64,000 nt of DNA from Alphaproteobacteria bacterium. Lineage in GTDB: Bacteria > Pseudomonadota > Alphaproteobacteria > Micropepsales > Micropepsaceae. Made by a program: the position numbers and the translations under genes. The DNA lies in the NCBI GenBank assembly GCA_947473475.1, contig CANJBZ010000004.1:62001-126000 (forward strand). The letters run 5' to 3'. The notes beneath the pieces were generated by a model. The model saw only the letters and a list, made by a program, of their open reading frames with translations. It searched no databases and was not told where the DNA came from. Positions 1 through 64,000 of the stretch are shown here, piece after piece (the first letter of the stretch is position 1; each line of letters begins with the position of its first letter).

Positions 1-42
1 ACAGTCTGATTGCACCAAATTGAGCTTGGCAGGATCGCCGAT

Positions 43-1416
43 ATGAATGTTCAAAGTCCGATACGGAATATCCAGGCCACCGCCCCCCGGGTAAAAGCGC
101 CACCCAAAAAGCGTGGCCGTGGCTGGCTGGTCCTTGCTTTCATCCTCTGTGTGCTGCTCGGCGCAGGCGCGTACTGGTATTACGGCGGCAGCAGCACCAG
201 CACGCCCGAGCCGGTTATCGTCACCGCAACGCGCGGCGATGTGGAAGACGTGGTCACCGCCGTCGGCAGTCTAACACCCCTGAACAGCGTGGATGTCGGC
301 GCGCAGGTCTCCGGTCAGCTTGAAAAGCTGTATGTGAAAATTGGCGACGAGGTTGAGCAAGGCAAGCTCCTCGCCGAGATCGATTCGTCGGTGATGGCGG
401 CGAAGGTCGATGCCGGCAAAGCGCAATTGCAGAATTTGCAGGCGCAGCTCGCCGAGAAGCAGTCGCAAGCGACCCTCGCGCATGTTCAAGCGGAGCGGCA
501 AGACAAGCTGTTTGCCATCGGCGGCACCAGCAAGGACTTGCTCGATCAGGCGCAGGCGGGGGCAAAAGTCGCCGATGCGCAGATAAAATCCGTGCAGGCG
601 CAGATCATGCAGGCGGAATCTTCGTTGAAGGCGGATAGCGCGACACTCAGCTACAGCAAGATCTTTGCGCCGATGACGGGAACGGTGACGGCCATCCCCG
701 CGAAACAGGGCCAGACACTCAACGCCAATCAATCGGCGCCGCTTATCCTCACCATTTCCGATCTGTCGACCATGACTGTATCGACACAAGTGTCCGAAGC
801 GGACGTCTCGAAGCTGCGCGTCGGCGTGGAGGCTTATTTTACGACGCTCGGAAATCCCAACCGGCGCTTTCGCGGCACGCTGCGGCAGATACTTCCGACG
901 CCGACGGTCACCAACAATGTCGTGCTCTACACGGCGCTGTTCGATGTGGCCAACACCGACAAGCAGCTTCTGCCGCAAATGACGGCGCAGGTGTTCTTCG
1001 TCAGGGCATCCGCGCAAGATGCCGTTCTGGTTCCGGTGGCGGCATTGCAGTTCGGTGGCGCGCGTGCCGGTGGGACGCCGCAAGGCGCCGCGAATGACGG
1101 CGCCCGCGCGGGCCGCAATGGCGCGGGACGCGCGGGGCGTGGCGGACGAGGCGGCGCGGGCTTCGACCCGACAGCGGGATTGCGCCCGAGGGCCGCGACA
1201 CTCACCGTCGTGAAGGATGACGGTTCGCAGGAAACGCGCAGCGTCATGGCGGGCGTCACCGATCGCGTGAATGCGCAAATCATTTCAGGCTTGAACGAAG
1301 GCGAAAGCATTATCGCCGGTGTTCAGACCGCGGATGCAGGAAACGGAGCGCAACGGCGCCAGCAACAGCGGCCGGGCGGCGCCGGCGGCCCGGCGGGACT
1401 TGGAGGCTTCCGGTGA
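43..1416 (+). CDS. macA: MacA-like efflux periplasmic adaptor (HlyD family)
   Basis: Membrane-fusion adaptor expected to link the MacB ABC transporter to an outer-membrane TolC channel. I chose the ATG at 43 over the TTG at 10 because it starts the conserved basic tail before one N-terminal membrane segment ([20 protein letters not shown]). After it come a lipoyl/barrel-sandwich half ([20 protein letters not shown]), an alpha-helical hairpin rich in Gln and Ala, the second half ([16 protein letters not shown]) and a beta-barrel domain. Near residue 340 there is an unusual Gly/Arg/Ala-rich insertion ([14 protein letters not shown]), and the C-terminus is also Gly/Gln-rich. The stop overlaps the GTG start of macB (GTGA), so the two are translationally coupled. 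No TolC gene is visible in the window. Family assignment is firm; the substrate is unknown. Confidence 0.9.
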
Positions 1417-3413
1417 ACGAACTCGCCCTTCGCACGGTTCAGCTCGCAGCCGAGACAACACCGCTTGTCGAGCTGCAAGACATCGGCAAAACGTTTTTCA
1501 CCGGCGAAGACATTCAGGTCGAAGCGCTGCGCGGCGTGACGCTGTCGATCTATCCGGGCGAGTTTGTCGCCATCATGGGCACGTCGGGCTCCGGCAAATC
1601 GACGCTGATGAACATCCTAGGCTGTCTCGACAAGCCCACCAGCGGCGCCTACCGCTTCGCCGGCTACGATGTTGCCGAGATGGATTCCGATGCGCTCGCC
1701 TGGCTGCGGCGCGAAGCATTCGGCTTTGTGTTTCAAAGCTACAATCTATTGCCCGGCGCAACGGCAGAAGAGAACGTCGAAATTCCGGCTATCTATGCCG
1801 GGCTCTCGCCGGTGGCCCGGCGCGAGCGGGCCGAACAACTCCTGACCGCACTGGGCCTTTCGGAACGGCTGACCCATCGTCCCAGCCAGCTCTCGGGCGG
1901 CCAGCAGCAGCGCGTCTCCATTGCGCGCGCATTGATGAATGGCGGACAGGTTATCCTTGCCGACGAGCCCACAGGCGCACTCGACAGCAAGAGCGGCGCC
2001 GAGGTGATGGCGCTGCTGAAAGATTTGGCGGCGCAGGGTCACACCGTCATCCTGATCACGCACGACGCCAATGTCGCCGCCCATGCCAACCGCGTCATCG
2101 AAATCCGGGACGGCCGGATCGTGCGCGACAGCGGCGCAGGAAAGCCGCCGGCGGTTACTGCGCTTGCCCTGCCGCCTGACGTTTCACAATTGGGCGGCAA
2201 AACCAGCCGCTCCGCCATGTATGCGGGGTTCCAGGAATCGTTGCGCATGGCCATGCGTTCGCTGCGAGCCAACATCTTCCGCACGATCCTCACCTTGCTC
2301 GGCATCGTGATCGGCGTCGGATCGGTTGTCGCCATGCTTGCCATCGGCGAAGGCGCCAAGCGGCAAGTGATCGCGCAAATCGGACAGATGGGCACCAACC
2401 TGCTGACGGTGCGCCCCCAAAACCGCAATGGGCGTGGCTATAACGGGCCCATTGCGACTCTGACGCCTGCCGATGCGGATGCCATCGCGCAGATACCGAA
2501 CGTCGTTTCGGTCATGCCCGACATTCAGGGCAACAACACCGTGCGCTATGGCGATGTCGACTATCAGACCACCGTGGCGGCAACCACGCCCGTGCTGCCC
2601 ACGGTCAGAAGCTGGGGGGTTGGGCGCGGGGTTTTCTTCAGCGACGAGGACGAGGTCAGTTACTCCACCGTGGCGGTTCTCGGCGACACCGTGCGTGAAT
2701 CCCTGTTCCCGAACGAAGACCCGATCGGCAAATACATCCTGATCAAGAACGTGCCCTTCCAGGTCATCGGTGTGATGGCGCCGAAGGGCTCGACCGCCGG
2801 CGGCAACGACACCGACGATGTCGTCTTCGTGCCGCTGACCACCGGCATGCTGCGCGTCTTTGGACAGCGTTTCGTGCGGACGATAACCGTCGCCGTGAAC
2901 GATCTTACGAAAATGGACGCCGTGCAGGAGCAGGCGACCACGCTGCTGAAACAGCGTCATCTCGGGGCTCAGGATTTCCGCATCCGCAATATGGCGGACA
3001 TCGTGGAGACGGCCACGCAGGCGCAGAACACGATGACCATCCTGCTGGGCTCGGTGGCGGCGATTTCGCTGCTCGTCGGCGGCATCGGCATCATGAACAT
3101 CATGCTCGTGTCGGTGACGGAACGCACGCGCGAGATCGGCATCCGCATGGCGACCGGCGCACGTCAGCGCGATATCCTGCAGCAGTTTCTATCCGAGGCT
3201 GTCGTGGTTTCCGGCATCGGCGGATTGGTCGGTGTGATTGGGGGCGTCGCAACCGGCTACGTCATTCAAGCGACGGGAACGCCGGTCGCCTTCACAGCGC
3301 CTCCGATGATTTTGGCGTTCTGCTGCGCAGCCGCGACCGGTCTGATCTTCGGCTTTGCTCCGGCCCGCAAGGCCGCGCGTCTCGATCCGGTGGTCGCCCT
3401 CTCCAACGAATAG
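1413..3413 (+). CDS. macB: MacB-like ABC transporter, fused ATPase and permease
   Basis: 666 aa, the usual MacB length. The N-terminal ATPase has a Walker [10 protein letters not shown], signature LSGGQQQRV, Walker [13 protein letters not shown] and an H-loop LITHD. A first membrane segment ([21 protein letters not shown]) leads into a MacB_PCD periplasmic domain, and three C-terminal segments form the FtsX permease, with the conserved cytoplasmic stretch [17 protein letters not shown]. Such transporters use ATP in a mechanotransmission cycle to push macrolides, toxins or lipids from the periplasm through MacA and TolC. It overlaps macA by 4 bp and is followed by a strong hairpin terminator, so macAB form a two-gene operon as far as the window shows. 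Substrate specificity cannot be read from the sequence. Confidence 0.93.
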
Positions 3414-3437
3414 AGTGAGGCTTCGGCAGAAAAGCAA

Positions 3438-3466
3438 AAAGGGCGCGAAGACGATTCGCGCCCTTT
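3438..3466. terminator. Bidirectional hairpin terminator between macB and ialB
   Basis: Perfect 12-bp inverted repeat AAAGGGCGCGAA / TTCGCGCCCTTT with a 5-nt loop. The A-run on the left and T-run on the right allow it to stop transcription from both converging genes. Confidence 0.85.
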
Positions 3467-3500
3467 GACTTTGCTGGCGCCGGAAAGCCCGGCTGGCCGA

Positions 3501-4244
3501 TCAACGGCCCGGCGTTGCTGCCGGACGAGCCGCTGCTGCGCCGCGGCCGGCAGCCGGACGAGCCGGCGGTGCGGCCGGCGCAGAGGCTGCCGGAGGTGCG
3601 TTGCCCACGCCCGCTGCGGGCGCTGTCGACAATGCCTGCTGATTGGCAGGCAACGCGATCGCACGTTCCTTGGCATAGCCCTTCATGCGGTCCATGGCTT
3701 CGGGAAATCCGGTCAGCGAAACGGGGAGCGGAATTTCTTTGCCCAGCGGTCCGTAGCTGGAAACCTTGATGGTGGTAGACTTGCCCGATGCGGCGAGCGA
3801 ATTCACCGCGTTGTTGTCCATCAGCATTTCGACATAGCAGCCGTCACGCTCACAACGGTTGAACTTCGCGCCGTTGAGCGAGGCGCCGAGCTGCAAGCCC
3901 TTGGACAGAGCCACGCCCGTCGGCACAACCACCTGCATGGCAAACGCATCCCGGCTGGGCACGTAAGCGATGGAGAAGCTGGAAATCCGCTGCTTGGAAT
4001 CCTTGTTCACCGTGGTCTGCATGACCTCGCACGGCGCGGGGCTTTTGATCTGGGTCTGAACGCAGCGCACGACCCAATCGCCGACGCTTTGGTTGACCGA
4101 GAATTGCTGCGCCTGCGGGGCAGCCTGCGCCGGAGGAGCAGCAGCTTCAGGGGCGGCGGGCGCGGGCTGCGCCAACACGGCTCCTGGAACGATAAAACCG
4201 GCGATCGCGAGGGTTGCTGCGAGTTTACGAAGCATGGCGGCCAT
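3501..4244 (-). CDS. IalB-family secreted protein (invasion associated locus B)
   Basis: Periplasmic protein of the IalB family, found widely in alphaproteobacteria and first tied to erythrocyte invasion in Bartonella; in free-living species the role is unknown. The ATG at 4244 gives a clean signal peptide (MAAMLRKLAATLAIAGFIVPGAVLAQ); the annotated GTG at 4262 only adds six residues and overlaps the upstream gene. An Ala/Pro linker is followed by the IalB core: GDWVVRCVQT, PCEVMQT, a paired C..GCYVEM segment, and an Ile/Leu-rich end. The four Cys probably form disulfides. A Pro/Ala-rich tail with low complexity follows. The gene lies directly after a second ialB-like gene, and the two are probably co-transcribed. 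Confidence 0.82.
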   Translation of the reverse strand: MAAMLRKLAATLAIAGFIVPGAVLAQPAPAAPEAAAPPAQAAPQAQQFSVNQSVGDWVVRCVQTQIKSPAPCEVMQTTVNKDSKQRISSFSIAYVPSRDAFAMQVVVPTGVALSKGLQLGASLNGAKFNRCERDGCYVEMLMDNNAVNSLAASGKSTTIKVSSYGPLGKEIPLPVSLTGFPEAMDRMKGYAKERAIALPANQQALSTAPAAGVGNAPPAASAPAAPPARPAAGRGAAAARPAATPGR

Positions 4245-4254
4245 CCTGTCTCTT

Positions 4255-4887
4255 TTATCCACGGCTCAGAAAGCTGAAGAATCCGGTGCGCCGGGCCTTG
4301 GCGCGCTGCAACGCAGTCAAGCCATCGTTGAACCCGCGCAACGAGAACGGAATGACCACCGGCTGCGGATTGTTCGGCGCGGCGACCGCGATGCGGCCGC
4401 CCATATTGGAGGTTAGCGATTTCACGGTGTCGCCATCCATCGTCACGACCGCGATACAGCCCTGGTTGGTGCACGTCTCATAGGGACGCACGCGCGTCGG
4501 CTCGTTGCCGACGGTGAACCCGAGACCCGGATCGAGCAGCACGCCATGCGGGACGGTCAGCGAAAGCTGGCTTCCCGGCGCCGGATCGACAACCGACAAG
4601 GTAAGTAGCACCCCGCCGGTATCGCGCAGCACATCGGATGTCAGCGCGCAGTTTGGCGTATTGGGCGTAACCGGCGGGCAAATGACGCGCCAATCCTGGA
4701 AGGTGGTGATGCGAACCTCGTTCGCAGCAGCGCCGCCACCAACAGTGCGTTCGACCAATAAAGCGATCACACCGCCTGCCACGAGCAGGAGAATAGCGAT
4801 GCCGCCTTTCAGCGCCATTTTGCTCCAATTACTGCCGCCCATAGCGCGCGTATCGACCCTAAAGCGTTGATTGCTGGCTTCCGTCAT
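4255..4887 (-). CDS. IalB-family membrane-anchored protein
   Basis: Second IalB-like protein, about 210 aa from the ATG at 4887, which has GGAG seven bases upstream. The longer frame from 4989 is rejected because its extra residues are read from a possible structured RNA region. Instead of a cleavable signal it has a membrane segment near residues 25-45 (GGIAILLLVAGGVIALLVE). The core matches the neighbour: FQDWRVICPP, CALTSDV, a C..GCIAVV pair and VIPFSLRGFNDGLTAL. It precedes the other ialB gene with almost no gap. Function unknown; the pair probably arose by duplication with different membrane targeting. Confidence 0.75.
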   Translation of the reverse strand: MTEASNQRFRVDTRAMGGSNWSKMALKGGIAILLLVAGGVIALLVERTVGGGAAANEVRITTFQDWRVICPPVTPNTPNCALTSDVLRDTGGVLLTLSVVDPAPGSQLSLTVPHGVLLDPGLGFTVGNEPTRVRPYETCTNQGCIAVVTMDGDTVKSLTSNMGGRIAVAAPNNPQPVVIPFSLRGFNDGLTALQRAKARRTGFFSFLSRG

Positions 4888-4949
4888 TAAACTCCACCCG
4901 AAACAGATTTCGCTTTCCCGTGCGGCGCCGGGAGGACCGGGGTCCTCGC

Positions 4950-5110
4950 TGTCGGCGCGAGCCGCGCCCGCAAGACTGGCTTTGGGCACCGCCTACCCGG
5001 CCCTGGGGTTTCGCGAGCCCGCGACACCCTTCGGGAACAGGTCACCGTTAACGCGCCGCGTCGAGCAAGGCAAGAGTCATGGTGCCCCTGCCGGACAAGC
5101 CCTCTGAAAT
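4950..5110 (+). ncRNA. Possible structured RNA (6S-like candidate)
   Basis: A gene-free interval that folds strongly. On the plus strand GACTGGC-TTT-GGGCACC pairs with GGTGCCC-CT-GCCGGAC some 90 bases later, and inside it GCCT pairs with AGGC. A terminal hairpin GGGTTTCGCG / CGCGACACCC has a 4-nt loop. One closing pair is a G-U only on the plus strand, which favours that orientation. A long rod with bulges is the general shape of 6S RNA, but I cannot confirm the family from memory of conserved bases. A covariance-model search would decide. Confidence 0.33.
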
Positions 5111-5121
5111 TCCTGTGTGTC

Positions 5122-7197
5122 TCACCAGAGACGGACCCGGACCTCCGGCGCAAGATAGAGCTTGTTCTCAGGTTTGATGTCAAAGGCCTGATACCAGGCA
5201 TCCACGTTGCGGACGGGCCCATCCACCCGGAATTCCGGCGGGCTGTGCGGATCGGACAGCAACCGCTGCCGCGCCGTTTCCTCATGCGCTTTGTACCGCC
5301 ACACCTGGGCATACCCCAGGAAAAGGCGCTGATCGCCCGTGAACCCATCCAGGACCGGCGCAGGCTTGCCCTTTAGCGACAGATGGTAGGCGGCCTGCGC
5401 CACGGTCAGTCCCGCGAGGTCGGCGATATTTTCCCCTAGCGTAAGCTGGCCGTTGACGTGCAAACCCTGGACGGAGGTGTAGCTGTTGTACTGGTTGGAC
5501 AGGGAGGTCGTGCGGCCGTCGAAATTCTTGCGGTCGTCTTCGGTCCACCAATTCTGCAGCACGCCCTTGGCGTCGTATTTGCTGCCCTGATCGTCGAAGC
5601 CGTGGCTGATCTCGTGGCCAATGACCGCGCCGATGCCGCCGTAATTGACCGCATCGTCCGCGTTCGGATCGAAGAAGGGTGGCTGTAGAATCGCCGCCGG
5701 AAAGACGATCTCGTTCAGCGATGAATTGTAATAGGCGTTTACCGTTTGCGGCGACATGCCCCACTCGGCCCGGTCGACCGCACCGTCCAGCCGCACCAGC
5801 TTGCGATTCCACTCGAACACGCTGGCACGTTTGGCATTGCCCAAAAGATCGCTGGAATCGGTTTGCAGCTTTGAATAGTCGCGCCATTTATCGGGGTAGC
5901 CGATCTTCACAATGAAGCTGTCGACCTTCTCCAGCCCTTTCTGGCGCGTCGCCGGTGACATCCAATCGGCCGTCTGAATGCGCTGGCGGTAGACGCTGAG
6001 CAGATTGCGCACGAGTTCTTGCGCCTTGGCTCTGGCGACGGGCGAAAAATACTTCGCGACGTAAAGCTTGCCGACGCCCTCGCCGATTACGCCGCCGATA
6101 AAGCGCACAGCCCGCTTGTCGCGCGCCAGTTGTTCGGCTTGGCCGCCCAGGACTTTGCCGAAGAAGGCGAACCGCGCATCGTCGAAACGCTGCGGCAGAT
6201 AGGCCGCGTGACCCGACAGATAATGAAACGTCAGATAATCGCGCCACACCTCGACAGGCGTTTTCGCGAACACCGCCGCGAGTTGCGGAAAGGCGGTGTT
6301 TTCGGCGACGACAACACGGCGCGTGCCTTCTTTGGCGCCGGGGATTCCAAGCTCGCTCAAATAGGTCCGCCAGGGGAATTGCGGCGAGGACTTTTCCATC
6401 TCCGCGACGGTCGTCGGGTTGTAGACCTTGTCGGCATTGCGCCGCTCGGCGCGCGACCAGTGCAGCTTGGCGATTTCCGTTTCCAGATCGAAAATGCTTT
6501 GCGCTTTCTTGTCCGCGTCCGAAATGCCGCCAAGGCTCAGGATTTGGGCGATATAGGCGCGATAAGCGGTGCGCGCCGCGACAATGCCTTTCTCGTCGAG
6601 CAGGTAATAATCGCGGTCCGGCAGACCCAGGCCCGATTGATTGAGGAACACCGTGTAAGCGGCGGGATTCTTATCGTCGATGCCAATGCCGGAGCGGAAA
6701 AGACTCTGCGTTCCCATGGGCACCGAGGCCATGGCACGGGCGACATCATCCAGCGATTTCAGATCCGCGATCCTTTGCAGATCCGGCTCGACGGCCTTCA
6801 AGCCTAGCTGCTCCACGCGGGCCGCATCGGCATAGCTGTGATAGAGGTCGTAGACGCGCTTTTCCTCGGCCGAGAGGCTGGCTTTGCGCGCTTCCAGCTC
6901 CACCATGAGACCGCGCACGCGATCTTCGCTTTGGATGTCGAGATCGAGAAAGGAGCCGGTGCTCGTGCGGTCCGAAGGTATGACAGCCTTGTCGTACCAG
7001 GCGCCGTTGACGTAGCGGAAGAAATCATCGCCGGGCTTAACCGAACGGTCCATCGCGGCCAGGTCGATGCCCCAGCGGCCGAATTGCGGCGCCTTAGCCG
7101 CAGCAGCGCGCGCGGACCCCGGCATCGTTTCCACCGCGGCAATGCCCAAAGCGGATGTCGCGAGCAGCAAGCCGAAAATCGCCACACCTGTTTTCAT
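5122..7197 (-). CDS. M13 family zinc metalloendopeptidase (PepO/neprilysin-like)
   Basis: Zinc endopeptidase that cuts short peptides, expected in the periplasm or secreted. 691 aa, typical of the family. The N-terminus is a signal peptide (MKTGVAIFGLLLATSALGIAA). The peptidase_M13 N-terminal helical domain (GDDFFRYVNGAWYDKA) is followed by the catalytic domain with the zinc motif GHEISHGFDDQG near residue 525 and the third-ligand motif ENIADLAGL near residue 592. NAYYN and the C-terminal DAWYQAFDI are further family marks. It is transcribed alone; its upstream side faces the DUF4389/rhomboid pair. All catalytic residues are present, so it should be active. Confidence 0.92.
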   Translation of the reverse strand: MKTGVAIFGLLLATSALGIAAVETMPGSARAAAAKAPQFGRWGIDLAAMDRSVKPGDDFFRYVNGAWYDKAVIPSDRTSTGSFLDLDIQSEDRVRGLMVELEARKASLSAEEKRVYDLYHSYADAARVEQLGLKAVEPDLQRIADLKSLDDVARAMASVPMGTQSLFRSGIGIDDKNPAAYTVFLNQSGLGLPDRDYYLLDEKGIVAARTAYRAYIAQILSLGGISDADKKAQSIFDLETEIAKLHWSRAERRNADKVYNPTTVAEMEKSSPQFPWRTYLSELGIPGAKEGTRRVVVAENTAFPQLAAVFAKTPVEVWRDYLTFHYLSGHAAYLPQRFDDARFAFFGKVLGGQAEQLARDKRAVRFIGGVIGEGVGKLYVAKYFSPVARAKAQELVRNLLSVYRQRIQTADWMSPATRQKGLEKVDSFIVKIGYPDKWRDYSKLQTDSSDLLGNAKRASVFEWNRKLVRLDGAVDRAEWGMSPQTVNAYYNSSLNEIVFPAAILQPPFFDPNADDAVNYGGIGAVIGHEISHGFDDQGSKYDAKGVLQNWWTEDDRKNFDGRTTSLSNQYNSYTSVQGLHVNGQLTLGENIADLAGLTVAQAAYHLSLKGKPAPVLDGFTGDQRLFLGYAQVWRYKAHEETARQRLLSDPHSPPEFRVDGPVRNVDAWYQAFDIKPENKLYLAPEVRVRLW

Positions 7198-7322
7198 CGA
7201 GACGTCCCTTCCTTCACGGGCCGAGCTTCAAGGGAAAGACGGCTGAAATTTCCCGCCGCCGCCAATCAAGATCGTGTCAGCCAAAACCATACTAAGCCAA
7301 ATCTCAGGACCGGGAACGCAGT

Positions 7323-7691
7323 CTAATCCTTGGGAAAAGGTCCCAATGGAAAGGGCTTTTCATCCCGCGCCCCCGTGATGAAACCGAGCAACTCTTTCAG
7401 ATAATGAATCGCGCGCAGGCTCATCATCTGAAGCTCTTCGTTCGGACGGCCGGTAATCGCCAGCGTGATGTAGTGGAGCGGCGCGAGCAAAACCACAATC
7501 AGCCAAAAGACGGCCCACGCCACAAAGCTGAAGCCAATCGCGTAGAGCAAGCGGGTCCAGGGATAAGGCGGTCTGAGTGGTGGTGGTGGTGGCCCGCCGC
7601 CGCCAGGTTCCGCCGGACCGCCGGGCGGCGCCGCTTCGCCGCCAATCGGCGGAGGCACTCCATTGTCTGGTCCCGATACCGGATCGCTCAT
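7323..7691 (-). CDS. DUF4389-type small membrane protein
   Basis: About 122 aa from the ATG at 7691; the track start at 7787 lies inside the rhomboid gene and is rejected. The N-terminal 45 residues are Pro/Gly-rich and probably disordered (GGGGPPPPPLRPPYPW). One or two hydrophobic segments follow (LLYAIGFSFVAWAVFWLIVVLLAPLHYI), then the DUF4389-like signature GRPNEEL and a short C-terminal amphipathic tail. The start is one base beyond the rhomboid stop, so the two are coupled. Function of DUF4389 is not known; membrane location is clear. Confidence 0.7.
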   Translation of the reverse strand: MSDPVSGPDNGVPPPIGGEAAPPGGPAEPGGGGPPPPPLRPPYPWTRLLYAIGFSFVAWAVFWLIVVLLAPLHYITLAITGRPNEELQMMSLRAIHYLKELLGFITGARDEKPFPLGPFPKD

Positions 7692-7692
7692 T

Positions 7693-8403
7693 TTAGCCCC
7701 CGCTGCTCGCGATATTTTTTCCCACCAATGGTGGTGCGAATGCTCCAATGAACAACAAACCGGCGAAATAGCCGCCAAGGTGAGCAACCCAGGCGATCAA
7801 GGTCAGGTCATCGCTCACGCCAATCCGCAGAACACCGGAAATGACGTTGGCCACGATCCAGACGGCGGAGAATGCCACAATCGGCCGCGACATCACCGGG
7901 GCTAATGCCCCCGGCCCATACATCCTGCCGTAAAGAACGCGCATCCCGGCGCCCATCAGCCCGGAAACACCTCCGCTCGCGCCGATCACCGCCATTGGGG
8001 CACCCCAATAAAATCCAAGGTGAACAAGAGCGGCCACGACGCCGCACATCACGAAAAACAGCAGGAACCGCCACCTACCCAGCCGGACGGCGACGATCGG
8101 GCCGAAAACCAGCAGCCACAAACTGTTAAGCCCCACATGGGTGAAATCGCCATGCAGAAGCATGTAGCTGACGAGTGGTACGGCCAAGCCGATTATGCCT
8201 TGCGCGGTAAGGCCTTGGCCGACGGCTTCGGCGTAGCGGGATGGAATTAACGCATAGGCTTCAAGCAAATCGTCAGACAGCATGCCCGGCAGCAGGATAC
8301 GCAGCCCGTGCAACCCAACCAGCAGCGCGATCAGCCAAAGAACCTCCGCCGGCGCATTAAGAAATGGCCTCTGAGCAGCGCGGGGATCGTGAAAAAACGC
8401 CAT
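7693..8403 (-). CDS. Rhomboid-family intramembrane serine protease
   Basis: Intramembrane protease of 236 aa with about six membrane helices. The catalytic Ser lies in IGASGGVSG (near residue 143) and the catalytic His in VAHLGGYFAG (near residue 208), giving the Ser-His dyad. HGDFTHVGLNSLWL matches the H-x(2)-H-x(3)-N helix that forms the oxyanion site. It heads a two-gene unit with the DUF4389 gene. A second, separate rhomboid lies about 1 kb away on the other strand. Substrates are unknown. Confidence 0.88.
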   Translation of the reverse strand: MAFFHDPRAAQRPFLNAPAEVLWLIALLVGLHGLRILLPGMLSDDLLEAYALIPSRYAEAVGQGLTAQGIIGLAVPLVSYMLLHGDFTHVGLNSLWLLVFGPIVAVRLGRWRFLLFFVMCGVVAALVHLGFYWGAPMAVIGASGGVSGLMGAGMRVLYGRMYGPGALAPVMSRPIVAFSAVWIVANVISGVLRIGVSDDLTLIAWVAHLGGYFAGLLFIGAFAPPLVGKNIASSGG

Positions 8404-8818
8404 GGTGCCGTCTTGCGGGTCGCTGAGTAGAAGTTGTGATGCCCGGCCGGAAATGAAATGGGCGAATCATCTTATTCCGCTGGGCGAGCCCGAGCGAGCA
8501 GGCATTCTTCGTGATCTTCCGCCGCCTCGCCCCGTAGGAGCCCGTTCAAGGACGAGCCCCATCCGCTCGCTTGCCGGCATCCCCAAGGTTCCACCACCCG
8601 GATCGTAGCTTGAGCTTCTGTGACACGTGAAAGGGCGGTTCTGTCAGACTCGGCAGAAACGCAAATACGCCTTCTACGTAACATTGCTGATGCGTCGGAG
8701 CCTCGCCACGTCGAACAAACTTGTGCAATGCTCGCGGCGCTGTGGATCGTGTATTGGTTTTCATCCAAATCTCGTTTTACAGTGAAGTTACTCAGGGGGA
8801 TTTGGGGAGTGAATACGG
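8404..8818. other. 415-bp interval without a supported gene
   Basis: Lies between the divergent rhomboid operon and the 8819 gene. Short frames exist on both strands (68-98 aa) but show no recognisable motif, no convincing ribosome site and overlap each other. The right end is more AT-rich and should hold the promoter of the 8819 gene. No repeat, terminator or RNA fold stood out. Confidence 0.4.
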
Positions 8819-9154
8819 ATGACCATCCGGGACTGGTGGCAGAAGCGGCGTACTAAAATCCTTGAGCGCAAGGATGAGAAGCCTTCCGCCCGGATTTTAG
8901 ACGAGACGGGCATCACGGCGCGAGTCGATATGGTCCGGCTCGAAGCGTTGGCTGAGGCTGCCTATGACGCGATGTATGAGGCGCGTCTTCACGGCGCAAA
9001 GAATCGATATGAAGAGGCCCGTTATCATTTCGATCGTGCGATCGAAGCGGCTCACAGGGCGCGTCTTTATGATGAAGCGGCCCGCCTGAAGCGGCGCCGC
9101 GATCATGTCGGGCGGGTGTACAACAGCCAATTCCGCTATTCCGGCGGCGGCTAA
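8819..9154 (+). CDS. Small charged helical protein of unknown function
   Basis: 111 aa, with GGGGAG nine bases before the ATG. The sequence is rich in Arg, Glu and Ala and predicts as almost all helix (LEALAEAAYDAMYEARLHGAKNRYEEARYHFDRAIEAAHRA), which looks like a helical hairpin of the tetratricopeptide kind. There is no signal peptide or membrane segment, so it is probably cytoplasmic. It sits alone between two rhomboid genes. I do not recognise a named family. Confidence 0.6.
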   Translation: MTIRDWWQKRRTKILERKDEKPSARILDETGITARVDMVRLEALAEAAYDAMYEARLHGAKNRYEEARYHFDRAIEAAHRARLYDEAARLKRRRDHVGRVYNSQFRYSGGG

Positions 9155-9405
9155 CGTTCCAGCCACATAGTAGAGTGCGAGCGCAGGTTTCCTACCTTTT
9201 GAACGGTTTAGGCTGTGCCGATTTTTGCTGCTCGGGGTTGTCTTGCTTCCCGAAAGCTGGTCATTGGCGATTCTGCGCACGCGGCTTGCGGTTTTCGCTC
9301 TGCACTGAAATCGCGAAGCGCCTTCAGTGCTCAGGCCATGACCATGTGTCAAATGAAGACAGCGTGCGAACGTCTCTTTCCGGAGGGTGGCCGCGCAGCC
9401 AGGGC

Positions 9406-10104
9406 ATGATTCCCATTTCAGACGAAAACCCGGCGCGGTTAACGCCGCTGGTGACGTGGGGAACGATTGCCGCGTGCATTGTCGTGTTTTTCTGGCAGCT
9501 TAGCTTGAGCGAGGGCACCCAAGAGGCTGTCCTTACCTACGCGTTCGTGCCGCGGAACTTCTTCGTCGCTGATGTGACCGCCACGCTCTATGGCGTTCCC
9601 TGGTCTTGGTTCACCCTGGTCACGTCCATGTTCCTGCACGGAGGCTTTCTGCATCTCGGCGGCAACATGCTTTACCTTTGGATTTTCGGGAACAACGTCG
9701 AAGACGCGATGGGACATGCCCGCTTCGTTGTATTTTATCTGGTGTGCGGCATAGCCGCCGCCCTGTCGGAAGGCCTTATCAATCCGCTGTCCGACCTGCC
9801 GATGCTGGGCGCCTCTGGGGCAATCTCCGGGGTTCTCGCGGCCTATGTGCTGATCTACCCGCGTGCCCGCGTCACCGTCATCATCCCATTGGGAATCCTA
9901 CTCTATCCGACAAAGATCTCCGCTTTCTACGTGGTTGGCTTCTGGTTCGCGCTGCAGCTTTTGAACCTGGTGGGCACGACACCGGGCGGTCCGGGGACCG
10001 CATGGTGGGCACATGTCGGAGGCTTCGCTGCCGGCCTGGCGTTCACGCCGCTGCTGTCCAGCTTTCCCCTGTTTGGACGCCACCGCCGCGGTCCGTGGAG
10101 CTGA
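9406..10104 (+). CDS. Rhomboid-family intramembrane serine protease (second copy)
   Basis: 232 aa from the ATG at 9406; the frame upstream to 9175 has no hydrophobic or conserved character and is dropped. Six to seven membrane helices are visible. Catalytic Ser is in LGASGAISGV and His in WWAHVGGFAAG; the helix with HGGFLHLGGNMLYLWIFG supplies the oxyanion residues. It is closer to the common bacterial GlpG-like group with the WFTLVTSMFLHGG loop than the rhomboid at 7693, so the two are not a recent tandem duplication. It has no obvious operon partner. Confidence 0.9.
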   Translation: MIPISDENPARLTPLVTWGTIAACIVVFFWQLSLSEGTQEAVLTYAFVPRNFFVADVTATLYGVPWSWFTLVTSMFLHGGFLHLGGNMLYLWIFGNNVEDAMGHARFVVFYLVCGIAAALSEGLINPLSDLPMLGASGAISGVLAAYVLIYPRARVTVIIPLGILLYPTKISAFYVVGFWFALQLLNLVGTTPGGPGTAWWAHVGGFAAGLAFTPLLSSFPLFGRHRRGPWS

Positions 10105-10253
10105 TTGCTTTCGTTGTCGCTGCGCAAGCTGTGGGTGTTAACCACGCACGGTTGGCACAGTTTTCGCTGTTGGATCATACGAGACCGCGTCGGCTTCCCG
10201 TTTTGGTTCAGGTCGGTATCGCGGCGGTTTATGAAGAATTCGGGCGTTTATCC

Positions 10254-10931
10254 ATGAAACACCGCAACAGTCATTTTGCCGTCGGGTATTGGAGCCGCAT
10301 TCGCAACGGGCGCGATACGCCCGACCAAGCCGATATCGATCCAAAAGCCCTGAAACGTCTGCTGCCGTTCGTCTTCCTTCTCGACGGCCGCGGCGGCAGC
10401 TTCACCTACCGGCTTGCAGGCACAACGCTGTGCGAACGCTATGGCGGCGAGTTGCGTGGCCGCGACTTCTTGCAGCCATGGGACCCAGACAGCCGCAAAC
10501 ATCTCAATGAACTGATGCGCCGGGCGCTGAAAATGCGGCTTCCACTGTGCCTCACATCCATCGGGGCCACCGATGACTGCCGCGTTGTCGAGATAGAAAC
10601 CGTACTGCTGCCGATCACCTTCGGCTCGGACCGGCCGGAGCGCTTCCTTGGCGTCGCCCAAGTGCTGAGCGATGTCTCACCGCTGGGCGGAAAACCCATC
10701 AATTTCGAGCGTCTCGTCGGTTCCAAGCTGGTCCACGAAGACGAGCCGTTCAGCCACACGCCGCGCCCGCCCTCTTCTCCCGACGGCTGGCGTGCTCATC
10801 CCAAAGCGCCGCATTTGCGGCTGGTCCCGTCTCACAGCGGCAAAGAAAGCGATCCTGTTAAGATGGACGGCGATCCGTTGGGGACGTTTCTCGGATTCTC
10901 GATTGCAGAAGGTGTGCTGGAGCGGGTTTAA
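10254..10931 (+). CDS. PAS-like sensor protein (PAS_5 family)
   Basis: 225 aa from the ATG at 10254; the frame open to 9606 upstream is a shadow of the rhomboid gene. The N-terminal half matches the alphaproteobacterial PAS_5 group: YWSRIRNGRDTPDQADIDPKALKRLLPFVFLLD, then the PAS core FTYRLAGTTLCERYGGELRGRDFL and a beta strand region ending in RFLGVAQVLSD. The C-terminal 70 residues are Pro-rich and probably disordered. No output domain is attached, so it may work through a partner or bind a ligand; this is inference. Confidence 0.72.
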   Translation: MKHRNSHFAVGYWSRIRNGRDTPDQADIDPKALKRLLPFVFLLDGRGGSFTYRLAGTTLCERYGGELRGRDFLQPWDPDSRKHLNELMRRALKMRLPLCLTSIGATDDCRVVEIETVLLPITFGSDRPERFLGVAQVLSDVSPLGGKPINFERLVGSKLVHEDEPFSHTPRPPSSPDGWRAHPKAPHLRLVPSHSGKESDPVKMDGDPLGTFLGFSIAEGVLERV

Positions 10932-10942
10932 TCCCGCTCCAG
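10917..10942. terminator. Hairpin terminator-like element between converging genes
   Basis: Perfect 10-bp inverted repeat CTGGAGCGGG / CCCGCTCCAG with loop TTTAAT, which contains the stop codon of the PAS gene. No long T-run follows, so termination strength is uncertain. Confidence 0.5.
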
Positions 10943-10943
10943 C

Positions 10944-11297
10944 CTACGGTAGCCCATCCTGCCTACCCGAAACGGTCTGGCTAGGATCGCGATTGATCCG
11001 TGCACGAACGTCCTGATCGCGGCCGGCCTGCTTGAGATATTCCAGTTCGTACCGTTCGATCGCCGCGCGATAGTCTGCAAAGGCTTTCAGGTCCTCGGGG
11101 CGGCGCGCGGCGCAGCGGTCCATCGCATAACGCTGGGTCTGCTGGCACCAGAGATCGAAATCCAAATTGCGGACATTGAATGTCGTCGCCGGGGCGGGGC
11201 TTCGTTCACCGGCCGCAGGCGCTTGCGCCCAGCTCATACCCGGCACAAGCGCGAAACTCAGGCTGGCAACGGCAACGGCAACGAGCGGTGTTCGCAT
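10944..11297 (-). CDS. Small secreted protein of unknown function
   Basis: About 117 aa from the ATG at 11297, which begins a clear signal peptide (MRTPLVAVAVASLSFALVPGMSWAQ). The mature part is short, charged and helical, with two Cys in LWCQQTQRYAMDRCAARRPED that could form one disulfide. A periplasmic location is expected. The start lies about 60 bp from the 101-bp repeat element. No named family recognised. Confidence 0.65.
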   Translation of the reverse strand: MRTPLVAVAVASLSFALVPGMSWAQAPAAGERSPAPATTFNVRNLDFDLWCQQTQRYAMDRCAARRPEDLKAFADYRAAIERYELEYLKQAGRDQDVRARINRDPSQTVSGRQDGLP

Positions 11298-11360
11298 AAA
11301 GGCCTCCGGGTTCAGAACCATACGCCGCTTCGAAGGTTCCAGGAAGCCGCTGCGGTCTAG

Positions 11361-11461
11361 AGCGCAATCCGACGAAGTGGACCCCGGTTCGTCGTTAGAT
11401 TGCGCGCCAAACTAAGGAATCTAGAGCATGATCCGATTCCTTTTGATCGGATCATGCTCTA
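11361..11461. repeat. 101-bp dispersed palindromic repeat, copy A
   Basis: Two hairpins in a row. The first pairs GCGCAATC-CGACGAA with TTCGTCG-(TTA)-GATTGCGC. The second is a perfect 15-bp stem AGAGCATGATCCGAT / ATCGGATCATGCTCT. A second copy at 33926 differs at only about four positions. The second hairpin resembles palindromes dispersed in Rhizobiales genomes. It lies in the divergent gap upstream of both the small secreted protein and the PilZ gene. Confidence 0.85.
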
Positions 11462-11567
11462 GGCAATTGCTTAACCCCGATGGGACTGGGACCTCTGCTG
11501 TAAACGGTTTGTTGAGCCTTTCGGCCATAGTTTCGTGGCTGGATTTGCAAAACCGGACCGCCAGCCG

Positions 11568-12287
11568 ATGAACAATTCCGACGAAAGCCGGACGAACGAA
11601 GCTGGGCAGAAGGTCATCGCGCGGGCGCTGAAAGAGCGCCGCCGCTTCCGCCGGGTCACTGTGGCCATTCCGGGCCGGCTCTATATCCCCGCGACTCAGG
11701 AAGAGACGATTTGCACGGTCGAAGACATTTCGCCGGGCGATGCGTTCATCCTTTGCGAACTGCGCGAGGAGCCGAAGGGCCGCGCCGTCATCTATTTGGA
11801 AACGCTTGGCCGCTTCGAAGGGCCGATTGTCCGCGCCCGCCGCGGCGGCTTTGTGATGACGTTTTCATGCTCGCTGCAAAAGCGCGAGAAACTGGCCGAC
11901 CAATTGATGCTGGAAATGAACCGGCATCTCCTCAGCGAAACCGATCTGCGCCGTTACGACCGCGTCGACGCGGCGGGCGGCAGCTTCACGCATTACACGC
12001 GTTCGACGGGCGAGCAGATTCGCTGCGAAGTTCTCGATCTCTCCATCATAGGCGTTTCGGTTCGCACCGAAATGAAACCGCCCGTGGGCGAGCATATCCT
12101 GATCGGCCACCGCGCCGGACGGGTTGTGCGGCATCACGGGGATGGTATCGCCGTTGAGTTCTTGGGCATTGCCGTGGCTGCCAATGCCGCCGAAACGGCT
12201 CCCGCGGCAGCGCCTTTACGCTCTGCCGTCAAATCCGCCGAACGCCCCGTGCTGCCATCGGCCATGGCGCAGGCCGCCCGCCGCTAA
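11568..12287 (+). CDS. Tandem PilZ-domain protein (c-di-GMP binding)
   Basis: About 239 aa from the ATG at 11568; a GTG at 11535 would add 11 residues and cannot be excluded. It carries two PilZ-like modules. The first has RRRFRR then EDISPGDAF, in which the glycine of the D-x-S-x-x-G motif is shifted. The second has RRYDR and an exact DLSIIG, so it should bind c-di-GMP. No transmembrane segment is present. It probably acts as a cytoplasmic receptor linking c-di-GMP to an unidentified target. The C-terminal 40 residues are Ala/Pro-rich. Confidence 0.83.
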   Translation: MNNSDESRTNEAGQKVIARALKERRRFRRVTVAIPGRLYIPATQEETICTVEDISPGDAFILCELREEPKGRAVIYLETLGRFEGPIVRARRGGFVMTFSCSLQKREKLADQLMLEMNRHLLSETDLRRYDRVDAAGGSFTHYTRSTGEQIRCEVLDLSIIGVSVRTEMKPPVGEHILIGHRAGRVVRHHGDGIAVEFLGIAVAANAAETAPAAAPLRSAVKSAERPVLPSAMAQAARR

Positions 12288-12294
12288 GAACGCT

Positions 12295-13050
12295 TCAAAG
12301 CCGAACGGGGAGGCCAGCTCCGGCCAGGCGCATTTTCGCATCGCGCACAGTGGTCTCGCCGAAATGAAAGATCGACGCCGCGAGTACCGCGTTGGCGTGG
12401 CCTTCCTTCACCCCGGCAACCAGATCGTCCAGCGAACCGACGCCGCCTGAGGCAATGACCGGAACCGTGACGGCGTCGGAAACCGCGCGTGTGAGCTCCA
12501 GATCGTAGCCGCTTTTCGTGCCGTCTTTGTCCATCGACGTCAGCAGAATCTCGCCCGCGCCAAATTGCGTGAGCTTGACGGCATGTTCGACCGCATCGAT
12601 GCCGGTCGCGTTGCGCCCGCCATGGGTGAATATCTCGAAGCGGCTTCCAACGCGCTTGGCATCGATGGCCGCAACGATGCACTGGCTGCCGAATTTCTCG
12701 GCGCCCTCGCGGATGAAATCAGGACGCCGCACGGCCTCGGTATTGACCGACACCTTGTCGGCGCCGGCCAGCAGCAATGCGCGAATATCGTCCACCGTGC
12801 GGACACCGCCGCCAACTGTCAGCGGCATGAAACAGACCGACGCGGTACGCTTCACGACATCCAGTAGAATGCCCCGCTTCTCATGGCTCGCGGTAATGTC
12901 GAGGAAGCACAATTCGTCCGCGCCCGCCGCGTCATAGACGACGGCTTGCTCCACCGGATCGCCGGCGTCACGCAACGAAACGAAATTGACGCCTTTGACG
13001 ACGCGGCCGTCTTTCACATCCAGACAGGGTATAACTCGAACCTTCAGCAT
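12295..13050 (-). CDS. hisF: Imidazole glycerol phosphate synthase cyclase subunit HisF
   Basis: Makes imidazole glycerol phosphate and AICAR from PRFAR using ammonia supplied by HisH, in histidine synthesis. The start [12 protein letters not shown] puts the catalytic Asp at position 11, and AAIDAKRVG carries the second catalytic Asp near 130. GGVRTVDD and [11 protein letters not shown] are the phosphate-binding loops of the (beta/alpha)8 barrel. Length 251 aa is normal. It overlaps the holA stop (ATG within 13048-13053), so it is coupled to a replication gene; hisH and hisA are not in the window. Confidence 0.96.
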
Positions 13051-14072
13051 CATTTCCGTCCGGCAAGTGCGGCGGCGCTCAACAGCGCGCGGCCGGTTGC
13101 TGCTTCCGCAGGGACCGCGGTCGTTTTCGCCAGGGCTTCCGCTTCATAAAGATAGGTGAGCGCTTCTTCCAGCTTCGGCGAGGTCCAGCGCCCGACTTGC
13201 GCGCGGAAGGCGTTGACCCTGGCAAAATGCACGGGTGGGCGAAGCTTTCGCATCGCGCCTTCCGCATTGCCACCCTCGTCCATTTCGGCGCGCACCAGTA
13301 GCAGCCGCTGAAAATGCGTCATGGCCTGCCGAAGGACCCCTACCGGCGATGTCCCCGCCGCCCACAGGCGCGACAGCGATTGATCGAGAGCGCCGAAATC
13401 GCCTTCGCCGGCGGCATCGAAGGTTTCGTCCATCCGCAATTCGGATTCATCGCCCATGACCGCTTTGACATGCGCCATCGTCACGGTCTTGTCGCCCATG
13501 GCATATAGCGCCAGCTTTTCCAGCTCTGACCGGGTAACGCCGCGGTCCGACCCCAGATGCGAGACGGCGTAATCGAGCGCGTCAGGTTCGATCGACAGGC
13601 CAAAGGCCTTCAGCGCGTTGCGCACGACCTCTTCGAGGCCGCGTTCGTTGTCGGGATAACAGGCGATGGCAGCTGCGTTCTCGGCCTCCTCGAAAACACG
13701 GCGCAAGGCGGCCGTCTTCGCAAGCTCTCCGGCTTCGACGACGATCAGCGCGTCGCCTTTCGGATCGGCAAGAAACTGCTCGAACCCTTTGGCGAGCGCA
13801 TTGCCGGCCCCGCGCACGCGCACGACGCGCCGCCCGCCTATCATGGACAACGCCGCAGCTTCATCCCAAATGCGCGCGGGGTCGGAATCGATGGATGATT
13901 CATCCAGCTCCGCCACGCGGAAGGGATCGTTCAGATCGGGCGCTATTGTCTTGGCCAGCGCCGTGGCCCGCTCGCGCACCATGCCCTGATCCGGGCCATA
14001 GATAAGCGCGGCAATTAAGGAAGACGGCGGCTTCGCCACGAAGCGGTCGGCAAGATGCGATTTAATTTCCAT
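13050..14072 (-). CDS. holA: DNA polymerase III delta subunit (clamp loader)
   Basis: 340 aa delta subunit that opens the beta sliding clamp within the clamp-loader complex. The N-terminal part [18 protein letters not shown] matches the family's non-ATPase AAA+ fold, and the central [33 protein letters not shown] is the typical helical segment. The C-terminal collar domain is helical. It lies six bases after lptE and overlaps hisF. The lptE-holA order is conserved across many proteobacteria and supports the call. Confidence 0.92.
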
Positions 14073-14078
14073 CGAGGG

Positions 14079-14582
14079 TCAGCGCGGGGCTGCGTTGGCG
14101 GTGCGCAAATAAACCGCGATCAGCGTGCGAATGCGTTCGGCGATATCGTTCGCGGCGCGATTCTTTGCGTCCCGCTCCGCGGTCACCGTCGCATACAGGA
14201 ACGGCGCGGCGGCGACGTTGTACGCCGAGAGCGCCGTCACATCGCCCGATTTCACCGGCGTTGTGCTGTCGCGCGGGATCAGATCGTAATGCGCGGCCAG
14301 TGTGTAATTGTAGCGGGTGATCGCCGTGTTGGTCTGCAGAATCACCGCTTCTTCGGTTTCGTTGACCGACAATCTGAGCTTATAGGCCGCATCGCTCGAT
14401 CCGCCGCCAGCATTGAACAAATCGAGCAATTCATTGCGCAGCTCATAGCCGACACGTTCCGGAATCGGCTCGACATACACATTCGCGAGCGTCGAACCGA
14501 CACCCGCATTCAGTCCCGCGTTTCCATAAAGCGGATGAAACCCACAACCCGAGAGCGCGACGGCCATTGTACACGCGATCAT
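14079..14582 (-). CDS. lptE: LPS-assembly lipoprotein LptE
   Basis: Outer-membrane lipoprotein that plugs LptD and helps place lipopolysaccharide in the outer leaflet. The lipobox ALSGC is followed by GFHPLYG, the family mark. From the ATG at 14582 the signal is MIACTMAVALSGC, short and lacking the usual basic residues. The frame stays open upstream to 14714 through a repeat element, so either an extended N-terminus is used or the repeat has replaced the original one. GGAGGAG just before the ATG belongs to a repeat hairpin. Downstream is holA; upstream is leuS. Function is secure, the start is not. Confidence 0.82.
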   Translation of the reverse strand: MIACTMAVALSGCGFHPLYGNAGLNAGVGSTLANVYVEPIPERVGYELRNELLDLFNAGGGSSDAAYKLRLSVNETEEAVILQTNTAITRYNYTLAAHYDLIPRDSTTPVKSGDVTALSAYNVAAAPFLYATVTAERDAKNRAANDIAERIRTLIAVYLRTANAAPR

Positions 14583-14584
14583 GG

Positions 14585-14640
14585 CTCCTCCCCCGTTTAC
14601 GGGGGAGGAGGACCCCGAAGCGGTGGAGGGGGCCGCCGCC
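14585..14640. repeat. GC-rich REP-like unit, left copy
   Basis: Begins with a perfect 12-bp inverted repeat CTCCTCCCCCGT / ACGGGGGAGGAG (loop TT), then GACC, CCGAAGCGG and TGGAGGGGGCC. The right-hand unit at 14733-14770 is the same sequence in inverted orientation. The hairpin includes the likely ribosome site of lptE. Confidence 0.75.
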
Positions 14641-14714
14641 AGCTCAATTTCAGCCGCCCTGCCCATAAACCCTGAATTGTATGCGTACTTGAACAGCAGG
14701 ATCAGCGCTCGCAT

Positions 14715-14770
14715 TGGCCCCCTCCACCATGCTTCGCATGGTCCCCCTCCCCCGCTTCGCAGGGGAGGAT
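14715..14770. repeat. GC-rich REP-like unit, right copy (inverted)
   Basis: Reads GGCCCCCTCCACCATGCTTCGCATGGTCCCCCTCCCC...GGGGAGGA. Its reverse complement aligns with the left unit from TCCTCCCC through TGGAGGGGGCC, with an extra small hairpin CCATGC-TTC-GCATGG. Together the units flank about 90 bp, like a BIME-type doublet or a small non-autonomous element. Confidence 0.7.
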
Positions 14771-14796
14771 CACTGGCTTCGAAGAGCGATCCCGCA

Positions 14797-17349
14797 TCAC
14801 GCCACCACGTTGACGATGCGGCCCGGCACCACGATCACGCGGCGCGGCGGTTTGCCTTCCAGCGCACGCTGAACCGATTCGATGGCCAGCGCGGCGGCTT
14901 TGACCGTTTCCTCGTCCGCCTCCCGCGCAATTTCGATTTCGCCGCGGCGCTTACCGTTCACCTGCACGGCAATGGTGACGGTGTCGCTTCTGACGAGTTG
15001 CTTATTGGCGACCGGCCAATGGGCATCGGCAATCAAGGTGGAATGGCCCAGCGATTCCCAGCACGATTCCGCCAGATGCGGCATCATCGGGCCGATCAGC
15101 AGGACAAGCGTTTCCAAAGCCTCGCGCTTCACCGCGCCATCTACAGTTCCGGCGGATGAAAGCGCGTTGCAGAGTGTATAGAGCTGGGCCACCGCGCGAT
15201 TGAAGCGCAGGGCGCTGAGATCGTCGCTCACTGCGGCGATGGCGCGATGCGTGGCGCGCCGTAATTCCAGATCGGCACCGTTACATTCGGCGGACGGTTT
15301 GGTCCCCGGCGGCGGCAAGGCGCCCGCTTCCGTAACCTGCCGGTGAATGCGCTGAACGAAGCGCCAGCAGCCCTCCGCGCCTTCCTGCGTCCATTCGATA
15401 TCGCGTTCCGGCGGCGAGTCGGAGAGCATGAACCAGCGGATCGTATCGGCGCCGAACGTGTCGATGATCGCTTCGGGCGCGATCACGTTTTTCTTCGACT
15501 TCGACATCTTCTCGGACGATCCGACCGCCACGGGAATGTCCGTGCCGCGGCGATAGGCTTTGCCGTCGCGCTTTTCGATATCGACGGGCTCCACCCAGGA
15601 GCCGTCCTCGTTGCGATATGTCTCGTGGCAGACCATGCCTTGCGTGAACAGCCCGGCGAACGGTTCCTGCACCGTCACGTGACCCGCTTTCGCCAAGGCG
15701 CGCGTGAAAAAGCGCGCGTAGAGCAGGTGCAACACCGCATGCTCGACGCCGCCGATATATTGATCGACCGGCATCCAATATTTCGCGGCGGCTTTATTGA
15801 TGGGTTCTTCGGCGTGCGCATCGGTGAAGCGCACGAAGTACCAGGACGAATCCACAAATGTGTCGAACGTGTCGGTCTCACGCTGCGAAGGCTTGCCGCA
15901 CACCGGGCAGTTGACGTGCTTCCAGGTCGGATGCAGCGCCAGCGGATTTCCCGGCACATCGAACCGAACGTCGTCCGGTAATTTCACCGGCAACTCTTCC
16001 GGCGGCACCGGCACCATGCCGCACGTGTCGCAATGAACGATCGGGATCGGACAACCCCAATAACGCTGACGCGAAACCAGCCAGTCGCGGAGGCGATAAT
16101 TTACCTCACGGCGGCCTTGCCCCGCCGCTTCGAGTCGTCCCGCTACATCGGATTTCGCGGCCTCTACTTCCATGCCGTCGAGAAAGCGCGAATTGGCGAG
16201 CCGCCCAGGTCCCGTATAGGCCTCATCATCGACCGCGAAGCTTTTCGCGTCGGCGCCTTCGGGCACCACCACCGGCGTCACGGGCAGGCGATATTTGCGC
16301 GCGAATTCCAGGTCGCGCTGATCGTGCGCCGGGCAGCCGAAAATCGCGCCGGTGCCGTAGCCCATCAGCACGAAATTGGCGACATAAACCGGCAGCTCCC
16401 AATTCGGATCGAAGGGATGCACCGCGCGCATGCCGGTGTCGTAACCCATCTTCTCCTGGGTCTCGATCGTCTCTTCGGCGGTGCCGCCTCGGTGGCACTC
16501 CGCGACAAAGGCCGCGAGCTTTTCGTCTTTCGCCGCCAATTGCTGCGTCAACGGATGATCGGGCGAGAGCGCCACGAAGCTTGCGCCGAACAGCGTGTCG
16601 GGCCGCGTGGAGAACACCTCCACCGAATCCGCCGGCGCATTCTTCAGCGCGAACGAAAACCGCATGCCTTCCGAACGGCCGATCCAGTTCCGCTGCATGA
16701 TGCGGACCTTCTCCGGCCAACGCTCCAGCGTATCGAGGCCCGCCAGAAGATCGTCGGCAAACTGCGTGATCCTGAAGAACCATTGCGACAGCTTGCGCCG
16801 CTCCACCAGCGCGCCCGAGCGCCAGCCGCGGCCTTCAATCACCTGTTCGTTCGCCAGCACCGTGTGATCGACCGGATCCCAGTTCACATCGGCTTCCGCG
16901 CGATAGACCAGGCCCATGCGGAAGAAATCGGTGAACAGCTGTTGCTGCCGCGCGTAATATTCGGGATCGCAGGTGGCGAATTCGCGCGACCAGTCGATAG
17001 ACAAGCCCATGCTCTTGAGCTGCTCGCGCATCGCCGCAATGTTGGCGTAGGTCCATTCGCGCGGATGCACGCCCTTTTCGCGGGCCGCGTTTTCCGCCGG
17101 CAAACCGAACGCATCCCAGCCCATGGGATGCAGCACGTTGAAGCCTTGCGCCCGCTTGAAGCGCGCGATCACGTCGCCCATCGTGTAGTTGCGCACGTGA
17201 CCCATGTGGATGCGCCCCGACGGATAGGGGAACATCTCCAGAATATAGCATTTGGGAAGCGCCGATTGGTTGACGGCGGCGAAAACGCCACGCCGGCTCC
17301 ACGCATCCTGCCAGCGCGTTTCGGATTCTTTTGCGTTATAGCGCGCCAC
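14797..17349 (-). CDS. leuS: Leucyl-tRNA synthetase
   Basis: Class I synthetase charging tRNA-Leu. 850 aa from a GTG start. The HIGH motif appears as [24 protein letters not shown] as [11 protein letters not shown] near residue 613. Between them lies the CP1 editing domain with the T-rich and [19 protein letters not shown] segments that clear mischarged tRNA. Zinc-binding CDTCG and CPVCG pairs are present. The C-terminal anticodon-binding helices and small C-terminal domain are complete. Upstream of it is the DUF3576 lipoprotein gene, an order typical of alphaproteobacteria. Confidence 0.97.
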
Positions 17350-17436
17350 GTCGTTCCCCAGCCTGCAGCAAATTACCGGCCACGCCTTGTTCCGCCAAGG
17401 CGGCCTGCGGGTTTAAGGCGACCTGGCGTATTGTTC

Positions 17437-17922
17437 TTACGGGTTGCCGGCGAGCCGAAGCTCGCGGGCACGCGCAAGGATCGCGTTTTCCAGCTTGATG
17501 CCTGTGTCCGGATTGACCGCGGCGTCCGTCCAGCCATTGGCGTTCCGCGTCTGGCGGAAAACGCTGACTTTCACGGCATCGGCCCGCAGACGGCGGTCCA
17601 GGATATAGACGGTCACCTTCATATGCTCGTCGGGCTTGTCCGGCGCGGCATACCAATCGCTGATGACAACGCCGCCCACCGGATCGGCCGAAGCCAGAGG
17701 CATGAAGTTGATGGTGTCGAGGGTCGCCCGCCAGAGATAGGCGTTGACCCCGAGCTGCGGCATATCGACCGCCGTCTCGCCATCATCACCGCCAAACGGC
17801 CAGAACCACGACCCGGTGCTGGTACTTGTGGTCGCTGTGCTGGCGGCCACCATGTCGCTGGAACCGTCGGAGCTGCAAGCCGCAAGAACACAAGCGCAGG
17901 CAGCGAGGATAAGAATCCGCAT
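17437..17922 (-). CDS. DUF3576-family lipoprotein
   Basis: 161 aa with a lipoprotein signal (MRILILAACACVLAAC), then a Ser/Thr-rich linker and SWFWPFGGDD. The conserved DUF3576 core follows: VNAYLWRATLDTINFMPLASADPVGGVVISDWYAAP and VSVFRQTRNANGWTDAAVN. Expected at the outer membrane, periplasmic face. In many alphaproteobacteria this gene precedes leuS and lptE, which suggests a link to envelope biogenesis, but no function has been shown that I can name. Confidence 0.88.
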   Translation of the reverse strand: MRILILAACACVLAACSSDGSSDMVAASTATTSTSTGSWFWPFGGDDGETAVDMPQLGVNAYLWRATLDTINFMPLASADPVGGVVISDWYAAPDKPDEHMKVTVYILDRRLRADAVKVSVFRQTRNANGWTDAAVNPDTGIKLENAILARARELRLAGNP

Positions 17923-17986
17923 CTAATCGATCCTATGAACTCTTTAAACCAGCGGCGCCCGACGGCTGCCGCCATGGTCACAAGCC

Positions 17987-18006
17987 CCGAAGCCAATTGG
18001 CTTCGG
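17987..18006. terminator. 20-bp perfect palindrome, possible terminator
   Basis: CCGAAGCCAATTGGCTTCGG is self-complementary over 20 bases. A related imperfect inverted repeat (CCCAAGCC...GGCTTTGGG) lies at about 18048-18076. Both are downstream of the 18089 gene, so they may end its transcript or block read-through toward the DUF3576 gene. No long U-run follows. Confidence 0.45.
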
Positions 18007-18088
18007 CTTATAAAGAGGCGTCACGGACGGCGCAACGCCCCAAGCCCAAGCGCCGATTGGCTTTGGGCCCAGCCTTCAAACGTATGTG

Positions 18089-18712
18089 TTACTTAGGGTC
18101 AGGGCCAGCTTTGCCGGCGGCGCTGGCGCAATCGCCCGCTTCCTTCACAAACGGCCAGAACCAGCTCTTGCTGCAGGACACAGCCTGCGGCGCCGGCGCC
18201 GTTTGCGGCGCGGCCTCCTGCGAAGCAGCCCCCGATGGGGCTGGGGCTCCGGGGCCCGCAACATTTGCGCTGGCTTGCGTGATGGCGGCGACGCCACCGT
18301 AATAACCCGTCTGACCCGAACGCTTCTCAGCGGCCGTCAGACAGTCGCCAGGCTCACGCTGGAACGGCCAAAGGATACCCCTATGGCATTCGACGACGGC
18401 TTTCGTAGGAGCCACGGCTCCGAATACAGACGTCTCAATCAGCGCTCCGTCGCTACGGCTGACGCTTCCCACCGGCGCGGGGGCGCCGCTTTGCGAGGGC
18501 GCCTGAGCAGGCTTGATGGCGCTCACATCGACATTTGTGTTGGTCGGGCCGCTGTAAGCGCCCTTTTGCCCGGCAGCAATTTCGGCATCCGTCAGGCAAT
18601 CACCGGCAGCCCGCACATAGGGCCACAACATGCCCCGGGTGCAATCGGCCGCCATGGCCGAACCGCTCATGGTTACAAAGCTGACACAAGCGAGGAGAAA
18701 AACTTTACGCAT
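18089..18712 (-). CDS. Secreted protein with three Cys-WPF-GDC repeats
   Basis: 207 aa from the ATG at 18712, which starts a signal peptide (MRKVFLLACVSFVTMSGSAMA). The mature protein is three copies of one motif joined by Ala/Pro/Ser linkers: CTRGMLWPYVRAAGDC, CHRGILWPFQREPGDC and CSKSWFWPFVKEAGDC. In every copy the two Cys are exactly 15 residues apart, suggesting one disulfide per module. The first two modules continue with LT.AE...GQ.G.Y; the third ends in a charged tail. I know no named family. The gene is divergent from the porin. Extracytoplasmic location is supported; function is not. Confidence 0.72.
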   Translation of the reverse strand: MRKVFLLACVSFVTMSGSAMAADCTRGMLWPYVRAAGDCLTDAEIAAGQKGAYSGPTNTNVDVSAIKPAQAPSQSGAPAPVGSVSRSDGALIETSVFGAVAPTKAVVECHRGILWPFQREPGDCLTAAEKRSGQTGYYGGVAAITQASANVAGPGAPAPSGAASQEAAPQTAPAPQAVSCSKSWFWPFVKEAGDCASAAGKAGPDPK

Positions 18713-18833
18713 TTCACACTTCCCCATCTCTTGATGGCCCACGCCTCGCCCCATTTGAGGTTTTTTATACTGCCTTGGCCTCAGTTCGCAATGTGCGGGA
18801 GGTCTGAGGCGTGAGCAAGCGAAGCCAGGCAAC

Positions 18834-20081
18834 ATGACATTTAGAGCGAAACATATTTGGGCCGGTCGCCTGCACGCGGCCTTCTTGGCGACAGCGGCGG
18901 CCATTCTCGTGGCCAATCGCGGCGCAAGTGCGGCGGAAGAATCGCCGGGATTGCTCGATTCGCTGTCGCTGGACCCGCCCGAATGGAGCATCGGCGACGT
19001 CTCGTTCAAGCTGGGCGGCTTTGGCGGGTTTGCAGCCGGCACTCTATTCGACGTTCACCAATCCGGCGGACCGGCCTATCCCGCCTACAATCATAAAAAC
19101 AGCAGCGCCGAAGCGCGCACCAATGTCCGCGCGCAACGCATCTTCGATACCGGCTTGATCGTCGGCGCGGGTGCGGACTTCCTTCTTTACCACGACAAAT
19201 TCTCGGGTGACCAATACGACAGCGATTTCGTCGAGAAGCTTTTCTTCTTTTTTCAAACCGGATTTGGACGGATTGAAATCGGCGAGCAGGATGGCGCCGG
19301 TTACACGCTGGGGCTCTCAGGCCCGATCACGAATGAAGAGGTGACGCTCGAAAACCGGAACATTTCGCTCTTTCGCGATCCCACGACGGGCGAGGATTTC
19401 GGACAGGTTTTTCAATCCGTCACCGCCGTCCAAAGCACATCGAATTTTGCGAAGGCGGTTTATATTTCGCCGCGGCTGTTCGGCCTGCAAGCCGGCGTAT
19501 CCTTCACGCCGAACATGGTGCGCTCCCCGCTGCCTTTCACAGGCAATCCCACCAACGATCCCGGCCAGCAACAGAACATCTGGGAAATCGCCGCCAATTA
19601 TACGACCTATGTTTCCGATGTCGCCGTCGGCTTTTCGGCGGCGCTGGCGGAAGGCTCCCTCAAGAACGGGACCAACGGCGGCGACGATCTGTACGATTGG
19701 TCGGCCGGTGCGCAGGCCGCCTACACGCTGGGAGAGGTGAAACTGTCCGCAGGGGCGGGCTATCGCGAGACCAACGCGTATGGCTTCGATCCGGCGCAGG
19801 CGTTTGGGCATGGCGGAACACATTCGACGCACGTTTCCACCACAGCGGAATGGGGATCGTGGATTGCCGGACTGGAATATTCATGGAGCGAAGCGAGAGG
19901 GACGCCAAATCTCGACGTGACGGGATTCCAGGCTTCCGGCGGATACCGGCTCAACCAGAACCTTCAATTGACCGGCGGCTGGCAGTGGTACGATTACCGG
20001 CGCAATTCAGGCGTGTTCTACAACGGCTCACCAAAAATCGACATGAACGCCGCGTTCCTCGTCCTCACCTACGAACTCTGA
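18834..20081 (+). CDS. Gram-negative porin-like outer-membrane beta-barrel
   Basis: 415 aa. The N-terminus carries a signal peptide ending near ANRGASA-AE. The rest alternates aromatic and polar residues as in beta-barrels, with many Gly and Asn turns and family-like pieces such as GFGRIEIGEQDGAGYTLG, YISPRLFGLQAGVSFTP and a C-terminal strand FLVLTYEL. The last residue is Leu rather than the usual Phe. It should form a diffusion pore of the general porin type. It is divergent from the triple-repeat protein and its end overlaps the convergent ThiE-like gene by 13 bp. Confidence 0.83.
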   Translation: MTFRAKHIWAGRLHAAFLATAAAILVANRGASAAEESPGLLDSLSLDPPEWSIGDVSFKLGGFGGFAAGTLFDVHQSGGPAYPAYNHKNSSAEARTNVRAQRIFDTGLIVGAGADFLLYHDKFSGDQYDSDFVEKLFFFFQTGFGRIEIGEQDGAGYTLGLSGPITNEEVTLENRNISLFRDPTTGEDFGQVFQSVTAVQSTSNFAKAVYISPRLFGLQAGVSFTPNMVRSPLPFTGNPTNDPGQQQNIWEIAANYTTYVSDVAVGFSAALAEGSLKNGTNGGDDLYDWSAGAQAAYTLGEVKLSAGAGYRETNAYGFDPAQAFGHGGTHSTHVSTTAEWGSWIAGLEYSWSEARGTPNLDVTGFQASGGYRLNQNLQLTGGWQWYDYRRNSGVFYNGSPKIDMNAAFLVLTYEL

Positions 20082-20692
20082 TCCGGTGTCAGCGCCTCGA
20101 TAGCGGCAATGCCGGCCAAACGCGTGCCGGCAAGGGCGTTCACGTTCCGCGCGCGAATTCCGCCCAGAGCGTAAACCGGGGCCGCCGCCGATTGCGCGAT
20201 CAGCCGGAAACGCGCCGCGCCGAGCGCGGGCCGTTCCATATGACTCTGTGTTGCAAAGGGGGCGGAGAGCAGCACCGCATCGACCCCGCAGGCAGCCGCG
20301 CGAGCCACCGCGCGTGCCGAATGCGCGGCCGCGGTGATAAGCCACGAGGGACGGCGCACTTTCCAATGCGCCGCTTCCGGCACGCGGCTTTCCGAAAAAT
20401 GAATACCATCACACCTCATGCGCGCCGCCAGCACGGCATCGTTCGCGATCAGCAGAACAAGGCCACGGGATTGTGCGATGGGCACAATACGCGCGGCCAG
20501 ATTCGCGCGCGTGCCGGCATCCGTGTGGCGCAGAATAACAGCCGCACCCCTGGGCAGAGCACAAATAGCTGCAATGGGATCGGGCAGCCGCCGTTCATCG
20601 GTCATCAGAATGATCGGCGGCAAGCGCGGATAGGTCACGTTGAGCATGCGCGCTGCTCTTGCTAGTTTCGCGCGGCTCAACACCGATGCCAT
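20069..20692 (-). CDS. ThiE/TenI-like thiamine phosphate synthase homologue
   Basis: About 207 aa with a (beta/alpha)8 layout like thiamine-phosphate synthase: ILMTDERR at the start, DGIHFSE where the enzyme has DGVHLGQ.D, VDAVLLSAPFATQSHMERPALG where the enzyme has VGPIF.T..K, and PVYALGGIRARNV. The GISTH-type signature is altered to ITAAAHS. These changes suggest a TenI-like protein with a different activity, or a divergent ThiE. No thi operon is nearby. The ATG at 20692 nearly abuts the divergent YggS start; an ATG at 20647 is a reasonable alternative. Confidence 0.7.
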   Translation of the reverse strand: MASVLSRAKLARAARMLNVTYPRLPPIILMTDERRLPDPIAAICALPRGAAVILRHTDAGTRANLAARIVPIAQSRGLVLLIANDAVLAARMRCDGIHFSESRVPEAAHWKVRRPSWLITAAAHSARAVARAAACGVDAVLLSAPFATQSHMERPALGAARFRLIAQSAAAPVYALGGIRARNVNALAGTRLAGIAAIEALTPDQSS

Positions 20693-20695
20693 CAC

Positions 20696-21397
20696 ATGAT
20701 CTCCGACCTCGACACCATATCCGCCGATCCGGCTCAGAATCTCAAGGCCGTTCTGGCCCGCATCGCAGCTGCGCGCGAAGCCTCGGTTTCACCGGCGTCC
20801 GATGTCCAGCTGATCGCGGTGAGCAAAGGTCACGACACCGAACGCATCCTGCCCGTCTTGCAAGCGGGTCACCGCTGTTTCGGCGAAAATCGCGTGCAGG
20901 AAGCCAAGACGAAATGGACGCCGTTGCGCGAACAGTTCCCGGACGTTGCGCTGCATTTGATCGGGCCGCTGCAAACCAACAAGGTGCGCGACGCGCTGGC
21001 GCTGTTCGATTGCATTCAGACGCTCGATCGTCTCCGTCTGGCCGAAGCGTTACGCGCCGAAATGGACAAGAGCGGCCGGCGCATTCCCCTGTTCGTCGAG
21101 GTCAACACCGGCGAAGAAGAACAGAAGGCCGGGATCGCGCCGAAAGACGCTGCTTCCTTTGTTGCGCATTGCCGTGACGAACTGCGCCTGCCGGTGATTG
21201 GGCTGATGTGCATTCCGCCCGCCGGAGAAGAACCCGCGCTGCATTTCGCGCTGCTGCGCGAATTGGCCCGCGAAGCCGCCCTGACGTCGCTCAGCATGGG
21301 CATGAGCAACGATTACGAGATGGCGATCCGGTTCGGCGCAACGCATGTGCGCGTGGGTGCCGCGATATTCAGCACGCGCGTCCTGGCCGCGGCTTAA
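20696..21397 (+). CDS. YggS/PROSC-family PLP-binding protein
   Basis: 233 aa pyridoxal-phosphate homeostasis protein. It has an alanine-racemase-like barrel but no enzyme partner domain. The PLP lysine lies in LIAVSKGH, followed by the family signatures FGENRVQEAKTKW, LHLIGPLQTNKVRDAL, LFVEVNTGEEEQKAG and the end LSMGMSNDYEMAIRFGATHVRVGAAIFS. It buffers free PLP and affects amino-acid metabolism in other bacteria. The start is within four bases of the divergent ThiE-like gene, and its stop shares a TTAA with the convergent YgjP-like gene. Confidence 0.94.
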   Translation: MISDLDTISADPAQNLKAVLARIAAAREASVSPASDVQLIAVSKGHDTERILPVLQAGHRCFGENRVQEAKTKWTPLREQFPDVALHLIGPLQTNKVRDALALFDCIQTLDRLRLAEALRAEMDKSGRRIPLFVEVNTGEEEQKAGIAPKDAASFVAHCRDELRLPVIGLMCIPPAGEEPALHFALLRELAREAALTSLSMGMSNDYEMAIRFGATHVRVGAAIFSTRVLAAA

Positions 21398-22176
21398 TCA
21401 ACCAGCGGCCGCTGGCGCGGGGCGTAACGGTGCAGCATGGCGCCATGATCCGAGAGCCACGCCTGGCTTCTTTCAATGTCGGGCACCAGCAATTCAACCA
21501 GGCGCCAGAAGCGCGGCTTGTGATTGAGTTCGCGCAAATGCGCAACTTCGTGGGCAACGACGTAATCGAGCACAGCGGGCGGTGCGAGCACGAGCCGCCA
21601 CGAGAACGACAGACTCCGCGCTGAAGAGCACGAGCCCCAGCGGCTGGACGTATCGCGGATCGTGATTCGTTTGGGGCGTACACCGAGCTGAGATGCGTAT
21701 TCCTCGACGCGCTCGTCGATCCGGCGTCGCGCCTCACGCTTCAGCCAATCGATCAGACGGCGGGATGCATGTTCCGGGCGCCCGCCGACGCGGATCGTTG
21801 GACGTGCCGCATCCCGGTCGATCCACACCGGAGCGCCTTTGCCTTCGCCCATGCGGATGACGTATTCTACGCCCCTGAACATAACGACCGATCCGACTTC
21901 GAGCTGTACCGGCTCGGGCACATCGGCGAGACGTCCGGCGATCCAGTCTTTTTCTTTCCGGGCGAAATCCAACGCACGATCGAACGAGCGTGACGAGGGT
22001 GAGACCACCGACACTTCGCCCGACGCCGGATCGACCTTCACGATGAAGCGGCGCGCACGGGGATTGGTGCGAAGAATGATCTCAACGGACTTGCCGTCGA
22101 TCTTCAGCAATTCGCGTTTGACCCGCCGCGCAGGTTTTGCGGATGACTCTTCGCGATTCTTTTTCTGCGCGTTCAT
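21394..22176 (-). CDS. YgjP-like zinc metallopeptidase (DUF45)
   Basis: About 260 aa from the ATG at 22176, preceded by a stretch of basic residues. The core matches YgjP/SprT-like peptidases: RITIRDTSSRWGSCSSARSLSFSWRLVLAPPAVLDYVVAHEVAHLRELNHKPRFW, with HEVAH as zinc ligands and the downstream H of NHKPRFW as the third. No signal peptide, so it acts in the cytoplasm. Substrates are not known. It stands alone, convergent to yggS. Confidence 0.88.
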   Translation of the reverse strand: MNAQKKNREESSAKPARRVKRELLKIDGKSVEIILRTNPRARRFIVKVDPASGEVSVVSPSSRSFDRALDFARKEKDWIAGRLADVPEPVQLEVGSVVMFRGVEYVIRMGEGKGAPVWIDRDAARPTIRVGGRPEHASRRLIDWLKREARRRIDERVEEYASQLGVRPKRITIRDTSSRWGSCSSARSLSFSWRLVLAPPAVLDYVVAHEVAHLRELNHKPRFWRLVELLVPDIERSQAWLSDHGAMLHRYAPRQRPLVD

Positions 22177-22501
22177 GGTCAAAGTCCCCGGCGAAACGCG
22201 AGCCGATCTCGCGTACGATCGCATCCAAGTTGTTGCGTGGCTTTGGCGGCTACCGCTTGCTAAAACCCGGTCGCGACCGCCTCAGCCCTCGCATTTAAGC
22301 GTGTGCCCTGCGGCGCTAACAAGGGATAAAGTGGGATTTGAGCCAAGTTTCTTAGAAAGTTGAAAACACTGGGAAATTTGCTTGTTCTCTGCAGGTTCTC
22401 CGTTCGCCGTTCGGTTTTTTATTCGCTGTTCGTAAATTCACCAAATTTGTTCCCTCCGCGAGGCTCTTGGCTAGGGCCTTGAGAAAGGCCAATATTCTTC
22501 G
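22177..22501. other. Divergent 325-bp intergenic region upstream of dsbB
   Basis: No coding frame or RNA fold is supported. The right half (about 22340-22460) is clearly more AT-rich than the surroundings (GGTTTTTTATTCGCTGTTCG, AATTCACCAAATTTG), as expected of a promoter region for dsbB and for the YgjP-like gene. GGGCCTTGAGAAAGGCC at about 22474-22490 is a small hairpin. Confidence 0.4.
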
Positions 22502-23011
22502 ATGACTCTTTCCGTCAGCAAAGATGAGGCGCTCACTGCCCCTGCCGCGGTTAAGCCTGCTATGTTTGTGGGCGCCGTCAGTTTGGCGTTGCTCCTGGGG
22601 GCATGGGGCTCACAATACCTGGGCGGACTCGTCCCTTGCGAGATGTGCATCTGGCAACGATGGCCCCATGGAGCGGCGATCATCGTCGGGCTGATCGGCG
22701 GCTGGATGCTCTCTACGCGCGTACTGCCCGCAGGGACCGCCCGGACGATAACCCTCCTCGCTATCGCGGCCATCGCTGTATCGGGCGCTATCGGCATCTT
22801 CCACGCCGGCGTGGAATGGAAGTTCTGGCCCGGCCCCGACGCCTGCACCGGGGTCGGCTATGTGCCGGGGCGCGATGATGACTTTAAGGTCGTTCGTTGC
22901 GACGAAGCGCAGTGGCGGCTGTTGGGGATTTCGCTCGCCGGTTACAACGCGGTGTTCTCCCTGGCTGCGGCGGCGTTCGCTCTGGCGATGTTGCGCCGCG
23001 CCAAGGCCTGA
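22502..23011 (+). CDS. DsbB-family disulfide bond formation protein
   Basis: 169 aa, four membrane helices. It carries the quinone-side cysteine pair CEMC in PCEMCIWQRWPH and a second pair in DACTGVG...VVRCDEAQ, the arrangement used by DsbB to reoxidise DsbA and pass electrons to ubiquinone. W-Q-R after the first pair is the usual quinone-contact stretch. It lies six bases before coq7, a ubiquinone-synthesis gene, which makes functional sense. No DsbA is in the window. Confidence 0.9.
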   Translation: MTLSVSKDEALTAPAAVKPAMFVGAVSLALLLGAWGSQYLGGLVPCEMCIWQRWPHGAAIIVGLIGGWMLSTRVLPAGTARTITLLAIAAIAVSGAIGIFHAGVEWKFWPGPDACTGVGYVPGRDDDFKVVRCDEAQWRLLGISLAGYNAVFSLAAAAFALAMLRRAKA

Positions 23012-23016
23012 ACCCC

Positions 23017-23604
23017 ATGAACGCTCCCGCACGCAACATCGCACGAGGACCGCGTCCTGCTCTTCCCGGAACGCAGCCGCTGGCCGCGCCGGATGTGGAA
23101 GCCATGATCCGCGTCGACCACGCCGGCGAGTTCGGCGCTCTGCGCATTTACGAAGGCCAGCTTGCGGTCTTGTCGCGCACGCACAGCGGTAGCGCCGGCG
23201 TGCAAGCGATCCGGCACATGGCCGCGCAAGAACAAGAGCACTTCGACGCCTTCGATCGCATGATTAAGGACCGTGGCGTACGGCCGACCGCTCTCGAACC
23301 GCTCTGGCGTGTTGCGGGCTTTGCGCTGGGCGCGGCCTCGGCCCTCATGGGTGAAAAGGCGGCCATGGCCTGTACGGTCGCGGTCGAAGACGTGATCGAC
23401 GAACATTATTCCAGGCAGATCGAGCGCCTGGGCAACAGCGAGCCGGAGCTGAAATCGGCAATCCAGGATTTTCACGCCGACGAATGCGCGCACCGTGACG
23501 CGGCGATTGAGCGCGGCGCACAGGATGCGGCCGGCTATCCGCTGCTATCGGCGGCGATCCGCATGTCGTGCCGCGTCGCCATTGCGCTGTCGGAGCGCAT
23601 ATGA
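23017..23604 (+). CDS. coq7: 2-polyprenyl-3-methyl-6-methoxy-benzoquinol hydroxylase (Coq7)
   Basis: Di-iron hydroxylase of ubiquinone synthesis, 195 aa from the ATG at 23017. The six metal ligands are visible: RVDHAGEFGALRIYEGQ, QEQEHFDAFD, VEDVIDEHY and DFHADECAHRD. The start sits six bases after dsbB, and the stop shares ATGA with the following GNAT gene, so dsbB-coq7-GNAT form one operon. Coq7 next to dsbB is a recurring alphaproteobacterial arrangement. Membrane association is expected through hydrophobic helices such as VAGFALGAASALMG. Confidence 0.94.
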   Translation: MNAPARNIARGPRPALPGTQPLAAPDVEAMIRVDHAGEFGALRIYEGQLAVLSRTHSGSAGVQAIRHMAAQEQEHFDAFDRMIKDRGVRPTALEPLWRVAGFALGAASALMGEKAAMACTVAVEDVIDEHYSRQIERLGNSEPELKSAIQDFHADECAHRDAAIERGAQDAAGYPLLSAAIRMSCRVAIALSERI

Positions 23605-24272
23605 ACGCTGCCGCGCAGTTGCCGATCCGGCGCGCGACACAAGCCGACGTCCCGCGTATCGCACGCCTCTTCACAGCCGCGTTTGCACGCGATCCCGTAT
23701 TCGACTGGCTGGCGCGCACCGGCAGCAAGCGGTACGCCGCGCTTGAGCGGTTCTTCGCTTGGATTCTGGAGCACCGCACCGTTCCGCATGGCGAGACCTG
23801 GATCAGCGGCGACAGCGCCGCAGCCGCCGCCTGGATTCCACCCTATGCAGCGCCCGGCCCATCGCGGCTGGCCGAAGATTTGCGTTTGCTCCCGGTCATG
23901 TTGCGATTGACGGGCGTGTCGCGGCTTCCGCGCGGCGCTTCGATGGCGGCAGCGATGGAGAACGCGCACCCGAACGTGCCGTATTTCTACCTGGCGTTCA
24001 TTGCCGTTGCACCCAGGATGCAAGGCGCGGGACGCGGCTCCAATTTGTTGCGGCAGACGCTTGCTCGAGCGGACGCGGCAGGCGCGGGCGCCTATCTGGA
24101 AAATTCCAATCCGCGAAATCTCGGCCTTTATCAACGCGCCGGTTTCGCTGTGACGCGCGAAATCAAAGCGCGCCCCGATGCGCCGCCGGTTTACGCCATG
24201 TGGCGCAATGCCGAAGAGAGAGCGACCGGAACTTGGACGCGCGATTACGGCTCCAAGACGATGTCCCAATAG
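23601..24272 (+). CDS. GNAT-family N-acetyltransferase
   Basis: 223 aa from the ATG at 23601, sharing ATGA with coq7. The GNAT core is AFIAVAPRMQGAGRGSNLLRQTLARADAAGAGAYLENSNPRNLGLYQRAGFAV, with R-M-Q-G-A-G-R-G as the acetyl-CoA pyrophosphate loop. The N-terminal half has ATQADVPRIARLFTAAFARDP. The acceptor is unknown. The 3' end overlaps the convergent HNH gene by about 28 bp. Confidence 0.88.
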   Translation: MNAAAQLPIRRATQADVPRIARLFTAAFARDPVFDWLARTGSKRYAALERFFAWILEHRTVPHGETWISGDSAAAAAWIPPYAAPGPSRLAEDLRLLPVMLRLTGVSRLPRGASMAAAMENAHPNVPYFYLAFIAVAPRMQGAGRGSNLLRQTLARADAAGAGAYLENSNPRNLGLYQRAGFAVTREIKARPDAPPVYAMWRNAEERATGTWTRDYGSKTMSQ

Positions 24273-24805
24273 AGATAGTCCGTCCACGAATCGTGCAGAT
24301 AGTTGGGCGGAAACATCCGTCCATGATTCTGAAGGGCCGCGACCGAGGGCTTATGCGGCGGAATGCGCGGATGCATGCCGGCGCGGTGCGGAAGCATGCT
24401 GCCTTTCATCAAATTGCAGCCCGCGCACGCGGTCACGACATTGTCCCAGGTCGTGCGTCCGCCGCGCGACCGCGGAATGACATGATCGAAGGTGAGATCG
24501 TCTTTCGATCCGCAATACTGGCACTGGAAGCGATCGCGCAGGAAAACATTGAATCGCGTGAAGGCCGGATTTCGCGTCGGCTTCACATAGGTCTTCAGCG
24601 AGACGACCGACGGTAGCCGCATTTGGAAGTTGGCCGCGTGAACCGTGCGTTCGTATTCCGCGACGATATTCACGCGGTCCAGGAATACGGCTTTGATGGT
24701 GTCCTGCCAGGACCACAGCGATAGCGGAAAATAGCTCAGCGGGCGGTAATCCGCGTTGAGCACGAGAGCCGGGCAATTGCCGGGAAGACGAGCGCCCGCT
24801 AGCAC
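24245..24805 (-). CDS. HNH endonuclease family protein
   Basis: 186 aa. It has the HNH fold with two zinc-binding Cys pairs: RFQCQYCGSKDDLTFDHVIPRSRGGRTTWDNVVTACAGCNLMKG. The D-H of FDHVIP and the N-x(8)-C of DNVVTACAGC are the nuclease residues. The N-terminal NADYRPLSYFPLSLWSWQDTIKAV is shared with many alphaproteobacterial single-gene HNH proteins of unknown role. There is no restriction or intron partner nearby. It is likely a housekeeping nuclease rather than part of a mobile element, but that is inference. Confidence 0.9.
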   Translation of the reverse strand: MLAGARLPGNCPALVLNADYRPLSYFPLSLWSWQDTIKAVFLDRVNIVAEYERTVHAANFQMRLPSVVSLKTYVKPTRNPAFTRFNVFLRDRFQCQYCGSKDDLTFDHVIPRSRGGRTTWDNVVTACAGCNLMKGSMLPHRAGMHPRIPPHKPSVAALQNHGRMFPPNYLHDSWTDYLYWDIVLEP

Positions 24806-24953
24806 GACAGTGTTTCCGTACTGAAGGTCCTATCTCCCGTCAAAACGAAGAAATACGCCATCTGCATGAAACATAACCGGAAGCCGGCGCATCCGCCAAC
24901 CCCCGAAGCAGCATAAGTGATTCGTCATGACGGCGGGATGACAGCGGTCGCCG

Positions 24954-25334
24954 TCAGGCGTTCTTTCGCAGCCACTCCGCGAATTGCGCTTCCGTGAGTT
25001 CTCCTGAGGCCAGATCGAGAACGACAAGTACCGCTTCGGCCTTATCCGCCTTCAGCGCGATCCCGTTGATGCGCAGGAACACACCCGCGGCGATAAAGGC
25101 GGCGCGTTTGTTGCCATCGGCAAAGGGATGGTTTCTCGCAATGCCGAATGCGTAGTCTGCCACCAGCCGAAAAGGATCGGTCACGTTCTCATAAGCATGG
25201 AGATTGCGCGCCCGGCTCATAGCGGAAGCGAGCAAGCCCGCGTCGCGCAACCCTTCCATCCCGCCGTGCTCGGCGAGACTTTCTTGATGGAGCAACTCGA
25301 TGACGCGGCGCGAAACCCAGATGGGTTCGCTCAT
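24954..25334 (-). CDS. Doc/Fic-type toxin (death on curing family)
   Basis: 126 aa Fic-fold protein. The motif NHPFADGNKRAAFIAAGVFL is the Doc-type H-x-F-x-D-G-N-K-R loop; Doc proteins use it to phosphorylate EF-Tu, unlike AMPylating Fic proteins. HxFxDGNKR is intact, so it should be toxic when free. The start overlaps the stop of the upstream AbrB-type gene by 4 bp (ATGA), the layout of a toxin-antitoxin pair. The usual Doc partner is Phd, not AbrB, so the pairing is unusual. Confidence 0.86.
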   Translation of the reverse strand: MSEPIWVSRRVIELLHQESLAEHGGMEGLRDAGLLASAMSRARNLHAYENVTDPFRLVADYAFGIARNHPFADGNKRAAFIAAGVFLRINGIALKADKAEAVLVVLDLASGELTEAQFAEWLRKNA

Positions 25335-25558
25335 TTGGCCAACGCACGCAACGTATCGCGATATTCCTTCATGAATTCGCGCCCGGCATCCAGTTGCTTG
25401 GACACCTCAGGATCATAGGGCGAAAGCTCGTATCCATTCTGAGTTTCCGAGCATATCAGCGTGTCGCCCTTGCTTACCTTGAGCGCCGCCAACATCTCCT
25501 TAGGCAGGATCACGCCCAGGGAATTGCCGATTTGCGTGATTTTCAAAGGAATAGTCAT
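25331..25558 (-). CDS. AbrB/MazE-type antitoxin
   Basis: About 75 aa. Swapped-hairpin AbrB DNA-binding domain at the N-terminus: PLKITQIGNSLGVILPKEMLAALKVSKGDTL. The C-terminal YDPEVSKQLDAGREFMKEYRDTLRALAK is helical and is likely the toxin-neutralising part. ATG at 25558 is chosen over GTG at 25567, though neither has a strong ribosome site. A TATAAT-like box lies upstream at about 25582-25587 on the minus strand. It is coupled to doc by ATGA overlap and probably autoregulates the pair. Confidence 0.85.
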   Translation of the reverse strand: MTIPLKITQIGNSLGVILPKEMLAALKVSKGDTLICSETQNGYELSPYDPEVSKQLDAGREFMKEYRDTLRALAK

Positions 25559-25661
25559 AGGCCGCACCTATTCTAACTTTTATTATAACAGGAGGAACAT
25601 TATTGGGGAAGCTTGGCCTGCAACGTCCCTGGAGCGTTACCGCCCTAAAGGAGGCAATCGC

Positions 25662-26401
25662 ATGCGGTGGGGAGAGGGCAACCGGTACGGCGGGGTCTGG
25701 GACCGGCGCGGCATGGGCGGCGTTGGTCTTGCCGGCGGAGGGATCGGCGCGGCGGCGCTGGGGCTGATCGGCTACTTCTTTTTCGGGATCGACCCGCTCG
25801 TCATCATGGATGCCGTCAGATGGGCATGACGTACCAGCCGCCCAATCCACTGGTGCTCTACGAACAGGCAACCGGCACGCAATGCGGAACGGGGGAGTCG
25901 GCGATGGGCCCGTTCTACTGCCCCAGGGATTCGCGTGTGTATCTGGACCTTACGTTCTTCCAGGAACTGTCTTCGCGGTTCAATGCCCCGGGCGATTTCG
26001 CGCAAGCCTATGTCATCGCGCACGAAATCGGCCATCACGTGCAGAACCTGCTCGGCGCCAGCGAACAGGTTCTGCAGGCCGAAGCCCGCGCCGGAAGCCG
26101 CCGCAGCGCCAACCGGTATTCCGTCGCGCTCGAACTTCAGGCCGATTGCTTTGCGGGGGTTTGGGCCGCGCATGCGGGCGAAGTTTCAGGTGGCAAAGTG
26201 GCGCTCGAACCTGGCGATCTGGACGAAGGCTTGCGCGCCGCTGCATCCGTCGGCGACGACACGCTGCAAAAGCAGACGCGCGGACGTGTCGTGCCGGACT
26301 CGTTCACGCACGGCTCGGCAGCGCAGCGCCAGCATTGGCTCCAGCAGGGCTATTCTACCGGCGATCCGAAGGCTTGCGACACCTTCACCGAAATCCGCTG
26401 A
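25662..26401 (+). pseudogene. ypfJ: YpfJ/KPN_02809-type neutral zinc metallopeptidase, frame-broken
   Basis: The N-terminal part (MRWGEGNRYGGVWDRRGMGG, one membrane helix, FFFGIDPLVIMDAV) is in one frame from an ATG with an AAAGGAGG site and stops at 25829. The rest (TYQPPNPLVLYEQATGTQCGTGE..., HEIGHHVQN, LELQADCFAGVWA) is in another frame from about 25820. In the family, 50-60 residues normally join FGIDP and the TYQPP segment; here they are missing and the frame shifts at the join. The catalytic domain could still start at ATG 25820 and be made without its anchor. Deletion or assembly error are both possible; the loss of linker plus frameshift argues for a real deletion. Confidence 0.78.
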
Positions 26402-26710
26402 CTATTCCGGGGCGAGGGTGACCTTGATGCCGTCGGTGTTCGCGTTGATCTGAATTTGGCAGGCCAGGCGCGAATTCGGCTCCACGGCCAGCGCCATGTC
26501 CAGCATGTCCAGCTCTTCGGGTGAGGCAGGGTTCAGCTTCTCGAACCAGCCTTCCTCGACATAGACATGGCAGGTCGCGCAGGCGCAGGCGCCGCCGCAT
26601 TCCGCGGTAATGGGAAGGCCCGCATCGCGCAGCGCCTCCATGACGGTCCAGCCGTCATTGCCTTCGAGGGTGTGTTCGACGCCTTTACGGTCGCGTGCAA
26701 AGATTTTCAT
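26402..26710 (-). CDS. Adrenodoxin-type [2Fe-2S] ferredoxin
   Basis: 102 aa from the ATG at 26710; the longer frame reads back into the reductase gene. The cluster ligands are in ECGGACACATCHVYV (Cys-x5-Cys-x2-Cys) with a fourth in LACQIQ near residue 84. WFEKLNPASPEELDMLDMA matches the adrenodoxin/FdxB region that contacts reductases. It follows the ferredoxin reductase by 11 bp and probably receives electrons from it, delivering them to a P450, an Fe-S assembly step or a similar acceptor. Confidence 0.92.
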   Translation of the reverse strand: MKIFARDRKGVEHTLEGNDGWTVMEALRDAGLPITAECGGACACATCHVYVEEGWFEKLNPASPEELDMLDMALAVEPNSRLACQIQINANTDGIKVTLAPE

Positions 26711-26721
26711 GAGCAGACGCC

Positions 26722-27882
<1,161 letters not shown>

Positions 27883-28227
27883 TCACACGCTGTGTTTCAG
27901 CAGCTCTTCGATGAAGACATGCACGGCGGCACTGTCACGCTTTAGCCGTTCGAGGATTTGATAGGCTGCGCCCGCGCTGGTTTTTTCCGCATCGGCCGCC
28001 GCTTCTCCCAGGTCGAACGCCCCGATCCCGCGCGCCGCGCCCTTGAGCTGGTGACTGATCTCCTGCCACGCCTTGTTATTGGCGTCGGAACCGGCGAGTT
28101 CCTCCAACTCGGCAAGAATGGTGCGGCACTGCCCATCGAAGAGCTGCAGGATTTCCGAATTGATGCGGCTGTCGCCGCCGGTGTAGCGATCGAGGTGGGC
28201 AAGGTCGACGGGCTTGGCGCCGGGCAT
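27883..28227 (-). CDS. Histidine phosphotransfer (Hpt) domain protein
   Basis: About 114 aa from the ATG at 28227, which has TAGGAG eight bases upstream; the ATG at 28257 is an alternative. A single four-helix Hpt domain holds the phospho-accepting His in EISHQLKGAARGIGAFDLGEAAADAE. No receiver or kinase is attached, so it would pass phosphate between a hybrid kinase and a response regulator coded elsewhere. It stands alone between the ferredoxin reductase and a small unknown gene. Confidence 0.87.
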   Translation of the reverse strand: MPGAKPVDLAHLDRYTGGDSRINSEILQLFDGQCRTILAELEELAGSDANNKAWQEISHQLKGAARGIGAFDLGEAAADAEKTSAGAAYQILERLKRDSAAVHVFIEELLKHSV

Positions 28228-28285
28228 GCGAGCGGCTCCTATTAGGTGACCTCCCATGATTCCGCCCAGAGCCGTTCAAACCCCG

Positions 28286-28564
28286 TTAATCCGACAGAGC
28301 CAGCCGTCCCTTTTCCGTCAGCTTGCAAATCAGCCAATCGGGTTTCATCGGATTGCCGAACCAGGGTTCCGCCCAGCCATGGGTTATGCAGGCACGAACG
28401 AGCGCAGGATGCATGTGTTGCCCATGCTCGTCGAAAAGCGGGAGCTTGCCTCCAGGCTGTGCAAGCCCGCGCACCAGATAGCCGCGTTGCGCCGCATTGG
28501 GTGTGCCACCCGGCGCTTCCGTCAGCGGCTCATCGCCGTTTGCCGATGGTTCAGCTCCAGCCAT
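28286..28564 (-). CDS. Small unknown protein with winged-helix-like C-terminus
   Basis: 92 aa from the ATG at 28564. The first 25 residues are polar and probably disordered. The rest (GYLVRGLAQPGGKLPLFDEHGQHMHPALVRACITHGWAEPWFGNPMKPDWLICKLTEKGRLAL) resembles the alphaproteobacterial marR/winged-helix-like fold that ends in K.T..GR. I do not assign a DNA-binding role without more evidence. Confidence 0.6.
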   Translation of the reverse strand: MAGAEPSANGDEPLTEAPGGTPNAAQRGYLVRGLAQPGGKLPLFDEHGQHMHPALVRACITHGWAEPWFGNPMKPDWLICKLTEKGRLALSD

Positions 28565-28709
28565 GGCGACCCCTTTTGTGTTGCGTAAGGTAATAGAACG
28601 GCTTTCCAATGTGGTCGAGCGGACGATACAAACCAACAGCGCCTTCTGGTTAACCCTTTAGGCGCCCATTTCCATTCCACTATACCGGCGTAAGCGCAAA
28701 GGTCAGGTC

Positions 28710-30893
28710 ATGGCGAGTTTACGGACCCAGATCTCTGGTGAAGGCGGCGAGCCGACGCTCGACATTCCAACGCCCGACACCGGCGGCAAGGGCGAAATTC
28801 TGCATCTGCAACCCTCAGCCGAGGGGCCTGCCATAGCGGTTCGCGATGAGGCGCCGCGCAAGGGCGCCGGCACCATCGTTTTCGCCATTGTGCTGGGGTC
28901 CTTCTGGGTCGGGGCGGCTATCGCCTATCTCTCGGGATATTTCGGCGCGCAGGATTTCGCGCGCCTCGATCCGCAACTGCTGGGTTTTGCCGCGGCGCTG
29001 ACCTTCCTGCCGCCGCTTCTGTTTATCGCTGCCGGCCTCGCTCTGGCGCGGGCACGCACGCTGGGCGATACCGCGCGGCGGCTCGCTTACGTCTCGGAAC
29101 TGCTGATAACAGCCGATGACAGCGCGGTGCAAAGCACGCAGCGCGTCGGGCGCGCCGTGCGCCGCGAACTCGATGCGTTATCGGCCGGACTCGATGGAGC
29201 GTTGCAGCGGTTCCGGGCGCTGGAAACGGTGCTGGAAGAGCGCGTTGGTCAATTGGAAGAAGCAAGCGCCCGCGCCGGCGTCAAAGCTGAAACCATCGCG
29301 CAGCGCCTTCAGTCCGAGCGTGAAGGAATCGACGAGCTGGCCTCCCGTCTCGATGAGACTGCGTCCCGCGCGGCCGAAATGCTGGCCGGGCGCACTGCAC
29401 AGTTGAAAGCGATCATCGAAAGCGCCGGCGGGGAATTGAAGGCGGCGGGCCAGACACTCGATACGCAAGTGACGCAATTTCGCGATGCCGCCGAGCGCGC
29501 CGCACGCGCCCCCCAAGCTGTGGCACTGGAACTGGACCGGCATGCCAAAGATATCGAAAGCGCAGGCGAAGCGGCTGCCCAGCGGGCGGAGTTCGTGCTC
29601 GCACGGCAGGAGCGCCAGCGCGTCGCCATGGGCGAGTTGCTGGCGCGGCTGAAAGACGAGGCCGAACAGTTCGAAGCGCAAATGCTCGCCCAACGCGAGA
29701 TGGTCGAGAAAGCCGCCGACGGCCTCGCAAGCCAGGCCAAGCGTCTGGACGAAATCGCCGATGCAGGTACGCAACGGATGGACGCGGCCATGGTCACTGG
29801 CGGCGCAACATTGAGCGCCCAGGTGCAGAAGCTCAACGCGATCACCGAAGAGGGCCTGCAGCGCATCGATGCCGCCATGGCGCAAACGGCACAGCGATCC
29901 AGTCAGTTGATCTCAGGCTTCGGCGCCGATGCGGACCGCATCGCCGATATGTCGGATGCAGCCTCTGCCGCGATCGGGCGCATGGTGGAGTCGCTGCGCG
30001 AAGCGGCCGCGAACGCAAAGGCGTTGTTCGCCGAAAGCACGGACACAGGACAGCGGCGCGCCATCGAATATGTGGGCGAGACGATGGCGCAATGCCAATT
30101 GCTGCTGACAGCGGCGGGCAATCTGGCGGAGGAAGCGGAGAAGGCGCGTTCCATGCTGGCCCGCGCCGGAGAGGAAGCGCACCGCCATATCATTGCGCTC
30201 CCCGGCGTCGCGCAGCAGGAGGCGCAGCGCATACGCGAGACGTTGCGGGCCGAAACAGACCAGGTGCTGGACGTGTCGGCGCGCGCCATTACGACGCTGC
30301 AATCCCGGAGCGGCATACGGAGAGGCGCAGAGCCGCGCATCGGCGCGCCGGAGGCCCAACCCGAAGAGCCGGAAACGGCAGGGGAAGGTTTGCGCGGCTT
30401 GGCGCGCTTCATCACCGGGCCCAAGCGGCGGCAGCAAGAGCGTGCGGCTGCGAAGGCGAAAGGCAATTACGATTTGTCGGCGGTGCTGGCCGCAGCGGAT
30501 GCCGGTACGAAAACAACCTTGCGGCCTGGCGCGGCGGCGGCGCTTTCCGCGCTGCAGACGGCGCTCGCCGATCTGGCGGGCGATCTGGAGGAGCTGGCGG
30601 GCGAGACGTCGGATCCCGCGTTGTGGCGGCGCTATCTCGATGGCGACCGCGGCGTATTCGCCCGGCGCTTAGCCGCTTCGATCGGACCGGAATCCATCAA
30701 CCGCATTACCGATCTCTACCGCGAAAATCCGCGCTTCCACGAAGCGGCGGACAGCTACATGACCGAGTTCGAATCGCTGCTGACGCGGGCCCGCGAAGGG
30801 GACCGCGACGGCTTTCTGGCCTCTACGCTGCTGACCGCCGATACCGGCAAAATCTATCTGGCGATTGCTTATGCGCTTGGGCGGCTGGAGTGA
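28710..30893 (+). CDS. Membrane-anchored long coiled-coil protein, possibly TipN-like
   Basis: 727 aa. An N-terminal acidic segment is followed by two membrane helices (about residues 55-77 and 90-113). Then comes a very long Ala/Glu/Arg/Gln-rich coiled coil (residues about 130-520) and a compact conserved C-terminal domain (PALWRRYLDGDRGVFARRLA...NPRFHEAADSYMTEFESLL...[25 protein letters not shown]). Two membrane helices plus a long coiled coil is the layout of the polarity factor TipN in Caulobacter, but I cannot confirm homology. It converges on rsmB with a 25-bp overlap. Role unknown; a structural or polar scaffold is the best guess. Confidence 0.6.
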   Translation: MASLRTQISGEGGEPTLDIPTPDTGGKGEILHLQPSAEGPAIAVRDEAPRKGAGTIVFAIVLGSFWVGAAIAYLSGYFGAQDFARLDPQLLGFAAALTFLPPLLFIAAGLALARARTLGDTARRLAYVSELLITADDSAVQSTQRVGRAVRRELDALSAGLDGALQRFRALETVLEERVGQLEEASARAGVKAETIAQRLQSEREGIDELASRLDETASRAAEMLAGRTAQLKAIIESAGGELKAAGQTLDTQVTQFRDAAERAARAPQAVALELDRHAKDIESAGEAAAQRAEFVLARQERQRVAMGELLARLKDEAEQFEAQMLAQREMVEKAADGLASQAKRLDEIADAGTQRMDAAMVTGGATLSAQVQKLNAITEEGLQRIDAAMAQTAQRSSQLISGFGADADRIADMSDAASAAIGRMVESLREAAANAKALFAESTDTGQRRAIEYVGETMAQCQLLLTAAGNLAEEAEKARSMLARAGEEAHRHIIALPGVAQQEAQRIRETLRAETDQVLDVSARAITTLQSRSGIRRGAEPRIGAPEAQPEEPETAGEGLRGLARFITGPKRRQQERAAAKAKGNYDLSAVLAAADAGTKTTLRPGAAAALSALQTALADLAGDLEELAGETSDPALWRRYLDGDRGVFARRLAASIGPESINRITDLYRENPRFHEAADSYMTEFESLLTRAREGDRDGFLASTLLTADTGKIYLAIAYALGRLE

Positions 30894-32203
30894 CGTATCA
30901 GGCGCGCGGCATAGAACCCGTCCATCCCGCCTTTCTCGGCCCAGAAGCAAGGTAGCGTCGTCAGATCGCCTTTGGCTGACACAAAGGCAGGATCGAAAAC
31001 CTCGGTCGCTGTGACCGGATTACGCGCGAAATCCGCGTTGCGGCGAAGGAAAGCATCAACCTGCTGCTCGCCTTCTTCGGGTTCGAGCGAACATACGGCG
31101 TACACGAGCGTCCCCGATGGAGCGGTCATTTCGGCCGCCGCGTCCAGCAATTCGGCTTGCAGCGTTTCGGTAATCTGAAGGTCGGCGGCGCTTTTCAACC
31201 ACGGAAGGTCGGGATGCCGCCGGATCGTGCCCGTCGCCATGCAGGGCGCATCCAACAGAACAAACGGAGCAGGCTCAGTGGGACGCCAATCGCGCGCATC
31301 GCCGGTGACAAGTTCGGCTGACAGATTCAGGCGCTGAAGGTTTTCGCGCACCGTCGCCAGCCTTTCGAACGCGACATCGACCGCCGTAACAAACGCGCCC
31401 TGCGCCGCAAGTTGCGCGGACTTTCCGCCGGGCGCGGCGCACAGATCGATCACACGTTTTCCCGCGACATCGCCGAACAGGCGCACGGGCAAGGTCGCGG
31501 CGAAATCCTGAATCCACCATTCGCCTTCATTATATCCGGACAGTTCCTCGATACGGCCGGCCTGGGTCAGGCGAAGCCGTCCGGGGGCAAGGCTCATCAT
31601 GCCTTCAATATCCGTGGACGGATTATTTTCCGCTTTCAGCATTAAATCGAGCGGCGGAATTTGCAGATGCGCGGTGGCAATGGCGCGAGCTGTCTCTTGG
31701 CCATAATGTTCTACCCAGCGCGGCCACAGCCAATCGGGCGTGTTCAGCACGGCTTCGTCTTGTGACGCAATAACTGCCGCGCCCTCGCGCGTAACCCGGC
31801 GAAGCACGGCGTTGATCAGCGCCTTGAAGTGGACAGATTTGGAGTCGGTCTGCGCCAGCCGGTTGGCGGCATCGACCGCAGCGTGGGGCGCAACATTCAA
31901 GAACAAAAGCTCGCAAGCCCCAGCGATCAATATCTCAAGCGTTGGGCCTGCTTTATGCGGTTGCGGCGCTTTGGGCACGAAGACGCGGATGAGCGCCTCC
32001 AATTGCCCGAAGCGGCGCAGCGAGGTGGCTGCGATGAGGCGGGCAAAACCCGCATCGCGCGGCGCCAAATTGCTTTTGCTCAGCGCGTCGGCAATCGCAG
32101 CGTCCAGCGGCCGCTTCTTGCGAAGCACGTCGGAGAGAATTTGAAGAGCCGCCTTGCGCGCCGGCAGCCCCGGCTGAGCGTTCCCGGCGGCGCTCAACTC
32201 CAC
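30869..32203 (-). CDS. rsmB: 16S rRNA m5C967 methyltransferase RsmB
   Basis: 444 aa. The N-terminal NusB-like domain ([20 protein letters not shown]...) precedes the SAM-dependent Rossmann domain with [17 protein letters not shown]. Both catalytic cysteines are in place: [23 protein letters not shown] and [21 protein letters not shown]. It starts with GTG at 32203, inside the end of htpX, so it is translationally coupled to it. Its 3' end overlaps the convergent coiled-coil gene. Confidence 0.95.
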
Positions 32204-33066
32204 GGGCCGCGTTCGGGGGCCTGGCCCATTTCAGCAGCCATCGCTTCCAACCGCGCGACGCGCTCTTCCGTGGAAGGATGCGTCGCGAACAGATGCATCA
32301 GATTGCCTCCATGCAGCGGGTTGATGATGAACATATGCGCCGTCGCCGGATTGGCCTGGGCGTCGAGATTTTCCACCTGATGCGCCGCCGAGGAAATGCG
32401 TTTCAGGGCAGATGCCAGCCACAATGGACGGCCTGAGATTATTGCGCCCATGCGGTCGGCTTCGTATTCGCGCGTGCGGCTGATCGCCATCTGCACCAGC
32501 GCGGCAGCCATCGGCGCCAGGATCATGATCAGAATGCCTCCCACCGCGCCCATCTGATTGTTGCGGCGGTCGCCACCGAACCAGAACGCCATATTGGCGA
32601 GCATCGAAATGGCCCCGGCGATTGTCGCGGTGATGGTCATAATGAGCGTGTCGCGGTTTTTCACATGCGAGAGCTCGTGCGCCAACACGCCCGCAAGTTC
32701 TTCCTGGCTCAGCCGTTCCAAAATCCCCGTCGTCACGCAAACCGCGGCGTGCTCGGGATCACGCCCCGTAGCAAAGGCGTTCGGCTGCGGATTTTCCGCG
32801 ATGAATACTTTGGGCATCGGCAACTGCGCGTTTTGCGAAAGCATCCGCACCAGATGCACAAGGTCCGGCGCGGACGCATCATCGACCTCGCGCGCGCCAT
32901 ACATGGAAAGGACCATCTTGTCCGAATTCCAGTAGGCGAACAGATTGGTGCCGGCCGCGAACAGAAACGCCATCATCATCCCGGCCTGACCACCGATCAG
33001 AAAGCCGATGGCGAGAAACAGGCCGGTCATCGCGGCCATCAAAATTCCGGTACGGAAATAGTTCAT
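32194..33066 (-). CDS. htpX: HtpX membrane zinc protease
   Basis: 290 aa heat-stress protease of the inner membrane, M48 family. Four membrane segments are visible. The zinc motif is [17 protein letters not shown], with the third Glu ligand in [12 protein letters not shown]. It degrades misfolded membrane proteins together with FtsH. It overlaps rsmB by 10 bp; GAGGGAG lies just upstream of its ATG. In this lineage rsmB, htpX and the DUF1674 gene form a conserved neighbourhood. Confidence 0.96.
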
Positions 33067-33152
33067 CGAACTCCCTCGAACACGCCGCCCTTCCGTGGGC
33101 GGCGGACGCCCTCTATGTAGGGATCGGACGTGACGTGGAAAAGGTGATTGTG

Positions 33153-33386
33153 ATGGTTAAGGATAAGCCGGACGACTTGGAGCAGACGCCCCCGGAATCC
33201 GCAGCTCGCAAAGACCTGCCCCCAGCGGCGTTGCGGGCGCTTGCCGAAGCCGAGGAGCGGCGCCGGTTGGCTGCGGAAGCGGAGAAGAACGCACCGCCTA
33301 AGCCGAAGGAAATCAGCGGTCCCTCCGGCCTCGAACCGACGCGCTATGGCGATTGGGAGCGCAAAGGCATCGCCTCCGACTTTTAG
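33153..33386 (+). CDS. DUF1674 protein (SDHAF4-like assembly factor)
   Basis: About 77 aa from the ATG at 33153. The C-terminal signature [25 protein letters not shown] is that of DUF1674, whose mitochondrial members (SDHAF4) help assemble succinate dehydrogenase by shielding the flavinated SdhA. The N-terminal part is charged and helical. It is divergent from htpX. Function here is inferred from the family. Confidence 0.9.
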
Positions 33387-33437
33387 CCGTACCAGTTTTG
33401 TTCTATAGAACGATTGGGGAACTTGGCCGTTCTGAGC

Positions 33438-33920
33438 ATGGTTAATAGTCGAATCTGGAGCGTGCCGTCTCTTTCCGCACTTTTGCTGCTCGCGGGCTGC
33501 GACGAGCCGGGCACCCCCGCGCCAATCCGCCCTTTTCGCACCGATACGCTCGAAGGCCCCGTCGCGGCCAAAGTCGAACGGGTGATCGACGGCGATACGA
33601 TCCAGGTCGAGGCGGCCATTTGGCTGGGCCAAACCATAAACGTCCGCGTCCGCATTGACGGCATCGACGCGGCAGAGCCCGAAGGTCCTTGCGCGGAAGA
33701 ACGCAGGCTTGCCGAGCTGGCCCGCGACTATCTGGTTCGCCGGCTGAACCACGGGCCCATCACACTGACGCATGTGGGCTATGACAAATATGGAGGCCGT
33801 GTTCGGGCCACGGTGGCCGACTCCAAGGGCAATGTCGGCGCAGATCTGATCGCTGCCGGACTGGCCCGGCCGTATCACGGCGAACGGCGCGGGCCATGGT
33901 GCCCGAAAGGCGCGAGCTGA
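33438..33920 (+). CDS. Staphylococcal-nuclease-like lipoprotein
   Basis: About 160 aa from the ATG at 33438, with a lipoprotein signal ending LLLLAGC. The SNase fold follows: VERVIDGDTIQVE, NVRVRIDGIDAAEPEGPCAEE, ARDYLVRRLNHGPITLTHVGYDKYGGRVRATV and the DLIAAGLARPYHG end. The D of VIDGDT and the E of AEPE plus R of RVRIDGID match the catalytic Asp/Glu/Arg set. It would be a membrane-tethered calcium-dependent nuclease in the periplasm. The stop is 5 bp before repeat copy B. Confidence 0.85.
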   Translation: MVNSRIWSVPSLSALLLLAGCDEPGTPAPIRPFRTDTLEGPVAAKVERVIDGDTIQVEAAIWLGQTINVRVRIDGIDAAEPEGPCAEERRLAELARDYLVRRLNHGPITLTHVGYDKYGGRVRATVADSKGNVGADLIAAGLARPYHGERRGPWCPKGAS

Positions 33921-33925
33921 TTTAT

Positions 33926-34026
33926 AGCGCAATCCGACGAAGTGGACGCCGGTTCGTCGTTAGATTGCGCGCCAAACTAAGGAATCTAGAGCATGACCCG
34001 ATTCATTTTGATCGGATCACGCTCTA
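33926..34026. repeat. 101-bp dispersed palindromic repeat, copy B
   Basis: Same element as copy A at 11361, with about four substitutions, two of which break pairs in the second hairpin (AGAGCATGACCCGAT / ATCGGATCACGCTCT). The last CTAG of the element provides the TAG stop codon of the neighbouring minus-strand PCuAC-like gene. It also lies between two converging genes and may end both transcripts. Confidence 0.85.
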
Positions 34027-34656
34027 GCGTTGCGTCACGCCTGCCGTGGTGTCGCCGCGGCGGGCCGTGGATGCGGCCGTATAGGCGTTTGCCCCCGTGC
34101 CCAGAACTTTGACCGGGGTACTGGATGTGCCGGCTTTGTCGAATTTGAGCGTGATCAGGAAGCTATCGCCTTCCTTCAACGGCGCTTTCAGTCCAACCAG
34201 ATTAAACGAACGGCCACCCGGCGCGAAGTTCAGCGTGCCGCCGGCTGGAACGTCGATGGGTTGAAGGGCGGCGGAACGGCCCATTTCGTCCTTGACCTCG
34301 ACCTTGTCCGCCATGCGGACTTCAATTCCGGTCAGACGGTCCGGCTCTTTGACGCTGACAATGTGGAAATAAACCGACGCGGTGGTGGCGTTTCCGCTGG
34401 CGCGCGCCCAAGCCTCGGTGACGTCGATATTGGTTTTGGCGGCCAGCGCCGCCGCACGGGCTCGCGCCGCAGTGTCGCCACCTCCGGCGGGAGCGGCGGG
34501 GGCAGCCGGGGCCGCCGGGGCTGCGCCTTGTGCCGGAGCGGGCAATGCGCCCTGCGCCAACGCATAGCTTGCCGCGAACACCAGAGCGGGCAGCGTCAAA
34601 CCCAGGAGAGGCAGCAAACGGAGCCGATTCAAAGGGGTTAAATCGGTCTTGGGCAT
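34024..34656 (-). CDS. PCuAC-fold (DUF461) secreted protein lacking copper ligands
   Basis: 210 aa, with GGGAGG upstream of the ATG. A signal peptide (LPLLGLTLPALVFAASYALAQ) and an Ala/Pro linker precede a DUF461/PCuAC domain: AWARASGNATTASVYFHIVSVKEPDRLTGIEVRMADKVEVKDEMGRSAALQPIDVPAGGTLNFAPGGRSFNLVGLKAPLKEGDSFLITLKFDKAG. In copper chaperones of this family the ligands are His and Met in E-L-H-E, M-R-M and H-x-M. Here these are K, A/L and S-F-N, so none of the four ligands is kept. It should not carry Cu(I) in the usual way. Its stop codon lies in repeat copy B. Confidence 0.83.
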   Translation of the reverse strand: MPKTDLTPLNRLRLLPLLGLTLPALVFAASYALAQGALPAPAQGAAPAAPAAPAAPAGGGDTAARARAAALAAKTNIDVTEAWARASGNATTASVYFHIVSVKEPDRLTGIEVRMADKVEVKDEMGRSAALQPIDVPAGGTLNFAPGGRSFNLVGLKAPLKEGDSFLITLKFDKAGTSSTPVKVLGTGANAYTAASTARRGDTTAGVTQR

Positions 34657-34807
34657 GGCATCCTCCCTGTGAGCGCCTTAACACTCTAGCGTGCGATCAG
34701 CGCTTTGGTTGCATGAGCAATTGAGGCATTCCTGGGACTGCTCCCTGGAAAATCACTGGACCCTTATAGTCCAGGCGCCGTTTGGGCTTAAGGAGAAGAT
34801 TGCGGGC

Positions 34808-34999
34808 ATGACGGGTAAATTTCTCGTGGGGGTGGCCGTCGTCGTCGTGGCGCTGATCCTCGTGGCAGGACTCTACACCCTTTGGGTCGGAGGCGAGACG
34901 TCGCGCAATTGGTCCAACCGGCTGATGCGCATCCGTGTTCTGGCGCAGTTTGTCGCCATCATTATCATCATGGCCGTGCTGTATTTTTCCGGCCATTAG
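34808..34999 (+). CDS. Small HIG1-domain twin-transmembrane protein
   Basis: 63 aa, with AAGGAG upstream. Two membrane helices are separated by SNRLMRIRVLAQFVAIIIIMAVLYF, where N-R-L-M-R-x-R-V-x-x-Q is the HIG1/twin-transmembrane signature. Members in bacteria and mitochondria attach to respiratory complexes. It precedes leuC by 83 bp and need not be functionally linked to it. Confidence 0.82.
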   Translation: MTGKFLVGVAVVVVALILVAGLYTLWVGGETSRNWSNRLMRIRVLAQFVAIIIIMAVLYFSGH

Positions 35000-35082
35000 A
35001 AGGGCGGAGAGCGGAAGGGGCTTGAGCCCAGGCCGCTTTCCATGTTCATACCGCCCATTCTGCATCTTTTCAGGAAAAAGCC

Positions 35083-36510
35083 ATGAGCAGCGGCGCGCCA
35101 AGGACTCTGTACGACAAACTCTGGGACAGCCATCTGGTGCATGAAGCACCGGGCGAGTCGAGCGTGATCTATATCGACCGCCACCTTGTGCACGAAGTCA
35201 CCAGCGCCCAGGCCTTCGAGGGTTTGCGCGAAACCGGACGCAAAGCCCGTCGCCCAGAACTGGCGCTAGCGGTCGCCGACCACAACGTGCCGACCAAGGA
35301 CCGCAACAAGGGCATTACCGACCCGGAATCGGCCAACAGCATCGCGACGCTGGAAAGCAACGCGCGGCAATTCGGGATCGAATATTTCGGCATGAACGAT
35401 ATCCGCCAGGGCATCGTTCACATCATCGGACCCGAGCAGGGCTGGACCTTGCCGGGCCTGACCATCGTCTGCGGCGACTCGCATACGGCCACGCACGGCG
35501 CGTTCGGCTCGCTCGCCTTCGGCATCGGCACCTCGGAAGTCGAGCACGTGCTGGCGACGCAGACCTTGCCGGCGACGCGTTCCAAGAACATGCGGATCAG
35601 CGTCAACGGCAAGCTGCCCATCGGGGTGACGGCGAAGGACATCATCCTTGCGATCATCGGCAAAATCGGTACGGCCGGCGGTACGGGCTATGTCATCGAA
35701 TATGCGGGCGACGCGATACGTTCGCTGTCGATGGAAGGCCGCATGACCGTCTGCAACATGTCGATCGAAGGCGGCGCCCGCGCCGGCTTGATCGCCGCGG
35801 ACGAGACCACCTTCGAATATGTCAAAGGCCGCGCGCGCGCTCCGAAAGCCGGTGCGTGGGAAATGGCCGTGAATTATTGGCGCACGCTGAAATCGGATGA
35901 GGGCGCGAAGTTCGACACCGAAATCAATATCGACGCGAGCGAGATCGTTCCGATGGTGACCTGGGGTACAAGCCCGGAGCAATCGCTGCCCATCACCGGC
36001 CGCGTGCCCGATCCGGCCGCCGAAAGCGATGCCGGCAAACGCGAAGGCATGTTGCGCGCGCTGGCCTATATGGATTTGAAGCCCGGCACGCCGCTGCGCG
36101 AAGTCAAAATCGACCGCGCCTTCATCGGTTCGTGCACCAATGGCCGCATCGAGGATCTGCGCGAAGCCGCAAAGATCGTGCAGCACGAGCTTGCGCAAGG
36201 ACGCCGCGTGGCCGCGCATGTCGGCGCCATGGTGGTCCCCGGCTCTGGCCTGGTGAAAGAACAGGCGGAGCAGGAAGGTCTGGATGAAATCTTCCTGAAG
36301 GCCGGATTTGAATGGCGCGAAGCGGGATGCTCCATGTGCCTTGCTATGAACGCCGACCGTCTGGAGCCCGGCGAACGCTGCGCCTCGACCTCGAACCGCA
36401 ACTTCGAGGGCCGTCAGGGCCGCGGCGGCCGCACCCATCTGATGAGCCCCGCCATGGCCGCCGCCGCCGCCATCGCCGGCCACCTCACCGACGTCCGGGA
36501 TTTTCAGTAA
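35083..36510 (+). CDS. leuC: 3-isopropylmalate dehydratase large subunit
   Basis: 475 aa aconitase-family enzyme of leucine synthesis, isomerising 2- to 3-isopropylmalate with LeuD. Fe-S cluster cysteines are in GSCTNGR (one) and GCSMCLAMN (two). [21 protein letters not shown] and NRNFEGRQG are further marks. The partner leuD is not adjacent; a vapBC pair follows directly. Length and motifs are complete, so it should be active if LeuD is made elsewhere. Confidence 0.97.
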
Positions 36511-36530
36511 AACCTAGCCCGCTTGGGCGA

Positions 36531-36569
36531 TCTACCTTCCTGTGGTAGAAGTCTACCAAGGAAGGTAGA
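36531..36569 (+). promoter_or_regulatory. VapB operator with four TCTACC half-sites
   Basis: TCTACC at 36531, GGTAGA at 36544, TCTACC at 36552 and GGTAGA at 36564 form nested inverted repeats just before the antitoxin ATG. The last half-site carries the AAGGAAGG ribosome site, so binding could block both transcription and translation. Confidence 0.7.
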
Positions 36570-36570
36570 A

Positions 36571-36846
36571 ATGGGCCTGAACATCAAAAAGCCGTCCACC
36601 GAGGCGGCTATTCGTGAGTTGGCAGCCCTTACTGGGCAAAGCCTGACCGACGCGGTCGAATCCGCCGTGCTGCAGAAGCTGAATCAGCTCATTTCGGCTA
36701 AGCGTCCAAAAACATTCGAGGAGCACCTTGCAGCTCTTCATGAGCTGCAAGGAAGGTTGCAAGCTCAAAAACTTGATCCGAATGACAAGCGCACTGGGCA
36801 AGAGCTTCTTGATGAGCTCTACGACGACTATGGGCTCCCCAAGTGA
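36571..36846 (+). CDS. VapB-type antitoxin
   Basis: 91 aa from the ATG at 36571. Short N-terminal DNA-binding part MGLNIKKPSTEAAIRELAALTGQSLTDAVESAVLQKL, as in PSK/VapB-type antitoxins, followed by a charged C-terminal tail (DPNDKRTGQELLDELYDDYGLPK) that should wrap around the PIN toxin. Its stop overlaps the VapC start. A strong operator lies upstream. Confidence 0.85.
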   Translation: MGLNIKKPSTEAAIRELAALTGQSLTDAVESAVLQKLNQLISAKRPKTFEEHLAALHELQGRLQAQKLDPNDKRTGQELLDELYDDYGLPK

Positions 36847-37229
36847 TGGTTCTCGATGCCTCGGTCGTAGTGGCCATGCTGGCGAAAGAACCCGGTTACG
36901 AATTGCTGCTCAGGCGTGTGGTTGAACAAGACGATATTCGCATTTCGCCGATGTCGTACGTCGAAACCGTCATGGCCTTGGCGAGAAGCTTTGCGGATCC
37001 GACCTCACTTCTTGAAGACTTCATTGAACAACATGCGGTAAGCGTGGAGAACACCGACGTCGCGCAGGCGCAATGGGCGGTGAAGGCATTCCTGCGTTTC
37101 GGCAAAGGAAGACACGCGGCCCGGCTCAACCTAGGTGACTGCTTTTCATATGCAGCCGCCAAGTCGCTCGATGCGCCACTCCTCTATATCGGGGACGATT
37201 TCGTAAAGACGGATGTCCGTCAGGCTTAA
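36846..37229 (+). CDS. VapC PIN-domain ribonuclease toxin
   Basis: 127 aa. The four acidic PIN residues are visible: MVLDASVVVAML (Asp), SYVETVMAL (Glu), LNLGDCFSYAAAKSL (Asp) and LYIGDDFVKTD (Asp). Such toxins cleave RNA, often tRNA-fMet or 23S rRNA. It overlaps vapB (ATG at 36846 inside the antitoxin stop) and ends convergent to priA with a 4-bp overlap. The pair sits where a leuD gene might be expected. Confidence 0.88.
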   Translation: MVLDASVVVAMLAKEPGYELLLRRVVEQDDIRISPMSYVETVMALARSFADPTSLLEDFIEQHAVSVENTDVAQAQWAVKAFLRFGKGRHAARLNLGDCFSYAAAKSLDAPLLYIGDDFVKTDVRQA

Positions 37230-39478
37230 AAAAAGCTGATCGGGTCGATGTCGATGGCTAGGCGGACGGAGGACGGGATTTTTGCGTCTGCCAGCCAGGT
37301 GCGCACGTAGGATTGGATGTCGACTGTTTTTTCCGCCTGCACCAACAACCGTTCGCGCGTGCGGCCACGCAGCATCTGATAGAACGCCGGCGCCGGACCC
37401 CACACAGCGACCCCGCGTGCTTTGGGCGCCAGGATCGCCAACTCCCGTCCCACCGCGCGCACACGGTCTGCGTCCGTGCCCGACAAGATCAACGATGCCA
37501 ACCGCCCGAAGGGGGGAATGCCGCTGCGTTCGCGCTGGCGGATTTCTTCTTCCAGAAAATCGTCGCGCGCATTGCTGGCGAGCGCCTGCATGACAGGGTC
37601 TTCCGGGTTGCGCGTTTGAATCAGCACAAGGCCGGGCTTTTCGGCGCGGCCCGCACGGCCCGACACCTGATGCAGCAATTGAAAGCTCCGCTCGCCCGCG
37701 CGCGGATCGCCCGCGCCGCCACCCAGATCGGCATCGACGATTCCGGCAAGCGTCAGCCGGGGGAAATGGTGCCCCTTGGCAACAATCTGTGTACCGATTA
37801 TCACGTCGATTTCGCCCGCCGCGAATGCACGGATGACCGCTTGCGTTTGCGCCGGCCCGAGCAGCGTATCGCTGGACGCTATTGCCACGCGCGCGTCCGG
37901 AAACGCGGCGCGGAATTCTTCCTCCACACGCTCCACACCCGGCCCGCAGGCGATATAGGAATGCATCGCGGCGCATTGCGGACATTTTTCCGGCACCGGA
38001 GTTTCGTATCCGCAATGATGGCACACCAGCCGTTTGCGGTAGCGATGCTCCACCATCCAGGCGGAGCAATTGCGGCACGTCTCCTTGCGTCCGCACTGCG
38101 TACACAGGGTCAGCGGCGCGTAACCGCGGCGATTGAGAAACAGCAGTGCCTGTTCGCCGGCCTGCAACGTGGTCTCCAAGGCGCTGCGCAACGCTGGCGA
38201 CAAGAACTGCCCCGGCTCGCCATGTTCGCTGCGCATATCGACCAGCCGCACTTGCGGCATTTCCGCGACGCCATAACGGCGCGCCAGCTTCAGCCAGTCA
38301 TAGCGGCCACTCTTTGCGTTGACATAGGTTTCCAGCGATGGCGTTGCGGAGGCCAGAACGATGGGACAATTTTCCAGCCGCGCCCGCACCACCGCCATAT
38401 CGCGGGCGTGATAGATGACCCCTTCTTCCTGCTTGTAGGCGTGCTCGTGCTCTTCATCGACGATGATCAGCCCGAGCTTCGCGAACGGCAGAAACAGCGC
38501 CGAGCGCGCCCCGACGACAACACGCGCTTCGCCGCTCATCACCGCGCGATAGCTGCGCTTGCGCTCGCGCATGGATAGATCGGAGTGCCATTCGACGGGG
38601 CGGCAGCCGAACCGCGCCGCAAAGCGATCGAGGAATTGCACCGTCAGCGCAATTTCGGGGAGCAGGATCAGCGCCTGCCTGCCTTCGGCCAATGCTTCCG
38701 CGGCGGCTTCGAAATAGGCTTCCGTTTTCCCCGAGCCCGTCACGCCATCCAGTAGCGCCACGGAGAATTCCCGCTTCTTCACGGCATCGCGCAAATGCTC
38801 GGCGGCGCGCAACTGGTCCGGGCTGAGCTTCACCGCATCGAAGGCGTAATCGGGTTCGGGACAGGGGGCGAATTCCGGCAGCATCGTCCATCGCAGCGCG
38901 CCCGCGTCGACCAGCGCCCGCACCACGCTTGGGGTGACTCCCGATTCCCGCGCGGCGTCCGACGGCAACCGCGCCAAACCGTCGGCCATCAGCTTCAGCA
39001 CCCGTTCGCGCGTGGGCGTCACCCGCTCCGGCGCGGCATCGCCGATCATCAGTGCCCGGCGGCCCAGTTCCGGTTCAAACGCCGCCGGCACGCGCAAAGC
39101 CTGGGCCAGAACGGCGCCTGGTGAGGAGATCGTGTAACGCGCAACCCAATCGATGAAGTCGCACAGGGGCGCGGGCAGCCGAAAATCGGCAAGCGGCTCG
39201 GCCTGTTTCAGCTTTTCCGCGGGAATCGAGGCATCCGCCTTGCCCCAGACAACGCCGGTCACCTGGCGTGGCCCCAACGGCGCGCGAACCAGCATCCCGC
39301 GTTTGGGCGCCACGCCTTCGGGCAGGGCGTAGTCATAGGCCTGCGGCAAGGGCAGCGGCAGCAACACGGCCGCCCGCGGCGGGGACTCGGACGCCGGGAG
39401 TGATGTTGCTTCAAGCGGCACGCCGATTGCCTTCATGCAGAGAAGAGGTTTACGGGTTAGTTTCGCGCGCGGAGACAT
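37226..39478 (-). CDS. priA: Primosomal replication protein N' (PriA helicase)
   Basis: 750 aa replication-restart helicase. The N-terminal 3'-DNA-binding domain (AYDYALPEGVAPKRGMLVRAPLGPRQVTGVVW) precedes the helicase core with GVTGSGKTE (Walker A) and IIVDEEHEHAYKQEEG. The zinc-binding insertion has eight Cys: CTQCGRKETCRNCSAW...CHHCGYETPVPEKCPQCAA. The C-terminal domain is complete. Start ATG 39478 is chosen; ATG 39436 is possible. It is divergent from xerC. Confidence 0.95.
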   Translation of the reverse strand: MSPRAKLTRKPLLCMKAIGVPLEATSLPASESPPRAAVLLPLPLPQAYDYALPEGVAPKRGMLVRAPLGPRQVTGVVWGKADASIPAEKLKQAEPLADFRLPAPLCDFIDWVARYTISSPGAVLAQALRVPAAFEPELGRRALMIGDAAPERVTPTRERVLKLMADGLARLPSDAARESGVTPSVVRALVDAGALRWTMLPEFAPCPEPDYAFDAVKLSPDQLRAAEHLRDAVKKREFSVALLDGVTGSGKTEAYFEAAAEALAEGRQALILLPEIALTVQFLDRFAARFGCRPVEWHSDLSMRERKRSYRAVMSGEARVVVGARSALFLPFAKLGLIIVDEEHEHAYKQEEGVIYHARDMAVVRARLENCPIVLASATPSLETYVNAKSGRYDWLKLARRYGVAEMPQVRLVDMRSEHGEPGQFLSPALRSALETTLQAGEQALLFLNRRGYAPLTLCTQCGRKETCRNCSAWMVEHRYRKRLVCHHCGYETPVPEKCPQCAAMHSYIACGPGVERVEEEFRAAFPDARVAIASSDTLLGPAQTQAVIRAFAAGEIDVIIGTQIVAKGHHFPRLTLAGIVDADLGGGAGDPRAGERSFQLLHQVSGRAGRAEKPGLVLIQTRNPEDPVMQALASNARDDFLEEEIRQRERSGIPPFGRLASLILSGTDADRVRAVGRELAILAPKARGVAVWGPAPAFYQMLRGRTRERLLVQAEKTVDIQSYVRTWLADAKIPSSVRLAIDIDPISFF

Positions 39479-39525
39479 GGCCGGGTGCGACCATGAGGCT
39501 TAGCGCCCGATCCCTGTAATGAGCA

Positions 39526-40440
39526 ATGACAGATAGTGTTTCGGACCTGACGCGGGAATGGCTGGCGCATTTGGCGCATGAACGCCGCGTCAGCCCGCAC
39601 ACGCTGCGCGCCTATGGCGATGACGTTTATCGCTTTCTGGGCTTTCTCACCTTTCACGTCGGCGGCACGATTTCGCTGCGTGTGCTGCGCGACCTTCGAC
39701 CAGCCGACATTCGGGCGCATCTGACCGCCCGCCGCGCGGAGGGCCTCGGCGCGCGCGGCATTCAGCGGGCACTGGCGGCGGTGCGTTCCTTTTACCGCTA
39801 TCTCGAACGGGAAAACCTTGCCGACGGCGCGGCCTTGCGGGCGGTACACAGCCCCAAATTGCCGCGCACCTTGCCGCGGCCTCTCAGCGAAATCGATGCG
39901 GCCCGCGCCATCGTGGATGCCGGTGAAGATGACGAACCCTGGATCGCCGCCCGCAATGCGGCGCTGATTACGCTTCTGTACGGCACCGGCTTGCGTATCT
40001 CTGAAGCCCTAAGCCTGAAGCGGGGCGATGCACCGCTCGGGGAGACGCTGACGATCCTGGGCAAAGGCAGCAAGGAACGATCCGTGCCGGTAATTGCCGC
40101 CGTGCGCGAAGCCGTCGACACCTATGCGGGAATCTGCCCGTTTGCCGGCGAACGCAGCTCCCCGCTGTTCCTTTCCCGCCGCGGCAAACCGATGAGCCCG
40201 CGGGAGGCGCAAGCGCTGATGCAGCGTATGCGCGGCCGCCTGGGACTTTCGCCGACGGCGACACCGCACGCGCTGCGCCATTCCTTCGCCACGCATCTGC
40301 TCAAAAACGGCGGCGATTTGCGTGCCGTCCAAGAGCTTCTCGGCCATGCGTCCCTGTCGACCACGCAAAAGTATACCGAGGTGGAAGGGGCGCATTTGCT
40401 CGCGGTCTATGAGGCGGCCCATCCCCGCGGCGCGAAATGA
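39526..40440 (+). CDS. xerC: Tyrosine recombinase XerC
   Basis: 304 aa site-specific recombinase that resolves chromosome dimers at dif with XerD. N-terminal SAM-like core-binding domain (REWLAHLAHERRVSPHTLRAYGDDVYRFLGFL). Catalytic residues: R in YGTGLRISEAL, K in LGKGSKERSVPV, H-x-x-R in TPHALRHSFATHLL, H in LGHASLSTTQKYTEV and the Tyr of QKYT. It overlaps the following transporter gene by ATGA. Confidence 0.95.
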   Translation: MTDSVSDLTREWLAHLAHERRVSPHTLRAYGDDVYRFLGFLTFHVGGTISLRVLRDLRPADIRAHLTARRAEGLGARGIQRALAAVRSFYRYLERENLADGAALRAVHSPKLPRTLPRPLSEIDAARAIVDAGEDDEPWIAARNAALITLLYGTGLRISEALSLKRGDAPLGETLTILGKGSKERSVPVIAAVREAVDTYAGICPFAGERSSPLFLSRRGKPMSPREAQALMQRMRGRLGLSPTATPHALRHSFATHLLKNGGDLRAVQELLGHASLSTTQKYTEVEGAHLLAVYEAAHPRGAK

Positions 40441-41411
40441 GCGACGCCATGCGCCCTATCGATGCCGAAGCGGTTGCGGCTGCTCCGGCGATACGCAAAT
40501 CCGATTCGGTGGGCTATCTGCTGGCGGCGACCGGGGCCATTTTGTTTTCCATCAAAGCCATCATCGTAAAGCTGGCTTACGGATTGTCGGTCGATCCCGA
40601 AACGCTGCTGGCACTGCGCATGGGATTCTCGCTGCCATTCTATCTGGGCATCGGTTTTCATGCGGTCGCGGGACGGCGGTACAAGCTGGCGGCACTGCCA
40701 TCTGCGCGCGCAACCGTGCGCGCCATGCTCATCGGCGCGCTCGGCATGTGGGTGGCGAGCTACACCGATTTTCTGGGCCTGCAATACATAACGGCACAAT
40801 TCGAGCGGCTGATATTGCTGACCTACCCGATGTTCGTCGTTATTTTCGGCGCGCTGTTTTTCCGGCAGCCGGTGACTAAGCGCGCCCTAATCGCGCTGGC
40901 TATCAGCTATGCCGGGTTGACGCTGATTTTCGGTGAGAATTTCACACTGGAAGGCCACAACGTCGCTATCGGGGCAGGCTGGGTTCTGATCGCGGCGATC
41001 ACCTTTGCGCTCTATCAATTGCTGGCGAAAACGGCGATCGATGACATGGGCCCGAAGATGTTTACCTGCATCGGCATGACGGGTGCTTCGATCGCCGCGT
41101 TTATCGAATTTTTTCTGTCCGGGCATAGCGCCAGTCAGCTTCTCGTCACCGGACAGCTGTTGTTCTATTCCGTCCTGGTCGCGGTCGGAGCGACCGTGCT
41201 GCCGACGTTTTTCATGAGCGCCGCACTGCACCGCATCTCTGCGTCGGCCAATGCGACGATCGGCGTTCTCAGTCCCGTTTCGACGATCATTCTTGCCGCG
41301 ATAATCCTGGGCGAACGCATGTCCGTCATGGAAGTGACGGGCACGCTGCTGGTGATCGGCGGCGTCGGCTGGTTCACATTTGCCGGACGAAGCAAATCCC
41401 TCGCCCGTTAG
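40437..41411 (+). CDS. EamA/DMT-family transporter
   Basis: 324 aa with ten membrane helices in two five-helix EamA repeats (VGYLLAATGAILFSIKAIIVKLAYGLS; GWVLIAAITFALYQLLAKTAI). The C-terminal VLSPVSTIILAAIILGERMSVMEVTGTLLVIGGV is a typical end. Substrate unknown: such proteins export or import amino acids, purines or other metabolites. Coupled to xerC by overlap; this is probably incidental. Confidence 0.88.
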   Translation: MSDAMRPIDAEAVAAAPAIRKSDSVGYLLAATGAILFSIKAIIVKLAYGLSVDPETLLALRMGFSLPFYLGIGFHAVAGRRYKLAALPSARATVRAMLIGALGMWVASYTDFLGLQYITAQFERLILLTYPMFVVIFGALFFRQPVTKRALIALAISYAGLTLIFGENFTLEGHNVAIGAGWVLIAAITFALYQLLAKTAIDDMGPKMFTCIGMTGASIAAFIEFFLSGHSASQLLVTGQLLFYSVLVAVGATVLPTFFMSAALHRISASANATIGVLSPVSTIILAAIILGERMSVMEVTGTLLVIGGVGWFTFAGRSKSLAR

Positions 41412-41429
41412 ATCTCCGGGCTAAAGAAG

Positions 41430-41553
41430 AAGGGGAACCACAAAGGACACGAAGGAGACACAAAGTTCACGAAGGAAGAATCGCGCGCTTTGCGCGCCAA
41501 AACGTCAACTTGGTGTCCTTCGTGTCTCCTTCGTGATCTTTGTGGTTCCCCTT
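41430..41553. repeat. 124-bp cruciform inverted repeat between converging transporters
   Basis: GGGGAACCACAAAGGACACGAAGGAGACACAAAG...CACGAAGG on the left and CCTTCGTGTCTCCTTCGTGATCTTTGTGGTTCCCC on the right are largely complementary. The arms enclose CGCGCGCTTTGCGCGC, itself a hairpin. It resembles CACAAAGGACACGAAGGA repeats that are dispersed in many bacterial genomes. It lies between two converging genes and would be an excellent transcription block. Confidence 0.8.
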
Positions 41554-41563
41554 TTTCCTGAAT

Positions 41564-42745
41564 CTATCCCGCAGTCGCTTCTGTCAGGCGGCCGCCGTGC
41601 CAGCGGGCGGCGAGCGCGAAGGACAGCAGACCCGCAACCACCGCCATTCCGGTCATGAGGAAAAAGATGTTGCTGCCCCATGCCGCGTATAGGCGTCCCG
41701 CCGGAAGCAAGGCGACGCTCGACGCCAAGCCGATGGAGACGGAGTAAAGGCTCTGCGCTGTCGCCGACAGACGCGGCGGCGTGGCGCGCAGGATAAAGTA
41801 CATCGCGCCGAGATGCGGCACGGCAAAGGTAAGTCCATGCAGCAATTGCGCGAACAGCAGCAGCGGCAGCGTTGGCGCGAACGCCATCAGCGTCCAGCGG
41901 ACGGCACAGGCCACAGCGCCGGCGAGCATTAATGTCACCGGATCGATGCGCCGCACCACGCGCCCGGAAAACACGAACAGCAGGATTTCGGCGAGCACAC
42001 CGATGGGCCAGATCAAGCCAATCAGCGCCGGACTCATTCCCGCGGTGCGCCACAGCAATCCCGCATAGGTGTAGTAGACGACATGCGAGCCCTGAATCAG
42101 GCTGCATACCGTTAGGAATGCCAGAAAGACCGGATGACCCAGAAGCTCGCGTGCTTCGGCAATTGTGGAACGAAAATGTAATCCGGACGAACCCGCCTTC
42201 CGTTTCGATTCTTCGGGAAGAAACAGGGTGGCGGCAAGTTGCCCCCCTGCGGCGATGGTGAGCCAGAGCCCGATCACACCCAAGCCGAACTGCGCGGCCG
42301 CGAGCCCGGAACAAACATTGCCGGCAACGAACGCGATGGACAACCACACGCGCATCCGCCCGTAGGGTGTTCCCGATTGTTCGGCCGCGCGCAACGTTGC
42401 GCTTTCCAGCAGCGGAGACGTCGCGGCCCACAGAACCAGCGCGGCAATGGCAGCAGCAACAACGGCGGTGGCGTCGTGCACGAAGGCAAGAATGGCAAAT
42501 GCGGCAAAGGCGGGAGCGAGAAAAGCGAGCATGACGGAGCGCCGGTCGCCGCGGGCATCGGCAACAATCCCCGCTATCGGCGCAATCATGATTCGCAGAA
42601 ACGTCGATGACGCCAGCAGCAGCCCGATGGTCGCGGCGCTAAGTCCGCGGCTTGCCAGGAACGGCGAGAAGAACGGCAGATAGGCCCCGCCGAGAAGCCC
42701 CGATGCGGCTTGGATAGCGGCAAGGCGTGTTGCAAGAACGCGCAT
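41564..42745 (-). CDS. MFS transporter
   Basis: 393 aa, about 12 membrane helices. Between helices 2 and 3 is the MFS signature GIVADARGDRRSVM. The N-terminal LLGGAYLPFFSPFLASRGLSAATIGLLLA suggests the MFS_1-like/3-phenylpropionate-type group rather than drug exporters. Substrate unknown. Monocistronic on the minus strand. Confidence 0.88.
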   Translation of the reverse strand: MRVLATRLAAIQAASGLLGGAYLPFFSPFLASRGLSAATIGLLLASSTFLRIMIAPIAGIVADARGDRRSVMLAFLAPAFAAFAILAFVHDATAVVAAAIAALVLWAATSPLLESATLRAAEQSGTPYGRMRVWLSIAFVAGNVCSGLAAAQFGLGVIGLWLTIAAGGQLAATLFLPEESKRKAGSSGLHFRSTIAEARELLGHPVFLAFLTVCSLIQGSHVVYYTYAGLLWRTAGMSPALIGLIWPIGVLAEILLFVFSGRVVRRIDPVTLMLAGAVACAVRWTLMAFAPTLPLLLFAQLLHGLTFAVPHLGAMYFILRATPPRLSATAQSLYSVSIGLASSVALLPAGRLYAAWGSNIFFLMTGMAVVAGLLSFALAARWHGGRLTEATAG

Positions 42746-42787
42746 TCAGGCCGCCCTGCGCCCGGCTATCGCGAACATCCGGTGGCG

Positions 42788-43762
42788 TTAACTGGTGCGG
42801 CCGAATTTGGTAACAAATCGCCGGTCGATATGCGCTACCGGGAAATAAATCAGCACGTCGGTTGTGCCGAATTGCCGATCCACCACCGCGCCATCGCCGA
42901 TGAAACATCCCGCGCGCAAATAACCTTTTATCAGGGGCGGCAGCTTGCGCACCGCCTCCTTGGGATCGATCTCATCCTTCGCCATGAGATTCATCGGGAC
43001 GTACAGCTCGGGGCGCGCGCAAACGTGCAGACCCTCGGGCGCCTGATGAAAATGGTGCAGATAGGAGAGCGGCAATTTCAGCGCTTCGGGATCGGTACCC
43101 GGCAGCGAACCGCAGCCGAACATCACATCGATAGCGTAGCGGTTCAGGTAAACGACGATGCCCTTCCACAAAAGCTGCATCGTCGTGGACTTCGCGCGAT
43201 AGCTTTTCAGCACGCAAGAGCGGCCAAGCTCCAAATAGCGCGTGCCGGGCGGATTGCCTTTGAGCATCGGCGTCAAATCATATTCGGACGACGTGTAGTA
43301 CCCACCATGGCAGGCCGCCACTTCACCACGCAGCAAGCGATAGGTGCCCACCACCGCGGGCTCTCCATTGGCGTCTTGCACGCTGCGATCGACCACCAGC
43401 ATATGATCGCAGAATTCGTCGTAGCGATCGAAGTCGCGCCGCTCGTCGCGCATTTGCGGCGTCGGAATCGCCGACATCTCTTCATAGAAGACGCGATAAC
43501 GCAGCCGCTGGGCCGCTTCGATTTCAGCTTCTGTTTCGGCAATGCGAACTTCGAGGGATCCGAATGCAGAAAGAACCGGCCATGTGTGTTCGGCTGGAGC
43601 GGGAGCCGCCTGCTCGTGCGTCGTCACAAGCGCCTGCACGGTTTCCTGCGGCAGCGCCGCGGCGGCAACCGGTCGGCGTCCGAATTGCGGGCGGCGGCGC
43701 GCAAATCCCCACCTGCGGCCAACCATGCCAAAGCGAAATCTCACCCGACGTGCGGGACCCAT
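42788..43762 (-). CDS. OlsB-like N-acyltransferase (GNAT fold)
   Basis: About 324 aa from the ATG at 43762, with GGAG seven bases upstream; the frame runs further to 43903 without conserved sequence. The core matches OlsB/hemolysin-type acyltransferases: RLRYRVFYEEMSAIPTPQMRDERRDFDRYDEFCDHMLVVDRS, VVGTYRLLRGEVAACHGGYYTSSEYDL, YLELGRSCVLKSYRAKSTTMQLLWKGIVVYLNRYAIDVMFGCGSLPG. OlsB makes lyso-ornithine lipid from ornithine and a 3-hydroxyacyl-ACP. No OlsA is adjacent, so the product is likely but not proven. Confidence 0.82.
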   Translation of the reverse strand: MGPARRVRFRFGMVGRRWGFARRRPQFGRRPVAAAALPQETVQALVTTHEQAAPAPAEHTWPVLSAFGSLEVRIAETEAEIEAAQRLRYRVFYEEMSAIPTPQMRDERRDFDRYDEFCDHMLVVDRSVQDANGEPAVVGTYRLLRGEVAACHGGYYTSSEYDLTPMLKGNPPGTRYLELGRSCVLKSYRAKSTTMQLLWKGIVVYLNRYAIDVMFGCGSLPGTDPEALKLPLSYLHHFHQAPEGLHVCARPELYVPMNLMAKDEIDPKEAVRKLPPLIKGYLRAGCFIGDGAVVDRQFGTTDVLIYFPVAHIDRRFVTKFGRTS

Positions 43763-43941
43763 CGCAATCTCCAACAGGGTGAGGAAAATCGAAAGCTTGC
43801 CGCGCGGCTCGCGTGCAAATCGCCTTCGGAGTGTTTTCTTGTTTCCCCTACCACCCCTGACGAATGGTACTTTACCACGACGGCAAAAGACCAGCCCAGT
43901 CACTTTCCTGGTACGGCCTTAAAACCTTTTAACGTTGTTCC

Positions 43942-45294
43942 TTAGGTGAGCCGGGCAGCCCGGTCGCGTCTCCTATGGACCTGCGCAAGAAACAGGCAAA
44001 GGACCAACGCCGGCAAGCCGATAGCCGCCGAACCCACGAAGAAAAGAGCGTAGGCATCCATCAGGTTGCGCCCGGAACTCAGGGCATCCACGGTCTGGCC
44101 GGAAAAGCCTTTGAGTATTTTTCCGAGGTAGGAATAGGCCGAAGAGAGCAGGGCGTATTGAGTCGCGGTGTAGCCAAGGCTGGTGAGACTCGACATATAG
44201 GTCATCAGCGCCACCCCCGCGAAACTCAGGCCGAAACTGTCCACCGCCATCATGGCGGCAAAGATCGTCAGGTCCCCATGGGAATAGGCGATGGGGATGT
44301 AGGCCAGCACGGCAATCGCTTCGAGCAGAATGCCGGCGATAAGAGTGCGCATGTAGCCGAAGCGCGCGGCGCTGATGCCGCCCGCCGCAATGCCCAGAAG
44401 CGAGGCGCCCAAGCCGACGGAAGCGCGAATGCCGCCAACCGCATCCTTCGATAGGCCGGCATCGACATAGAAGGTGTTCGCCATGGGACCCGAAACATAG
44501 TTCGGGATTTGATACAGGCTGATGACGGCCAGCATCAGCAGCGCGAGCCATTTGTGGGTCTGGAAGAATGTTACGAACGGCCCGATGACGGCATCGCCGA
44601 AGCCGCGCACGGTCCACAGCGGCAGCTGCTTGTCCTTGGCGTGCATCGCCGCATCGGTCTGTTTAGGCTCTTCCGCGCTGAAGGTCGCGAATACGCCCAC
44701 GCCCATCAGCGCGGCCATGATGCCGTACGAAACACCCCACCCCAGATGGTTGGCGGAAACAAGAATAAGCGCGTCGGCCACAAGAAGGGCGGCGCGATAG
44801 CCGAGCGTGGCGACGGACGACAATAGACCCAGCTCATTGCCGTCGCGGGCGATTTCGATCCGCCAGGCGTCGATGACAATGTCCTGCGTCGAGGAGGCAA
44901 AGGCGGCAAGCAGCGCGCAGGCGGCAAGCGCCACAAGCCCGCCCTCCGGCCCGATCACCGCCATCCCCAAAAGGCCCAAGCCCACCGCGAATTGCGCCGC
45001 CATGATCCAGCCGCGCCGCCGGCCCAGCCGCCCGAACAAAGGTGCATCCACGCGGTCGACAATCGGCGCCCAAAAGGGCTTGAGCGAATAGGCAAGCCCG
45101 ACCCAGGAGAGAAAGCCGATGGTGGTCAGGCTAATGCCCGCATCGCGCAGCCAGTACGACAGCGTGTTGCCCACCAGCATGAACGGTAGCCCGGAGGAAA
45201 AGCCGAGCAACAGCATGGTCACGACTTTGGGCCGGAAATAAATTCGCCACGCGTCGAAGCGGCTGCCGGATGGAAGACTTGCAGAAATGCTCAT
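43942..45294 (-). CDS. ampG: AmpG-family muropeptide permease
   Basis: 450 aa, about 12 membrane helices. FRPKVVTMLLLGFSSGLPFMLVGNTLSYWLRDAGISLTTIGFLSWVGLAYSLKPFWAPIVDRV is the typical AmpG N-terminus. It imports GlcNAc-anhydroMurNAc peptides released from peptidoglycan for recycling, which can also signal ampC induction. It is a single gene upstream of mutS with a hairpin-rich gap. Confidence 0.9.
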   Translation of the reverse strand: MSISASLPSGSRFDAWRIYFRPKVVTMLLLGFSSGLPFMLVGNTLSYWLRDAGISLTTIGFLSWVGLAYSLKPFWAPIVDRVDAPLFGRLGRRRGWIMAAQFAVGLGLLGMAVIGPEGGLVALAACALLAAFASSTQDIVIDAWRIEIARDGNELGLLSSVATLGYRAALLVADALILVSANHLGWGVSYGIMAALMGVGVFATFSAEEPKQTDAAMHAKDKQLPLWTVRGFGDAVIGPFVTFFQTHKWLALLMLAVISLYQIPNYVSGPMANTFYVDAGLSKDAVGGIRASVGLGASLLGIAAGGISAARFGYMRTLIAGILLEAIAVLAYIPIAYSHGDLTIFAAMMAVDSFGLSFAGVALMTYMSSLTSLGYTATQYALLSSAYSYLGKILKGFSGQTVDALSSGRNLMDAYALFFVGSAAIGLPALVLCLFLAQVHRRRDRAARLT

Positions 45295-45358
45295 GGCCGA
45301 ATCTTAGACCGCCGAGGGCCCCTAATACAGAGCGGCGCTCCGCCCACTTAAACGTGCC

Positions 45359-45476
45359 ATGGCCCTGCTCGACAGGGCCATCCAGCTCGCGCGCGTCAGC
45401 GCGCGGATGAATCTACCCTTCGCGGCTCGACCGAATCTCCTTCCCACCTGGATGGCCCGCTGTGGCGGGCCATGAC
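45359..45476. repeat. Cluster of three hairpins in the ampG-mutS gap
   Basis: ATGGCCCTG-CTCGA-CAGGGCCAT, then CGCGCG-TCAG-CGCGCG, then ATGGCCCGC-TGTG-GCGGGCCAT. The first and third share the ATGGCCC...GGGCCAT frame, like REP-type palindromes of alphaproteobacteria. They lie downstream of mutS, so one of them may serve as its terminator. Confidence 0.6.
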
Positions 45477-45501
45477 ACCACGGGGTCGGGGCTGAGACCG
45501 A

Positions 45502-48246
45502 TCACTCTTTCAGAATCTGCTTGAGCGCATACACGAGTTCGAGTGCGGACTTCGGCGTCAGCGAATCCGGGTCGGCATCGCGGAGGGCTTTTTCCAGAGC
45601 GCTCTCTTTGGGCAGCGCCGCTTTGGGTTCGCGCAGGCGGTCGGCGAAGAGGGGTAGGTCGTCGATGCGCGCCAGCGGCTTGTGGCCTTCGCGGCCTTCT
45701 TCCAGTGCCCGCAGGATTTCACCTGCACGGCCGATCACCGCTGAGGGCAGACCGGCCAGTTTCGCGACTTGGATTCCATAAGAACGGTCCGCCGCGCCGG
45801 GCGCGACTTCGTGCAGGAAGACGACGTTGTCCTTCCATTCCTTCACCCGCATGGTCGCGCAGGCGACGTCGTCCAGCCTTTCGCAGAGCGAAACCAGCTC
45901 GTGGTAGTGCGTCGCGAACAAAGCGCGCGATTTGTTGACGCCGTTCAGGTGTTCGACAACCGCCCAGGCGATGGCAAGGCCATCAAACGTCGCTGTGCCG
46001 CGTCCGATTTCATCCAGAATGACGAAAGAGCGCTCGCCCGCTTGATTGATGATGGCTGCGGTTTCCACCATCTCCACCATGAAGGTCGAACGGCCGCGCG
46101 CCAAATCGTCGGCGGCGCCGACACGGCTGAATAAACGATCGACGACGCCGATATGCGCGGACTCCGCCGGCACGTAGGAGCCCATCTGGGCAAGAATGGC
46201 GATGAGCGCGTTCTGGCGCAGAAAGGTCGATTTACCGGCCATGTTCGGTCCGGTGACCAGCCACAGCCGTCCAGGACCGCCATCGGCGCTCGCCGACGAC
46301 AGGTCGCAGCCATTGGCGGTGAACGGCCCTTTGGCTTCTGCGAGCAGCGCCGCCTCGACGACCGGGTGACGGCCGCGCACAATGCGAAACGTCAAAGAGG
46401 TGTCGATCTCAGGCTTGGCAAAGCGCTTCGTCTGCGCCAGCTCCGCCAGGGCACACGCGACGTCGATCAGCGCCAGCGAGTCCGCAATCCGCGCCAAAGC
46501 CGTTGCCGACGCGCGCACCGCTTCGCATAGCGATTCGAACAGCTCCAATTCGATGGCGAGCGCGGTTTCACCAGCCTGCGCGATCTTCATCGCCAGCCCG
46601 GCCAATTCGTCGGAGGAAAACCGCACCGCGGACGCAACGGTCTGCCGATGGCGGAACTGCCCGCCATTGCCCGTCACCATTTTATCCGCATGCGTGGCGG
46701 TGACTTCGATGAAATAGCCGAGCACCGCATTGTGCTTGATCTTCAGCGAGGCGATGCCGGTTTCACCGCGATAGCGCGATTCCAGTGCCGCGATCACGCG
46801 CCGCGATTCATCGCGCAGACTGCGCGCTTCTTCGAGCGCCGCATGGGCGCCCGCCAGAACGAAACCGCCATCGCGAGCGAAGAAGGGGGGCTCGGCAATC
46901 AGCACTTGTTCGAGCCGGTCCGACAGTGGCGTTACTTCCCCGAGCGCCTCGGCCAAATCGTTTTGCGCGGTCAGCAGCTCGCCGGGCGCGGGCTGCATCA
47001 ACTCATCCAGCTCACCCACCAAGCGGCGCAAAGCGCGCGCGGCCTTCAGCCCGTCGCGAATCGCGCCAAGATCGCGCGGACCGCCGCGTTGCACACCGAT
47101 GCGGGCTGCCGCGCGGGCGATATCGGGCGCAGCCTTTAACGCCGCTCGCATCGCCTCGCGCAATTGCGGCTTCACCAGGAAAAAGCCGACGGCATCGAGC
47201 CGTTGCGCGATCAGCCGCGGATCGGTCAGCGGCGCGGTCAGCCGCTGATGCAGCAGCCGCGCCCCGGCCGCCGTGACGGTTTGATCGATGACAGAAAGCA
47301 GACTTCCACGCCGCTCGCCGGACAGCGTCTCGGTCAGCTCGAGATTACGCCGGGTCGCCGCGTCGATGGCCATGCGCCCCGTCTCGGCATCGCGGGCGAG
47401 CGGCTTGAGACTGACGCGCTTGCCCTTTTGCGTCAGGTCGAGATAGCCGACCAGTGCGCCCGCCGCCGACAATTCCGCGCGCGAGAACGATCCGAACCCG
47501 TCCAGCACGGATACGCCGTACAGGTTCTTCAGCAGCCTTTCGCCGGTCGCCGAATCGAACGTGCCGGACGGCCTGGGCGTCAGCCGGGGCCCAAATTCCT
47601 TCAACACCTGGGCAACGCTCTCATCGGCAAGCAACCCGTCGGGGACCAGAAGTTCGCGCGGCGACAGACGGGCCAGAGCCTGGGCCAATTCGCCCGCCGT
47701 CAGCGGCTCGACGGCAAAGTCCCCCGTCGAAATGTCGGCGGAGGCCAGCGCCAACTCGCCGCCCGCGCGGCCAAGCGCCGCCAACAGGGAAGGCGCCCGC
47801 GCATCGAGCAGCGAATCCTCGGTCAATGTGCCGGGCGTGACCAGCCGGATGACTTCGCGCCGCACGGGCGCCTTGGGCCCGCGCTTCCTGGCCAGTGCCG
47901 GATCTTCCATCTGCTCGCAGACGGCAACCCGAAACCCCTTGCGTATCAGCTTTTCCAGATAGGCTTCCGCCGCATGCACCGGCACGCCGCACATGGGGAT
48001 GTCTTCGCCCAGATGCTTGCCGCGCTTGGTCAGCGCGATGTCGAGGGCGGCCGCCGCCTTGGCCGCGTCCTCGAAGAACAGCTCGTAGAAATCCCCCATC
48101 CGGTAGAACAGGAGGTAATCCTGGTGGGACGCCTTGATCTCCAGAAACTGCGCCATCATGGGCGTCGCGGAGTCGAGCCCGAGAATTTCGCGCCCGTCAG
48201 GGGCGCGGTCTACATCGTCTCGTTCGGGCGCAAAGGTTTCGGCCAT
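45502..48246 (-). CDS. mutS: DNA mismatch repair protein MutS
   Basis: 914 aa. Mismatch-reading domain with the F-x-E wedge in [16 protein letters not shown]. Connector, lever and clamp domains follow. The C-terminal ATPase has GPNMAGKST (Walker A) and [16 protein letters not shown] (Walker B), then a C-terminal helix-turn-helix. It finds mismatches and calls MutL. It is divergent from the malic-enzyme gene. Confidence 0.97.
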
Positions 48247-48381
48247 GGAGCGACCCTACCAGATCGGCTTGAAGCAGGGGCAGATGAGGGGGTATGCGTT
48301 CCTTGACTTGTCCCCATCTTCGCCTTGCCACATTGAACCCGATGGCCATCCGGCCCAATTTAAAAAAACATAGGGAGAATC

Positions 48382-49665
48382 ATGGCTGACCGTCCGTCCT
48401 TCACAGCCCAGGAAGCCCTCGATTTCCACGCGGGTGACAAACCGGGGAAACTTGAGATCCGCGCCACCAAGCCAATGGCGACACAACGGGACCTGTCGCT
48501 GGCCTATTCTCCGGGCGTCGCGGTGCCCTGCCTGGCAATCGCCGCAAACCCCGATGATGCCTATCTCTATACGACCCGCGCGAACCGGGTGGCGGTGATC
48601 TCCAACGGGACGGCCGTCCTGGGCCTCGGCGACCTTGGCGCGCTGGCCTCCAAGCCGGTGATGGAAGGCAAGGCGGTGCTGTTCAAGCGCTTTGCCGATA
48701 TCGACGCCATCGATCTGGAAGTCGACACGACCGATGTCGAAGCCTTCATCGGCGCGGTCCGCTATCTCGGGCCTACCTTTGGCGGGATCAATCTGGAAGA
48801 CATCAAAGCCCCCGACTGCTTCATCATCGAGCAGCGGTTGCGCGCATTGATGGACATTCCGGTCTTCCACGACGACCAGCACGGCACGGCCATCATCACC
48901 GCGGCCGGTTTCATCAACGCGCTGCAGCTCACGGGGCGGAAGATCGAGACCACGAAAGTGGTGGTCAACGGCGCGGGCGCGGCTGGCATCGCCTGTCTGG
49001 ACTTGCTGGTCGGCATGGGACTGATGCGGAGCAATGTCATTCTTTGCGACACCAAGGGCGTCATCCATGCCGGTCGCACGGAGGGCATGAATCAATGGAA
49101 AATGCCTTACGCCGCCGAGACGAACGCCCGCTCGCTGGCCGATGCATTGCAAGGCGCCGACGTGTTTATCGGGCTTTCCGCCAAGGGCGCGGTGACCCAG
49201 GAAATGGTCAAAGCGATGGCCAAAGATCCCATCATTTTCGCCATGGCCAATCCCGACCCGGAAATCACGCCCGAAGAAGTACACGCTGTTCGCGACGATG
49301 CGATCATCGCAACGGGGCGGTCGGACTATCCGAACCAGATCAACAATGTGCTGGGCTTTCCCTACATTTTCCGCGGCGCGCTCGATGTCGCGGCAACGAC
49401 CATCAACGAAGAGATGAAGATCGCCGCGGCGCACGCGCTGGCCGAGCTCGCGCGCGAAGCCGTGCCCGATGAGGTCGCCGCCGCCTATCGCGGCGCGCGC
49501 TATGTGTATGGGCGCGATTATCTCATTCCCGTGCCGTTCGATCCCCGGCTGATCTCGCGTGTGTCATCCGCCGTTGCCGAAGCGGCCATGCACAGCGGGG
49601 TCGCCCGCCGCCCGATTGCAGACATGGATGCGTACCGCAAACGTCTGGACGCACGGCTGGGATAG
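48382..49665 (+). CDS. NADP-type malic enzyme, single-domain form
   Basis: 427 aa. Oxidative decarboxylation of malate to pyruvate. Visible marks: [14 protein letters not shown], the catalytic Lys and Asp region [51 protein letters not shown] and the NADP fold [18 protein letters not shown]. MaeB proteins of this type usually carry a C-terminal phosphotransacetylase-like domain of about 330 aa; here the protein ends after the malic-enzyme part. The ends look natural (GGGAGAATC before ATG, stop 6 bp before the next gene), so this is a stand-alone variant. NADP versus NAD preference is inferred. Confidence 0.9.
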
Positions 49666-49671
49666 GCCGCA

Positions 49672-50859
49672 ATGCGAGCGCTGCACCTCCTGTCCCTCGC
49701 CTGCAGCGCCGCAATTTTGTGCGGACCCGCCTGGGCACAGCCCGCTGCGCCCGATCCCGTGGCGGCGCTGGTCAAGCGGCTCGACCTGACGCGGTATATG
49801 GCGACGATCAAAAGCCTGACGCTGTTTGGCGACCGGCGTCAGGGGACGGATCGTAACCGCGCCGCGCTCGATTGGATCGAGGGCCAACTGAAGAGTTACG
49901 GCTGCGCGGCGGAGCGGTTCCCGTACCAATATCCCCCGCCAGCGGGAGCGCCGGTTCCGGTACGCGCCACCGCGCCAACTTCCGAGATTTCCGTGGGCGG
50001 CGGACGGCGGCGCGGCGTGCGCGTGGCGACCGGCGTGAACGACGATCCCGAGGCACAACCCGATCTGACGCTCCGGCGCTTGAACAACCAGCCCTCCGCA
50101 CCGGGGCCGCGCGAAGAAATCTACTGCACCAAAATCGGCGCTGAGCGTCCCGGCGAGATGTACATCGTCAGCGCCCATATGGACGGCATCGGTTGGGGCG
50201 AAGCGGCCAATGACGATGGCTCCGGCACTGCGCTGGTGATGGAGCTGGCGCGCATTCTCAGCAGCCCCGATGTGCGCACCATCAGGTCCATTCGCTTTAT
50301 TCTCTGGAACAATGAAGAGACGGGCCTGAACGGCGCCCGCGCCTATGTTCAGGCCCGCAGCGCCCTCCAAGGCAAAGAAACCCCGGCAGGGTCAGGCAGA
50401 TTTCCCGAACCGAAATGGCTCGGCATGATCCAGCACGACATGCTGCTGTTCGACCACGGCATGCCGCGCCCCGACGGGACGCTGGCCAAGGAGCAGCGGC
50501 CGGAAGCCGATATCAATGTCGAGTATCAGGAGAGCTCCAAACTTGCCGGACCATCTCAGGCGCTGGCCTGGGAATTGGAGCGGGCCAACGAAGCCTACGC
50601 GGTCACCTATCCCGTGACGGTCGGTTCGCACATGACCAACACGGACTCGACGCCATTTCAGGATTTTGCCCCTTCGATCAGCGTGCGCGAGAACGAGCGC
50701 GGCACACAGGTCGGCAATGGCTGGGACCCGCATTGGCACCAGCCGACCGACATCTACGCCAACTTCACCGACAAGGATTTCCAGCTCGGCCTGAACGCCG
50801 CCCAAACCACCTTGGCCGCCGTCGCGCGCCTTTCCGGCGCCACGCTGGCGGGCAAATAA
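49672..50859 (+). CDS. M28-family secreted metallopeptidase
   Basis: 395 aa with a signal peptide (MRALHLLSLACSAAILCGPAWA). Co-catalytic zinc aminopeptidase fold: SAHMDGIGWGEAANDDGSGTALVMELARIL supplies H and D ligands, and LWNNEETGLNGARAYV the general base Glu. The C-terminal HMTNTDSTPFQDFAPSISV and HWHQPTDIYANF hold the remaining ligands. Probably a periplasmic aminopeptidase. It begins six bases after the malic-enzyme stop, so they form an operon. Confidence 0.88.
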   Translation: MRALHLLSLACSAAILCGPAWAQPAAPDPVAALVKRLDLTRYMATIKSLTLFGDRRQGTDRNRAALDWIEGQLKSYGCAAERFPYQYPPPAGAPVPVRATAPTSEISVGGGRRRGVRVATGVNDDPEAQPDLTLRRLNNQPSAPGPREEIYCTKIGAERPGEMYIVSAHMDGIGWGEAANDDGSGTALVMELARILSSPDVRTIRSIRFILWNNEETGLNGARAYVQARSALQGKETPAGSGRFPEPKWLGMIQHDMLLFDHGMPRPDGTLAKEQRPEADINVEYQESSKLAGPSQALAWELERANEAYAVTYPVTVGSHMTNTDSTPFQDFAPSISVRENERGTQVGNGWDPHWHQPTDIYANFTDKDFQLGLNAAQTTLAAVARLSGATLAGK

Positions 50860-50959
50860 AGAACGCCATCGGCGAAAAATACAGCCGCCGATTTAGCCTC
50901 TTCTTAGGTTGTGCTATAGAAACTGCGGGTGCGGCAATGGTCGCCAGTGGGAGAACTTC

Positions 50960-51205
50960 ATGAGCAAAATCGTCATTCTTGCGTCCGCGGCTTTGGCCCT
51001 TTGCGCCTGCGCGACGAGCGAACAAACCCGCCAAGTCGCCTCGGCCAATTGTCAGGCGGTCGGCATCACGCAGAGGGACCCACAGTTCGAGACCTGCATG
51101 AAGTCGTTTTCGTATCAGCACATCGAGGCGGATCTGAGCCAGAACTATCACAACTCCATCCGGGCCGTTCAGGACCGCAAGCTCGGACACAACGATCTTT
51201 ATTAA
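50960..51205 (+). CDS. Small lipoprotein of unknown function
   Basis: 81 aa from the ATG at 50960 with GGGAG upstream. Lipobox ALCAC after a signal (MSKIVILASAALA). The mature part has two further Cys (ASANCQAVGITQRDPQFETCMKSF) that could pair, then a helical end. Expected on the outer membrane. No named family recognised. It lies between the peptidase and dnaK. Confidence 0.7.
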   Translation: MSKIVILASAALALCACATSEQTRQVASANCQAVGITQRDPQFETCMKSFSYQHIEADLSQNYHNSIRAVQDRKLGHNDLY

Positions 51206-51329
51206 ATCATTTCTAAACTGGCGTGCCTGCCGCCGCGTTTGGCCGCAGGCGATGGGGCGATTGGCCGGCAAGACGCTGTTTTCGTGACCAAAGCGGCGAA
51301 AAAACCGCATCTGGAACCTTGTTCACGCG

Positions 51330-51359
51330 GTTGCGGCCTTCTACCCCCCTTCCTATATA
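51330..51359 (+). promoter_or_regulatory. Putative heat-shock (sigma32-type) promoter of dnaK
   Basis: GTTGCG then, 16-18 bases later, CCTATATA. This is close to the alphaproteobacterial sigma32 pattern CTTG-N17-18-CYTATNT, with one mismatch at the first -35 base. It is about 100 bp upstream of the dnaK ATG, which has a strong AGGAGG site. No CIRCE inverted repeat was seen. Confidence 0.5.
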
Positions 51360-51461
51360 CGCCCTGAACGCCTTTCGTTTTGGCTTTGCATCGAAGGGGG
51401 TGGATCAGCGGCCGCTTCCGTTTGAAGGGCCCACATATCCATCCGCCGTCAGGAGGTTTTT

Positions 51462-53390
<1,929 letters not shown>

Positions 53391-53510
53391 GTCTGCTCAA
53401 TAGCGATAGCAACGTTGGAAGCCGGGTGATGCGATCATGAAGTGTTTTCTGATTTGCAGAATCCGGCTTTCGGCTTTTAAGGTCAGCGATACCGCTGGGG
53501 GGCGGAGCGT

Positions 53511-54638
53511 ATGAAGCGGTGTTATTACGAGGTGCTCGGCGCCCAGAAGACCGCTTCGGCGGCGGAGTTGAAGGCGGGCTATCGCAAGCTGGCGATGGAA
53601 TTGCATCCCGACCGGAATCCCGGTGACGCGACGGCCGAGGTCAAATTCAAAGAACTCAACGAAGCCTATGAAGTCCTGAAGGACGACCAGAAGCGCGGCG
53701 CCTATGACCGCTTCGGCCACGCCGCGTTCGAGAATGGCGGCATGGGCCGCGGCGCACCCAGTTCCGGTTTCGGCGCTTCGTTCACCGATGTGTTCGACGA
53801 TTTGTTCGGCGAATTCATGGGCGGCAAAGGCGGCCGGGGCCAGCGGTCAAACCGCGGCAACGATCTGCGCTACGATATGGAAATCGCGCTCGAAGACGCC
53901 TATCGCGGCAAGCCGGCGCAAATCCGCGTTCCCACGGCTGTGGCCTGCGAAGAATGCGAAGGCTCCGGCGCGCAAGCCGGTACAAAGCCTGAGACCTGCG
54001 GCACCTGCAACGGCCACGGCAAAGTGCGCGCGACCCAAGGCTTCTTCACCATCGAACGCACCTGCCCCAAATGCCGGGGACAGGGACGCGTCGTGCGCAA
54101 TCCGTGCAAGGCGTGCAGCGGCGCCGGACAAACTCAGAAAGAACGCACGCTGTCGGTCGACATTCCGCCAGGCGTCGAAGAGGGCACGCGCATCCGTTTG
54201 TCGGGCGAAGGCCAGGCCGGATTGAATGGCGGTCCGCCGGGCGATTTGTATATTTTCCTGTCCGTCAAACAGCACCCGATGTTTCAGCGCGACAGCAACG
54301 ATCTCTATTGCCGCGTGCCGATTTCGTTCACGACGGCGGCGCTCGGCGGCGAAATCGAAGTGCCGACGCTGGCCGGAAACGGCACGCGCATCAGCATCCC
54401 CGAAGGCACACAGGCCGGGCATCAATTCCGTCTGCGCGGCAAAGGCATGCCGGGACTGAAGTCACGCAATTTCGGCGATCTGTTCGTCGAAGTGCGCGTG
54501 GAGACGCCGGTGCGTTTGACCAAAAAGCAAAAAGAATTGCTGCGCGCCTTCGAAGCCGAAGCCCCCGCAGGCAGCAATCCGGATTCGGAAAGCTTCTTCG
54601 CCAAAATGAAAGATTTCCTGGCCGGCGCCGCGGAGTAA
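53511..54638 (+). CDS. dnaJ: Hsp40 co-chaperone DnaJ
   Basis: 375 aa. J domain with [10 protein letters not shown] (HPD activates DnaK), a Gly/Phe-rich linker, a zinc domain with four CXXCXGXG repeats ([32 protein letters not shown]), and the beta-rich substrate domain with dimerisation tail. Downstream on the other strand, a UDG-like gene converges within 8 bp. Confidence 0.97.
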
Positions 54639-54646
54639 CGCTGGCG

Positions 54647-55243
54647 CTATTTTGGCGGCAGAGCCAAACAATATTGCACAGCGTTACGCATCACCTCGCC
54701 CGGTGCGCCCTGCGGATGACGCAGGCCGAACGCCATGGCGTGATGCCCGTTGGCCGAGTACGTGCCAAATCGAAATCCGTGCTTTTCGAAACCTGGGAGC
54801 GGTTGAGTATCCCCGCCGGCGTTTTCTTCATCCGTATTGGGAAATGTCTGCCAGCCTTTTCCAGAGCTGTTTGTGAATGCAAACAGCTTCTGGGGTTTGC
54901 ATTCCGCAACAATTTGCAGGAGCCGTGCCTTCGCCCGCTTTACCTGGTCTTTCGAGCCCAGTGCGTAACGATCCGACGGCGATCCCACCGACTCCGGCAG
55001 GTAGTTGAAGAACAGCACTCTGTTCCAGAACAACTGAGGCGAGTCGTATCCAAAGTATTCCATTATCTGGGTAAAGAACGGACTGGCCGTGTCACCGTTG
55101 ACAACGCGGTGAAGTATTTCGCGTGTTAACTGATCATGATCCGATTCATCGGTCGTGTAATGCGAATTACCCACAATTGCGATGCGCTGACCGCTCAGAC
55201 CCTCATCATACAGCGTGCCCTTCCAGGGTTTATGTTCAATCAT
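54647..55243 (-). CDS. UDG-fold orphan protein with NSHY motif
   Basis: About 198 aa from the ATG at 55243 (the annotated TTG at 55264 lies 7 codons upstream). The start of the fold is RIAIVGNSHYTTDESDHDQLTREILHRVVNGDTASPFFTQIMEYFG, and FWNRVLFFNYLPESVG follows; G-N/E-S-H-Y plus such segments are seen in a large uracil-DNA-glycosylase-fold group of uncharacterised bacterial proteins. It lacks the classical UDG water-activating and leucine-loop motifs as far as I can see. Its sequence is somewhat less GC-rich than the neighbours, and it lies beside a toxin-antitoxin pair, so recent acquisition is possible. Confidence 0.6.
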   Translation of the reverse strand: MIEHKPWKGTLYDEGLSGQRIAIVGNSHYTTDESDHDQLTREILHRVVNGDTASPFFTQIMEYFGYDSPQLFWNRVLFFNYLPESVGSPSDRYALGSKDQVKRAKARLLQIVAECKPQKLFAFTNSSGKGWQTFPNTDEENAGGDTQPLPGFEKHGFRFGTYSANGHHAMAFGLRHPQGAPGEVMRNAVQYCLALPPK

Positions 55244-55330
55244 CGATGAGCGACCCACGGGCAAACTATGACGTCAATATTTAGAGCGAATTCTTGGAAA
55301 GCTGAAGGTACCCGCGCGATTGCATCGATA

Positions 55331-55352
55331 CCCATATTCCCATAAATATGGG
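55331..55352 (+). promoter_or_regulatory. Palindromic operator candidate of vapBC-2
   Basis: CCCATATT-CCCATA-AATATGGG: 8-bp arms with a 6-base spacer that repeats CCCATA. It is 26 bp upstream of the antitoxin ATG at 55378, a normal place for antitoxin binding. Confidence 0.55.
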
Positions 55353-55377
55353 TTTCCTGATTGCAGGTATGAGCCAC

Positions 55378-55620
55378 ATGAAAACGACGGTTGAAATTCC
55401 TGATGACCTTTACCGCAAGGCTAAGGCGGAGGCTGCCCTGCGAGGCAGAAAAGTCAAAGATCTGGTTGAGGAGGGGCTTCGTTCTGTTCTCGGCACACAG
55501 CCGAAGGAGAAGCGACCCAGCTTGGCTGGTCTCATGAAGGATGCGTGTGGCGTCGTCAATTCGGGAATTCCCGATCTCGGGTCAAACGGGAAGCATCTTG
55601 CTGACTTTGGCAAAAAATGA
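55378..55620 (+). CDS. VapB-type antitoxin (second pair)
   Basis: 80 aa from the ATG at 55378. MKTTVEIPDDLYRKAKAEAALRGRKVKDLVEEGLRSVLG is a ribbon-helix-helix-type DNA-binding domain, followed by a flexible charged tail that would hold the toxin. Its stop overlaps the toxin start by 4 bp. No sequence similarity to the first VapB is evident, so the two pairs are independent. Confidence 0.85.
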   Translation: MKTTVEIPDDLYRKAKAEAALRGRKVKDLVEEGLRSVLGTQPKEKRPSLAGLMKDACGVVNSGIPDLGSNGKHLADFGKK

Positions 55621-56030
55621 CCGCCGCGATCGTTGATACCGGTCCGCTCGTCGCGTTCTTCGATCGGGCGGAGAGGCATCATCGCTGGACGGTCAGCCGA
55701 ATGAAGGAGCTCGACGCACCGCTTCTTGTGTGCGAGCCGGTTCTGGCGGAAACGATGTATCTCCTGAGCCGATTTTCGAAGGCCCAGCAAGCGTTGTTCG
55801 GCTTGCTTCAAAACGGCGCGCTGAAGCTGGCATTTCATGTTGAAGATCATGTGGCGGAGTTGCGCGCGCTGCATGCAAAGTATCGCGACCAGCCAATGTC
55901 TTTAGCCGACGCATGCGTCGTGCGGATGGCCGAACTTCAAGAAGACCATAAGGTTTTCACGCTCGATTCCGATTTCCTGGTTTATCGGAAACGCGGCCGC
56001 CAAGCGATTGAACTCATCTATCCTGGCTGA
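55617..56030 (+). CDS. VapC PIN-domain toxin (second pair)
   Basis: 137 aa. PIN acidic residues: IVDTGPLVAFFDR (Asp), CEPVLAETMYLLSR (Glu), MSLADACVVRMAE (Asp) and FTLDSDFLVY (Asp). Overlaps the antitoxin stop (ATGA). A strong terminator follows 20 bp downstream, so the pair is a self-contained unit. Confidence 0.88.
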   Translation: MTAAIVDTGPLVAFFDRAERHHRWTVSRMKELDAPLLVCEPVLAETMYLLSRFSKAQQALFGLLQNGALKLAFHVEDHVAELRALHAKYRDQPMSLADACVVRMAELQEDHKVFTLDSDFLVYRKRGRQAIELIYPG

Positions 56031-56050
56031 CGCAATGCGCCCCCTTACAC

Positions 56051-56082
56051 GCAAAAGGCCCGGAGCGATCCGGGCCTTTTGC
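56051..56082. terminator. Bidirectional hairpin terminator
   Basis: GCAAAAGGCCCGGA-GCGA-TCCGGGCCTTTTGC, a perfect 14-bp stem with A-run and T-run on either side. It ends vapC on one strand and pckG on the other. A second, GC-rich hairpin (TTTCCTCCCCCG..CGGGGGAGGAAA) follows at about 56106-56134; it is a relative of the lptE-side repeats. Confidence 0.85.
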
Positions 56083-56140
56083 TTTGCTCAAGGACATCCC
56101 CGATTTTTCCTCCCCCGTTGTTACGGGGGAGGAAAACTGT

Positions 56141-57979
56141 TTACCCCGCGCTCCAGACCGGGGGCGCGGCCTTCAGTGTGCGGATCAAATCCTGGCGCTT
56201 GGCTTCGAGTTCAGCCGGTAGACGGCCGCCGAACTGTTCGAAATGCGCGGCTTGGTCTTCGGCCTCTTCAAGCGCTTCGGCGCGGTCGATGTCGCTGATG
56301 CGCTGATATTTGTGCTGGTCGAAATCCAGTCCCTGCCAGGGAATATCCTGATAGCGCGGCTGGAAGCCGAACGGGCCTTCCGGCGCATACGTGGCGCGGC
56401 CGTTGACGCGGTCCACGATCCACTTGAGTACGCGCATGTTGTCGCCGAAGCCCGGCCACACGAATTTGCCGTTCTCGTCCTTGCGGAACCAGTTCACGCG
56501 ATAGATGCGCGGCAGCTTCGTGACGCTGTTCTTGATGCCGAGCCAGTGCTTCCAATAATCGCCCATGTTGTAGCCGCAGAACGGCAGCATCGCGAACGGA
56601 TCACGACGGATCGCCGCCTGATTGTCGGCCGCCGCCGTAGCTTCCGAGCCCATGACGGACGCCCAATAGACGCCCGATTCCCAATCCTTGGCTTCATAGA
56701 CGAGCGGGAAAATACGCGACAAACGCCCGCCGAAAATGAACGCTGAAATCGGCACGCCTTCCGGATCGTCACCGGCCGGATCGTAGCTCGGGCACTGACG
56801 CGCCGAGACCGTGAAGCGCGAATTGGGATGCGCCGCCTTGCGCCCGGATTCCGGCGTCCAGTCCTTGCCCTGCCAATCGATCAGATGCGCAGGCGCCTTA
56901 TCCGTCAGGCCTTCCCACCACACATCGCCATCGTCGGTCAGCGCGACATTGGTGAAGACGCAATCGTGGTCGAGCATCTTCACGGCATTCGGGTTGGACT
57001 TCATGCCGGTGCCGGGCGCCACGCCGAAGAATCCCGCTTCCGGATTGATGGCGCGGAACGTGCCATCGGGACGCGGCTTGATCCAGGCGATATCATCGCC
57101 AATGGTTGTCACCTTCCAGCCGTCAAAACCTTCCGGCGGCACGATCATCGCGAAATTGGTCTTGCCGCACGCCGACGGGAACGCCGCGGCGACATAGGTC
57201 TTTTCGCCTGTCGGGCTCTCGACGCCCAGAATGAGCATGTGCTCGGCGAGCCAGCCCTGATCGCGGCCCAGCATCGAAGCGATGCGCAAAGAGAAACACT
57301 TCTTGCCGAGCAGCGCGTTGCCGCCATAGCCCGAGCCGAACGAGACGATCGAGTAATCGTCCGGGAAATGGACGATGTATTTGTGCTCGGCGTTGCACGG
57401 CCACGGCACATCCTTTGCGCCCGGCGCCAGCGGGGCCCCGACCGAATGCAGGCAGTGGACGAATTCGCCGTCGCCAAGCTGGTCGAGCGCCTTCTGTCCC
57501 ATGCGCGTCATCACGCGCATGCTGATCGCCACGTAGGGGGAATCGGTAAGCTGCACGCCGATATGCGAGATGGGCGAGCCGATCGGTCCCATGCTGAAGG
57601 GGATGACGTACATGGTGCGTCCGCGCATCGCGCCGGCGAACAAGCCGTCTAGCTTGGCGCGCATTTCCGCTGGAGCAATCCAGTTGTTGTTCGGGCCGGC
57701 ATCGATCTGCTTCTCGGAACAGATGAAGGTACGGTCTTCGACGCGCGCCACGTCCGCGGGATCGGAACGGCAAAGATAGGAGTTCGCGCGCTTGGCGGGA
57801 TTGAGTTTGATCAGCGTCCCGGCGCTGACCATTTCGGCGCAGAGCCGGTTATATTCGTCTTCCGATCCGTCGCACCAATAGATCCGGTCCGGTTTGCATT
57901 TCGCGGCCACCTCATCGACCCAGGCGAGAAGCTTCTTGTTTCTCGTCGGGGTAGCCGGAACGCTTATTGGTGCAGTCAT
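56141..57979 (-). CDS. pckG: Phosphoenolpyruvate carboxykinase, GTP-dependent type
   Basis: 612 aa from the ATG at 57979 (the TTG at 57985 is rejected; AGAGG lies eight bases upstream of the ATG). Converts oxaloacetate and GTP to PEP in gluconeogenesis. The P-loop is PSACGKTN, the GTP-type signature, and [18 protein letters not shown] and [22 protein letters not shown] match the GTP-enzyme fold. Most alphaproteobacteria are known for the ATP-type PckA, so the GTP type is less usual. With the malic enzyme it joins the C4-to-PEP/pyruvate node. Confidence 0.93.
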
Positions 57980-58378
57980 CGTCAAACCTCTTTCAAATGC
58001 CGATCATGGCTCGCGCGACGCGAGTGGCTCTGTAATCCGCAGGGCGCGCGCCTCTAACCGTAGGACGGCTGCGCGGCCTTGGTGGTGTGATACACCTCTA
58101 ACTTGCAGGCGCTACGCGCCCCATTTCTCGCCGTCTTGCGCTTGAATCCGCAAAGCTGCCGGCGCGACCGCCTTCTTGCCCCTCCCGGTGAACCCTTATC
58201 CTAAGCCGCGGGCAAAGGCGGCATAGAGGGCTTGGCCGGGGTGTTTATGGGCAGAACCCGGCTCGCGGGCAAGATAGATTGGCGGGCAAAGCGTCGCAAT
58301 CCCGGCGTGCGGGAACAGTTAATCGGCTGGACCTCAAGGGATTTCTGGCCATTTAAAGGGCATGCTAAGAAACGCGTC
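57980..58378. other. 399-bp interval with no supported gene
   Basis: Holds the pckG upstream side and a long leader for the MoeB/ThiF gene. The ORF frame continues upstream from 58379 to 58232, but its N-terminal 49 residues are unlike the family and start codons there lack ribosome sites. No RNA fold, repeat or clear promoter stood out. Confidence 0.4.
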
Positions 58379-59227
58379 ATGATCGATGTGCTGCGCCGCG
58401 CAAGACCTTCGCTGACCGACGAGCAGCTGGACCGTTATTCCCGGCATATCGTCCTTCGGGAGGTGGGAGGCGTCGGTCAGGCGAAGCTTCTGGCCGCCCG
58501 CGTGCTGGTTATTGGGGCAGGCGGGCTGGGCAGCCCCTTGATCCTCTATCTCGCAGCAGCTGGGGTCGGCACCATCGGAGTGGCCGATTTTGACGAAGTG
58601 AGCCTCTCCAACCTCCAGCGCCAGATCGCCCACCGGACGGGGGACGTCGGCCGGCTGAAGACCGACTCGGCCCGAGACACGGTACGGGGCATAAATCCGG
58701 ATGTGAACGTCATTGCCCATGCCGAACGGCTAACAGCCGCCAACGCCGCAAGCCTCATCGCCGATTACGACATCGTGGCGGACGGATCGGACAATTTCGC
58801 CACCCGGTTCCTGATCAACGACGCCTGCTATTTCGGAGGGCGCACCCTGGTATCGGCGGCGGTGACCGAGTTCGATGGGCAACTCGCCACCTACAAGCCC
58901 TATCAAGCAAACCTGCCCTGCTATCGCTGTCTTTTTCCGGAGCCTCCGCCCCCGGAAACCGCCCCAAATTGCAGTGAGACGGGGGTGCTTGGCGCCGTCG
59001 CGGGCGTGATGGGCACGCTGCAAGCGGTGGAAGTGCTGAAGGAAATCCTGGCGGCCGGCGATACGATGGCCGGGCGGCTGCTGATTTACGATGCCCTATC
59101 GGCCGAATTCCGCACCGTGAAGGTGCCGCGCGATCCTGCCTGCCGCCTGTGTGGAGAAAAGCCCACAATTTTGGACCTTTCCACCCATGAGTCCGCTGCC
59201 GGGCCCGTCTGCTTAACTGGGGCTTAA
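58379..59227 (+). CDS. HesA/MoeB/ThiF-family ubiquitin-like activating enzyme
   Basis: About 282 aa from the ATG at 58379. It adenylates the C-terminus of a ubiquitin-like sulfur carrier (MoaD or ThiS). Visible: the ATP loop VLVIGAGGLGSP, DFDEVSLSNLQRQIAH, the catalytic Cys of APNCSETGVLG, and zinc-binding CYRC and CRLC pairs. It ends without a rhodanese domain. No moa or thi gene is adjacent, so the carrier cannot be named. Confidence 0.9.
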   Translation: MIDVLRRARPSLTDEQLDRYSRHIVLREVGGVGQAKLLAARVLVIGAGGLGSPLILYLAAAGVGTIGVADFDEVSLSNLQRQIAHRTGDVGRLKTDSARDTVRGINPDVNVIAHAERLTAANAASLIADYDIVADGSDNFATRFLINDACYFGGRTLVSAAVTEFDGQLATYKPYQANLPCYRCLFPEPPPPETAPNCSETGVLGAVAGVMGTLQAVEVLKEILAAGDTMAGRLLIYDALSAEFRTVKVPRDPACRLCGEKPTILDLSTHESAAGPVCLTGA

Positions 59228-59270
59228 GCGGCCAGCTCCTACGTTCATGTCACGTGGGGAGTAGGACGCT

Positions 59271-60995
59271 ATGGCCGAAGTTCATTTCGAGATTTTCCGT
59301 CAGCAGGGCAAAGGCGGGGGTTGGGCCCTCATCGAGGCGATGGAGAACCGTGAGGACGCCATCAAAGCCGCCAAACTGTTGATGCAGGAAGGCCGCGCCG
59401 GCGGCGTGCGTGTGGTTAAGGAAACCTATCACCAAGCCACCGGCGATTACGTCAGCCTGACGATTTTTGAAGATGGCAAGACCGACGTCAAAAAGAAGAA
59501 CGGGAAAGTCGACGATCTCGACAATCCCTCTCCCTGCTTCAAGCCTGACGATCTCTATTCCTATCACGCACGCACCACGATGGTGCGCATTCTCGGCGAC
59601 TGGCTGGCGCGCCAGAAGCTGACGGTGACGGAGCTTCTGCACAGTGCGCCGGCATTGGAATTGTTTGAGGCGACGGGCACCACCTATCAGCATGCCATCC
59701 AGAAGATCGCCGTCGCGCAGGCGACCGACTCCGATTACACGGTCGCTCAGATCGTCAAGCAACTCGACGAACTTTGCACCACGGCCATTCATCGGGTTTA
59801 CAAGGACGAGAGGCGCAAGGCCTTCCCGGAGCTGAAGACCGGGGAGTTCGGAGCGTTTGCCGTCAAAATCGGCACAAGCCTGGACGGGCGCTATCTGCTG
59901 AACGGCGCCATCACCAAATACCTTGCCTCCACCAAACAATGGGACGCAAAGCTGCAGCGCATGCTGCAGCTGATGGGAGAAGTTCCGGCGGAAGGGCCGG
60001 GGCGCGCCTTGTTGCTGAGCGCGATCGATACGCTGATCGCCGAAATGCTCAACGGATCGGCCGCTCTCGCCGATTTGCTGGGCCACAGCGCCGATCTCGG
60101 TCAAGCCCTGCTGAAATTAATTGAACTCTTCCTCGGTGGTATCCCCACCGAAGGCAGTCAGGGGGTTATCGAACTGGCCCGCCTGTTTGCGAAGGACGAA
60201 CTCCCGGAAGCGCGCATGGCGGTTGCCAGCCGCATTTTGGCGGAACTGAAGGGAATGAAACGCCTCTGCCCCAGTGCGCTGGAAAACGAATTTAAAATGC
60301 AGCGCCGGCTCGGCAACAAGCTGGTCCTGGGCCAAGGCAAATATCTGGCGCACAAAGACATCATTACGGCATTCACCGAGCGCTCCCGCCGGCTGGTGAC
60401 CAACGAACCGCTGCAGCAGTTCATGGAGGCTGCGAAGACCTCCGATGAAAAACTGGAACGGCTTATGGTGGTCGAAGAAAATATCGTCGGTCCCGAGAAC
60501 AGGCGCAGTCTGTCGGCCTTCATGATGCCGATCATCACCTCGAACAGTTTCGAGGATCAGGTTCTCCCCGGCGCGCCATTGCCGCAGCGCCTGCGCCGCC
60601 TCGCGGAGATTCAGGAACGCGTGTTGCGTTCGGGTTTCCAGGACGTCCAGAAAAATCAGCTCGCGGTTGCTCTCGATGAAGTCGCACAGAGGCTGGAAAC
60701 GCGCGCGCGATTTTTCGCCTCGTTGGAAGCAAAGATTGCCAATCCGGTGGAGCGGGCGCAGACGCTCATCAAGCTCTGCACGGCCGGTGTGTTCACCCAA
60801 GGCGATTTGATGATGAAGGCCAAGCGGCTGCTTATAGCGTCCCTGTCAAAGCCGGGATTCTTGAATACCTATTTCGCACAGCTCGAAAAGGAGCGTCCTG
60901 GGGCCGACCGCGGCAAGGCGCTCGGCGAATGGACAGCCCAATTGGAGAGCGTAGGCATCCCACCGGAAGACACCCGCCGCGCATTGGCGGCGTAG
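59271..60995 (+). CDS. Conserved alphaproteobacterial protein of unknown function
   Basis: 574 aa, with GGGGAG before the ATG. The first 80 residues look like a small alpha/beta module (AEVHFEIFRQQGKGGGWALIEAMENREDAIKAAKLLMQEGRAGGVRVVKETYH), and the rest is helical, with no membrane segment or signal. Motifs such as LERLMVVEENIVGPENRRSLSAFMMPIITSNSFEDQ and a long C-terminal helical region are distinctive. No catalytic motif is recognisable. It precedes polA on the opposite strand by 9 bp (convergent). Confidence 0.65.
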   Translation: MAEVHFEIFRQQGKGGGWALIEAMENREDAIKAAKLLMQEGRAGGVRVVKETYHQATGDYVSLTIFEDGKTDVKKKNGKVDDLDNPSPCFKPDDLYSYHARTTMVRILGDWLARQKLTVTELLHSAPALELFEATGTTYQHAIQKIAVAQATDSDYTVAQIVKQLDELCTTAIHRVYKDERRKAFPELKTGEFGAFAVKIGTSLDGRYLLNGAITKYLASTKQWDAKLQRMLQLMGEVPAEGPGRALLLSAIDTLIAEMLNGSAALADLLGHSADLGQALLKLIELFLGGIPTEGSQGVIELARLFAKDELPEARMAVASRILAELKGMKRLCPSALENEFKMQRRLGNKLVLGQGKYLAHKDIITAFTERSRRLVTNEPLQQFMEAAKTSDEKLERLMVVEENIVGPENRRSLSAFMMPIITSNSFEDQVLPGAPLPQRLRRLAEIQERVLRSGFQDVQKNQLAVALDEVAQRLETRARFFASLEAKIANPVERAQTLIKLCTAGVFTQGDLMMKAKRLLIASLSKPGFLNTYFAQLEKERPGADRGKALGEWTAQLESVGIPPEDTRRALAA

Positions 60996-61004
60996 TCACA
61001 TCAA

Positions 61005-63914
61005 TCAATGGGCCTCGCCCCAGTTCTTGCCGGAACGGGCGTCGACGACAAGGGGCACGCGGAGCTGAAGAACCGGCAGCGCCGCTTTTTCCATGATGCT
61101 GCGCGCGACATCGCAGACCTCCTTGGCCTGTGAATCGGCGACTTCCAGCACCAATTCGTCATGCACCTGTAAGAGCAGCTGCGCGTCGAGATCGTTTTCC
61201 GCAAGCGCGCCGGGAAGCCGCACCATCGCACGGCGGATGACGTCGGCGGCCGAGCCCTGAATGGGTGCGTTAATGGCCTGGCGTTCGCCGAACGCGCGAA
61301 CGGCGGCACTTTGTGCTTTCACATCGCGGACATAAATGCGGCGGCCGAAAATGGTTTCGACATAGCCGTGTTCGCGCACGAACGCCTTGGTGGATTCCAT
61401 GTAGTCACGGATGCCGGGAAAGCGTTCGAAGTATTTTTTGATATAGGCGTCGGCTTCGCCGCGCGGAATGCCAAGCTGGTTGGCGAGACCGAATGCGGAA
61501 ATGCCGTAGATGATGCCGAAATTGATGGCCTTGGCGCGGCGGCGAATTTCCACCGGCATTTCCTTCACCGGCACGCCAAACATTTCCGAAGCCGTCATGG
61601 CGTGAATATCGAGCCCATCCGCAAACGCCTGCCGCAGATTGGGAACATCCGCGATATGCGCGAGCAACCGCAGCTCAATCTGGGAATAATCCGCCGATAC
61701 CAGACAGCGCCCCTCCGGCGCCACAAAGGCCCGCCGGATACGGCGGCCCTCCTCGGTACGGATGGGGATGTTCTGCAGATTGGGCTCGTTGGACGACAGC
61801 CGCCCGGTCGTCGTGTAGCCGAGTGCGTATGACGTATGCACGCGCCCCGTGCGCGGGTTCACATAGGTGGGCAGCGCATCGGTGTAAGTCGATTTCAATT
61901 TGGAGAGTTGGCGCCAATCGAGAATCGCGCGCGGCAAATCGTGCCCCTGCGCCGCCAATTCTTCGAGAATGTCGGCATCGGTCGACCACGCGCCTGTCTT
62001 GGTGCGCTTGCCGCCCGGCAGCGAGAACTTGCCGAACAGAATATCGCCCAATTGCTTCGGCGATCCGAGGTTGAATTTCTCGCCGGCATGGTTGCAGCAC
62101 TCCTCTTCCAGCCGCGCCATGCCGGTGGCGAAGTCATTGGAAAGCTTGGCGAGGAACGCAGGCGCAATTGCGATGCCGGTGCGTTCCATCTCGCCGAGCA
62201 CGGGGATCAGCGGCCGCTCCAGCGTTTCGTAGACGGTCATGCGCCGTTCCGCGACAAGGCGCGGCTTCAGCAGCGCGTGCAGCCGGAGCGCAATGTCGGC
62301 GCGCTCGGCGGCAAAGCGCGTAGCCTCTTTCAAACCCCCTTGTTCATAGGGAAGCTTGTCGCGGCCTTTGCCGACGAGGTCCAGGAGCGCGATGGTTTTG
62401 TGCTGCAGATGAATTTCGGAAAGTTCCTCCAACCCATGTCCGTGCAGACCAAGATCGAGCACGTAAGACATCAGCAGCGTATCGTCGAAGGCGCGTATCC
62501 GAATGCCGCGCTGCGCAAGAACGATCCAGGCAAATTTTAGATCATGGCCAATGGCTAGCGTGCTCGCGTCGTGCAGCAGCGGCGACAATTTCGCGAGGAC
62601 TGCCGCTTCCTGAAGTTGCACAGGCGCGGCGCCCGCCAGCTCCAGACCGCCGCCGGTCGTGTGATTCAGGGGAATATATGCGCCCTTACCCGGCACAGCC
62701 GCGAGAGCTATGCCGATAATGCGCGCCAGCATCGGATCGGTGGAATCGGTATGCACCGACAGCGCGATCTGACCCGATTCGATAACCGCCGCGATCAGCC
62801 GGTCCAGCGCCGCGGCGTCCGTAATCGTTTCATACTGTCCGTAATCGATCGGGCGCAGAAGCGCCGCGCGATCCATGACGGCGCCGGGAGTTGCGGCAGC
62901 TTGCATAGCGGGAGGTGCGGCAGGCTTTTCCGCAGGCGAGGACGCCTTGGTGGCGGACGCGCTTGCGGCAAGGTCTGGCGATTCGGCATCGACGCCCAAT
63001 GTTGCCGCGGCGCGCCGCATGAGATTGAGGAATTCCATGTCCCGCAAAAAAGGAATCAGCGTGCCGGGATCGGGATCGCGCACCGCAAATGTCTCGACCT
63101 GCTCGTCGAGAGGAACGGCGTCGTCCAGTTTGACGAGGCGCGCGGACATGCGTGCCTGCCCGGCGTGCTCGATCAGGGATTCGCGGCACTTGTTCTGCTT
63201 AACCTCGCCTGCGCGGGCCAGCAGCGATTCCAAATCGCCGAATTCGCCAATGAGTTTCGCCGCCGTCTTCACGCCGATGCCGGGAACGCCCGGCACATTG
63301 TCGATGGTGTCGCCGATCAGCGCCTGCACATCGATAACCTTGTCCGGCGGCACTCCGAATCGCTCCACGACTTCGGCGGCGCCAATCCGCTTGTTCTTCA
63401 TGGTGTCGAACATTTCCACGACGCCATCGTGGATAAGCTGCATCAGGTCTTTGTCGGACGAAACGATGGTCACTTTGGCCCCGGCTTCGCGGGCAATTCG
63501 CGCATAGGTAGCGATCAGATCGTCGGCTTCAAAGCCCGGCTTCTCCACGCAGGACACGCCGAATGCGCGCACGGCATCACGGGTCAAAGGAAATTGCGGC
63601 TTGAGATCGTCTGGCGGTTCGGAGCGGTTGGCTTTGTATTCCGTATACATATCGTTACGGAAGGTGTGCTTACCGGCGTCGAAGATGACCGCCAGATGAC
63701 TTGGCTTGTCGCCCGCCTTGGTGTCCTCAAGCAGCTTCCACAGCATGTTGCAGAAGCCGGACACCGCGCCGGTGGGCAATCCGTCGGATTTTCGCGTTAA
63801 AGGGGGAAGGGCGTGATAGGCGCGAAAGATAAAACCGGAACCGTCAATCAGGTAAACATGATCGCCCGGCTGAAGCGCGTGCGTCCCCGGCGGTTCGGTA
63901 ACGCTCACGTTCAA
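61005..63914 (-). CDS. polA: DNA polymerase I, with degenerate proofreading domain
   Basis: 969 aa. N-terminal 5'-3' exonuclease/flap domain (LIDGSGFIFRAYHALPPL, VSSDKDLMQL). The 3'-5' exonuclease module is present in outline, but DTETD is IALSVHTDSTD, replacing the first Asp and Glu by Ser and His, and the third Asp in KYD is Ala (LKFAW); only the last Asp (RADIALRLH) is kept. Proofreading should be lost. The polymerase domain is intact: DYSQIELR, RRRAKAINFGIIYGISAFGLA, LLQVHDELVLEV. It starts with TTG at 63914 (AGGTGG seven bases upstream) or GTG at 63908, overlapping the zinc-finger gene. Confidence 0.95.
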   Translation of the reverse strand: MNVSVTEPPGTHALQPGDHVYLIDGSGFIFRAYHALPPLTRKSDGLPTGAVSGFCNMLWKLLEDTKAGDKPSHLAVIFDAGKHTFRNDMYTEYKANRSEPPDDLKPQFPLTRDAVRAFGVSCVEKPGFEADDLIATYARIAREAGAKVTIVSSDKDLMQLIHDGVVEMFDTMKNKRIGAAEVVERFGVPPDKVIDVQALIGDTIDNVPGVPGIGVKTAAKLIGEFGDLESLLARAGEVKQNKCRESLIEHAGQARMSARLVKLDDAVPLDEQVETFAVRDPDPGTLIPFLRDMEFLNLMRRAAATLGVDAESPDLAASASATKASSPAEKPAAPPAMQAAATPGAVMDRAALLRPIDYGQYETITDAAALDRLIAAVIESGQIALSVHTDSTDPMLARIIGIALAAVPGKGAYIPLNHTTGGGLELAGAAPVQLQEAAVLAKLSPLLHDASTLAIGHDLKFAWIVLAQRGIRIRAFDDTLLMSYVLDLGLHGHGLEELSEIHLQHKTIALLDLVGKGRDKLPYEQGGLKEATRFAAERADIALRLHALLKPRLVAERRMTVYETLERPLIPVLGEMERTGIAIAPAFLAKLSNDFATGMARLEEECCNHAGEKFNLGSPKQLGDILFGKFSLPGGKRTKTGAWSTDADILEELAAQGHDLPRAILDWRQLSKLKSTYTDALPTYVNPRTGRVHTSYALGYTTTGRLSSNEPNLQNIPIRTEEGRRIRRAFVAPEGRCLVSADYSQIELRLLAHIADVPNLRQAFADGLDIHAMTASEMFGVPVKEMPVEIRRRAKAINFGIIYGISAFGLANQLGIPRGEADAYIKKYFERFPGIRDYMESTKAFVREHGYVETIFGRRIYVRDVKAQSAAVRAFGERQAINAPIQGSAADVIRRAMVRLPGALAENDLDAQLLLQVHDELVLEVADSQAKEVCDVARSIMEKAALPVLQLRVPLVVDARSGKNWGEAH

Positions 63915-64000
63915 TGCGCGGCCACCTCGCCCTTTTCACGGGCTTCAATGGCTTCCGGTGTAAGCGCGAAACGGCGGTCGCAATAACCGCATTCGACGAA
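63911..64000 (-). CDS. Zinc-finger domain protein, 3' end only
   Basis: The last 29 residues of a gene that begins outside the window: FVECGYCDRRFALTPEAIEAREKGEVAAH. C-G-Y-C with RRF is typical of the zf-CHCC family of small bacterial zinc-finger proteins, common in alphaproteobacteria. Its stop overlaps the polA start, suggesting coupling. Confidence 0.75.
   Translation of the reverse strand, partial: FVECGYCDRRFALTPEAIEAREKGEVAAH

Follow-up and report, generated by a model that had tools for sequence, protein, structure and literature searches.

The window analysed here, 64,000 nucleotides of the genome of a freshwater alphaproteobacterium, carries a gene (18089..18712, minus strand) for a putatively exported protein of 207 amino acids with three small two-cysteine modules. 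The locus raises the question of what these modules are, where they came from and what they might do for the cell.

A protein built of two-cysteine modules

The gene was assigned from its translation and from relatives that occupy the same position in four other species. Translation starts with an ATG at 18712, and a purine-rich, ribosome-site-like sequence, GGGGAAG, lies just 5′ of it. Residues 1–21 (18650..18712, minus strand) were recognised by eye as a putative Sec-type signal peptide, MRKVFLLACVSFVTMSGSAMA followed by AD, with a charged start, a hydrophobic core and an AMA/AD cleavage site. A helix is predicted within this segment, at residues 4–14, in the full-length model.

The modules begin at residues 24, 109 and 180 and are separated by Ala/Pro-rich linkers. 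Module 1, CTRGMLWPYVRAAGDCLTDAEIAAGQKGAYS (18551..18643), and module 2, CHRGILWPFQREPGDCLTAAEKRSGQTGYYG (18296..18388), matched the module profile with E-values of 4.8e-18 and 1.3e-18, and a fold is predicted for both. Module 3, CSKSWFWPFVKEAGDC (18107..18175; all three on the minus strand), has a shorter tail and matched at 1.0e-11; the structural model is not confident there. The cysteine pairs (24/39, 109/124 and 180/195) have a spacing of 15 in all three modules. When the mature protein was shuffled 200,000 times, not one shuffle gave even a single match to the motif. Translation and shuffle test thus confirm the sequence-only reading in its description of three two-cysteine copies with a 15-residue cysteine spacing, joined by Ala/Pro linkers behind a signal peptide. 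The motif that it proposed was right in that spacing but not in the first gap, which is C-x5-W rather than C-x3-x-W, and the Ala or Pro that it placed before GDC is not a strict rule, since relatives vary at this position. The motif is C-x5-W-P-[FY]-x4-G-D-C, followed by a short helical tail.

Prediction of the isolated module from 18 aligned modules reached a mean pLDDT of 83; it places a bridge close to the first Cys and a short strand at the other, directly followed by a short helix. The full-length AlphaFold model repeats this pattern in modules 1 and 2 at a pLDDT of about 80, and the linkers fall below 50. The copies had been expected to predict as similar folds; modules 1 and 2 have the same compact predicted fold, and module 3 does not reach a confident model. 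The linkers that join the modules are predicted to be disordered.

Six genes in five species contain 22 modules in all, with 2–8 modules per gene: three in the window, three in the relative G001, eight in G002, two in each of two tandem genes in G003, and four in G006. The G002 gene contains a tandem repeat unit of 201 nt, and one of its eight modules is a short variant, CSHSWYWPFGSGDC. Across the 21 modules of standard spacing, which come from all six genes, C1, W7, P8, G14, D15 and C16 never vary and position 9 holds either F or Y; R11 is present in 20 (the other having Lys) and E21 in 19. Cysteines of the mature proteins occur exclusively as module pairs, 21 with a spacing of 15 and the variant with a spacing of 13, and fixed spacing of this kind would be expected of a disulfide-closed mini-domain. 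Over all module pairs the pN/pS ratio comes to 0.36, which is approximate, as many of the pairs are saturated and they are not independent. The linkers align poorly between relatives, unlike the conserved module core.

The module proteins of G003 (L076, 9371–9961) and G006 (L077, 9874–10911) also have a second conserved stretch, free of cysteine and located after module 2, which reads VNLAP ... G[LM]FGLFGS ... GLLED.

Conservation bears on whether the protein could be a young, lineage-specific spacer at the surface or in the periplasm, hardly specific for a ligand, retained because of its bulk or charge, and with repeats expanded by slippage. Freely diverging linkers and a varying repeat number would fit a spacer, as would the occurrence of the gene in one genus only and its absence from one species of that genus (see below). 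Against a spacer, the W-P-[FY]/Arg/GDC core is strict and pN/pS lies below 1, which points to a specific requirement. We consider a mere spacer unlikely.

Relatives in databases and genomes

No Pfam family matched the whole module protein at E-values up to 1, and none of the 21 single modules matched Pfam at E-values up to 5. NCBIfam gave no meaningful match, the weak matches being chiefly to the signal peptide. Matches to the Shiga toxin B subunit in this database (E 0.01–0.15) covered residues 1–29, that is the signal peptide only, and had cut-offs above 160 bits; they were rejected. PHROGs contained no match below 0.04, the PDB no significant relative of the module by sequence or profile, and Foldseek found no fold match for the module in the PDB. 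Membership of DUF3576 (PF12100) was not found either, the profile match being absent from the module protein, while the neighbouring lipoprotein scores 144 bits. An EF-hand calcium-binding loop was rejected: D-x-[DNS]-x-[DNSG]-G-x-[ILV]-x3-[EDQ] is absent from the protein, and the corresponding stretch of the module, G-D-C-L-T-x-x-E, lacks the first Asp. Hevein-like and BA14K-like units resemble the modules in being short, Cys-closed and aromatic, and in being repeated or flexibly linked, but the modules match no Pfam, PDB profile or Foldseek entry. The earlier statement that the module belongs to no named family is thus borne out by Pfam, NCBIfam, PHROGs, PDB and Foldseek, and the modules matched no catalogued repeat family in the databases searched.

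A protein search of 100 related genomes gave matches in four other species, all of the same genus. A match in G043 (E 1.9e-5) was discarded, as it contains one internal stop and the strict motif is absent from its DNA. The module profile was run against 385 genomes of the class, with up to 20 candidates per genome scored, and against 96 of the family (the same 96 genomes stand for the order). It returned only the window's genus and three weak matches, in G035, G462 and G221 (E 0.003–0.009), which are short, broken or linker-like and lack the strict motif.

A strict DNA pattern for the module was run over 84,980 species; it has fixed spacing, so that variants spaced differently elsewhere would escape it. 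Four MAG records with at least two modules were recovered (REEB348, Baikal-deep-G57, RE-9nov16-174 and ErkenSummer_bin-2686), all from the same genus. The remaining matches were unrelated: single occurrences, as in a protein from Lentisphaeria that resembles membrane transporters, or stretches that were short or out of frame. A peptide-pattern scan of genome contigs with the whole protein gave no match, and the module DNA pattern recovered genomes of the same genus. Plasmids contained no match to the module pattern, and of 11 DNA pattern matches in viral contigs none lies in an open frame that would encode the motif. The profile and pattern searches found no gene with a single module. The suggestion that the module might also occur singly or in another context was therefore not upheld; it was seen at one locus in one genus only. 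Since the modules have no database relative and were found only in the window's genus, they are a real, new repeat family restricted to that genus.

The locus and its DUF3576 neighbour

In all five carrier species the module gene is followed immediately downstream by a DUF3576 lipoprotein gene of the same orientation (in the window 17437..17922, minus strand; PF12100, E 1.5e-42) and flanked on its other side by a divergent porin gene (in the window 18834..20081, plus strand). The match of the latter to PF13609 (Porin_4, E 1.3e-15) upholds the divergent porin arrangement that had been read from the sequence. Past the DUF3576 gene are LeuRS, LptE and a gene that we take to be HolA-like, a label of our own for a gene without a Pfam match at 1e-5. 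Other neighbours are ThiE, YggS-like and YgjP-like genes. Repeated two-cysteine units with flexible linkers between them might make up a precursor that is cleaved into several small disulfide peptides, in the manner of bacteriocins; but these locus neighbours are housekeeping genes, and no export, maturation or immunity gene was found beside the module gene. A peptide precursor appears very improbable.

In G004, a sixth species of the genus, the DUF3576 gene directly adjoins the porin gene and there is no module gene. In five other genera (G007, G008, G009, G011 and G012) no module-gene match was found between DUF3576 and porin. The genome of G005 is incomplete, its DUF3576 gene was not found, and it is uninformative on the locus. 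In the best trees G004 falls outside the carriers, at low bootstrap values (57 and 44), which weakly favours a branching of G004 before the gene arose over a later loss. A single gain of the module gene within the genus is thus likely.

The same comparison bears on the adjacent porin, which the module protein might plug, tether or stabilise as a dedicated partner. The two genes are divergent neighbours in five of five species, as would suit such a partner. However, the DUF3576–porin order exists without a module gene in G004 and the other genera, so the porin does not require the module protein, and the adjacency may simply mark an insertion site. We regard a role dedicated to the porin as improbable.

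Three further features of the region were observed. Two tandem porins are present at the locus in G008, G009 and G012 (L079, L080 and L081), compared with one in the window's genus. A perfect 20-nt palindrome, CCGAAGCCAATTGGCTTCGG, lies between the module gene and DUF3576 (17987–18006) and occurs once in the window; a 16-nt stretch about 50 nt away (18052–18067) can pair with it too (88%). This palindrome was not seen in the intergenic regions of relatives, and it could be a terminator or an mRNA element. A DsbB gene (22502–23011; PF02600, E 5.4e-32) is located about 4 kb away, a proximity that is relevant to disulfides in principle and probably coincidental.

The DUF3576 lipoprotein shares a short aromatic segment with the modules. 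This W-F-W-P-F-G segment (17792..17808, minus strand) is the sole match to TGGNNNTGGCCNTTYGG, the DNA pattern for W-x-W-P-F-G, in the window's genome. Seven genomes of the genus contain five occurrences of the pattern, all at the module locus: four in DUF3576 lipoproteins and one in a module of G002. The pattern in reverse, used as a control, gave six matches. The WPF echo in the neighbouring gene, pointed out by the sequence-only reading, is thus unusual at genome scale, TGGNNNTGGCCNTTYGG being confined to the locus in these seven genomes. The string SWFWPFGG does occur early in the mature part of the lipoprotein, but about 20 residues past the lipobox Cys rather than at the very start. The segment reads W-[FYW]-W-P-F-G in G000, G001, G002 and G003 and WDWLFG in G006, and a segment of this type is absent from the DUF3576 proteins of G004 and of the other genera compared.

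At the motif, 16 of 18 bases agree between the window's module 3 and the DUF3576 gene beside it, and 17 of 18 between the variant module of G002 and the DUF3576 gene of that genome. At its 5′ end, with some of the untranslated leader included, the module gene of G001 aligns with the 5′ ends of DUF3576 genes at a score of up to 39, where the maximum among 2,105 other start sites was 30. The 5′ similarity of the other five module genes to DUF3576 was not above the controls in this test. The two proteins also differ: the module protein has neither the DUF3576 domain nor a lipobox, and DUF3576 has no cysteine pair around the motif. The motif and 5′ similarities would fit partial duplication or gene conversion, and would also fit selection for a common partner. 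A tentative scenario, possible but doubtful, is that the module gene was born in this genus as a partial copy of the DUF3576 5′ end (start, signal sequence and W-x-W-P-F-G), then acquired a cysteine pair on either side of the aromatic motif, and was multiplied into a new multivalent binding protein that has kept the partner of its parent.

A putative multivalent binder of the cell envelope

Our main reading, to which we give a probability of about 45%, is a genus-restricted, multivalent, disulfide-closed envelope-binding protein that shares a ligand or an origin with the DUF3576 lipoprotein; its export, disulfides, ligand and multivalency are putative. The protein would be exported by the Sec route and form 'beads on a string' in the periplasm or at the cell surface. 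Each bead would be a mini-domain of about 30 residues, with a loop presumably closed by a C1–C16 disulfide and displaying the invariant W-P-[FY] turn and the conserved Arg. After the loop would come a capped short helix (L-T-D-x-E) and then a G-x-[YF] tail. Because the Ala/Pro linkers between the beads are predicted to be disordered, binding would be multivalent and could be tuned by copy number, which ranges from 2 to 8. A single repeated ligand in the envelope would be the most likely target of the beads' aromatic face, candidates being a glycan of the cell wall or of LPS, or else a protein of the envelope with affinity for aromatics. The DUF3576 lipoprotein, with its W-x-W-P-F-G, would probably bind the same ligand or have a common sequence ancestry with the modules. 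Binding of the modules to a porin or envelope partner had been proposed earlier from the gene position, and is possible.

The existence of the modules, their conservation, fixed locus, restriction and change in copy number were observed directly. The conserved core next to poorly aligning linkers, the pN/pS ratio, the cysteine pairs, the single fold predicted for modules 1 and 2 between low-confidence linkers, the copy-number range with the tandem unit in G002, the fixed locus and the confinement of the W-x-W-P-F-G pattern to it count in favour of envelope binding, whereas the lack of a match to any known binding fold and the poor model outside modules 1 and 2 count against it.

The aromatic motif could also face a chaperone. 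SurA, a periplasmic chaperone, prefers Ar-X-Ar and Ar-Ar sequences of outer membrane proteins (PMC11401910). A chain of W-P-[FY] motifs might mimic such clients and occupy or tune SurA-like chaperones in porin assembly, with DUF3576 bearing the same handle. The W-P-[FY] of all 21 standard modules is an Ar-X-Ar tripeptide, SurA-domain proteins are encoded in all five carrier genomes, and a porin is the divergent neighbour. Ar-X-Ar is a loose motif, however, and SurA is widespread while the module is found in one genus only. Moreover, SurA binds unfolded segments, such as the strands of unfolded beta-barrels, whereas the motif of the module is predicted to lie within a folded, probably disulfide-closed two-cysteine loop. 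Client mimicry therefore seems quite improbable to us.

The novelty of the envelope-binding protein proposed here is the module together with a visible likely birthplace, rather than a demonstrated mechanism. Relatives have 2–8 copies per gene at the same locus, and the lipoprotein has a piece of the motif, both of which suggest a recent, lineage-specific binder in the cell envelope. The case is well bounded: the exported protein is restricted to one lineage, and the place where its gene was probably born can be seen, because sister lineages keep the neighbours without the gene and the motif in one neighbour may be its source or mark a partner. The protein would bring with it a two-cysteine repeat module absent from the catalogues, and a link to DUF3576 that can be tested; the function of this domain is unknown, and it is scarcely mentioned in the literature searched.
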